35,414 nucleotides of DNA, from contig JAUSIH010000058.1 in assembly GCA_030648205.1 (NCBI GenBank), positions 1-35,414 on the forward strand, read 5' to 3'. Positions 1 to 35,414 of the stretch are shown one piece after another. This DNA comes from Dehalococcoidia bacterium (GTDB lineage: Bacteria > Chloroflexota > Dehalococcoidia > JAUSIH01). A program made the position numbers and the translations under genes. Position 1 is the first letter of the stretch, and the number at the start of each line of letters is the position of its first letter. Under the pieces are notes generated by a model. It was not told where the DNA came from. It saw only the letters and a list, made by a program, of their open reading frames with translations, and did no database searches.

Positions 1-120
1 GCGGCGGCTTTTGTACCTCCTACTCAGCCTCTAGCTGCTGTGTCCGCCCTACGCGACCATATATCCGTGGCTTTCATACAACACCGCACGGCTTGTTGCC
101 AGATATAATTGAAAACGGTG

Positions 121-149
121 GCCGCGCGCCGTTACGAAAACGGCGCGGC
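121..149. other. GC-rich hairpin
   Basis: An inverted repeat with arms around GCGCGCCGTT and AACGGCGCGG is separated by a short ACGA loop, with a small bulge. No T-run follows on either strand, so it is not a classical terminator. It lies just before a doubtful small ORF. The first 120 bases of the window show nothing else that I recognise. Confidence 0.4.
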
Positions 150-154
150 GAGGG

Positions 155-397
155 ATGCACCGGAGGCGCATGATTCGTGGCATAGAACACAGCACCATGA
201 TTGGCCCCTTGAGCCAGCTCACCGCGAACGGGAAGGACGTGGCGCAGGTACTCAAGGAGGAAGGCGAGAAATTCGTGGGCTGGCTTACAGCGCGAGGCTG
301 CCTTGTCATGAGCGACCCGGAGTTCCACCCTGCATCCACCGAGGACTGGGTCGTGGCGATTGTTCTTTGCGACCACGGCAAGCACGGCCTGGGTTAG
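155..397 (+). CDS. Small hypothetical protein (doubtful)
   Basis: This reading frame would encode 80 residues with a protein-like composition: an acidic and hydrophobic middle and an Ile-Val-Leu-Cys stretch near the C-terminus. I do not recognise a family. The start is uncertain. An ATG at 170 has a GGAGG only three bases upstream, and an ATG at 197 has no clear ribosome site. Its last codons (CTG GGT TAG) lie in the 15-base direct repeat that flankes the MITE-like element directly downstream, so the element may have landed at the gene's end. It could also be a chance ORF. No overlapping frame looks better. Confidence 0.35.
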   Translation: MHRRRMIRGIEHSTMIGPLSQLTANGKDVAQVLKEEGEKFVGWLTARGCLVMSDPEFHPASTEDWVVAIVLCDHGKHGLG

Positions 398-403
398 GGC
401 GCA

Positions 404-602
404 GGGCAATTGCGTCTAATTTCTTCTCACGCATGGACATGGCAAACCACAAAGGGGGTGTCCCTGGATTCCGGCCCCGTATCAGGTACGGGGCAAGCTC
501 TGCGCCGGAATGACGGTGGTGGATCGGCGGGCTTCTTTAAGCATTTCTTGAAATACTCACGGGACGAACGGGAGTGAGCGCTGCGTTAAGACGCGATTGC
601 CC
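404..602 (+). repeat. MITE-like element, family A, copy 1 (shortest form)
   Basis: Terminal inverted repeats are GGGCAATTGCGTCTAAT on the left (404-420) and TTAAGACGCGATTGCCC on the right (586-602). The element is bordered by a 15-base direct repeat CCTGGGTTAGGGCGC at 388-402 and 601-615, which looks like a target duplication that touches the right end. Inside is a palindromic module around 470-520 (GGATTCCGG ... CCGGAATGACGG). It encodes no transposase. Related longer copies lie at 3748-4005 and, inverted, at 28788-29155. Confidence 0.75.
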
Positions 603-622
603 TGGGTTAGGGCGCGCTCGCC

Positions 623-651
623 TTGACGGGCGCACCCCCAGACCGCATAAT
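623..651 (+). promoter_or_regulatory. Sigma70-type promoter for the MFS gene
   Basis: TTGACG (623-628) and CATAAT (646-651) are separated by 17 bases, a near-consensus -35/-10 pair. Transcription would start near 658, leaving a leader of about 25 bases before the ATG at 684. It sits immediately right of MITE-like element copy 1, so the element's insertion is just upstream of this promoter. Confidence 0.6.
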
Positions 652-683
652 GCGCCGGGGGTCATACCTCGACGCATTTGTTC

Positions 684-2003
684 ATGAACATCTTTCAGCC
701 TATTACGAAACGGACCAAGGGCATCTTTTTCGGCTGGTGGATCCTCACCAGCTTCAATGCCCTCAATTTCTATGCTAACGGCACCCTCTACTACGGGTTC
801 ACCGCTTTCTTCAGCCCCATCGCCAGCGAGATGGGATGGAGCCGCGCCGCAGTGGCCACCGGCGCCTCCCTGTTCCGCATGGAGTCCGGCGAAGCGTTCG
901 CGCCGCTCATAGGATACCTGTTCAACAAGGTGGGCGCACGGCGGCTCATGATGATCGGGGCCTCGGTGACGGGCCTCGGGTTCATTGCGCTGAGCCAGAT
1001 GCAGACGCTGTGGCACTACTACGCTGCGTTCACCCTACTGGCCCTCGGCTTCAGCTTCACCTTCAGCATCGTCATGGTCCCGGTGCTCGCCAATTGGTTC
1101 CACAAGAAACGCGGCCTAGCGTTCGGTCTCCTGGCGGGGGGCAACGCGACCGGCGGCCTGATGGTCCCGCTTCTTCCCCTCCTCATCAGCCAGTACGGCT
1201 GGCGGAGCACTCTTCTGGTTATCGGTCTCATGGCGTGGGTGTATTGCCTGCCACTGACGCTGGTTGTGCGGCAGCGGCCAGAAGACATGGGCCTGCGCCC
1301 GGACGGTGATGCGCAGGACACCGCCAAGCAGGCTGTCGCCAACGACAATACGCGGCCAGGGGGCCTGCGTGTCATCACGGAGCGGACGTCCACCGTCGCC
1401 CAAGCGGTGCGGCACCGGTCATTCTGGTTCATCGCCGCGGCCTTTACGATATGGGCCATGGTCATCAACTCCATCACCGTCCATGTGATCCCATTCTTCA
1501 CCGACCAGGGCTTTCCGCCCACGACCGCCGCTCTGGCCGTCACAGCTCTGACGCTGACCAGCATCCTGAGCCGCATTGGCTTCGGACGACTGGCGGACAC
1601 CTTCGATTCACGCTACCTGCTCATCGCCTGCAATCTGTCGGCGGCTGCGGGTCTGGCAGTGATGGCCTTTGTCCAAGGCCCGCTGCTCATCCCTCTCTTC
1701 GTGCTGAGCAGCTTCATCGCCTACGGAGGCGCCATCCCGTTGCGCCCGCAACTGCTCGCGGTCTATTACGGGCCCAAGGCGCTGCCGATGCTGCACGGAG
1801 TGCTCCTCATGGTGACGACCCTCGGGAGCACAATCGGTCCCGTCTACGCCGGCTGGGTGTATGACACGACGGGATCGTACACCATCGCATGGGTGACCAT
1901 GTCGCTCCTCAGCCTGTTCGGCATCCCGTTCATCCTGCTGGCGCGGCCTCCGCAGCAAGCGCCTCCCGCCCAGCCCAAGACGGGACTTGCGCCCGCCCCG
2001 TAA
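684..2003 (+). CDS. MFS transporter, oxalate/formate or monocarboxylate type
   Basis: This is a 12-helix major facilitator permease of the plasma membrane, 439 residues from the ATG at 684. A TTG two codons earlier (678) would also open the frame. Neither has a clear Shine-Dalgarno sequence. The segment 'YYGFTAFFSPIASEMGWSRA' near the N-terminus is typical of the OFA / monocarboxylate branch, which moves small organic acid anions. A charged, low-hydrophobic loop around residues 205-240 separates two six-helix halves. The next gene starts 59 bases downstream with a strong ribosome site, so this permease is probably co-transcribed with the selenoprotein and its partner. The transported compound may be their substrate; that link is inferred from position only. 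Confidence 0.85.
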   Translation: MNIFQPITKRTKGIFFGWWILTSFNALNFYANGTLYYGFTAFFSPIASEMGWSRAAVATGASLFRMESGEAFAPLIGYLFNKVGARRLMMIGASVTGLGFIALSQMQTLWHYYAAFTLLALGFSFTFSIVMVPVLANWFHKKRGLAFGLLAGGNATGGLMVPLLPLLISQYGWRSTLLVIGLMAWVYCLPLTLVVRQRPEDMGLRPDGDAQDTAKQAVANDNTRPGGLRVITERTSTVAQAVRHRSFWFIAAAFTIWAMVINSITVHVIPFFTDQGFPPTTAALAVTALTLTSILSRIGFGRLADTFDSRYLLIACNLSAAAGLAVMAFVQGPLLIPLFVLSSFIAYGGAIPLRPQLLAVYYGPKALPMLHGVLLMVTTLGSTIGPVYAGWVYDTTGSYTIAWVTMSLLSLFGIPFILLARPPQQAPPAQPKTGLAPAP

Positions 2004-2050
2004 TTTGCCTAGAATCAGCACAGGAATTCCTCGGCGGAGACCACAAACCT

Positions 2051-2058
2051 AAGGAGGA
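2051..2058 (+). promoter_or_regulatory. Ribosome binding site of the selenoprotein gene
   Basis: AAGGAGGA is a full-strength Shine-Dalgarno sequence four bases before the ATG at 2063. It fixes the start of the UGA-containing frame. Confidence 0.8.
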
Positions 2059-2062
2059 AAAC

Positions 2063-2635
2063 ATGCCTGAACAGCGGACCTGGAAAATCCTGGACCCCAC
2101 GGCGCCGATCGAGTCAGATACGCTGAAGCGGGAGATCCCCATTGCCCCTCGGCTGCGCGAAGTGGACGGAAAGACCGTGGGCTTCCTCAGCAACATGTGG
2201 CCCAGCGTACGTCCCACCTTTCAGCGTTTCATTGAGGTGGCCAAGGAGCGCCACCACGTAGCTCACTCCGTGTTCAAGGAACACCCCAACGCCTCCAGCG
2301 CGGCTCCCCAAAGCCAGCTACAAGAGCTGGCTACCCAGGCGGATGCGGTGGTGGTGGGCCTGGCGAACTGAGGGGCATGCACCACCTGGACGGTGCGTGA
2401 CGCTATCGAGCTTGAGAAAAAGGGCATCCCCACGGTGGCTATGGTCACCGAGCGGTTCGTCAACCTGGCGCAACACGTCGCCAAGGGGCAGGGCATGCCA
2501 TCGCTGCCCATGGTCGTGCTGCCGGCTAACGTGGACTTTCTTTCGCCGGAGGAGCTGCGCGTTGTGGCCGACAAGGCATTCAGCGAGGTGGCGGGCAAGC
2601 TCGCCTCTGCTCGCCAACGCAAGCCAGCGGTGTAA
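2063..2635 (+). CDS. UGSC-family selenoprotein (in-frame UGA = selenocysteine)
   Basis: The frame opened at 2063 meets TGA at 2369-2371 and continues in the same frame to TAA at 2635, giving 190 residues if UGA is read as Sec103. Both halves fit one protein: before the UGA comes 'ADAVVVGLAN' and after it 'GACTTWTVRDAIELEKKGIP'. This matches the UGSC family, named for its Sec/Cys-Gly-Ser-Cys motif; here it reads Sec103-Gly-Ala-Cys106. A CxxC-like Sec/Cys pair suggests redox or thiol chemistry, but the reaction is unknown to me. A hairpin fit to be a bacterial SECIS follows the UGA. There is no restart site with a good ribosome signal after the TGA. The next gene begins 42 bases later. The Sec machinery (SelA, SelB, SelD, tRNA-Sec) is not in this window. 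Automatic callers would split this into two false genes. A true nonsense mutation is the alternative, but the fit to the family motif argues strongly against it. Confidence 0.87.
2369..2403 (+). promoter_or_regulatory. Candidate bacterial SECIS element
   Basis: Directly after the UGA (2369-2371), ATGCACC (2377-2383) pairs with GGTGCGT (2392-2398), with one G-U pair, closing an eight-base loop ACCTGGAC. One more C-G pair extends the base. The loop's GG lies about 17 bases from the UGA, in the range expected for SelB-binding hairpins inside bacterial reading frames. Structure and distance are seen in the sequence; SelB binding is inferred. Confidence 0.65.
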
Positions 2636-2677
2636 CCAGGAGCCTCGCGTCCCTACCTTCCTGAAGGAGAAATATCT

Positions 2678-3736
2678 GTGAGTCCTGCCGCGCGCTTCAG
2701 TTCCCGCACCGTTGACGTAGAGCCCACGCCCGACGGCGCTTTTGCCGAGGCTTACCGTCTGGGCTGGACCGACGGTCTGCCCATTATCCCCCCCACAGAG
2801 GACAGGGTGGCGGCCATGGTGGACGCCAGTGGTTTGCCCGCGGACAAGCTGATGGGCAAGGTGCCGCCAGCCTACGGCGCGGCCACTATCGAGAAGATCG
2901 CCGTCAACGCTGTCATGGCGGGCTGCCTGGCGGAGTACATGCCGGTCGTCGTCGCCGCCACGGAGGCGATGTGCGAGAAGCAGTTCAACCTGGACGGCAT
3001 CCAGTCCACCACCAACCCGGTGGGCGTGGCGCTTATTATCAACGGCCCCATCCGCAAGCAGCTTGATGTCAACTGCGAGCGCAACTGTCTGGGGCCAGGC
3101 TGGCGGGCGAACGCCACCATTGGCCGGGCTGCCCGGCTGGTCATGCTGAACATTGGCGGGGGCACGCCAGGCACCGGGGACAAGGCCATCCATGGGTTTC
3201 CCGGCAAATACAGCTTCTGCTTTGGCGAACTGGAGGAGTCCAACCCCTGGGAGCCGTTGCACGTCGAGCGCGGCTTCAAGCGTGAGGACAGCACTGTGAC
3301 CGTGGTGGGCGCGCAGGGGACGTCCAACAACAACCTGGCCAACGAGTTCACTATTGAGGCCATGCTGGACGTGGTCGCCAACTCCATGAGCTATTTAGGC
3401 AGCAACAACGTCATGATAGGCGAGGGCGAGCCTCTGATTATTTTGACCGCCGCCCATGGCGAGCTGGCGAAAAAGGCGGGCATGTCCAAGATGGACGTGA
3501 AGAGGTACCTTTGGGAGAAGTCCGGGACGCCTCTCAGCGCCGTTCCCAAGAAGGGCACCGCCGACCGCCTCTGGCCGCGGCTGATCGTGGTGGACGGCAT
3601 CGTGAAGCCCTGCAAGCGTCCGGAGGATGTCATGCTGGTCATCGCGGGGGGGCCGGAGATGTACCATGCCGTCTTCGTAGCCACATTCGGAGACACGCAC
3701 GCGGTGACCAAACTCGTCCAGGCCCCGAAGAAATAG
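2678..3736 (+). CDS. Conserved partner protein of the UGSC selenoprotein, function unknown
   Basis: The protein has 352 residues from a GTG at 2678, with GAAGGAGA seven bases upstream. It is soluble, with no signal peptide or membrane span. Recognisable stretches are an N-terminal 'YRLGWTDGLPIIPPTEDRV', a block with two cysteines 'NCERNCLGPGWRANATIGRA' and a glycine-rich 'LNIGGGTPGTGDKAIHG'. This type of sequence is found beside or fused to UGSC-type proteins as far as I recall, so the two probably form one enzyme or complex. Which bond they act on I cannot tell. The paired cysteines would suit redox partnership with Sec103 of the upstream protein; that is inference. The gene ends with TAG, and a family A MITE-like element starts 11 bases later. 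Confidence 0.75.
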   Translation: MSPAARFSSRTVDVEPTPDGAFAEAYRLGWTDGLPIIPPTEDRVAAMVDASGLPADKLMGKVPPAYGAATIEKIAVNAVMAGCLAEYMPVVVAATEAMCEKQFNLDGIQSTTNPVGVALIINGPIRKQLDVNCERNCLGPGWRANATIGRAARLVMLNIGGGTPGTGDKAIHGFPGKYSFCFGELEESNPWEPLHVERGFKREDSTVTVVGAQGTSNNNLANEFTIEAMLDVVANSMSYLGSNNVMIGEGEPLIILTAAHGELAKKAGMSKMDVKRYLWEKSGTPLSAVPKKGTADRLWPRLIVVDGIVKPCKRPEDVMLVIAGGPEMYHAVFVATFGDTHAVTKLVQAPKK

Positions 3737-3747
3737 CCGGGACAACA

Positions 3748-4005
3748 GGGCAATCGCGTCTAATTCTTTCCTACTCATGGACATGGCAAACCACAAAGGG
3801 GGCGTCCCTTCGTCGCTCCGGCGGAAGCCGGAGCCCAGGGACACAAGCTCGCCCGCAACGGGCACGCTGGATTCCGGCCCCGTATCAGGTACGGGGCAAG
3901 CTCTCCGCCGGAATGACGGTGGTGAACTAGCGGGTATTTCCCAGCATTTCGTCACAATCTCTTGGGACGGATGGGAATGAACGCCTACATTAAGGCGCGA
4001 TTGCC
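3748..4005 (+). repeat. MITE-like element, family A, copy 2 (middle form)
   Basis: The terminal inverted repeats are GGGCAATCGCGTCTAAT (3748-3764) and ATTAAGGCGCGATTGCC (3989-4005). Compared with copy 1 it carries an extra module of about 60 bases (from TCGTCGCTCCGGCGG to ACGGGCACGC) before the shared GGATTCCGG palindrome. Possible target duplication is imperfect: GCCGGGACAA at 3736-3745 and GCCGGGCCAA at 4009-4018. Copies 1 and 2 share the internal stretch CATGGACATGGCAAACCAC. Confidence 0.75.
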
Positions 4006-4012
4006 TTGGCCG

Positions 4013-4044
4013 GGCCAAAGCTAAACTTGCGTTTGGCTTTGGCC
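4013..4044 (+). terminator. Strong hairpin, possible terminator after the selenoprotein operon
   Basis: GGCCAAAGCTAAAC (4013-4026) pairs with GTTTGGCTTTGGCC (4031-4044) over 14 base pairs (one G-T) around a TTGC loop. No T-run follows, so intrinsic termination is uncertain. The remaining bases up to 4215 hold no gene or promoter that I can support. Confidence 0.45.
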
Positions 4045-4215
4045 TCTGCTAATGTAGGACACAGGCGCAGGCTATGGTCACGCATGTGGGCTATTGTCGC
4101 ATGCCGGCCGCGAGACCTATGAGGAGGGTGAGGCAGCGAAAGCTCGAGGGGAGCGCCTCTCCGTCGTCCAGGCGGGGGCGAAGGCTGGCTCTTCCTCTGC
4201 GAGTATTATGACAAT

Positions 4216-5427
4216 ATGAAGCTGAAAACAAAAGGTATGCGGGTGGACCTCTTCGAGAAGTGCCGCCAGTTCATGCCCATAGTCCTCGAGCATCAGGCAA
4301 AGGGTGTTTATCCATACTTCATCCCGCTCGAGTCGGAGTCTGGCCCCGAGGTTGTCATTGGCGGGCGGCGCGTCCTCATGCTGGGGTCCAACAACTACCT
4401 GGGCCTCACGCAGCACCCGGCGGTCAAAGCGGCGGCCAAAGCCGCCATTGACCGCTACGGCAGCGGCTGCACGGGCTCTCGTCTGCTGAACGGCACGCTG
4501 GAGCTGCACGAGGAGCTGGAGCGTCGGCTTGCCGCGTTCATGCACAAGGAAGCGGCCCTGGTCTTCACCACGGGCTTCCAGGCCAACCTGGGCGCTATTT
4601 CAGCCCTGGCGGACCGCCATGACACCATTGTCATTGACAGGAGCGATCACGCCAGCATCATTGATGGCTGTCGCCTCTCCACGGCCCATGTGGTCAAGTA
4701 CCGGCATAACGACATGGAGCACCTGGAGAGCGTCCTCAAGTCCCTGGACGGCAAGGGCGGCGTGTTCATTGTGGCGGATGGCGTCTTCAGCATGGACGGC
4801 GATTTGGCGAACATCCCCGCGATGGTCCGCCTCAAGAAGCGCTATGGCGCTCGCCTCCTCATTGACGACGCCCACGGCATTGGCGCTCTTGGCAAGTGCG
4901 GCCGCGGCACGCTCGAAGTGTTCGGGATGGAAGAGGGCGTTGATGTCGTCGTCGGCACGTTCAGCAAGTCGCTGGCGTCCATTGGGGGCTTCGTCGTCGG
5001 AGACAAGGATCCCATCGAGTACATCAAGCACAACGCGCGCAGCATGCTGTTCAGCGCCAGCCTGCCTCCCGCCAGCGTGGCCGCGGCCATGGCGGCGCTG
5101 GAGATTGTAGTGAAAGAGCCGGAGCGGCGCGTCCGCCTGTGGCAGAACGTCAAAATGATGCGCGAAGGTCTGGAGTCGCTGGGCTTTGATATAGGGAATA
5201 GCCAGAGCCCTGTCATTCCCGTCATCATCGGCGACAACTCCCAGGTCACGGTGTTCTGGCGGGCGCTCTTTGACGCGGGTCTCTACACCAACTGCATCCT
5301 CTCCCCGGGGGTCCCGCCGGGTCACGAACTCATCCGCACCAGCTACATGGCCACGCACACCAAGGAGCACCTGCAGCAGGCGCTGGACATCTTTGAGACC
5401 GTAGGGAAGCGGATTGGCATTATTTAG
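4216..5427 (+). CDS. spt: Serine palmitoyltransferase-like PLP enzyme (alpha-oxoamine synthase)
   Basis: The 403-residue protein is a fold-type I PLP enzyme that condenses an amino acid with an acyl thioester and releases CO2. The PLP lysine is K251 in 'GTFSKSLASIGG', a form typical of serine palmitoyltransferase rather than of 8-amino-7-oxononanoate synthase or 2-amino-3-ketobutyrate ligase. H145 in 'DHASIIDG' would stack on PLP, and D217 and H220 in 'DDAHGIGALG' contact the cofactor. 'YGSGCTGSRLLNGTLELHEE' (about residues 77-96) also fits this family. Serine plus acyl-CoA or acyl-ACP giving 3-ketosphinganine is the likely reaction. The start is uncertain: ATG at 4216 lacks a clear ribosome site, and ATG at 4237 is an alternative. 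Downstream come an acyltransferase, a glycosyltransferase and a reductase, which support a sphingolipid role over biotin. No bio gene or dedicated acyl carrier protein is seen here. Confidence 0.8.
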   Translation: MKLKTKGMRVDLFEKCRQFMPIVLEHQAKGVYPYFIPLESESGPEVVIGGRRVLMLGSNNYLGLTQHPAVKAAAKAAIDRYGSGCTGSRLLNGTLELHEELERRLAAFMHKEAALVFTTGFQANLGAISALADRHDTIVIDRSDHASIIDGCRLSTAHVVKYRHNDMEHLESVLKSLDGKGGVFIVADGVFSMDGDLANIPAMVRLKKRYGARLLIDDAHGIGALGKCGRGTLEVFGMEEGVDVVVGTFSKSLASIGGFVVGDKDPIEYIKHNARSMLFSASLPPASVAAAMAALEIVVKEPERRVRLWQNVKMMREGLESLGFDIGNSQSPVIPVIIGDNSQVTVFWRALFDAGLYTNCILSPGVPPGHELIRTSYMATHTKEHLQQALDIFETVGKRIGII

Positions 5428-5475
5428 TTTGTTGGAGTCTTACCGGTCTGGTTACGGCTACGGGCGTCTTTTACA

Positions 5476-6630
5476 TTGACGACAGCACAAAGCATCCAGA
5501 CGCCTGGAACGAAGGCGGTGCAGGTCAGTCCAGTCCGCTCATCGCGCGACCTGGACGACTTCATACGTCTGCCGTGGCGTATCTACCGTGGCGACCGCTG
5601 CTGGGTGCCCCCGCTCATCCCCCGGCAAAAAGAGCTCCTGGACCGCTCCCGCCACCCGTTTCATCGCCACGCCGAGGTGGAATACTTTTTGGCCAGCCAG
5701 GACGGTCAGGTGGTCGGTCGGGTCGCCGCCATTCTGAACCACCGCCACAACGAATTTCACCACGAAAATGTAGGCTTCTTCGGCTTCTTCGAGTGCGTCG
5801 AGTCCGAGCAGGTCGCCGTGGCGCTCCTCCAGGCGGCCGGCGCCTGGCTCAGGGAGCGCGGGGCAGTCGCCATGAGGGGACCCGCCAGCTTCTCCAGCAA
5901 CGAGGAGTGGGGCCTGCTCATCGAGGGCTTCGAGCGTCCGCCCACCATCATGATGTCCTATAATCCGCGCTACTATGCGAGCCTTCTGGAAGGGGCCGGC
6001 CTTGCCAAGATAAAGGACCTGGTGGCGTGGCACTCCAATCTGGAAACGGCCAACAAGACGCAGCTCCGGAGGCTGACCGACAGACTGGCCCGGAGCGGGG
6101 ACATCACCGTCCGGCCCATCAACATGAAGCGGTTCAACGAGGAGGTGAAGCTCCTCCACGGGCTGTACAACAAGGCGTGGAGTCTGAACTGGGGCTTTGT
6201 GCCCATGACGGAGGAAGAGTTCTTCCACATGGCGCGCCAGCTCAAGGACCTGGTCATGCCTGACATTATTCTTGTGGGCTATGTCAAAGGCGAGCCGGCG
6301 GGCTTCAGCCTGTCCCTGCTGGACTACAATCAGGCCTTTATCCACATGAATGGCCGCATGGGGCTATTGGAGATCATCAAGTTCCTGTGGCACTCCAGGA
6401 AGATACGGTTCACGCGGGCCGTCGCCCTGGGCGTGGCGCCAGCATACCAGCGCAAGGGCCTAGATGCGCTGCTGATGCTTGACAGCTTCAACCGCGCGAT
6501 GCGCAAAGGCATTACGGAGGGGGAGATATCCTGGGTCCTGGAGGACAACATGCGCATGAACAACACCTGTGTGAGCTTTGGATTGAAGGTCTACAAGCGC
6601 TATCGCGTATACGAAAGGGCGCTGTCATGA
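5476..6630 (+). CDS. GNAT-fold acyltransferase, candidate bacterial ceramide synthase
   Basis: The protein has 384 residues from a TTG at 5476; no strong ribosome site is seen and a GTG at 5518 is an alternative. The N-terminal part has 'FIRLPWRIYRGDRCWVPPL', followed by 'VVGRVAAILNHRHNEFH', a GNAT-like beta strand. The C-terminal half contains 'RFTRAVALGVAPAYQRKG', the acyl-CoA loop region of GNAT proteins (V/A-x-x-x-x-Q-R-x-G), near residues 310-330. This architecture is that of the large family which includes the Caulobacter ceramide synthase bCerS. As far as I recall, that enzyme N-acylates the long-chain amine made by serine palmitoyltransferase. Position right after the Spt-like gene supports the same role here. 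A different N-acyltransfer is possible. The stop overlaps the next start (ATGA). Confidence 0.72.
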   Translation: MTTAQSIQTPGTKAVQVSPVRSSRDLDDFIRLPWRIYRGDRCWVPPLIPRQKELLDRSRHPFHRHAEVEYFLASQDGQVVGRVAAILNHRHNEFHHENVGFFGFFECVESEQVAVALLQAAGAWLRERGAVAMRGPASFSSNEEWGLLIEGFERPPTIMMSYNPRYYASLLEGAGLAKIKDLVAWHSNLETANKTQLRRLTDRLARSGDITVRPINMKRFNEEVKLLHGLYNKAWSLNWGFVPMTEEEFFHMARQLKDLVMPDIILVGYVKGEPAGFSLSLLDYNQAFIHMNGRMGLLEIIKFLWHSRKIRFTRAVALGVAPAYQRKGLDALLMLDSFNRAMRKGITEGEISWVLEDNMRMNNTCVSFGLKVYKRYRVYERALS

Positions 6631-7850
6631 AATCCAGCTATACGACAAGCCCGCACCCTGTCCATCGTCGCCCTGTCCGCATCCTCATCGTCATGTCGGA
6701 CACGGGAGGAGGGCACCGGAGCGCGGCGCAGGCGCTGAAGGGGGCGTTCCAGTCTCTGTATGGCTCCAGCGTGGAGATATACATTGTGGACTTCTTCGCT
6801 CTCCAGCGGCCTACCCCGGTGGACCGGCTGACCCGCCTCTATGGGCCGCTCATCCGTCACAGCCCCTGGCTGTGGGGGGCCCTCTACAAGGCCACCGACT
6901 CCCCCCAGGTCTATCGTGGCCTGGTCAGGACCCTTGAGCCGCTTCAGATACCCAAGGTGCGCCGCCTGCTGGATGCCCTGGCGCCTGACGCGGTGGTCTC
7001 CGTCCATCCGCTGTGCACCCGCGTGGTCGCGCACGCCATTCAGCGCCTCCGCCGTCCTATTCCGCTTATCGCTATGCCCACCGACCTGGTCAGCGTCCAT
7101 GCCAGCCACATTGACCCGGCGGTGGACCTGTTCATCGCGCCGACGCAAAGTTCGATGAAGAACCTGATCGCGCGGAACGTCCCCTCTGACAAGGTCATAA
7201 GCCTGGGCCTGCCCGTGGACGAGCGGTTCGGCCGCGTGGCGCGCAGCCCATCCGAGCTGCGCAACGAGCTGGGGCTGGACCCTCAGCGTTTCACCGCGCT
7301 GCTCATGGGTGGCGGCGAGGGAGCAGGGCCGCTCTCCCGCATCGTCCAGGCTGTGGATGAGGCCGGTCTGCCGATTCAGATGCTGGTGGTGTGTGGCCGC
7401 AACGCGGTGTGCCGCAGCAATCTGGAGAAGGCGCGCAGGACGATAGCCTGCCGCATCTTCGGCTTCGTCCATAACGTTCCGGACCTTATGGCCGCCAGCG
7501 ACGTCGTGATCACGAAGGCTGGCCCCCAGACCATCGCCGAGGCACTTGCCGCGGGCCGTCCGATCCTGCTGACGCACGCCCTGCCGGGGCAGGAGGAAGA
7601 CAACGTGCAGTATGTGGAGGCGGGAGGCGCGGGTTATTTCACGCCTACGCCTGAGGAGGTCGTGGCGCGCTTGAAAGATCTGGTTGAGCAGCCATCCAAG
7701 CTGGCGTGGCTCCAGGGGCAGGCGCGAGGCCTTGGCAGGCCACAGGCGGCACGGGAGGCGGCCCAGGCGGTCATGAGCATGGTGCCCGCCCCGGCTCCGC
7801 AACCCTCCATCAAACGGCCACGGCAGCGGTGGGAGTGGGATCCCGCCTAA
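6627..7850 (+). CDS. MGDG-synthase-like glycosyltransferase (GT28)
   Basis: The protein has 407 residues and starts in an ATGA overlap with the acyltransferase stop, so translation is probably coupled. The N-terminal domain has 'ILIVMSDTGGGHRSAAQAL' (residues about 15-33), the hallmark of monogalactosyldiacylglycerol synthase and processive diacylglycerol glucosyltransferases. The C-terminal GT28 domain has 'GFVHNVPDLMAASDVVITKAG', the 'TIAEALAAGRPILLT' sugar-nucleotide site and 'GQEEDN'. It would sit at the inner membrane face and move a sugar from a nucleotide donor to a lipid. Its place between ceramide-type genes makes ceramide or a long-chain base a likely acceptor; diacylglycerol is the conventional alternative. 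Confidence 0.85.
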   Translation: MKSSYTTSPHPVHRRPVRILIVMSDTGGGHRSAAQALKGAFQSLYGSSVEIYIVDFFALQRPTPVDRLTRLYGPLIRHSPWLWGALYKATDSPQVYRGLVRTLEPLQIPKVRRLLDALAPDAVVSVHPLCTRVVAHAIQRLRRPIPLIAMPTDLVSVHASHIDPAVDLFIAPTQSSMKNLIARNVPSDKVISLGLPVDERFGRVARSPSELRNELGLDPQRFTALLMGGGEGAGPLSRIVQAVDEAGLPIQMLVVCGRNAVCRSNLEKARRTIACRIFGFVHNVPDLMAASDVVITKAGPQTIAEALAAGRPILLTHALPGQEEDNVQYVEAGGAGYFTPTPEEVVARLKDLVEQPSKLAWLQGQARGLGRPQAAREAAQAVMSMVPAPAPQPSIKRPRQRWEWDPA

Positions 7851-7872
7851 CGGACTTGCTCACACTGCGCTG

Positions 7873-8856
7873 ATGGGCGTCACGTGCCTGGTGACAGGCG
7901 CCACCGGATTCGTCGGTAGCCATTTGGTGGACGCGCTCCTCGCCCGAGGAGACCAGGTCGTCTGCCTGACCCGCAAGACCAGCGACCTGCGCTGGCTTCA
8001 AAACAAGCCCGTCGCTTTCGCCTGGGGCGACGTGACCGCGCCCGAGAGTCTCCCTTCGGCGGTGCGCGACGTCGATTACGTTTTCCATGCGGCCGGACTG
8101 ACCCGCGCCCGCGACCCCGAGGACTTCGTCAGAGTCAACCACCAAGGCACTGTCAGCCTCTTGCAGGCGTGCAGCGCCTCCGCCCGCCGTCTGCGCCGCT
8201 TCGTCCTGGTGAGCAGCCTGGCCGCTGCCGGTCCCGCCCACACTGAGCGTCCCGTGACGGAAGGCGACCCGTGCCGTCCGGTCAGCCTGTACGGGCAGAG
8301 CAAGCAGGACGCGGAGGTCGCCGCGGAGGGCTACCGCAAGGAGTTGCCTGTCACCATCGTGCGCCCGCCCGCCGTGTACGGCCCACGCGACGCGGCCACC
8401 CTTCCCCTCTTCCGCATCGTGACTCGCCATATCCTGCCGATGCCCACCCGTCCTCGCCGCGTCAGCATCATCTCCTCGCACGACCTGACGGCAGGCATCC
8501 TGCTGGCCGCGGAACACCCCCGCGCCGTGGGACGCACCTACTTCATGGCCCATGATCTATCGGTCAGTATCGCCGACTTCGCACGCCTGGCGGCCCGCGC
8601 CCTGGGCGTCTGGACCTTGCCCGTGCCGGCGCCCGCCTGGGCCGTGCGCGCCTACATGATGGGGCTGCACATGTTTCTGCGGGCGTGGACGAAGGGGGAG
8701 GCGTTCGGCAAGGACAAAGGGCGCGAGCTCGGCGTTCGGTACTGGCTGTGCGACAGCTCGCGTGCGCAGCGGGAGTTGGGGTTCCGCGCGCCCACGCCGC
8801 ACGAGGAGGGCGTTCGCGCCACTGTCCTGTGGTACAGGCAGCAGGGCTGGCTTTAG
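7873..8856 (+). CDS. NAD-dependent epimerase/dehydratase family reductase (CerR-like candidate)
   Basis: The protein has 327 residues and is an extended short-chain dehydrogenase. The Rossmann motif is 'TGATGFVGSHL' (residues about 8-18), followed by 'LVSSLAAAG' with the catalytic serine near 115 and Y140-x3-K144 in 'LYGQSKQDAE'. A hydrophobic stretch near residues 245-275 may hold it to the membrane, as in 3-beta-hydroxysteroid dehydrogenase-like enzymes. In Caulobacter the ceramide reductase CerR belongs to this superfamily and is linked to spt. Here the gene follows the glycosyltransferase by 22 bases. Reduction of the 3-keto group of ceramide is thus the favoured role, but sugar epimerisation cannot be excluded. 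The gene ends in front of a palindromic element. Confidence 0.75.
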   Translation: MGVTCLVTGATGFVGSHLVDALLARGDQVVCLTRKTSDLRWLQNKPVAFAWGDVTAPESLPSAVRDVDYVFHAAGLTRARDPEDFVRVNHQGTVSLLQACSASARRLRRFVLVSSLAAAGPAHTERPVTEGDPCRPVSLYGQSKQDAEVAAEGYRKELPVTIVRPPAVYGPRDAATLPLFRIVTRHILPMPTRPRRVSIISSHDLTAGILLAAEHPRAVGRTYFMAHDLSVSIADFARLAARALGVWTLPVPAPAWAVRAYMMGLHMFLRAWTKGEAFGKDKGRELGVRYWLCDSSRAQRELGFRAPTPHEEGVRATVLWYRQQGWL

Positions 8857-8869
8857 GACGCGAGTCCAG

Positions 8870-9003
8870 GAGTCATTTCAAAATGCCTGCTCACCCTTCG
8901 ACAAGCTCAGGGTGAGCGGTGGTTTTTCCGTTCATGGTGAGCCCTTCGGCTTCGCTCCGGGTAGGCTTTGTCGAACCATGAAGCTGATTTTTGGAATAGC
9001 CTC
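8870..9003. repeat. Palindromic element, family D, copy 1
   Basis: The ends are imperfect inverted repeats: GAGTCATTTCAAAATG on the left, and GAGGCTATTCCAAAAA when the right end is read in reverse complement. Inside is a hairpin GCTCACCCT/AGGGTGAGC around TCGACAAGCTC, and a second TTCGACAA-type arm. The element separates two convergent genes, so the hairpins could serve both as terminators. Its right end touches the stop codon (9003-9005) of the minus-strand gene. A second copy lies at 18870-18984. Confidence 0.7.
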
Positions 9004-10070
9004 TAGGAAACCGTGGGGCGCATCACCTGATCGGGACGCACAAACAGGAAGTGGTCCAAGTAGTAGTGCAGAAGCAGGGGCGACAGGACGACGATGTAGT
9101 AGGCCTGCTCCTGGGTAAGCCCGGCCACTACTCTCACGATGGATATGACCAGCCCGGCCGCCACGGTGAGACCCACCATCCACAGGTAGAAGCGAAGCGA
9201 CCGCCCTGACCCGGACATACGCTGTATCCAGCCGGACGTTACCTCGCCCCGTTCCCCGCGGAGCTTGTTTGCATACCAGACAAGCGCTAGGTACTGGCAG
9301 GAGTGCCAGGCGTTCATCCCCTGAAATGCCACGGACAGATTACCGAGGGTCGGGACGAAGAAGGCCAGCAGGACAGCAATGCTGATGAGCAGCGTCTTGG
9401 GGTAATGCGCGCGCCCCTCGCGGACCTCGATAATGGTCTTGCCGATGAACAGGGTCAGCGATACGGCGAAAGCCGCGAAGGCTAATCCCACAATACTATC
9501 GTTGCGCAGGAAGTCCGGTATGAGGATGACGAAGTTGTCAATAACGAATTCGCCGTGGACGAGCTTCCGTGTCGCCAGGGGGTACAGGCTGGAGCCCACC
9601 ACTGCGTAATCAATGGCCCGCGACCACAGGCTGTCCCGCGTGGGCATGCGCGACCGGTAGCAGTCCGTCAGATAAGCGATCTGGTGCAGGACGTGCACCG
9701 ACGCCCACATCATGAACAGTGAGACGAGTATCTGAAGGTTCCAGAGGGCCATGACGATGACGCCTACGGGTATCAGAAGGCCGAGGGCCACGTAGACCGG
9801 ATACCGGCGCAGGAAGGCCCGCTCCATGTAAGTGTACGTATAGGTCGAATACATGTGCGGACCGCCGATGGCCAGGGCTACCAGGCCGTTGACGATCCAT
9901 ACGGACTGCTGCGTGCCAAACAGCGGCTCCAGCAGCGCGAAGTGGAGGAGGATGGGCATTGAGACCAGGCCGGCGCTCAGAATGAGGAAGCTCATGTCCC
10001 AGCGCGCGGAGCATATCCAGGGGCTTGGTACAGCCGCCTGACGTTCGACAGCCAGCGATTGTGTCGTCAT
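9003..10070 (-). CDS. Polytopic membrane protein with conserved-looking histidines, unknown function
   Basis: The 355-residue protein has about eight to nine predicted membrane helices. Histidines sit at helix borders in the motifs 'GGPHMYSTYTYTYMER', 'VHVLHQ', 'NAWHSCQYLALVWY' and near the C-terminus 'LLHYYLDHFLF'. The last two resemble metal- or heme-binding arrangements in membrane enzymes, but I cannot assign a family. The start is the ATG at 10070; the upstream strand shows no clear ribosome site. It converges on the ceramide-type operon and is followed on the same strand, upstream, by the ABC importer genes about 90 bases away. It may be the last gene of that transcript. A lipid-modifying oxygenase is a possibility, offered only as a guess. 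Confidence 0.65.
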   Translation of the reverse strand: MTTQSLAVERQAAVPSPWICSARWDMSFLILSAGLVSMPILLHFALLEPLFGTQQSVWIVNGLVALAIGGPHMYSTYTYTYMERAFLRRYPVYVALGLLIPVGVIVMALWNLQILVSLFMMWASVHVLHQIAYLTDCYRSRMPTRDSLWSRAIDYAVVGSSLYPLATRKLVHGEFVIDNFVILIPDFLRNDSIVGLAFAAFAVSLTLFIGKTIIEVREGRAHYPKTLLISIAVLLAFFVPTLGNLSVAFQGMNAWHSCQYLALVWYANKLRGERGEVTSGWIQRMSGSGRSLRFYLWMVGLTVAAGLVISIVRVVAGLTQEQAYYIVVLSPLLLHYYLDHFLFVRPDQVMRPTVS

Positions 10071-10162
10071 ATGACAAAAACTAGGATAGCGAGATGCGCG
10101 CGTGAAATCAAGCCGTGCGACGGCGGGGCCGTGCGGTGGCTACCGAAGGAATATGGCGCCAC

Positions 10163-11044
10163 CTAACGCGCGAGTCGCCGAAGCCATGCGGCCGCCAGGT
10201 CAACTCCCACGACCAGGAGCAGATACCACACCAGCAGCAACGCGACGTTCGTGTAGTGGAACTGGTTCATGCTGAGCCTGAACTGCAAGCCGAGCCCGCC
10301 CGCGGCGACAAATCCGACCACTATGGTGGTGCGGATAATGACCTCCCATCTGTACAAGAGGTAGGTCATGAATCGGGGAAGCGCCTGCGGCAAGACGGCG
10401 TACACCATCACTTGCAGATGTCCCGCCCCTGTGGAGCGCATGGCTCGGATGGGACGCGGGTCCAACCCTTCCACGACCTCCGACGCAAGCTTCCCCAGGA
10501 TGCCTGAGTTGTGGAGGCCCAGCGCGATAGCCCCCGGCAGCAGGCCCGGCGATAGGATGAAAATGATGACCATCGCCCATACTAGCTCAGGTATGCCCCT
10601 GCTTGTGGTATAAAGCCCGCGGACCAGGAAGAAGGCGACCCGCCATATCCACGAGCCGTACGGCGCAAGCTCTCCCACCATGACGTTGCGCGCGCCGAAG
10701 ATGAAGGTCGCAAGCGCCACGATGGCCGAGAAGCCGATGCCAAGCACGCTCATGGCAAGCGTGTCGTACGCCCGCGCCGCCGCCTTGCGCCACTCCTCCC
10801 ACTGCGCGAACGCGGGCGTCCTGCCCGAGCCGATGCCCAGGAGGTCCCGCGCAAACCCCAGGCTGCGCTCCAGCGTTTCCGCGGAAAAGAACCCGTGCGC
10901 CTGAATCCGGTCGCCATTGAGCACGGTCAGCCATGAGGCGGCCACCAGCACGACAGCCGCGATGGCGGAGATGCGCAGCGCGTCCAGCCGTAGAGGAAGC
11001 GTCCGCAAGCGAGGGAGCGCCCTCATGCTCGGGAGATTGCTCAC
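10163..11044 (-). CDS. ABC importer permease 2 (PhnE-like)
   Basis: The protein has 293 residues from a GTG at 11044 that overlaps the TGA of the preceding permease (GTGA). An ATG at 11026 is an alternative. It has about six membrane helices, and the cytoplasmic coupling loop 'AMRSTGAGHLQVMVYAVLPQ' precedes the last ones, as in the phosphonate-type permease family. Compared with permease 1 it has a longer N-terminal part with an extracytoplasmic stretch (residues about 45-80). It should form the membrane channel together with permease 1. An open frame continues 400 bases upstream of the true start, but that part is a shadow of the preceding gene. Confidence 0.85.
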   Translation of the reverse strand: MSNLPSMRALPRLRTLPLRLDALRISAIAAVVLVAASWLTVLNGDRIQAHGFFSAETLERSLGFARDLLGIGSGRTPAFAQWEEWRKAAARAYDTLAMSVLGIGFSAIVALATFIFGARNVMVGELAPYGSWIWRVAFFLVRGLYTTSRGIPELVWAMVIIFILSPGLLPGAIALGLHNSGILGKLASEVVEGLDPRPIRAMRSTGAGHLQVMVYAVLPQALPRFMTYLLYRWEVIIRTTIVVGFVAAGGLGLQFRLSMNQFHYTNVALLLVWYLLLVVGVDLAAAWLRRLAR

Positions 11045-11829
11045 GCCATGAGCCTCCGCCGCACGAGGCCGCTCCATCCACCGACCAGAAACACCAGCAA
11101 GATGAGGAAGAGGACAAATGTCCACATACGACTGTAGTTGAGGTCGGCGAGGGATATCTGAATCTGGTACCCCAGGCCGCCAAGCCCCACGAAGCTCAGG
11201 ATGGCCGCCGAGCGTATGCCGCACTCGAAGCGGTAAAAGGTGTAACTGACCATGTCCGGCAGCGCCATCGGAATCCGCCCGTACCAGAACGCGCGCCATT
11301 CGGAAGCGCCAGCGCTGCGCAGCGCGCTCAACGGGCCTTCGGGGACATCCTGCAGCAACTCCGCGTAGATGCGCCCCAATATGCCGCCGTACGGTATCCC
11401 CAGCGCGAGCACGGCGGCGATGGGCGAGAGCCCCACGGCGGTGACGAACAGCCATGCCCAGACCAGCTCATGGATGGAGCGGAAGAAGGCGAGCACAAAT
11501 CGGGCGGCCCCCACGTTCAGTCGCTGGAGCCATCGGGCGCGTGTCAGCACTCCGGATGCGATGACCCCAAGGGGCAGCCCAATGGCAATAGCCAGGGTCA
11601 TGCCGGCTACGGCATAAGCAACGGTTGTCCAGCTCGCTTGCACGCCCGCCGACAGGATGTCCGGCGAGAGTTGAGTCTGGAACAGCGCCAGGACTATCTG
11701 CCCAAGGGCCTCCCAGCCGCCGGGGTGGACAAGGTCCTGCGCCCAGTTGACGTTCAGCAGGCTCCACAGAAACGCGCCAATCAGGACGAAGCTCAGCAGA
11801 CGGCGGCTTCCCAGGAGGCTAGCTTTCAT
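11041..11829 (-). CDS. ABC importer permease 1 (PhnE-like)
   Basis: The protein has 262 residues with five to six membrane helices. The coupling loop 'ALRSAGASEWRAFWYGRIPM' is of the phosphonate-permease type. The ATG at 11829 overlaps the last codons of the ATPase gene by 11 bases, and the stop overlaps permease 2. The two permeases are diverged but similar in plan, so they probably work as a heterodimer. The cargo is set by the binding protein (see the gene starting at 13484). Confidence 0.87.
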   Translation of the reverse strand: MKASLLGSRRLLSFVLIGAFLWSLLNVNWAQDLVHPGGWEALGQIVLALFQTQLSPDILSAGVQASWTTVAYAVAGMTLAIAIGLPLGVIASGVLTRARWLQRLNVGAARFVLAFFRSIHELVWAWLFVTAVGLSPIAAVLALGIPYGGILGRIYAELLQDVPEGPLSALRSAGASEWRAFWYGRIPMALPDMVSYTFYRFECGIRSAAILSFVGLGGLGYQIQISLADLNYSRMWTFVLFLILLVFLVGGWSGLVRRRLMA

Positions 11830-12610
11830 CGCGCAGTCCTTGCAGGTCGTACAGCGCGTGCAGCATACCGTCCGTGACCTGATGACTGGGGAGGTCGAAC
11901 TGGACTACGCCGTTCCGCAGGCCAATCAGGCGCGAGAAGTGCTCCCGCGCAAGCTCCACCGCGTGCATGCTTGCTATGAGGGTCTTGTTGGACTGCTGGA
12001 CAACGTCCACCAGGAGGTTCAGCACCTCCTCGGCCCTGGCGGGGTCCAGAGAGGCCACCGGCTCGTCCGCCAGGATGACCGCGGGGTCCTGCACCAGGAG
12101 CCGCGCGATGGCGACGCGCTGCTGCTCCCCGCCGGATAGCCGCCCCGCGCGCAGGTTGGCCTGGTCGGCCACTCCCACGCGGGCCAGTGCGGCCATCGCC
12201 ATATCGCGGTCACGCGGCCAGACCAGCGAAAGCATCGAGGTCGGAAGGCTCCATGCGCCAAGCCGTCCGGCTAGAACGTTATGTAACGCTGAAAGCTGGG
12301 GCACCAGGTCGAACTGCTGGTGGATCATCCCCACCAGGCGGGCTTGCTCGCGGCCCGGGCGCATCCGGGCCATGTCCTTGCCTTTGAGGGAAAGGCGCCC
12401 TGTGTCCGGCGCCATCTGCCCCGACAGGAGCAGAAGGAGGGTGGTCTTCCCGCTGCCGCTGGGGCCGAGAAAGGCCACCGTCTCCCCCTGCTCGATGCTT
12501 AACGACAGGGGCGCCAGGGCTTCCAGCGCGCCGTAGCGCTTGGACAGCCCCTCCAATACCACCGCCGTAGAGGCCTTAGTTTTGGACAATACCAAGGGAA
12601 CGCGCGACAT
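11819..12610 (-). CDS. ABC importer ATP-binding protein (PhnC-like)
   Basis: The protein has 263 residues if started at the ATG at 12610, which overlaps the binding protein gene by 35 bases. A GTG at 12562 just after that stop is an alternative. Walker A is 'GPSGSGKTT', the Q-loop is in 'MIHQQFDLVPQL', the signature is 'LSGGEQQRVAIAR', Walker B is 'VILADEPVASLD' and the switch histidine is in 'ASMHAV'. All key residues are present, so it should be an active ATPase driving the two PhnE-like permeases. The architecture matches phosphonate / selenium-oxyanion type importers. Confidence 0.9.
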   Translation of the reverse strand: MSRVPLVLSKTKASTAVVLEGLSKRYGALEALAPLSLSIEQGETVAFLGPSGSGKTTLLLLLSGQMAPDTGRLSLKGKDMARMRPGREQARLVGMIHQQFDLVPQLSALHNVLAGRLGAWSLPTSMLSLVWPRDRDMAMAALARVGVADQANLRAGRLSGGEQQRVAIARLLVQDPAVILADEPVASLDPARAEEVLNLLVDVVQQSNKTLIASMHAVELAREHFSRLIGLRNGVVQFDLPSHQVTDGMLHALYDLQGLRDES

Positions 12611-13484
12611 CCTCAATAGCCTTGTAGTTGTCGTTGGTGGTCGGGATGAAATTCGCCGCGTCGAACGCGTCCATGATCTTTTTCTCCGTTTCGCCTTGCG
12701 ACGCATTCAACTTAAGGAGCGCCTGCTTGATCTTGTCCGCGGTCCCCTGCCCGAACTTCTGGTCGAGGTCGCCGCGTACGACCCAGTGGTAGTCATAGTA
12801 GGGTGGCGTCGTATAGAACACGTCAACCTTGCTGGTGTCCACCTTGCCGTCCTTGACGTTCCGCCGCCAAACGTCAACGTTCAACGCGCCCGCCTGAAAG
12901 GCGCCCGCCTCCACCAGCTTGATGGTGGTGTCATGGGAGCCGCTGTAATTGACCGCTTTAAGGTCTTTCTCAGGGACCAGTCCCGCCTGCTGGATGTAGT
13001 GACGAGGCATCAGATGGCCCGACGTGGAGCTTTCGCTGCCGAAGGTGAACGTCTTGCCCTTCAGGTCTGTCAGAGACTTGACGCCCAGGCTCTTCTGTGC
13101 GATGAAGACGGAGACGAACTTCTCGTCCTGCGGTCGCTGGACTATCGCCTGGGCTCCCGGGGTGACGAGCCGCGCCTGGACGCCCGTCAGGCCGCCGAAC
13201 CAGGCGAGTTGCACATCGCCCTGCCGGAAGCCCGTCACCAGCGCCGCGTAGTCCACGGTGGGGACGTACCGCACCTTGACGCCCGTCTCATTGGAGAGGT
13301 AGTCAGCCATACCTTTGAAGCGCGTCTCCAGGACGGCGAGGTCCTGGTCCGGAATGCCGCCAATGTACATGACCTGCTGCTGCGGTTGCGCTGGCTGCGC
13401 CGCCGCGGGCGAGCAGGCGGACATGGCGCCCAGCAACAGGATCCCCAGTAGAGGAATAACGGCCCGGATACGATAGTTGCGCAT
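12576..13484 (-). CDS. Substrate-binding lipoprotein, putative selenate-type ABC importer
   Basis: The protein has 302 residues and a lipoprotein signal: a basic start, a Leu-rich core and the lipobox 'GAMSAC' with Cys24. The mature part has PhnD-like fold motifs: 'IPDQDLAVLETRF', 'VDYAALVTGFRQGDVQLAWF', 'GGLTGVQAR', 'FGSESSTSGHLMPRHY' and 'YSGSHDTTIKLVEAGAFQAG'. These fit what I remember of the family NCBI calls putative selenate ABC transporter substrate-binding protein better than they fit true phosphonate binders. The presence of a selenoprotein gene 10 kb away agrees. Phosphonate or phosphite import is the fallback. GGAGG lies about 12 bases before the ATG at 13484, and a good promoter is found upstream. 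It heads a four-gene operon with overlapping frames. Confidence 0.8.
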   Translation of the reverse strand: MRNYRIRAVIPLLGILLLGAMSACSPAAAQPAQPQQQVMYIGGIPDQDLAVLETRFKGMADYLSNETGVKVRYVPTVDYAALVTGFRQGDVQLAWFGGLTGVQARLVTPGAQAIVQRPQDEKFVSVFIAQKSLGVKSLTDLKGKTFTFGSESSTSGHLMPRHYIQQAGLVPEKDLKAVNYSGSHDTTIKLVEAGAFQAGALNVDVWRRNVKDGKVDTSKVDVFYTTPPYYDYHWVVRGDLDQKFGQGTADKIKQALLKLNASQGETEKKIMDAFDAANFIPTTNDNYKAIEDVARSLGIVQN

Positions 13485-13530
13485 GGTCGCTCTATGTCCT
13501 CCTCAAACTGCAATAATACTAATGTGTGAT

Positions 13531-13558
13531 ATTGTACTATTTGATGGGCTGTTGTCAA
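13531..13558 (-). promoter_or_regulatory. Promoter of the ABC importer operon
   Basis: On the minus strand, TTGACA (13558-13553) and TACAAT (13536-13531) are 16 bases apart. The start of transcription would be near 13524, about 40 bases before the ATG at 13484. It lies in a short A/T-rich stretch. No operator-like repeat is evident. Confidence 0.6.
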
Positions 13559-13583
13559 GAGACCAAGAATCCATCTCAAACTC

Positions 13584-13705
13584 AAAACCCTCACCCCCTT
13601 GGTCCCCCTCTCCTACGGGAGAGGGGGAGAAATAAAGCGAATCTGGGAGGACACCTCCCAGACCCTCCGGCAGAGAGGGCCACGCCCTCTCTGCGCTCTC
13701 CCAAC
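13584..13705. repeat. Triple-hairpin element, family B, copy 1
   Basis: Three perfect hairpins follow one another: CCCCCTCTCC/GGAGAGGGGG (13604-13627, loop TACG), CTGGGAGG/CCTCCCAG (13643-13661, loop ACA) and GCAGAGAGGGC/GCCCTCTCTGC (13670-13694, loop CAC). The same order, loop sizes and spacer pattern recur at 15211-15364 and 25574-25746, with different stem sequences. The flanks here do not show the terminal repeats seen in those copies. Confidence 0.65.
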
Positions 13706-13834
13706 AGGCATTTCGAGATAGTTGCTAAGACGACTTCGCGGGCGCAGGGGCGTTGGATACACACGATGGTCCGCCAGGGACTATGCGCGTCCATGCGGAC
13801 CGGGCTTGTCGGCAAAGAGACGTCCCGGCGGCGA

Positions 13835-13863
13835 TGCAAAACCGCCCGATTTACACTTATAAT
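13835..13863 (+). promoter_or_regulatory. Possible promoter of the FmdB-like gene
   Basis: A perfect TATAAT lies at 13858-13863. The -35 position 17 bases upstream (TGCAAA, 13835-13840) is poor. The leader would be about 30 bases before the ATG at 13899. The bases between 13706 and 13834 hold no gene that I can support, only a GGTCCGC/GCGGACC inverted repeat around 13769-13802. Confidence 0.4.
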
Positions 13864-13898
13864 GAGAGGGTTGAATTCAGACGATGGGGGTGTGGGCG

Positions 13899-14072
13899 AT
13901 GCCCGTGTACGAGTACGAATGCACCAAGTGCAAGCACCGGTTTGACAAGCTGAAGAGCTTCGCGCAGAGCGACGCACAGGAAGCCTGCCCGCAGTGCAAG
14001 GCGCCAGCACGCCGGGCGCTTTCGCAGGTCAACATGAACACGTGGCGCGCCAAGATTGTGCCGCCGCGTTAA
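13899..14072 (+). CDS. FmdB-family zinc ribbon protein
   Basis: This 57-residue protein begins 'MPVYEYECTKCKHRF', the standard opening of FmdB/CxxC_CxxC_SSSS regulators. Two CxxC pairs ('CTKC' and 'CPQC') should bind one zinc ion. The start at 13899 was chosen because the family begins with MP-x-YEY; an ATG at 13884 would add five residues. The gene lies 38 bases before the MscS channel gene and is probably co-transcribed with it. Its regulatory role is not defined in most bacteria. Confidence 0.85.
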   Translation: MPVYEYECTKCKHRFDKLKSFAQSDAQEACPQCKAPARRALSQVNMNTWRAKIVPPR

Positions 14073-14110
14073 ACGGCTGATCCCCACGAGACGGAGCGTA
14101 AAACACTTCT

Positions 14111-15214
14111 ATGTTTGACCAGGCCCTGCGACTCCTCACCCGACCCGACGTCCTGACCGCCATCGCCGCCCTGGTGCTGGCGCTTCCCGCGGCGTATCTG
14201 GCCCGCTGGTTTCTCCAAAGGGTCGTCGCCCGCGTCGCCGCCAAGACGGAGACAACGCTGGACGACGAGCTTATTTCGGCCCTGTCGCGGCCCCTGCTTC
14301 TCGGCGTCCTCTTGCTGGGGGTTTATATTGCGCTCTCCGTCCTGCAGGACATCGACATCCTCCAGGCGCAGATAGACAAGGGCCTTCACGTCGCCATTTA
14401 CGCACTGGCGGTCTATACGGGCATTCGGGTCTTCCGTGTGCTGGTGGACTGGTACGGGCGGGAAGTGGCGACGCGCATGGAGACGCCCATAGACGACAAG
14501 CTCTTGCCCGTCGTCCGACGCCTGGGCAACACGGTCCTCCTTGCGGTGGGCGCGTTGCTCATCCTGGACTCCGTTGGCATCCAGGTCGGGACGCTCATCG
14601 CAGCCCTGGGCATCGGCGGCCTGGCCGTCGCCCTCGCCGTTCAGCCCACGCTGAGCAACGTCTTCGCGGGCGCCTACATCCTCTCCGACGGCTCCATCAA
14701 GCATGGCGACTTCATCCAGATTGAAAGCGGCACGCAGGGTTACGTGCAGGACGTCGGCTGGCGCACGACCAGGATCCGCACCCTGCAAAACAACCTGGTC
14801 ATCATACCCAACTCGAAGCTGGCAGACTCCGTTGTCACCAACTTCCACCAGCCGGACGTCTCCGTGGGCTTCTTCGTGGACTGCGGCGTCAGCTACGACA
14901 GCGACCTCCATAAGGTGGAGAAGGTCGCCCTGGAGGTCGCACGGAAGGTCATGCTGGACACTCCAGCGGGAGTCAAGGACTTCACGCCGACCTTTTGGTA
15001 CACCAAGTTCGGCGATTCGAATATCGAGTTCGTGGTGGCCCTCCGCGCGGTGGGAGTGAGTGACCAGTACGTGCTCAAGCATGCCTTCATCCAGCAGATC
15101 ACGCACCGCTTCCGCGGCGAGGGCATCGAGATAGCCTACCCGACGCGCACCGTTCACATGCGGGACGGCGTTGCTCCCGCCCCGGAGGGCAGCGCGTCGG
15201 CACGGCCCTCCTAG
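14111..15214 (+). CDS. Small-conductance mechanosensitive channel (MscS family)
   Basis: The 367-residue protein has about four to five membrane helices. The pore helix region 'IAALGIGGLAVALAVQPTLS' (residues about 157-178) has the Ala/Gly packing pattern of MscS. It is followed by the beta domain with 'VGWRTTRIRTLQNNLVIIPN', the most conserved stretch of the family, and an alpha/beta C-terminal domain. The protein would open under membrane tension to release solutes upon osmotic downshock. The C-terminus is a short Ala/Pro/Ser-rich tail whose stop (CTAG) coincides with the left end of a triple-hairpin element. Confidence 0.9.
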   Translation: MFDQALRLLTRPDVLTAIAALVLALPAAYLARWFLQRVVARVAAKTETTLDDELISALSRPLLLGVLLLGVYIALSVLQDIDILQAQIDKGLHVAIYALAVYTGIRVFRVLVDWYGREVATRMETPIDDKLLPVVRRLGNTVLLAVGALLILDSVGIQVGTLIAALGIGGLAVALAVQPTLSNVFAGAYILSDGSIKHGDFIQIESGTQGYVQDVGWRTTRIRTLQNNLVIIPNSKLADSVVTNFHQPDVSVGFFVDCGVSYDSDLHKVEKVALEVARKVMLDTPAGVKDFTPTFWYTKFGDSNIEFVVALRAVGVSDQYVLKHAFIQQITHRFRGEGIEIAYPTRTVHMRDGVAPAPEGSASARPS

Positions 15215-15364
15215 CAGGGTGCTGAAACACCCTTTCGACCATCCCCCTTACCCCCTTCCTAGCCAAGAAGGGGGGAGAGAGAAGTTTGTATCTGAGGGAC
15301 ACCCTCAGACTCCCGGCAAAGGGGCTTCGCCCCTCTGTGCTCACCTTTTTCATCAGTCTGCTAG
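15211..15364. repeat. Triple-hairpin MITE-like element, family B, copy 2
   Basis: The terminal inverted repeats are CTAGCAGGGTGCTGAAACA on the left and, in reverse complement, CTAGCAGACTGATGAAAAA on the right. Inside are hairpins CCCCCTTC/GAAGGGGG (15251-15274), CTGAGGG/CCCTCAG (15292-15308, loop ACA) and AGGGGC/GCCCCT (15320-15334, loop TTC). The left CTAG contains the stop codon of the MscS gene. No coding capacity is present. Confidence 0.7.
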
Positions 15365-15464
15365 TCGCCCGACCCCTGCGTTCGCTGGCGGCTGGCCGGG
15401 CGGGAGATTCCTCGGTCGTCCTAAGGACTTCCTCGGAATGACAGCAGACTTCGTAACCGCCGCT

Positions 15465-15540
15465 CATGGATTCGACAAGCTCACCATGAGGGGGACTGCC
15501 GAGAACCCCGCTCGTCCTTCGACCGGCTCAGGATGAGCGG
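15465..15540. repeat. Palindromic 'TTCGAC-AGGCTCA' type repeats
   Basis: Two inverted pairs are seen: CTCATGGATTCGACAAGC with the partner CTCACCATGAG, and CCGCTCGTCCTTCGACC with GGCTCAGGATGAGCGG (about 15506-15540). They belong to the same dispersed family found at 8897, 18899 and 20731 and inside alaS. The bases from 15365 to 15465 hold degenerate repeat remnants and no gene. Confidence 0.55.
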
Positions 15541-15551
15541 GGTGAAACCTC

Positions 15552-15696
15552 AGTAGTGTATCAGTTTGCCGTGGTAGGGAATGGGACTCTACCCGTCACA
15601 CCGGCGAAGGCCGGTGTCCAGAGACGTGCATGGGGGAGACGCTCTGATGGATTCCGGCTTTCGCCGGAATGACGACGACCTAACTGATGCACTACC
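15552..15696. repeat. MITE-like element, family C
   Basis: The imperfect terminal inverted repeats are AGTAGTGTATCAGTTTG (15552-15568) and CTAACTGATGCACTACC (15680-15696). Inside are two smaller palindromes, CACCGGCG...CGCCGGTG type near 15598-15620 and GATTCCGGCTTTCGCCGG near 15652. It lies just upstream of the alaS promoter. Confidence 0.6.
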
Positions 15697-15711
15697 GAAA
15701 CCTCCGCCCGT

Positions 15712-15740
15712 TTGACGGACATTCGCGCGGGGGCTACAAT
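15712..15740 (+). promoter_or_regulatory. Promoter of alaS
   Basis: TTGACG (15712-15717) and TACAAT (15735-15740) are 17 bases apart. Transcription would start near 15747, about 20 bases before the ATG. GAGGGAC, ending one base before the start codon, may serve as the ribosome site. Confidence 0.65.
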
Positions 15741-15767
15741 TGCGAGAAACGCTAAATACGAGGGACT

Positions 15768-18700
15768 ATGACCCCGTCGCCAGCTTCGCGCTCCACGCCC
15801 CCCACGACCAGCGCCGAGATACGCCAGGCGTACCTGGACTTCTTCCAGCAGCGTGGCCACAAGCTCAGGGCCAGCTCCAGCCTCGTGCCGGAGGGCGACC
15901 CCACGCTGCTCTTCACCACCGCCGGCATGGTCCAGATGAAGGACTATTTCCTGGGCAAGACCAAGGCCCCCGCGCCGCGCATGACCTCCTGCCAGAAGTG
16001 CTTCCGCACCACGGACATTGACTCCGTCGGCGACTCGAAGCACCTGACCTTCTTCGAGATGCTGGGCAACTTCAGCGTCGGCGACTACTTCAAGAAGGAG
16101 GCGGTCGCCTGGGCGTGGGAGTTCGTGACGGAGGTGCTCAGGCTGCCCAAGGAGCGACTGTGGGCGACCGTCTATCTGAACGACGACGAGGCGTTCGGCT
16201 ACTGGCGTGCGCTGGGAGTGCCGGAGGAGCGCATGCGGCGCTACGGCGAGTCCGACAACTGGTGGGGCCCGCCCGGCGACGAGGGACCCTGCGGGCCGTG
16301 CTCGGAGATTCACTACGACTTCGGCGCGGAGTACGGCTGCGGCAAGCCTGGCTGCGGCGAGCCGTCCTGCCCGTGCGGGCGCTTCGTGGAGCTGTGGAAC
16401 CTGGTGTTCATGCAGTTCTACCAGGACAAGCAGAAGAAGCGCACGCCGCTCCCGAAGCCGAACATTGACACAGGCGCGGGCCTTGAGCGGTTCAGCGCCG
16501 TCCAGCAGGGCAAGCGCACCGTCTATGACACGGACGTCTTTCAGCCGCTGCTCCAGCGCATCGCGCAGATGGCGGGCACGACGTACGGCAAGGATCCTTC
16601 GACAGGCTCAGGGCAGGGTGAAATCGACTACGCGATGCGCGTGGTGGCGGAGCACGCGCGGGGCGTGACGTTCCTGATTGCCGACGGCGTCGCGCCGGGC
16701 AACGAGGGGCGCGGCTACGTGCTGCGGCGCATCCTGCGGCGCGCGGTGCGGTTCGGGAAGAAGGCGGGGCTGACATCGCCGTTCGTGGGCCAGATAGCGC
16801 AGGCGGTCATCGAGCGGATGGGCAGGCAGTACCCGGAGATGGCGCGCCAGCGCGAGTCCATCCTGCGCGTCATCGGCGAGGAGGAGACGCGGTTCAGCGA
16901 GACGCTGGACACCGGCCTTGAACTACTCGAAAACCAAATAGTGCCGGTTTATGCCGGTGTCATCAAAACGGTCGAGGAATGGAAACAGAAGGTCCCCATT
17001 TTGATTCAAGCCAGTTTCAGACAGTACGTCGGTAATGCACCACCCACGCCTATTCCTGTTGGGGACAAGGTTGCATTGTTTATCAACATGTTCAACAGTG
17101 AGATGTCGTCGATGTCCAGGCAGATTGAGAAGTTACTTACGCAATCTGCTGAGGACAGACTGATAGCCAAAACTCAGCTATATACAGCAGTTTATAAACA
17201 ATTAGAAACCATCAAAAAAGAGATGGAGAAGCTCACTATTCCCGCGCCCACTACGACTAGTGTATCGACTGAGCAACACGTGCTTGGTTTCTTGAACGAA
17301 CTTTTGGAACGATTGACACAAACTGCTTCTACGTTGTCCGGAGAAGTGGCATTCGTCCTCCATGACACCTACGGCTTTCCGCCGGAGTTGACGGAGGAGA
17401 TCGCACGCGAGCACGGCCTGTCCGTTGACATGGCTGGCTACGAGCGTGAGATGGAACGGCAGCGGGAGCGCGCACGCGCCAGCGCCAAGTTCACCGTCGG
17501 CGAGCGCGGCCCCGTGGACGCATACCAGCGGTTCGCCAAGTCGGGCTTGCGGTTCGTCGGCTACGACACCAAGCGGCATAAGTCCAAGGTCGTCGGCATC
17601 CTCGCGGGCGGCGCGCCTGTCCAGGGCGCGGAAAAGGGCCAGGAGGTCGAGGTCGTCCTTCAGGAGACGCCGTTCTACGCGGAGGGCGGCGGCCAGGTGG
17701 GCGACACGGGCATGCTGCGCGGCCCGCGCGGCGTGATCCAGGTCACGGACACGCAGAAGCCGCTCGCCGACGTCATCATTCACAGGGGCAAGGTCGTCGA
17801 GGGCGGCGTCGCGGTGGGCGACGGCGTGGATGCGGAGGTGGACGCGGCGCGTCGCAACGACATCGCGAGCAACCACACGGGTACGCACCTGCTCCACGCG
17901 GCGCTGCGGAAGGTGCTCGGCCCGCAGGTGCGGCAGGCCGGCTCGCTGGTCGCGGCGGAGCGGCTGCGCTTCGACTTCTCGCAGCTTGTCGCGCTGGCGC
18001 CGGAGGAGCTGTCGCAGGTGCAGGCGCTGGTCAACGACAAGGTGCGCCAGGACGTGCCCGTCCGCTACAAGGTTCTGCCCTACGCCCAGGCGGTCGCGGA
18101 GGGCGCGCTCGCCTTCTTCGGCGAGAAGTACGGCGACGAGGTGCGCGTCGTGGAGGTGGACGGCGATCCTTCGACAGGCTCTCCGAAGGAGTCCGGAGTC
18201 CTTCGGACAGGACAGGCTTTCAGCACGGAGCTGTGCGGCGGGACGCACGTGTCGCGCACGGGGGTTATCGGCCTGTGCCTGGTGGTCAGCGAGAGCAGCG
18301 TCGGCAGCGGCATGCGCCGTGTGGAGGCGCTCACGGGCCGCGCGGCGGAGGCGCACGTGCAGAGCCGCCTGGGGCTGCTGGAGCGCGTCGCGCGGCAGCT
18401 TCAGGCCACGCCGGACACGCTCGACGCGCGCGTGAAGGCGATGCAGGACGAGCTGGACAGGGAGCGCAAGCGCGCATCCGCGCTGGAGCGCGACGTTGCG
18501 AAGCGCGCCGTCGAGTCGCTGCTGGCGGACGTGCGGCAGGTGGACGGCGTCAACGTGCTGGCGGCGCGCGTCCCCGCGAGCACCGTCGAGGCGCTGCGCG
18601 AGACCGGCGACTGGCTCAAGGCCAAGCTCAAGAGCTGCGTCCTCGTCATGGGCGCCGTCATCGAGGAGCAGCCGCGCTTCGTGGTGATGGTCACGCCGGA

Positions 18701-18866
18701 CCTGGTGCAGAAGGGCTACCACGCGGGCGACATCGTGAAGAAGGTGGCCGCGGTGGCGGGCGGCGGCGGCGGCGGGCGTCCGGAGCTTGCCCAGGCGGGC
18801 GGCAAGCAGAAGGACAAGCTGGACGAGGCCCTGCGGCTGGCCCCGCAGCTCGTCAAGCGGTCGTAG
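15768..18866 (+). CDS. alaS: Alanyl-tRNA synthetase with a large internal insertion
   Basis: This enzyme charges tRNA-Ala. At 1032 residues it is about 150 longer than usual. The class II catalytic core is normal ('FFTTAGM'-type motif 2 region, 'GPPGDEGPCGPCSEIHYD', 'DTGAGLERF'). The editing domain keeps its zinc ligands H703-x3-H707 ('NHTGTH') and C823-x3-H827 ('CGGTH'), and a C-terminal domain with 'GGGGGGRPELAQAGG' closes the protein. Three extras account for the length. Residues about 392-522 are an A/T-rich, Lys/Thr/Tyr-containing helical segment between 'LELLENQI' and 'LSGEVAF'. Residues 277-284 and 800-817 are translations of dispersed palindromic repeats. The frame is intact throughout, so the enzyme is probably functional. 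No intein splice motifs are seen. Divergence of the insert's codon use from the rest is obvious by eye. Confidence 0.93.
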   Translation: MTPSPASRSTPPTTSAEIRQAYLDFFQQRGHKLRASSSLVPEGDPTLLFTTAGMVQMKDYFLGKTKAPAPRMTSCQKCFRTTDIDSVGDSKHLTFFEMLGNFSVGDYFKKEAVAWAWEFVTEVLRLPKERLWATVYLNDDEAFGYWRALGVPEERMRRYGESDNWWGPPGDEGPCGPCSEIHYDFGAEYGCGKPGCGEPSCPCGRFVELWNLVFMQFYQDKQKKRTPLPKPNIDTGAGLERFSAVQQGKRTVYDTDVFQPLLQRIAQMAGTTYGKDPSTGSGQGEIDYAMRVVAEHARGVTFLIADGVAPGNEGRGYVLRRILRRAVRFGKKAGLTSPFVGQIAQAVIERMGRQYPEMARQRESILRVIGEEETRFSETLDTGLELLENQIVPVYAGVIKTVEEWKQKVPILIQASFRQYVGNAPPTPIPVGDKVALFINMFNSEMSSMSRQIEKLLTQSAEDRLIAKTQLYTAVYKQLETIKKEMEKLTIPAPTTTSVSTEQHVLGFLNELLERLTQTASTLSGEVAFVLHDTYGFPPELTEEIAREHGLSVDMAGYEREMERQRERARASAKFTVGERGPVDAYQRFAKSGLRFVGYDTKRHKSKVVGILAGGAPVQGAEKGQEVEVVLQETPFYAEGGGQVGDTGMLRGPRGVIQVTDTQKPLADVIIHRGKVVEGGVAVGDGVDAEVDAARRNDIASNHTGTHLLHAALRKVLGPQVRQAGSLVAAERLRFDFSQLVALAPEELSQVQALVNDKVRQDVPVRYKVLPYAQAVAEGALAFFGEKYGDEVRVVEVDGDPSTGSPKESGVLRTGQAFSTELCGGTHVSRTGVIGLCLVVSESSVGSGMRRVEALTGRAAEAHVQSRLGLLERVARQLQATPDTLDARVKAMQDELDRERKRASALERDVAKRAVESLLADVRQVDGVNVLAARVPASTVEALRETGDWLKAKLKSCVLVMGAVIEEQPRFVVMVTPDLVQKGYHAGDIVKKVAAVAGGGGGGRPELAQAGGKQKDKLDEALRLAPQLVKRS
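16596..16620 (+). repeat. Palindromic repeat inserted in frame in alaS (copy 1)
   Basis: CCTTCGACAGGCTCAGGG within the gene reads as residues PSTGSGQG (277-284). The same DNA motif occurs in intergenic positions at 8897, 18899 and 20731. In other alanyl-tRNA synthetases this place, between 'YGKD' and 'EIDYAMRVVAEH', has no such residues as far as I recall. Confidence 0.7.
16932..17336 (+). other. A/T-rich in-frame insert within alaS
   Basis: About 400 bases are much richer in A/T than the surrounding gene and use codons such as AAA, ATA and TTA that are rare nearby. They encode about 130 residues with a Pro-rich spot 'NAPPTPIPVGDK', heptad-like helices 'SRQIEKLLTQSAEDRLIAK' and 'QLETIKKEMEKL', then 'PAPTTTSVSTEQ'. 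The A/T-rich bias spills over into the conserved enzyme residues on both sides (ELLE and SGEVAF), so the border of foreign composition is not the border of the insertion. I do not recognise the domain. Confidence 0.8.
18165..18218 (+). repeat. Palindromic repeat inserted in frame in alaS (copy 2)
   Basis: The stretch beginning CCTTCGACAGGCTC contains further inverted arms around GGAGTCC and GGACTCC-like sequences and reads as 18 residues (800-817), five residues before the zinc ligand C823. The usual spacing from the preceding 'VEVDG' to 'FSTELCGGTH' is otherwise short. Confidence 0.7.
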
Positions 18867-18869
18867 GTG

Positions 18870-18984
18870 AAGTGAAGTCTTATCAACGCGCCTTCTCACC
18901 CTTCGACAAGCTCAGGGTGAGCGGTGGTTTTCCCGCTCATGGTGAGCTTGTCGAACCATGAACGCCGAATTTGGAAATAGCCTC
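18870..18984. repeat. Palindromic element, family D, copy 2
   Basis: This is like the copy at 8870-9003: CTCACCCTTCGACAAGCTCA...GTGAGC hairpin, CATGGTGAGCTTGTCGAACC, and a right end TTTGGAAATAGCCTC. It starts just after the alaS stop and ends at the base before the ruvX ATG. It provides the GGAAA that may act as the ruvX ribosome site. Confidence 0.7.
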
Positions 18985-19437
18985 ATGGACAGCCCGCGCA
19001 TCCTCTGTCTGGACGTCGGCGACAGGCGTATCGGCGTCGCTGTCGGCGATACGGGCATCGCTCTGGCGCGACCACTGACGGTCATCCACCGCAAGGGCGG
19101 ACGGCCCGACCTCGACGCCGTGGCGCAGCTTGCGCGGGAGCACAACGCGGAGCGCATCGTGGTGGGCCTGCCGCGCTCGCTGGACGGCACGCTGGGGCCA
19201 CAGGCGCGCAAGGTGCAGGCGTTCGTCGCGGCGCTGAAGCGCCACGTGGACGCGCCCATCGAGATGTGGGACGAGCAATTCTCGACCGCGGAGGCGGAGC
19301 GGCTCATGGCGGAGACGGGCGTGCGCTGGGAGAAACGCCGCGGGCAGGTGGACGCCATCGCCGCGGCGGTGGTGTTACAGTCGTACCTGGACAGCAGGCG
19401 CGCCGCCACGAGCGCCACCCACGAGACGGAACCATGA
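18985..19437 (+). CDS. ruvX: Putative pre-16S rRNA nuclease / Holliday junction resolvase YqgF
   Basis: The 150-residue protein has an RNase H-like fold. The motifs are 'LDVGDRRIGVAVGD' near the N-terminus with the first catalytic Asp, 'VVGLPRSLDGT' in the middle, 'DEQFSTAEAE' and C-terminal 'VDAIAAAVVLQSYL' with the last catalytic Asp. The start at 18985 gives 'MDSPRILCLDVG'. An ATG at 18958 is in frame but lies inside the family D repeat, so it is rejected. The stop overlaps aroE in ATGA. YqgF trims the 5' end of 16S rRNA precursor in E. coli. Confidence 0.9.
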   Translation: MDSPRILCLDVGDRRIGVAVGDTGIALARPLTVIHRKGGRPDLDAVAQLAREHNAERIVVGLPRSLDGTLGPQARKVQAFVAALKRHVDAPIEMWDEQFSTAEAERLMAETGVRWEKRRGQVDAIAAAVVLQSYLDSRRAATSATHETEP

Positions 19438-20279
19438 CCCTCCACGTCGGCATCATCGGCTTTCCGGTCGGCCACTCCATCTCGCCCGCGTTCCAGCAGG
19501 CCGCGTTCGACCGCGCGGGCGTGGACGCGCGCTACGAGCGATGGGAGACGCCGCCCGACAGGCTGCGGGAGGCCGTCGAGCGGCTGCGCGGCGAGGGCTA
19601 CCTGGGCGCGAACGTGACCGTGCCGCACAAGCAGGCGGTCATCCCGCTGCTGGACGAGCTTGACGCCGTGGCGCGGCGCACCGGCGCGGTGAACACCATC
19701 GTCAATCGCAAAGGGCGGCTCACAGGGTATAATACGGACGCGCCGGGCTTTCTGCGGGCGCTCCGCGAGGACGCGCGCTTCGAGCCCGCGGGCAAGCGCG
19801 CGCTTATCGTGGGGGCGGGCGGCGCAGCGCGGGCGGTGGCGTTCGCGCTGGCGGACGCGAAGGCCGCGGCCATTCTCATCGCGAACCGCAATCTGGACCG
19901 CGCGCAGGCGCTCGCCGACGCGGTGCATGCCGCCGGCGCAAAGGCTGTCGCAATGGAGATGCAACGCGGCTGGGTGATGGGCGCGCTGTTGGAGATTGAC
20001 CTTGTGGTCAACTGCACGACCGTCGGCATGCGCTCCACCGGCACCGAACAGGAGTCGCCGCTGGACGCGGCGCACCTGCGGCGCGAGATGCTTGTCTGCG
20101 ACCTGGTCTACAACCCGTCGGAGACGACGCTGATGCGGGCGGCGCGCACGCTAGGATGCAAGGCGCTGGGCGGCCTGCCGATGCTGGTGTACCAGGGTGC
20201 GCTCGCGTTCGAGATGTGGACGGGCAAGAAGGCACCGCTCCAAGTCATGTTCCAGGCGGCCCGCAGAGCCCTGGGTTAG
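19434..20279 (+). CDS. aroE: Shikimate dehydrogenase
   Basis: The 281-residue protein reduces 3-dehydroshikimate to shikimate with NADPH. The substrate site is seen in 'GFPVGHSISPAFQQAAF' and the catalytic Lys/Asp pair in 'GANVTVPHKQAV' and 'GYNTDAPGF'. The NADP fold has 'GAGGAARAVAF' and 'NRNLDRAQAL', and the end has 'LGGLPMLVYQGALAFEMWTG'. Its ATG overlaps the ruvX stop. It is the first of three shikimate pathway genes in this run, with a small unrelated gene between it and aroC. An open frame upstream of 19434 is a shadow of ruvX. Confidence 0.93.
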   Translation: MTLHVGIIGFPVGHSISPAFQQAAFDRAGVDARYERWETPPDRLREAVERLRGEGYLGANVTVPHKQAVIPLLDELDAVARRTGAVNTIVNRKGRLTGYNTDAPGFLRALREDARFEPAGKRALIVGAGGAARAVAFALADAKAAAILIANRNLDRAQALADAVHAAGAKAVAMEMQRGWVMGALLEIDLVVNCTTVGMRSTGTEQESPLDAAHLRREMLVCDLVYNPSETTLMRAARTLGCKALGGLPMLVYQGALAFEMWTGKKAPLQVMFQAARRALG

Positions 20280-20303
20280 CGAAATGCCAGGAGAGGGAAA
20301 GAG

Positions 20304-20705
20304 ATGAGTAACAAAGAACCACTCGGGTTTGGACGTTTCAAACGTAAAGCCGAGGAATTGCTTAGGAACTTACCAGAGCTATACCGCCTTCCAGTAAATG
20401 CGGCAAAAAAAGCAGACAAGAACAGGCATGTCATTGCAAAGGGCTGGGATGACCTTACTACATTGAATCGCCTTGTAAGGGCTTACGCCAAGGGCCAATA
20501 CAAAGAGGTCCCTCGGCAAACTATTGCTGTTGTAGTCGCAGCCATCCTATACTTCGTCAGTCCATTTGACGTGATTCCTGATTTTCTACCTCTGGTGGGA
20601 TTCGTGGACGACCTGCGCGTTCTTGTCTTTGCCGTCAGGGGGATAAAAGGCGACATTGACCGGTTCAGGGAGTGGGAAAAGGGCGAGCTGAAAGCACCCG
20701 CATAG
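20304..20705 (+). CDS. DUF1232 (YkvA-type) membrane protein
   Basis: The 133-residue protein carries the hallmark 'YFVSPFDVIPDFLPLVGFVDD' of DUF1232 (residues about 84-104), a hydrophobic hairpin that probably enters the membrane. The N-terminal half is basic and soluble. The ribosome site GGAGAGGGAAAG precedes ATG 20304. The gene sits between aroE and aroC and is visibly more A/T-rich than both, so it looks like a later insertion in an aro operon. Its function is unknown in all organisms known to me. Confidence 0.85.
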   Translation: MSNKEPLGFGRFKRKAEELLRNLPELYRLPVNAAKKADKNRHVIAKGWDDLTTLNRLVRAYAKGQYKEVPRQTIAVVVAAILYFVSPFDVIPDFLPLVGFVDDLRVLVFAVRGIKGDIDRFREWEKGELKAPA

Positions 20706-20730
20706 CGGCGATAATGAATTAAGTCCGCCC

Positions 20731-20757
20731 ATCCTTCGACAGGCTCAGGATGAGCGG
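20731..20757. repeat. Palindromic 'CCTTCGACAGGCTCAGG' repeat
   Basis: CATCCT and AGGATG form a hairpin around TCGACAGGCTC, the same motif as in alaS and at 8897 and 18899. It separates the DUF1232 gene from aroC. Confidence 0.6.
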
Positions 20758-20797
20758 CATACCACAAAAGGCTATAGTGCTTACCTAGGAGCGAGAG

Positions 20798-21994
20798 ATG
20801 TTCTTCCGGTGGTACACGGCGGGCGAGTCGCACGGACGCGCGCTGGTCGCATGGCTGGAGGGCGTCCCGGCGGGCCTGCGCGTTGACGAGGAGTACGTCG
20901 CGCGGGACCTGGCGCGGCGGCAGAAGGGCTACGGGCGCGGCGGGCGCATGAAGATCGAAAAGGACCACGCCCAGATACTCTCCGGCGTGCGCCACGGCCT
21001 GACGCTCGGCGGCCCCATCGCCATGCTCATCGAGAACAAGGACTGGGTCAACTGGACGGAGAAGATGAGCGTCGCGCCCGTCGAGAAGGCAACGGAGCCT
21101 ATCACCCGCCTGCGTCCCGGTCACGCCGACTACCCGGGCGTGATGAAGTACGGCTTGGACGATGTGCGCAACATTCTGGAGCGGGCCAGCGCTCGCGAGA
21201 CGGCGGCGCGCGTCGCGGTCGGCGCGGTGGCGCGGCGCTTCCTGGAGGAGTTCGGCGTCAGCGTCAACGCGCACGTCGCGTCCATCGGCGCGGTTAAGGC
21301 GATGCCTCAGCCGCCCATTGACTGGGCGAAGGTCGAGGAGTCGCCGGTGCGCTGCGCCGACCCCCGCGTGGAGCAGGCGATGATACGCGCAGTTGACGAC
21401 GCGAAGGCTGCGGGCGACACGGTCGGCGGCGTCGTGGAGGTCATCGCGGAGGGCGCACCGGTCGGGCTGGGCAGTCACGTGCAGTGGGACCGCAAGCTGG
21501 ACGCGCGCATCGCGCACGCCATGATGGGCATCAACGCGGTCAAGGGCGTCGAAATCGGCATGGGCTTCGCTGGCGCGGAGCTTCCCGGCTCCAAAGTGCA
21601 CGACGTCTTCGACCCGCTGAAGCCGGGCGAGCGGACGTTCCGCCGACTCACCAACAACGCGGGCGGCATCGAGGGCGGCATGAGCAACGGCGAGCCTGTC
21701 GTCGTGCGCTTCGCCGTCAAGCCCATCTCGACGCTCGCCAACCCGCTGCCGTCGGTGGACCTGCGCACCGGCGAGAAGGTGCAGGCGCACTTCGAGCGCA
21801 GCGACGTGTGTCAGACGCCGCCCGCCTGCGTCATCGGCGAGGCGATGCTGGCGATTGTCCTGGCCGACGCCATGCTGGAGAAGTTCGGCGGCGACCACAT
21901 CAGCGAGACGCTGCGCAACTATCGTGGCTACATGGACACGGTAGGCCCGCGCGATGGCAAACCCAACGGCCAGCGCCCGCCGGACGATGCGTAG
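20798..21994 (+). CDS. aroC: Chorismate synthase
   Basis: The 398-residue protein makes chorismate from EPSP, using reduced FMN. The N-terminus 'MFFRWYTAGESHGRALVAWL' has the conserved GESHG signature. 'RPGHADYPGVMKYG' and 'RASARETAARVAVGAVA' are family signatures, and 'NNAGGIEGGMSNGEPVVVRF' marks the third. The ribosome site GGAGCGAGAG precedes the ATG. aroKB follows after 12 bases, so the two are co-transcribed. The length is normal. Confidence 0.95.
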   Translation: MFFRWYTAGESHGRALVAWLEGVPAGLRVDEEYVARDLARRQKGYGRGGRMKIEKDHAQILSGVRHGLTLGGPIAMLIENKDWVNWTEKMSVAPVEKATEPITRLRPGHADYPGVMKYGLDDVRNILERASARETAARVAVGAVARRFLEEFGVSVNAHVASIGAVKAMPQPPIDWAKVEESPVRCADPRVEQAMIRAVDDAKAAGDTVGGVVEVIAEGAPVGLGSHVQWDRKLDARIAHAMMGINAVKGVEIGMGFAGAELPGSKVHDVFDPLKPGERTFRRLTNNAGGIEGGMSNGEPVVVRFAVKPISTLANPLPSVDLRTGEKVQAHFERSDVCQTPPACVIGEAMLAIVLADAMLEKFGGDHISETLRNYRGYMDTVGPRDGKPNGQRPPDDA

Positions 21995-22006
21995 GCAGGC
22001 CGCGCC

Positions 22007-23668
22007 ATGACTGCCCCACAGCGCATCTTCCTTGTCGGGTTCTCCTTCACGGGCAAGACCGAGGCCGGGCGTCTGGCCGCCCATCGCCTGGGCTGGACCT
22101 TCGTGGACACCGACCACATGATCGTGGCCCGTGAGAGCAAGTCCATCGCCGACATCTTCGCCCCGCACGGCGGGGAGGCACGCTTCCGCGAACTTGAGCG
22201 GCAGGCGCTCACGGAGGCCGCCGCGCGCGAGCGCGTCGTGGTCAGCACCGGCGGTGGCGCCGTGACAGACCCGCGCAACCGCGAGCTTATGCGCGCAAGC
22301 GGCGTCGTCGTCTGCCTGGAGGCGCAGCCGGAGACCATCCTGGCGCGGCTTCGCGCGGAACAGGCAACATCCTCGGGTACTGTCCGGCCTCTCCTCGCCG
22401 CGCCCGACCCGCTGCGGCACATCCAGAGTCTGAAGGAGCAGCGACAGGCGTCCTATGCCGCCGCGGCGGACTGGACAGCGCACACCGACAACCTGACCAC
22501 GGGCGAGGTCGCGACCGAGATACTGCGCGGCTACGACGCGGGCAAGCGCCGCTTCACCCCGCCGGCCGGGCATGACGGCCCGACCTGCGTGGTGCGGACG
22601 GCCACGGAGGTCTGCCCCATCTACGTGGGCTGGGGCGCCCTGGACGACCTGGGCCGCCGGATGCGCGACGCGGGGCTGTCCGGCACGGCCTACGTCATCA
22701 GCGACGAGAGTGTGCTGGCCCGCTACGGCGCGCGCGCGCTGGTCTCTCTGCGCGGGGCCGGCTTCACGGCGGACTCGATGGCCGTGCCGCCCGGCGAGCC
22801 GAGCAAGACGCTGGAGATGGCGGGCCGCATCTACGACTGGCTCGTGGCGCACCGCGCCGAGCGCGGGCACACCATCGTCGCGCTGGGCGGCGGCGTCGTC
22901 GGCGACCTGGCGGGCTTTGTCGCGGCCACGTTCCTGCGGGGCGTGCCCTTCGTGCAGGCGCCCACGAGCCTGCTGGCGATGGTGGACGCATCCGTCGGCG
23001 GCAAGGTGGCGGTCAACCACAAGGAGGCGAAGAACAGCATCGGGGCCTTCTACCAGCCGCGCCTCGTGCTGGCGGACGTCAGCACCCTGTCCACATTGCC
23101 TCCCAGAGAGCTGACGTCCGGCTGGGCGGAGGTCGTCAAGCACGGCGCCATCATGGACGCGGCGCTGTTCGCCTTGTTCGAGGAGAAAGCGGACGCCTTG
23201 AAGGCGCTGGAACCGCAGCTCACGGCGGATGTCATTGGCCGCAGCGTCGCGATCAAGGCGCGCGTGGCGAGCGAGGATGAGAAGGAGACCACGGGGCTGC
23301 GCACGCTGCTGAACTACGGCCACACCATCGGGCACGCGCTGGAGTCGGCCACCAGCTACGAGGGCTACCTGCACGGCGAGGCCGTCGCGGTGGGCATGGT
23401 GGGCGCGGCGATCATCAGCCAGCGCATGGGGCTGCTCACGCCGGACGCCGTCGAGCGGCTGCGCAAGCTGCTTCAGCGCTTCGGCTTGCCCGTCGCGTCC
23501 CCCGGCGTCTCGCGGGACGCCGTCCTTCGCGCCATGTCGCTGGACAAGAAGGTGGAAGGCAGGGCTATCAAGTGGGTCTTGCTTGAGGGAATCGGGCGGG
23601 CCGTCGTGCGGCGCGACGTGCCGGAAGCAGACGTGATGGCCGCGCTGCAGGCGCTGGGCGTCCAGTAG
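22007..23668 (+). CDS. aroKB: Fused shikimate kinase / 3-dehydroquinate synthase
   Basis: The 553-residue protein joins two enzymes of the shikimate pathway. Residues 1-175 are a shikimate kinase with the P-loop 'GFSFTGKT', a 'DTDHMIV' substrate loop and 'STGGGAVTDPRNRELM'. Residues about 190-553 are a dehydroquinate synthase with NAD site 'GGGVVGDLAGFVAATFLRG', 'VDASVGGKVAVNHKEAKN' and zinc/catalytic 'LNYGHTIGHALE' and 'HGEAVAVGM'. The P-loop variant lacks the usual 'MGTGKS' but keeps G-x4-GK-T. Fusion of AroK with AroB is known from several phyla. The two enzymes are not consecutive in the pathway, so the fusion more likely secures equal amounts than channelling. Confidence 0.93.
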   Translation: MTAPQRIFLVGFSFTGKTEAGRLAAHRLGWTFVDTDHMIVARESKSIADIFAPHGGEARFRELERQALTEAAARERVVVSTGGGAVTDPRNRELMRASGVVVCLEAQPETILARLRAEQATSSGTVRPLLAAPDPLRHIQSLKEQRQASYAAAADWTAHTDNLTTGEVATEILRGYDAGKRRFTPPAGHDGPTCVVRTATEVCPIYVGWGALDDLGRRMRDAGLSGTAYVISDESVLARYGARALVSLRGAGFTADSMAVPPGEPSKTLEMAGRIYDWLVAHRAERGHTIVALGGGVVGDLAGFVAATFLRGVPFVQAPTSLLAMVDASVGGKVAVNHKEAKNSIGAFYQPRLVLADVSTLSTLPPRELTSGWAEVVKHGAIMDAALFALFEEKADALKALEPQLTADVIGRSVAIKARVASEDEKETTGLRTLLNYGHTIGHALESATSYEGYLHGEAVAVGMVGAAIISQRMGLLTPDAVERLRKLLQRFGLPVASPGVSRDAVLRAMSLDKKVEGRAIKWVLLEGIGRAVVRRDVPEADVMAALQALGVQ

Positions 23669-23734
23669 TCCTTGTATTGTTATGTCAATTAATGAATCTC
23701 ACAGGCGCCGGAACCCGTCCCTGCCCCAGATATT

Positions 23735-23800
23735 CTAATTCCCCCCATCCCACGCGAGGGGGAGGGGGACCACAAGGGGTGGGGGTCTTGAAACACGGTT
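23735..23800. repeat. Fragment of a C/G-rich hairpin repeat
   Basis: CCCCCCATCCC and GAGGGGGAGGGGG face each other in an imperfect inverted repeat, followed by GACCACAAGGGGTGGGGG. Read on the other strand it resembles the left part of family B copy 1 (CCCTCACCCCC...GGTCCCCCTC). It is likely a truncated relative. Confidence 0.45.
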
Positions 23801-23815
23801 CCGAGGAAGTATGCT

Positions 23816-24340
23816 ATGGATGCACAAGCATATAGAGACAAGCTCACAAAGTGGGATCAAGAAAGCAGAGAAGAGCGTGTTCTGCGATGGCAGCAGATAA
23901 AGCCAGCTTCTTACGGGAGTCTTCTTCCAGACCTGCTCTGGGAGTACATCGTAGAAGCCGTCAACATGTATATACGCGGACATCCCACCGGCACTGTTTT
24001 ATTGTGCGCAGCCGCCATAGAGATAATTTTGGCTGATCAAATAAAGGCAAAGAGTGCTAACACCATATCAAAGAAGATCAGACGGGGACGCGAACTAGGT
24101 CTCTTGGAAGAAGACGAGGCGACGCGAATTGATGAGCTTTGGAAACTACGCAACGAGCTTATCCATGCTCACGCAGGCCAACTCAAAGAAAGAGCTATGA
24201 AGCTCCTCCCTGCCGAATGGGCGTCGCCGTCACTCTATTTTCTCGCTGGTTTGCCCGGCAGTATAGACGCGGATGCACTGAAGTGCCTCCAAACAGCTAG
24301 AGACCTCGCAGTAAAGTTCTACGGTGAGAAGGAGCAGTAG
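23816..24340 (+). CDS. HEPN/DUF4145-like small protein
   Basis: The 174-residue protein is largely helical. Around residues 60-75 it has 'LLCAAAIEIILADQIKAK' and near 107-117 'LWKLRNELIHAHAG', in which R-N-E-L-I-H has the R-x4-H spacing of HEPN ribonuclease-like domains and of DUF4145. A clear ribosome site (GAGGAAG, 23805-23811 approximately) precedes ATG 23816. The gene is A/T-rich compared with neighbours. The next gene starts two bases after its stop, and its AAGGAG ribosome site lies in the end of this gene, so the two are read together. No partner nucleotidyltransferase is present. RNase activity is only a possibility; a plain RNA-binding or scaffold role is as likely. Confidence 0.65.
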   Translation: MDAQAYRDKLTKWDQESREERVLRWQQIKPASYGSLLPDLLWEYIVEAVNMYIRGHPTGTVLLCAAAIEIILADQIKAKSANTISKKIRRGRELGLLEEDEATRIDELWKLRNELIHAHAGQLKERAMKLLPAEWASPSLYFLAGLPGSIDADALKCLQTARDLAVKFYGEKEQ

Positions 24341-24342
24341 CC

Positions 24343-25554
24343 ATGCCCCTGCCGCTGGAAGGCTACAAGGTCATTGACTTCAGCGTAGCCATCTTCGGCT
24401 CCATGAACAGCATGATGCTGGGCGACATGGGCGCCGACGTGATCAAGGTGGAGCCGCTGGAGGGCGACTTCATGCGCATCTCCACCTTCCGCTCCGGCGA
24501 CGGCGCGCGCTTCATGAGCTGCAACCGCTCCAAGCGCAGCCTGTCCGTCAACCTGAAGGACGACCGGGGCAAGGAGATGGTGTGGAAGCTGCTCAAGGAC
24601 TGCGACGTAGTCATCCAGAACTTCCGGCCCGGCGTCATGGAGCGGATGGGGTTCGGGTACAAGGCGGTGTCCGCGATTAACCCGCGGGTCATCATGGTGT
24701 CCCAGTACGGCTATGGAGAAACGGGCCCGCTGGCGCACCGAATGGGCGGCGACCTGTGGGCGCAGTGCATGGGCGGCGTTGTCGCGCTCCAGGGCAGCCC
24801 CAGCGGCCCACCGTACATCGGCGGCGTGGCCTGGGCCGACCACGGCGGCGGCGTCATGGCGAGCATGGCCACCCTTTCGGCCATCCTGGCGCGGGAGCGC
24901 TACGGCGTTGGCCAGGAGGTCACGCTGAACCTGCTGGACACGGTCATTCACATGCAGAGCGCCACCATAGCCGACTGGCTGGTGGACGGCCGCCTGCTCA
25001 AGAAGTCGGGCCGCGGCTGGGGCGCGGGCTTCCCCTATGGCGCCTACCCGTGCAAGGACGGCGACATCGTCACCCTCATGGGCAGGGACGACCTGGAGTG
25101 GCCCGTGCTGTGCAAGCTGCTGGACATTGAGTGGATACTGGAAGACAAGCGCTACGAAACGCACATGATGCGTCTGGGGCTCAAGGATGAGTTGTACCCC
25201 GTCCTGGACGAGGCGTTCAAGAAGAAGACCCGCGCCGAATGGGTGGAGGCATTCCGCAAAGTCAAGCTGCGCGTTGACCCGGCCCTGGATTACAAGGAGC
25301 TGTTCGAGCATCCGCAGGTCTATGAGAACGAGATGGTTATCGAGCAGCAGCACCCGGAGTTCGGCAAGATTCGACTCACGGGCATTCCCTACAAGATGAA
25401 GGGCACACCTCTTCCGCCGCCCCAGATGCCTCCGCCCCTGCTGGGACAGCACACGCGCGAGATTATGCGCTCGCTCGGCTACGCGGAAGAGACGATTCAG
25501 CGGTACTGGGACGAGGGCGTCGTCGGCATCACCGACCCGCCCTCTCCGCGGTAG
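24343..25554 (+). CDS. Family III CoA-transferase (CaiB/BaiF)
   Basis: The 403-residue protein begins with the Rossmann-like 'GYKVIDFSVAIFGSMNSMML' and 'GADVIKVEPLEGD' stretch typical of the family. 'NRSKRSLSVNLKD' and 'NFRPGVMERMGFGY' follow. The catalytic Asp is in 'WADHGGGVMASMATL' near residue 166. It transfers CoA between carboxylic acids; the acid pair cannot be told from sequence. The only linked gene is the HEPN-like gene upstream, so the context is uninformative. The next space holds a triple-hairpin element. Confidence 0.92.
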   Translation: MPLPLEGYKVIDFSVAIFGSMNSMMLGDMGADVIKVEPLEGDFMRISTFRSGDGARFMSCNRSKRSLSVNLKDDRGKEMVWKLLKDCDVVIQNFRPGVMERMGFGYKAVSAINPRVIMVSQYGYGETGPLAHRMGGDLWAQCMGGVVALQGSPSGPPYIGGVAWADHGGGVMASMATLSAILARERYGVGQEVTLNLLDTVIHMQSATIADWLVDGRLLKKSGRGWGAGFPYGAYPCKDGDIVTLMGRDDLEWPVLCKLLDIEWILEDKRYETHMMRLGLKDELYPVLDEAFKKKTRAEWVEAFRKVKLRVDPALDYKELFEHPQVYENEMVIEQQHPEFGKIRLTGIPYKMKGTPLPPPQMPPPLLGQHTREIMRSLGYAEETIQRYWDEGVVGITDPPSPR

Positions 25555-25573
25555 TCCGGTCTGCCTGTTGATG

Positions 25574-25746
25574 TTTAGCAGGACGATGAAAAACCCTTTT
25601 CGACCATCCCCCTACCCCCTTCCTAGCCAGGAAGGGGGTGAAATAGTATCTGGGGGATACCCCCAGACCCCCGCTCCTTCGGCTTCGCTCAGGACAAGCT
25701 ACGGGGCTTCGCCCCTCTGGACTCTCCTTTTTCAACAGCCTGTTAG
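25574..25746. repeat. Triple-hairpin MITE-like element, family B, copy 3
   Basis: The terminal inverted repeats are TTTAGCAGGACGATGAAAAA and, in reverse complement on the right, TCTAACAGGCTGTTGAAAAA. The hairpins are ACCCCCTTCC/GGAAGGGGGT (25614-25639), CTGGGGG/CCCCCAG (25650-25666, loop ATA) and GGGGC/GCCCC (25703-25715, loop TTC). Between hairpins 2 and 3 a 'TCCTTCGGCTTCGCTCAGGA' type palindrome is inserted, absent from copies 1 and 2. Its right end reaches the ATG of the next gene. Confidence 0.72.
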
Positions 25747-27486
25747 ATGGATATCGGACTGATGCGGTCTCTCCAGAGATGGCTTGCGTGGCCCGCGGCG
25801 CTGGCGCTCCTCGCGGCGGCGTGCAATCCGCCCATCGTTGCGGTCCCGACACCGGCCCCTGCGCGTCCCACGCCCGCGCCGTCGCCCACTCCTGCGAGCG
25901 CGCCCGTCTCCGGCGGCGCCTTGCGCGTGGCCGTCGCGGAGCAGCCGCCGGAAAGCTCCCGCCTGGACCCGCACGAGGAGCCGACGCCGGCTATCCAGGC
26001 CGTCGTAGGCCCGGTGTACAGCGGCCTGGTCCAGTTCGACCCCGCCGTGTCCGGACGTCGCATCATCGGCGACCTGGCAGAGGACTGGCGACTGGTGGAC
26101 GACCTCACGTTCGAGTTCAGCATCCGCAAGGACGCCACGTTCCACAACGGGCAGCAGGTGACCGCGGTGGATGTCCTCTACAGCCTCGACCGGGTGCGCC
26201 TGCCACCGCGTGAAACGACGCGGCCCCGCCGGGAGCTGTACGCCTCCATCAAGGACGTCATCGCGCCGGACAGGTTCACGCTGCGCATCATCATGCGCCA
26301 GCCGGACGCGGGCATCCTTTCGGCCCTGGCGAGCGGGACACTGGTCGTCCGGCCTCAGTTCGACGGACTGGAGGAGACGTGGCGCGCGCCAGACCCCGTA
26401 GGCAGCGGCCCGTTCGTCTTCACCGGCTATTCAGCCTCCGGGCAGGCGCGTTACCCCCGCTACAAGGACTACTTCCTGAAGGGTAAACCCTACCTGGATT
26501 ACTACGAGCTGTTCACGGTCAGCGATGCCACCACGCGGATAGCGGGCCTCCGGGCCGGCCTTCTGGACGTTGTGCTTGGTCCTTTGTCCGAACAGCGCGT
26601 GCGCTCCCTGCGCGAGGCGCGCCCCGACCTGGTGTTCCACCGGGCGCAGGACCCGGTCGTCGGCCATGATGTCGTGGTGAACACGACCCGCTCCCCGTTC
26701 AATGACCTGCGCGTTCGCAAGGCCCTGCGGCTTGCTCTGGACGACGAGGCCGCTTACGTCGCCCAGGAGTCGTCATGCGGGCCGTACATCGGCTCGCCTG
26801 GCGGCCTCTCGCCGTGGGCGCTGCCCCAGAACGATCTGGCGAAGCGTCCCGAGGCAGGCGGCGACCGCATCCAGCGCCTCGCCGAGGCCCGGAAGCTTGT
26901 CGCGGACGCGGGACTCTCCGACGCCCTGACGGCGACGGTCCTTCAGCGGAAGGAGGAAGGCGGCGTGTCGGACCCGGACGCCAGGATAGTGGACGCATGG
27001 GCGAAGCTGCTGGCAAAAGGGATCAACGACATTGGGGGCAAGGCGGAGGTCCAGGAACTGGAGGCGCCCAAGCAGTCCCAGGAGCGCCTGCTGAGCCTGC
27101 AGTACGATATCGCGGTCTATCCCGTCCCCTACGTCGGCTATCCCGACCCCAACGGACTCTCCCCTGTCTGGCGCTCCGGCGCGCCGCGCAACTACGCCAA
27201 CTACGCAGACCCGGAGCTGGACAGGCTCCTAGCGGAGCAGGCCCGGACGCTGGATTGGGCGAAACGCCTCCCGCTCGTGTACGCCGCCCAGCAGCGCATC
27301 CTGGACTCCTACGCGGCGTTCTACCTGCCGCGCCCAACGCCCTGCGACTCCGGCGGCGCGGATGCAGCGAGCCAGCCCTGGGTCAAGGGCTTCCAGCAGG
27401 ACTGGGCCGGAGCGCGACTGGACGCTATGCGTTTCGACCAGGTGTGGATAGACCCCGTGGTCAAGGGCAACTTCAAGAGGCCCTAA
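25747..27486 (+). CDS. Solute-binding lipoprotein, family 5 (peptide/nickel type)
   Basis: The 579-residue lipoprotein has a signal with the lipobox 'LLAAAC' and Cys at about residue 26. A Pro/Ala/Thr-rich linker (residues about 30-56) comes next, then a family 5 binding domain with 'DLAEDWRLVDDLTFEFSIRK', 'FHNGQQVTAVDVLYSLDRV' and 'VNTTRSPFNDLRVRKALRLA'. An ATG at 25762 is an alternative start. The first start lies at the right end of the MITE-like element; no ribosome site is evident for either. Permease and ATPase genes are missing next to it, so it must use subunits encoded elsewhere. The ligand is probably a peptide or a metal complex. Confidence 0.88.
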   Translation: MDIGLMRSLQRWLAWPAALALLAAACNPPIVAVPTPAPARPTPAPSPTPASAPVSGGALRVAVAEQPPESSRLDPHEEPTPAIQAVVGPVYSGLVQFDPAVSGRRIIGDLAEDWRLVDDLTFEFSIRKDATFHNGQQVTAVDVLYSLDRVRLPPRETTRPRRELYASIKDVIAPDRFTLRIIMRQPDAGILSALASGTLVVRPQFDGLEETWRAPDPVGSGPFVFTGYSASGQARYPRYKDYFLKGKPYLDYYELFTVSDATTRIAGLRAGLLDVVLGPLSEQRVRSLREARPDLVFHRAQDPVVGHDVVVNTTRSPFNDLRVRKALRLALDDEAAYVAQESSCGPYIGSPGGLSPWALPQNDLAKRPEAGGDRIQRLAEARKLVADAGLSDALTATVLQRKEEGGVSDPDARIVDAWAKLLAKGINDIGGKAEVQELEAPKQSQERLLSLQYDIAVYPVPYVGYPDPNGLSPVWRSGAPRNYANYADPELDRLLAEQARTLDWAKRLPLVYAAQQRILDSYAAFYLPRPTPCDSGGADAASQPWVKGFQQDWAGARLDAMRFDQVWIDPVVKGNFKRP

Positions 27487-27536
27487 CGGCAAGGGGGACG
27501 CTCCAAGTGTCCTGTTTCTGAAATACGCTTACGATT

Positions 27537-27643
27537 TGTCATTGCGAGGACTCCGGCTTGCCGGAGGACGAAGCAATCTAGAGGAAGGGTGCGCCCCGCA
27601 GCCAGATTGCCACGGCCCTCCTGCGTCGGGCCTCGCAATGACA
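27537..27643. repeat. 'TGTCATTGCGAGG' dispersed repeat, copy 1
   Basis: TGTCATTGCGAGG (27537-27549) and CCTCGCAATGACA (27631-27643) are perfect terminal inverted repeats. The core contains 'GACGAAGCAATCT' and 'AGATTGCCACG'. This type of repeat is spread widely in bacterial genomes. Upstream, GTGTCCTGTTTCTGAAATAC (27508-27527) resembles the terminal repeat of the element at 33193. The remaining bases between 27644 and 27718 hold nothing further. Confidence 0.75.
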
Positions 27644-27718
27644 TTGACGGCGCATTTTGGGAACATCACACCAGGGGCGTCTCCTGACTGTGGCGCTATT
27701 GAGTGGCGGGCGCGAAGG

Positions 27719-28693
27719 CTACTCCGCTATGGTCTCCAGCCAGCGCGTCAGCAGGGCCTTGTTCGCCAGCACCTGCGAGGCTGCGGAATAGGGGTCGAGC
27801 CCACCCTTCTCCACCTGGGACAGATAAGATCCAAGCAGCCCGTCCTTCTCCACCAGGTCTTGAAGGCGCTCTTCCATCCGCAACTCGATCATCTGGAAAA
27901 ACTCTTTGCGCCGCTGGGCCTTCCGCTTCTCGGCAAAGAGGTTGGAGGAGCGCATGACCTCCCCGTGCTTCTCAATCTGCGCCAGCACCTCTTCCATCCC
28001 CACGTTCTTGTGCGCCTGGGCCGCCAGCACGGGCACACTCCAGTAGTCGTGCTTGGGGCTCAACTCCAGAGTGGCGACGAGCTCGCGCACCAGGGAGTCG
28101 GCGCCGTCGCGGTCCGCCTTGTTGACCACGAAGATGTCGGCGATCTCCATGAGGCCCGCCTTCATCGTCTGCACCGCGTCGCCGGCCTCCGGCACGAGCA
28201 CCACGACGACGGTGTCCGCCACCTCCATGATGTCCAGCTCAGTCTGGCCCACGCCCACCGTCTCGATGAGCACCACGTCCCTGCCGTAGGCGTCAAAGAG
28301 CTTCGCCACCTGGCTGGCCGTCCGGGGCAGTCCGCCGTGGCTGCCTCGAGTGGCCATGCTGCGGATGAAGACGCCGGGATCGCCGAAGTGCTGCTGCATG
28401 CGGATGCGGTCCCCCAGGACGGCGCCGCCGGTGAAGGGGCTGGTGGGGTCCACCGCTATCACGCCTACGGTCTTCTGCTTAGCCCGCAGGAAAGCGACCA
28501 GCCGGTCTACAATGGTGGACTTGCCCGCGCCGGGCGGGCCGGTGATGCCCACGAGGTATGCTCTGCCGATGTGTGGATAAACGGCTGCCATGATGCCGGG
28601 GACGTCAGGCCCTTCACGCTCTACAAGGGTGATGAGTCGGGCCAGGGCGCGCTGGTCGCCCGCCAGCAGGCGCTGGACAAGGTCGTTGTTCAC
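27719..28693 (-). CDS. meaB: MeaB/ArgK-type GTPase
   Basis: The 324-residue protein is a G3E GTPase that loads and protects methylmalonyl-CoA mutase (or a related B12 mutase). The motifs are Walker A 'GITGPPGAGKST', switch 'VDPTSPFTGGAVLGDRIRM', 'ETVGVGQTELDIMEVADT' and NKxD 'VNKADRDG'. The start is GTG at 28693, with GGAGG six bases upstream; the open frame beyond it is spurious. A B12 mutase gene is not in this window. The C-terminal helical part for dimerisation is complete. Confidence 0.93.
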   Translation of the reverse strand: MNNDLVQRLLAGDQRALARLITLVEREGPDVPGIMAAVYPHIGRAYLVGITGPPGAGKSTIVDRLVAFLRAKQKTVGVIAVDPTSPFTGGAVLGDRIRMQQHFGDPGVFIRSMATRGSHGGLPRTASQVAKLFDAYGRDVVLIETVGVGQTELDIMEVADTVVVVLVPEAGDAVQTMKAGLMEIADIFVVNKADRDGADSLVRELVATLELSPKHDYWSVPVLAAQAHKNVGMEEVLAQIEKHGEVMRSSNLFAEKRKAQRRKEFFQMIELRMEERLQDLVEKDGLLGSYLSQVEKGGLDPYSAASQVLANKALLTRWLETIAE

Positions 28694-28787
28694 AGAGTGC
28701 CTCCGTTGTAGCGAGGGTTCGTTACACTGTAGCACTTTGTCGTATCTGAGAGCAAGGGCGTGACGACGCGCCGCGCTTTTGCCCCAA

Positions 28788-29155
28788 GGCAATCGCGTCT
28801 TGATGCGAGCGTTCGTTCCCGCCCGTCGCGTGAGTCTTTGAAGAAAGGCTCGAAGAAGCCCGCCGGTCCGCCGCCGTCATTCCGGCGCAGAGCTTGCCCC
28901 GTACCTGATAAGGGGCCGGAATCCAGCGTTCCCCGGCGCTTCTCTGGATACCGGCTTTCGCCGGTATGACGTGGAATATGGAGCGCGTTTCCGAAGCAGG
29001 ACGCGAGCGTCGCCCGTCGCGGACGATCTCGTGTCCCTGGGCTCCGGCCCACGGCCTTCGCCGGGGCAGGCTTTTCGCCGGAGCGACGAAGGGACGCCCC
29101 CTTTGCGATTTGCTATGTCCATGAGTGCGTAAGAAGGAAGTAGACGCGATTGCCC
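28788..29155 (-). repeat. MITE-like element, family A, copy 3 (longest form, inverted)
   Basis: The ends are GGCAATCGCGTCTTGA (28788-28803) and TAGACGCGATTGCCC (29141-29155). Read on the minus strand it starts like copies 1 and 2 and contains the module seen only in copy 2. It also holds a further palindromic block (from GCGTCCTGCTTCGGAAACG to the CGGTATCCAGAGAAGCG region) that matches the right half of the element at 33193-33401. It is thus a composite, 368 bases long against 199 and 258 for the others. Confidence 0.72.
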
Positions 29156-29257
29156 TGCGACGACGCGTCCTGTCACATTCATGGCGCTGGAACATGGTAT
29201 CATTTACCAATACGCGAGAAGGCGCCACGAATCCAATCATGAGGAACGGCCGAGAGA

Positions 29258-29884
29258 GTGGACACGGAAAACCAGAGTATTCCAGCAAAAGGCCCGGCCA
29301 ACCCGGACGAACTGGGACATCAGACAGTTGACACAGCGCCTCCGGTCAGCGCCGCCACGCACTCCGAGATGAACGACTTGCCTGCAACAGCCACGGAGGC
29401 AACCCGACGGGCACGGATGGCGACGTGGGTGCGCGAGGCGCTGTTTATCGGCATCGCGGCGGCCGTCTTCGTCGCGGACTACCTCACGAAGCTGTGGGTG
29501 CGGACCAGCATGTTCCCCGGCCAGTCCATTTTCCCGGACGCGCCCGTCCGGCTGACCTATATCACCAACACGGGGAGCGCGTTCGGCCTGTTCCAGGACC
29601 AGACGATCTTCCTGGTCATCACGGCGGTCATCGGCATAGGGGCCATCATCCTGTACCACTCGATGCACTCGGCGAAGACGCTCCCGCTGACCGTGAGCCT
29701 GGGCCTCCAGCTCGGCGGGGCCGCGGGCAACCTGGTGGAGCGCCTGCGGTTCGGACGCGTCACCGACTTCATTGACCTGCGCTTCTGGCCGGTGTTCAAC
29801 GTGGCCGACTCGTGCATCGTCATCGGCGTGGCCCTGCTCGCATGGATACTCTTCAGGACAGGCAAAGAGAAACCGACGCGATAG
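29258..29884 (+). CDS. lspA: Lipoprotein signal peptidase (signal peptidase II)
   Basis: The 208-residue inner membrane aspartyl protease cleaves prolipoproteins before the lipidated Cys. Four helices are visible. Signatures are 'VADYLTKLWV', 'NTGSAFGLFQ', 'GGAAGNLVERLRFGRVTDFI' and 'FNVADSCI', which carry the two catalytic aspartates. Starting at GTG 29258 leaves a Pro/Thr/Ala-rich N-terminal tail of about 55 residues before the first helix, longer than the family's usual few residues. An ATG at 29417 would remove it. The ORF upstream is otherwise open only to 29258. rluD follows after two bases. At least two likely substrates (the two lipoproteins above) lie in this window. Confidence 0.92.
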   Translation: MDTENQSIPAKGPANPDELGHQTVDTAPPVSAATHSEMNDLPATATEATRRARMATWVREALFIGIAAAVFVADYLTKLWVRTSMFPGQSIFPDAPVRLTYITNTGSAFGLFQDQTIFLVITAVIGIGAIILYHSMHSAKTLPLTVSLGLQLGGAAGNLVERLRFGRVTDFIDLRFWPVFNVADSCIVIGVALLAWILFRTGKEKPTR

Positions 29885-29886
29885 CC

Positions 29887-30828
29887 GTGCCGTCGTCAGA
29901 CACTCGCTCCTTCAGCGTCGCCACGCAGGGAGAGCGCCTCGACCGCTTCCTGGCGGCGCAGTGTCCCGACCTCTCCCGCTCCCGCGTTCAGCAGCTCATC
30001 GAGGCAGGTCACGTCACCGTCAACGGACGCCCCGTCAAAGCCGCCCACAAGCTGAAGCCCGGCGATGACGTCTCCATGTCCGTGCCGCCGCCGGCGCCTG
30101 TGCTCGGCCTGTCGCCGGAGGACATTCCGCTCACCGTCGTGTACGAGGACGCCGACCTGCTGGTGGTGGACAAGCCCGCCGGCCTGACGGTGCATCCCGC
30201 GCCGGGGCACCCCAGCGGCACGCTGGTGAACGCCCTGCTGGCGCGCGTGCCCGACCTGGGCGGCGTCGGCGGCGAGCTGCGTCCGGGCATCGTCCACCGG
30301 CTGGACAAGGACACGTCGGGGTTGATCGTCGTCGCCAAGCACGAGCGGGCGCTGCGCCACTTGCAGGCCCAGTTCAAAGAGCGACAGGTGCGGAAGGTGT
30401 ACCTGGCGCTGGTCCACCGTCGCGTGCAGCCCCCGGAGGGCGTCATTGATGCGCCGATAGGCCGCGACCCGCGCAACCGCAAACGGATGGCCGTCGTGCC
30501 GGACGGTCGGGCCGCTCTTACGCGCTATCGCGTGCTGCGCTATCTGCCCGACTACACGCTGCTGGAGGCGGCGCCCGCCACGGGGCGCACGCACCAGATC
30601 CGGGTGCACCTCGCGCACATCGGGCACCCGCTGGCGGGCGACCCGCTGTACGGCGGGACGACGAAGCTGGTGGCGCGGCAGTTCCTGCACGCGCACCGGC
30701 TCACCTTCCGCCTGCCCTCCGGCGAGGAGCGCACGTTCATCAGCCCGCTGCCGGACGACCTGGAGCGGGTGCTACGAGAGGTTGCGCAAATCAAGGACTC
30801 TAAAGAACTCTATGACGTTCATAATTAG
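29887..30828 (+). CDS. rluD: RluA-family rRNA pseudouridine synthase (RluD-like)
   Basis: The 313-residue protein starts at GTG 29887, two bases after the lspA stop; ATG 29842 inside lspA is less likely. An S4 RNA-binding domain comes first ('RLDRFLAAQCPDLSRSRVQQ', 'VNGRPVK'), then the catalytic domain with 'HRLDKDTSGLIVVAK' in which the Asp is the nucleophile. 'GRTHQIRVHLAHIGHPLAGD' is the third family motif. The S4-plus-catalysis form fits RluD, which modifies helix 69 of 23S rRNA. lspA next to rluD is a common bacterial arrangement. Confidence 0.92.
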   Translation: MPSSDTRSFSVATQGERLDRFLAAQCPDLSRSRVQQLIEAGHVTVNGRPVKAAHKLKPGDDVSMSVPPPAPVLGLSPEDIPLTVVYEDADLLVVDKPAGLTVHPAPGHPSGTLVNALLARVPDLGGVGGELRPGIVHRLDKDTSGLIVVAKHERALRHLQAQFKERQVRKVYLALVHRRVQPPEGVIDAPIGRDPRNRKRMAVVPDGRAALTRYRVLRYLPDYTLLEAAPATGRTHQIRVHLAHIGHPLAGDPLYGGTTKLVARQFLHAHRLTFRLPSGEERTFISPLPDDLERVLREVAQIKDSKELYDVHN

Positions 30829-30833
30829 CGTCT

Positions 30834-30857
30834 TGGCAAGGGCATTCACGCTTGCCA
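30834..30857 (+). terminator. Weak hairpin after rluD
   Basis: TGGCAAG (30834-30840) pairs with CTTGCCA (30851-30857) with a ten-base loop. No T-run follows, so its action as a terminator is doubtful. The bases 30858-30933 hold the ribosome site GGGGGATTAG of the next gene. Confidence 0.35.
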
Positions 30858-30933
30858 TAAGGAGTGGTAAACTTCGACCGGTTCTGTTAGTGCTAATGCC
30901 ACGAAAAAGCAGCAAGCGAATGGGGGATTAGTT

Positions 30934-31539
30934 ATGTCATCAAATAACCTGAACCGAAAGTTGAAGCTACGCATTACTTTTGACACGGGAAAGGAGCCCT
31001 ACCTTCTCGATATTTCGTCTTTCTTATACGACCTTGAATTGCTCCACGACTACCTAGTGATGGTTCTTGATGAAGATTATTCTAGATACAAGTTCTCTCA
31101 ATACTTTTACTATCGTAAGGGTCGCCGTCTCAAGGAGATACAAAGACTAAGATTGGCGAAGATAACCAAAGCATCACCTCTGACAATTGAGTTGATTCTT
31201 AATATTACTATCCCGCCTATATCAGTGGACGTAGCTTTTGTCTCCGCATCTGCCGGTGCTGCCTACCTTCTTTCACTGGCAGTTCAGAAATGGATCATGC
31301 TACCTCACAACAAAGAGAAGGCTCGGGCTGAGGCAGCGAAATTCCGGGCAGCGGCACGGATCACAGACCTCCAAGCTGATCTACTAGAGGAAGATGTGGA
31401 GGAAAAGCGTCGCTTACGCGAGATGATTCCCGTTCATGACTCCCTACGTCGGAGATTGAGCGACAGCCCGCTGAAAGCTACGAACATGGAGCTATCTATC
31501 GAAGATGAAGACGAACCTTCAGGACATACCAACACATAG
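30934..31539 (+). CDS. Hypothetical protein, A/T-rich gene
   Basis: The 201-residue protein is unfamiliar to me. The first third is beta-like with 'KLKLRITFDTGKEPYLLDIS', followed by helical stretches, a basic 'YFYYRKGRRLKEIQRLRLAK', then 'ASPLTIELILNITIPP', a membrane-like helix 'AFVSASAGAAYLLSLAVQKW' (about 107-126) and a charged helical coil to the end. The general plan, a small alpha/beta part, 'SPLTIELI' type strand and one hydrophobic helix, recalls uncharacterised proteins seen near defence or mobile regions. That resemblance is weak. The start ATG 30934 has GGGGGATTAG upstream. The gene is clearly more A/T-rich than rluD and gltX around it. Confidence 0.7.
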   Translation: MSSNNLNRKLKLRITFDTGKEPYLLDISSFLYDLELLHDYLVMVLDEDYSRYKFSQYFYYRKGRRLKEIQRLRLAKITKASPLTIELILNITIPPISVDVAFVSASAGAAYLLSLAVQKWIMLPHNKEKARAEAAKFRAAARITDLQADLLEEDVEEKRRLREMIPVHDSLRRRLSDSPLKATNMELSIEDEDEPSGHTNT

Positions 31540-31621
31540 CGTTGCCTTGCACAAAAACGTGAAATGCCTGGGCATAGTTATCGATCGTAGAATCAGATGA
31601 CAAATTATCAGATGCCCGTCC

Positions 31622-31650
31622 TCGACGGCCTTCTTAGGCCATGCTAGAAT
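31622..31650 (+). promoter_or_regulatory. Promoter of gltX
   Basis: TCGACG (31622-31627) and TAGAAT (31645-31650) are 17 bases apart. Transcription would begin near 31657, about 37 bases before the ATG. The inverted repeat GGCC...GGCC between the boxes is short and may be chance. The rest of 31540-31621 shows nothing else. Confidence 0.5.
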
Positions 31651-31693
31651 GTGAGCGCGATAGCTACCGCCATATTCGTTTGAACGGAGACCC

Positions 31694-33196
31694 ATGACCA
31701 CGCCCGTCCGCGTCCGCTTCGCGCCCAGCCCCACCGGCATCCCCCACGTGGGCAACATCCGTACGGCCATGTTCAACTGGCTCTACGCCCGACATACAGG
31801 CGGGCAGTTCATCGTCCGCATCGAGGACACGGACCAGGAGCGCAAGGTGGAAGGCGCGCTGGAGGCCATCCTGGAGAGCCTCCTGTGGCTGGGCATCACC
31901 TGGGACGAAGGCCCGACCGAGGACGCAAAGGGGAACAAAGGGCCGAACGGCCCGTACTTCCAGTCGCAGCGGCTTCCGCGCTACCGGGAGGCCGCGGAGA
32001 AGCTGCTGGCATCCGGCCATGCGTACCTCTGTCACTGCTCCACCAAGCGGCTTGAGCAGGTGCGCTTCGAGATGCAGATAGCGAAGCGCCCGCCCATGTA
32101 CGACCGGCGGTGCCGCGACAAGGGCTACGGCTGGGCGGACAAGCCCTTCCCTGACGCCTCGCCCGTGCCGGTGGTGCGCTTCAAGACGCCGCTTTCGGGG
32201 CAGACGCGCGTGCAGGACAGGCTGCGCGGCGAGGTGGTGAACGAGAACAGCACGCTGGACGACTTCGTGCTGCTTAAGTCGGACGGCTTCCCCACCTATC
32301 ATCTTGCGAACGTGGTGGACGACCACCTGATGAGCATTTCCCATGTGCTGCGCGCCGAGGAGTGGCTGCCCAGCACGCCGCGCCACGTGCTGCTTTACGA
32401 GGGCTTCGGCTGGGCGCCGCCTGTTTTCGTTCACCTGCCGCTCATTCTGGGGGCCGACCGGTCCAAGCTGTCCAAGCGGCACGGCGCCACCAGCCTTCTG
32501 GAGTACCGCGACAAGGGCTACCTGCCCGAAGCGATGGTGAACTACCTGGCGCTGCTCGGATGGTCGCTGGATGACAAGACGGAAATCATATCTCGTGACG
32601 AACTCATCAAGAACTTCAGCCTGGAGCGCATCGGCAAGACGGGGGCCATCTTCAACCAGGATAAGCTGATGTGGGTGAACGGCGTCTATATTCGCAATCT
32701 GGCTTCCGACGACATGGCGCGCAGAGCGATGCCCTTCCTCGAAAAGGGGCTGCCCGCGGGAGTGCGCCGTCCGCTGGAGCAGGACTTCGCGCGCCGCGTC
32801 ATGCCGCTGGCGCAGGAGCGGGCAAAGCTCCTGAGCGATGTCCCATCCCTCCTGGGTTTCTTCTTTGCCGAGGACCTGGACTTTGACCCGACTCAGCTTG
32901 TCCAGAAGGGCATGACCAGCGCGTCCACCCTGACGGCGCTGGAGGCAGCCCGCCAGCGCGTCGCGTCCCTGGCGATCTTCAACGAAATCAGCATGGAGAA
33001 CGAGCTACGGACACTGGCGCAGGAGTCGAGCCTCACCACCGGCCAGCTTTTCGGCGTGCTCCGCGTAGCCACCACGGGCGAGAAGGCGGCGCCGCCCCTC
33101 TTCCAGACGATGGCCGCGCTGGGCAGAGAGCGCACGCTCAAGCGCATCAGCCGGGCCATCGAGCGCCTGCGACAGCAGGGGCCGCGGGACGGCTAG
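31694..33196 (+). CDS. gltX: Glutamyl-tRNA synthetase
   Basis: The 500-residue class I synthetase charges tRNA-Glu, and tRNA-Gln as well if the organism uses the transamidation route. The HIGH-type motif is 'FAPSPTGIPHVGNIRTAMF', and 'VRIEDTDQERKVEGA' follows. The KMSKS-type motif is 'DRSKLSKRHGATSL'. 'CHCSTKRLEQVRFEMQ' contains two cysteines in the place where some GluRS bind zinc, but the full four-ligand set is not clear. The C-terminal anticodon domain is complete. The stop codon TAG lies in the CTAG at which a MITE-like element begins. Confidence 0.94.
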   Translation: MTTPVRVRFAPSPTGIPHVGNIRTAMFNWLYARHTGGQFIVRIEDTDQERKVEGALEAILESLLWLGITWDEGPTEDAKGNKGPNGPYFQSQRLPRYREAAEKLLASGHAYLCHCSTKRLEQVRFEMQIAKRPPMYDRRCRDKGYGWADKPFPDASPVPVVRFKTPLSGQTRVQDRLRGEVVNENSTLDDFVLLKSDGFPTYHLANVVDDHLMSISHVLRAEEWLPSTPRHVLLYEGFGWAPPVFVHLPLILGADRSKLSKRHGATSLLEYRDKGYLPEAMVNYLALLGWSLDDKTEIISRDELIKNFSLERIGKTGAIFNQDKLMWVNGVYIRNLASDDMARRAMPFLEKGLPAGVRRPLEQDFARRVMPLAQERAKLLSDVPSLLGFFFAEDLDFDPTQLVQKGMTSASTLTALEAARQRVASLAIFNEISMENELRTLAQESSLTTGQLFGVLRVATTGEKAAPPLFQTMAALGRERTLKRISRAIERLRQQGPRDG

Positions 33197-33401
33197 TGTC
33201 CTGTCCCTGAAGTACACGTGCTAATTCATGCATGAGAAGCTATTCAAGAAAACGCCCCTGGACACTACCGTCTTTCCGGCGAAAACCGGAATCCAGCGTT
33301 CCCCGATGCTTCTCTGGATACCGGCCCCGTATCGGGTACGGGGCAAGCTTTCCGCCGGTATGACATGGGATAGGGAACGTATTTCCGAAACAGGACACCA
33401 G
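33193..33401. repeat. MITE-like element, family E
   Basis: The terminal inverted repeats are CTAGTGTCCTGTCCCTGAAG on the left and, in reverse complement on the right, CTGGTGTCCTGTTTCGGAAA. Inside are palindromes: CTTTCCGGCGAAAACCGG (around 33270), CTCTGGATACCGG...CCGGTATGAC (around 33311-33364) and CCCCGTATCGGGTACGGGG. Its first bases include the gltX stop. Its right half also occurs in family A copy 3, and its left terminal repeat recurs at 27508. Confidence 0.7.
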
Positions 33402-33414
33402 GCACGCCCGTGGC

Positions 33415-33711
33415 TCACCGGCTCGCCAGGGCTGCTCGAAGCGCCTGACGGGCCTGCTCCATCTCCCGACGGGTGCTGCGCGCATCCTCTGGCTGGCATG
33501 AGCTGAGCATGGCCAGCGCCGCCAGCGCCTGCCAGAGCGCCTCCGCCTCCCGCCACGCCTGCCCGTGCTTCTCCATCACGTCCGTGTTCTGGAACGCCCA
33601 CTCCGCGGCCTGGGCGTTGGAGAGCTTGCCGCTCAGCCATTCGTCCATGACCTTCAGGACTTGCGTCGCAAAGGTCGGGCCATCAGGACCGCCCGTTCTC
33701 CGACTTGTCAC
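33415..33711 (-). CDS. Small hypothetical protein
   Basis: The 98-residue protein starts at GTG 33711, preceded on the minus strand by GGAGGG about eight bases upstream, so the longer frame to 33849 is not needed. It is helical: 'FATQVLKVMDEWLSGKLSNA', 'AAEWAFQNTDVMEKHGQAWR' and 'ALAALAMLSSCQPEDARSTR' are the central parts, with no membrane span. I do not recognise a family. Two hairpins lie in its leader (33733-33757 and 33783-33799). Confidence 0.6.
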   Translation of the reverse strand: MTSRRTGGPDGPTFATQVLKVMDEWLSGKLSNAQAAEWAFQNTDVMEKHGQAWREAEALWQALAALAMLSSCQPEDARSTRREMEQARQALRAALASR

Positions 33712-33732
33712 TTGCCGCCCTCCTGCCCGTGA

Positions 33733-33757
33733 GGGCGGAGTTCCGAGAACTCCGCCC
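33733..33757 (-). promoter_or_regulatory. Leader hairpin upstream of the small hypothetical gene
   Basis: GGGCGGAGTTC and GAACTCCGCCC form a perfect 11-base-pair stem with a CGA loop, 22 bases before the GTG at 33711. A second, shorter hairpin GCCCCGC/GCGGGGC lies at 33783-33799. In the plus direction they could also mark the gap before the Rieske gene. A regulatory role is possible but not shown. Confidence 0.5.
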
Positions 33758-33902
33758 GTCTCCCTGCGACTGCATGGTACTACGCCCCGCCGTGCGGGGC
33801 CATGTTTGACGCATCGCCCGTGAGTCCCATAGACTGGAACAGGCATCATCTTGTTATTAGATGCACGACTTATCCAACATGTAACGGGAGGGCGAATCCG
33901 GT

Positions 33903-34214
33903 ATGCCTAAGACAGTGCACATCGCCAGGGTGGATGAACTCCAGCCCGGCCAAATGAAAGCCGTGGACGTGGACGACAAGCATATCGCAGTGGCGAACCT
34001 GGGTGGCTCCTACTTTGCCTTCGACGCCATTTGCACCCACGCGGGCGCCGCGCTCGATGAGGGCGAGATTGACGGGGAGACCGTCGTGTGCCCCATGCAC
34101 GGCGGCCAGTTCAACATCAAGACCGGCGGGGTGGAGTCGCCGCCGCCCAAGAAGGCCATCGCCGTCTATCAGGTGAAGGTGGTCGGGGAGGACATACATG
34201 TAGAGGTCCCGTAG
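33903..34214 (+). CDS. Rieske [2Fe-2S] ferredoxin
   Basis: The 103-residue soluble protein carries both halves of a Rieske site: 'CTHAGAALDEG' (C-x-H, residues about 42-44) and 'CPMHGGQFNIKTG' (C-x2-H, about 62-65). The spacing of about 17 residues between them is normal. This single-domain form is typical of ferredoxins that feed ring-hydroxylating or other monooxygenases, or of nitrite reductase small subunits. No oxygenase or reductase gene is next to it. A GGGAGGG ribosome site lies about 11 bases before ATG 33903. It runs divergently from the small hypothetical gene. Confidence 0.92.
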   Translation: MPKTVHIARVDELQPGQMKAVDVDDKHIAVANLGGSYFAFDAICTHAGAALDEGEIDGETVVCPMHGGQFNIKTGGVESPPPKKAIAVYQVKVVGEDIHVEVP

Positions 34215-34245
34215 CGCCGCTGGCCCTGAAATACCCGTACAAAGT

Positions 34246-34411
34246 TGTCATTGCGAGGAGTCCCGACTTGTCGGGACGACGAAGTCCCGATTCCATCGGG
34301 AGAAGAGGGGTTGACCCCGCCGCCAGATTGCCACGCCGTGCGCGCGCGCTGCGGCGGCCCTCCGGAGCTTGTGGTTAGGAGGAATTCGAACCATCGGGCC
34401 TCGCAATGACA
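34246..34411. repeat. 'TGTCATTGCGAGG' dispersed repeat, copy 2
   Basis: Perfect terminal inverted repeats TGTCATTGCGAGG (34246-34258) and CCTCGCAATGACA (34399-34411) enclose short palindromes (GTCCCGACTTGTCGGGAC, GATTCCATCGGGA) and 'AGATTGCCACG' as in copy 1. The insert around 34366-34395 differs from copy 1. Before it stands CTGAAATACCCGTAC, also present before copy 1 in similar form. Confidence 0.75.
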
Positions 34412-34490
34412 TTTACAACTACAACGGCTTCGGAGACATCGCACTAGCGTGGTGTCCCCATGAGCGCTATACAGGCACCCATTACCATAT

Positions 34491-34557
34491 TGTCATTCCC
34501 GCTTTCGCGGGAATCCAGCCCGGGAAGCCTGGATTCCGGATCAAGTCCGGAATGACG
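34491..34557. repeat. 'GTCATTCCCGC' palindromic repeat
   Basis: TGTCATTCCCGCTTTCGCGG and GGATTCCGG...CCGGAATGACGGACA make two facing palindromes. Just left and right, GACATCGCACTAGCG (34435-34449) and GACATCACACTAGCG (34580-34594) are near-identical direct repeats that frame the unit, as a target or border duplication would. No gene is seen from 34215 to 34607. Confidence 0.65.
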
Positions 34558-34607
34558 GACACTGTAAAGCTGTTGCTGAGACATCACACTAGCGCATCCG
34601 GTCCGCG

Positions 34608-35414
34608 CTAGCGAAGGTGGCGCTCGAAGAAGGCGGCCACGCGCGACAGGTACTCGTCCCCCGCGGTCTGGTACGACGTGTTGTGCGTCGCGCCCGGGAT
34701 GATCCACATCTCGGATGCGGGATTGCGCGACGCCGCGACGTTGCGCCGCGCGTGGCTGACAGGCACCAGGTCGTCCGCCTGTCCGTGGATGACAAACACA
34801 GGCGCGCGTATCTCCATCATCGCCCTCTCCGGGGACACTGAGTCAATGTCCATGCCCTGAAGGACACGCGCCGCCAGCACCGTCGGCGGTATGAACAGCG
34901 CTGGCAGGCCGCTCTCCCTGGGGAACTCCCTGTCCACCATGTCGCGCGCGCTGGCGAAGGCGCTGTCAGCCACCACGGCCCCGAAAGGCGGGGCGCGCGA
35001 CGCCGCCAGGATAGCCGCGGCGCCGCCCATCGAGAAGCCCAGCACGCCGATGGCGCCCGCCGCGAACCCTCGGCCACGCGCATACGCGATGGCCCCGCGC
35101 ACGTCGCGCTCCTCGTACTGGCCCAGGGAGAAGCGGTCGCCGCCGGACTCGCCGTGGCCGCGCAGGTCGAACATGAGCACGCTGAAGCCACGCCGGGAGA
35201 GCGCCTGCGCCACGGGCAGTTCCGCGCTCTCCGGCTTCTTGGCCCGATTGCCATCCTTCCCGTGGACGATGATGACGACGCGCTTGCCGCCTTCCGCCGG
35301 GATGAACCACCCCCTGAGCGGCACCACGTCATCCGCGCTCGGAAAAGACACATCGCTGTACGACGGGCCGAGGGTAGCGGGCGTGGCGACGAGCGGGAAG
35401 CGCTTGGCGCGGCT
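34608..35414 (-). CDS. Alpha/beta hydrolase (partial, N-terminus beyond the window)
   Basis: The protein is seen from its C-terminus to the window edge and the frame is still open there. Residues such as 'TPATLGPSYSDVSFPSADDV' at the edge fit the start of the mature part of this hydrolase type, so the GTG at 35351 is probably not the start. The nucleophile elbow is 'GFSMGG', with 'RGHGESGG' and the oxyanion 'VHGKDGN' before it. The acid is in 'HGQADDLVP' and the last His in 'PGATHNTSY'. It resembles serine aminopeptidase S33 / BAAT-type hydrolases of unknown substrate. An N-terminal membrane anchor may lie outside. Confidence 0.88.
   Translation of the reverse strand, partial: SRAKRFPLVATPATLGPSYSDVSFPSADDVVPLRGWFIPAEGGKRVVIIVHGKDGNRAKKPESAELPVAQALSRRGFSVLMFDLRGHGESGGDRFSLGQYEERDVRGAIAYARGRGFAAGAIGVLGFSMGGAAAILAASRAPPFGAVVADSAFASARDMVDREFPRESGLPALFIPPTVLAARVLQGMDIDSVSPERAMMEIRAPVFVIHGQADDLVPVSHARRNVAASRNPASEMWIIPGATHNTSYQTAGDEYLSRVAAFFERHLR

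Follow-up and report, generated by a model that had tools for sequence, protein, structure and literature searches.

The gene at positions 2063 to 2635 of the window (the whole stretch of DNA analysed, 35,414 nucleotides) is almost certainly a genuine selenoprotein gene, as predicted from an in-frame UGA that recurs at the same codon in nearly all of the paralogues read. It belongs to the UGSC family, and together with the adjoining gene of a second family (PART, here called the partner) it very probably forms a functional unit that recurs throughout this Dehalococcoidia genome. Taken as a whole, the evidence is best explained by a two-part selenol enzyme that has diversified over many imported organic substrates, an interpretation that we regard as likely. 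The partner gene, the roughly 46-fold expansion and the kinship with the selenoproteins GrdB and PrdB had all been overlooked in an initial annotation of this DNA.

Results

The features of the locus are given in Table 1. The window lies in contig 58 of a 2.69-Mb genome that is 95% complete and 1% contaminated.

Table 1. Predicted features at and around the UGSC locus of the window.
Feature	Position	Strand	Basis
MFS transporter, oxalate/formate-antiporter or lactate type, directly upstream of the UGSC gene	678..2003	+	PF07690, 133 bits
Ribosome-binding site AAGGAGG	2051..2057	+	Sequence, 6 bases 5' of ATG 2063
UGSC-family selenoprotein gene (predicted), 190 aa, Sec = residue 103	2063..2635	+	Read-through translation; PF24696; NF041046 (below cut-off)
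In-frame UGA, predicted to be read as Sec, motif U-G-A-C	2369..2371	+	TGA at same codon in paralogues
SECIS-like hairpin (putative)	2376..2399	+	MFE fold; variant of family SECIS
Partner gene (PART family), 352 aa, GTG start	2678..3736	+	Adjoins UGSC gene; AlphaFold2 model

The initial annotation had joined two same-phase frames, split by the TGA at 2369, into one protein. We found a single frame of 190 codons from ATG 2063 to TAA 2633-2635, in which the sole in-frame TGA is codon 103 and is followed by 87 codons before the TAA. The read-through product (...VVVGLAN-U-GACTTWTVRDAIELEKKGIP...) matches the Pfam family PF24696 with 158.1 bits (cut-off 25) over positions 2-170 of the 172 in the profile, and the match spans residues 9-180 of the protein, on both sides of the TGA. 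Against the NCBI equivalog NF041046 it scores 106.4 bits, below the cut-off of 125, and the gene is therefore filed under the Pfam family only. The Sec/Cys-Gly-any-Cys motif of the family is present as U103-G-A-C; the departure from UGSC that had been remarked upon is an ordinary variant, as 5 of the 41 Sec genes read in this genome have UGAC. The strong ribosome site described ahead of the first half lies at 2051-2057, and by eye none was seen in the sequence 5' of GTG 2393, which agrees with the description of the second half as lacking one.

The genome encodes a complete set of Sec genes, including a tRNA-Sec of 94 bases (69 bits, anticodon TCA; ARAGORN) and, by profile search, SelA (564 bits), SelB (351 bits) and SelD (366 bits), the last with its own in-frame UGA at the usual place (CAGUAAK). 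Absence of all Sec genes from a near-complete genome had been named as grounds against a selenoprotein; selA, selB, selC and selD are all found in this one and, with the Pfam score, they uphold the assignment to the UGSC family in its Sec form. One UGSC gene (L050) directly adjoins selA, and another (L062, 3041-3553), the sole UGSC gene read here that has no partner, is found about 1.5 kb away from the gene for tRNA-Sec.

The UGSC profile has 46 matches in this genome, nearly all with one in-frame TGA. We read 42 of these genes base by base: 41 contain a single TGA, which always falls at U-G-[SGAV]-C (UGSC in 27, UGGC in 8, UGAC in 5 and UGVC in 1), and one lacks the Sec motif. The copies are not assembly duplicates, since their pairwise identity has a median of 30% and a maximum of 62%. 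Strain mixture in the MAG was likewise rejected as their origin, as no UGSC pair exceeds 62% identity here or 79% in the sampled relative described below. At L065 (1134-1637, minus strand) a UGSC-partner fusion has kept its frame and lost the Sec motif (AENRPGGA for UGxCT).

These paralogues bear directly on how the TGA is to be read. It might be a normal stop between two small frames, or else arise from an assembly error or a lesion in a pseudogene; TGA does serve as a stop elsewhere in this genome, in 22-23% of long ORFs. However, the codon at this position is TGA in 41 of 42 paralogues of this genome and in 63 of 63 of the relative (104 of 105 over the two genomes), a covarying hairpin lies behind the TGA, and the genome has the full Sec machinery, so that we give this reading a negligible probability. 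The paralogue counts exclude chance, pseudogene formation and also sequencing error, which the initial annotation had allowed for, as the source of the TGA. Equally remote is a genome-wide reassignment of UGA, for instance to Trp or Gly, in place of recoding at chosen sites: TGA is indeed under-used as a stop in this genome, but none of 42 partner domains contains an in-frame TGA, four partner genes and six UGSC genes end in TGA, and selC, selA, selB and selD are all present. A reassigned code was rejected on these paralogue counts and stop-codon checks. The status of the window gene as a predicted selenoprotein gene is as firm as sequence permits.

The main stop codon is TAG both in this genome (56%) and in the relative (50%), with TGA at 22% and 34%, respectively. 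TGA accounts for 56-62% of stops in three genomes of the same class with a GC content of 0.65-0.69 and zero to three UGSC genes. The idea that TGA avoidance is an adaptation to heavy Sec use is suggestive only, because a genome with just two UGSC genes (G189, GC 0.52) has the same TAG bias.

A SECIS-like stem behind the UGA had also been proposed. The stem itself is real, with 2376-2383 pairing with 2392-2399 (8 pairs including one G-U, -16.0 kcal/mol; z = -2.0 against dinucleotide shuffles, 7 of 200 of which were equally good), but its register is a variant of the family SECIS. Across 66 genes, the latter pairs UGA+14..20 with UGA+26..32 around a loop of five bases, usually AGUxU or UGUxU, that begins 18 bases past the UGA. 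In this register 83.8% of cells are paired, compensatory changes occur in 24 cells (shuffle mean 6.9), and the covariation of 0.209 compares with 0.100 in shuffles, none of 500 reaching the observed value, and with at most 0.087 in slid registers. More pairs are kept than synonymous codon choice would predict, both in the window's genome (5.22 against 4.09 +/- 0.17) and in the other genomes (6.33 against 4.54 +/- 0.15). Codon choice in the loop follows the same pattern: Ser is AGT in 62 of 62 genes of other genomes and in 11 of 12 in the window's genome, and Cys is TGT in all 17 genes of the window's genome, although both codons are rarer gene-wide; in the window's genome, TGC is three times commoner than TGT across genes.

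The family consensus, with its loop 18 nt after the UGA, conforms to the bacterial SECIS model, in which the apical loop lies 16-37 nt past the UGA and G occupies one of the first two loop positions (PMC13188914). The minimum free energy hairpin of the window gene has its loop 12 nt after the UGA. The window gene and its nearest paralogue, L065, have CACCACCUGGACGGUG in common, a segment whose fold is shifted relative to the family register; an alternative, shorter stem (2383-2386 with 2392-2395) with the five-base loop UGGAC, 15 nt from the UGA and with G second, can be formed and would be closer to the bacterial consensus.

The UGSC expansion is larger still in a relative of the same class (JACPQD01; groundwater MAG NC_groundwater_644; hereafter G027). 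Of 393 genomes of the class that were surveyed, with at most eight candidates scored per genome, 132 had UGSC matches, usually just one or a few. G027 gave more than 200 first-look candidates, and all 63 UGSC genes read in a sample of 800 kb (16% of the genome) carry one TGA; the sample was drawn from match-rich contigs, two of which alone hold 21 and 25 UGSC genes, so that scaling the count by length is invalid. The strict pattern U-G-x-C-[T/S]-x-W was found 25 times in the window's genome and 74 times in G027, compared with 0 and 1 times for a reversed-pattern control. As only about 43-60% of verified UGSC genes match this pattern, we estimate that G027 probably has 130-170 in total. SelB is present in G027; tRNA-Sec was not found in this MAG, which has a listed contamination of 7%. 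The largest bacterial selenoproteome reported is 63 (a Methylomirabilota MAG), following a previous 57, according to a 2026 review (PMC13188914). Our counts cover UGSC genes and SelD, a part of the whole selenoproteome, and on these counts the window's genome and G027 would surpass all reported users of selenoproteins, chiefly owing to a single uncharacterised enzyme family.

UGSC genes were found next to, or fused with, a partner of about 340 amino acids at 41 of 42 loci in the window's genome and 62 of 63 in G027. In the former the partner is on the same strand and within 400 bp of the UGSC gene, downstream in 31 cases and upstream in 10. Natural UGSC-partner fusions number at least 20. When 80 loci were collected from GTDB genomes through the partner alone (Chloroflexota, Betaproteobacteria, Methylomirabilota, Nitrospinota and others), about 70 had UGSC nearby. 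Cys forms occur at such loci in Natrialba asiatica, a Sphingomonas MAG and one archaeal MAG, and the pairing is therefore independent of Sec. In the UGSC genes L141, L142 and L153 the motif is U-G-S-S, with Sec kept and the resolving Cys changed to Ser. From this genomic association, the UGSC protein and the adjoining partner very probably work together, and pairing and fusion lead us to infer that they form one enzyme complex. When 184 partners were placed in a tree, sequences from the two rich genomes and from the others were interleaved, with about 20 label changes each as against 38-60 for shuffled labels; the diversity is therefore for the most part older than these genomes or was passed between them, and some of the growth is lineage-specific.

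The partner sequence had no match in Pfam, NCBIfam or PDB sequence entries. It has a single near-invariant Cys (C83), and its AlphaFold2 model is of high confidence (pLDDT 94.8, pTM 0.92); that of one natural fusion has a pLDDT of 89.4 and a pTM of 0.91. Foldseek returned no strong match for the partner model or for the UGSC part of the fusion. For the partner, the sole match under 1e-3 was a subunit of the two-subunit fumarate hydratase of Methanocaldococcus (E 2.4e-4), which overlaps it only partially (TM-score 0.28-0.33, rmsd 15). The UGSC part was nearest to lumazine synthase and other alpha/beta proteins (best E 3.5e-3), with no thioredoxin among the best 50 matches; as modelled, the fold is not clearly that of thioredoxin.

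By profile comparison, the UGSC domain is a predicted distant relative of the Sec domain of GrdB/PrdB. An hhalign comparison of 145 UGSC sequences with GrdB/PrdB-type proteins of relatives gave a probability of 96.1 (E 2.9e-9) over 95 columns, with Sec column aligned on Sec, whereas controls ranged from 0.1 to 3.7 (partner against GrdB 0.3, GrdE against UGSC 3.7, partner against GrdE 0.1). The window protein also has weak, sub-cut-off matches around Sec to four NCBIfam models of the selenoprotein B of glycine/betaine/sarcosine reductase. GrdB and PrdB (glycine, betaine, sarcosine and D-proline reductase; PF07355, TIGR01917) share with UGSC a UGTC-type motif, the helix that follows it and an HPxG stretch; UGSC differs from them in being shorter and in having a different partner protein, with no GrdE/PrdA alongside. 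Searches of the window's genome found neither the pyruvoyl subunit GrdE/PrdA (PF09338) nor, at E 0.1, a match to PF07355, and we accordingly rejected UGSC as a member of glycine reductase; the control value of 0.1 likewise rejects the partner as GrdE. With no GrdE in the genome, and a partner that profile comparison places apart from it, the chemistry of GrdB may not apply here. Short stand-alone PrdB-like selenoproteins with U-P-V/L-C, apparently distinct from true proline reductase, were seen in Chloroflexota (L180, L184, L189 and L191).

The transporter directly upstream of the window gene scores best in NCBIfam against the L-lactate MFS model NF049980 (161 bits), followed by TIGR00890 (116 bits), both below cut-off, and is a possible substrate supplier for the UGSC pair. 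Among 84 ORFs neighbouring UGSC genes in the window's genome were 8 SBP_bac_5 receptors, 7 BPD_transp permeases, 5 MFS and 5 CoA-transferase III proteins. TctC receptors dominate among the neighbours in other genomes (31 of 117), and a TctC-like cluster accounts for 37 of 190 ORFs near the pair compared with 10 of 131 far from it. TctC receptors are common in Burkholderiales, and the TctC-UGSC link is for this reason moderate.

Discussion

The UGSC family (PF24696, NF041046) is known from marine and symbiont metagenomes, and its fusion to a domain termed 'Unknown_1' was noted in 2008, when a thioredoxin fold was suggested for UGSC (PMC2398784). UGSC itself and a UGSC fusion are thus already known; the literature searched did not mention a universal partner, an expansion on this scale or a kinship with GrdB. 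We presume that the 'Unknown_1' domain is probably the partner family described here. The window gene has the same domain and the same U-G-x-C motif in its Sec form as the known family, and differs in its UGAC, in belonging to a set of about 46 copies in one genome and in having its partner as a separate, adjacent gene. Heavy Sec use comparable to that seen here has been described in the Olavius algarvensis Delta1 symbiont (57) and the Methylomirabilota MAG (63) (PMC13188914), but here one family alone contributes 46, and at least 63 in the sample of the relative. The SAO and Tso multi-selenoprotein operons are likewise clustered Sec genes in specialised lineages (PMC13188914); in our case, by contrast, a two-gene module is repeated genome-wide, and not one operon of several selenoproteins.

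We propose that SelB and tRNA-Sec would decode the UGA at 2369 as Sec, aided by the hairpin just 3' of it. The product would be a compact alpha/beta domain whose Sec-Gly-x-Cys could be the counterpart of the GrdB/PrdB Sec motif, and which would form one enzyme with the 340-aa partner, as two chains in the window and as one fused chain elsewhere. Dozens of copies of this pair have arisen and diverged, each of them probably with its own small organic substrate, which a neighbouring transporter would import. Such diversification over substrates is probable in view of the copy number, the divergence of the copies and the transporters. As to chemistry, we tentatively favour a GrdB-like reductive cleavage: the selenolate would attack the alpha-carbon of a carboxylate-type substrate, a C-N, C-S, C-O or C-halogen bond would be cleaved reductively, and the resolving Cys of U-G-x-C would form a selenenylsulfide that is then reduced again.

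The main rival to reductive cleavage is a reaction of the lyase, isomerase or hydratase type, with Sec as the nucleophile or base and no net reduction; the partner would then provide a substrate pocket resembling that of class I fumarase or serine dehydratase. The fumarate hydratase subunit as the partner's only Foldseek match under 1e-3 speaks for it, as do serine dehydratase and cysteine desulfidase lower among the matches. Three Cys are usually needed for a 4Fe-4S cluster. The partner has one near-invariant Cys and not three, however, and the structural overlap is partial, which leaves this rival rather unlikely. We consider it more doubtful still that the two proteins serve as a thiol-disulfide or peroxide-reducing redox system of thioredoxin-like fold, as surmised in 2008, with paralogues that differ in their protein partners and not in small-molecule substrates. 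The UxxC motif would suit such a role, but the fused UGSC model lies nearest to lumazine synthase and other alpha/beta proteins, the profile kinship is to GrdB/PrdB, and dozens of copies beside solute transporters fit distinct substrates better than a general redox function. Reductive cleavage by a two-part selenol enzyme remains the mechanism that we tentatively prefer. There is perhaps an even chance that UGSC and its partner constitute a new two-component selenoenzyme class, a substrate-diversified relative of glycine reductase without the pyruvoyl subunit, of which some Chloroflexota would have 50-170 copies. If this is true, selenocysteine would underlie whole catabolic repertoires, and the selenoproteomes concerned would be the largest of any organism.

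Selenocysteine is normally rare. About 46 divergent copies of a single Sec enzyme in 2.7 Mb, and at least 63 in a sixth of the relative's genome, suggest that an entire metabolic strategy can rely on it as the standard catalyst. Because conventional annotation splits such genes at the UGA, this strategy mostly escapes notice. The constant partner, the transporters nearby and the relationship to GrdB provide a concrete handle on the function of UGSC.

Elsewhere in the window (4216-8856), a serine-palmitoyltransferase-like gene (NF047600, 517 bits, below the cut-off of 640) is followed consecutively by genes for a GNAT acyltransferase, an MGDG-synthase-like glycosyltransferase and an NAD-dependent epimerase. 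Judged by these family matches, the region resembles a bacterial gene cluster for sphingolipids or ceramide glycolipids.
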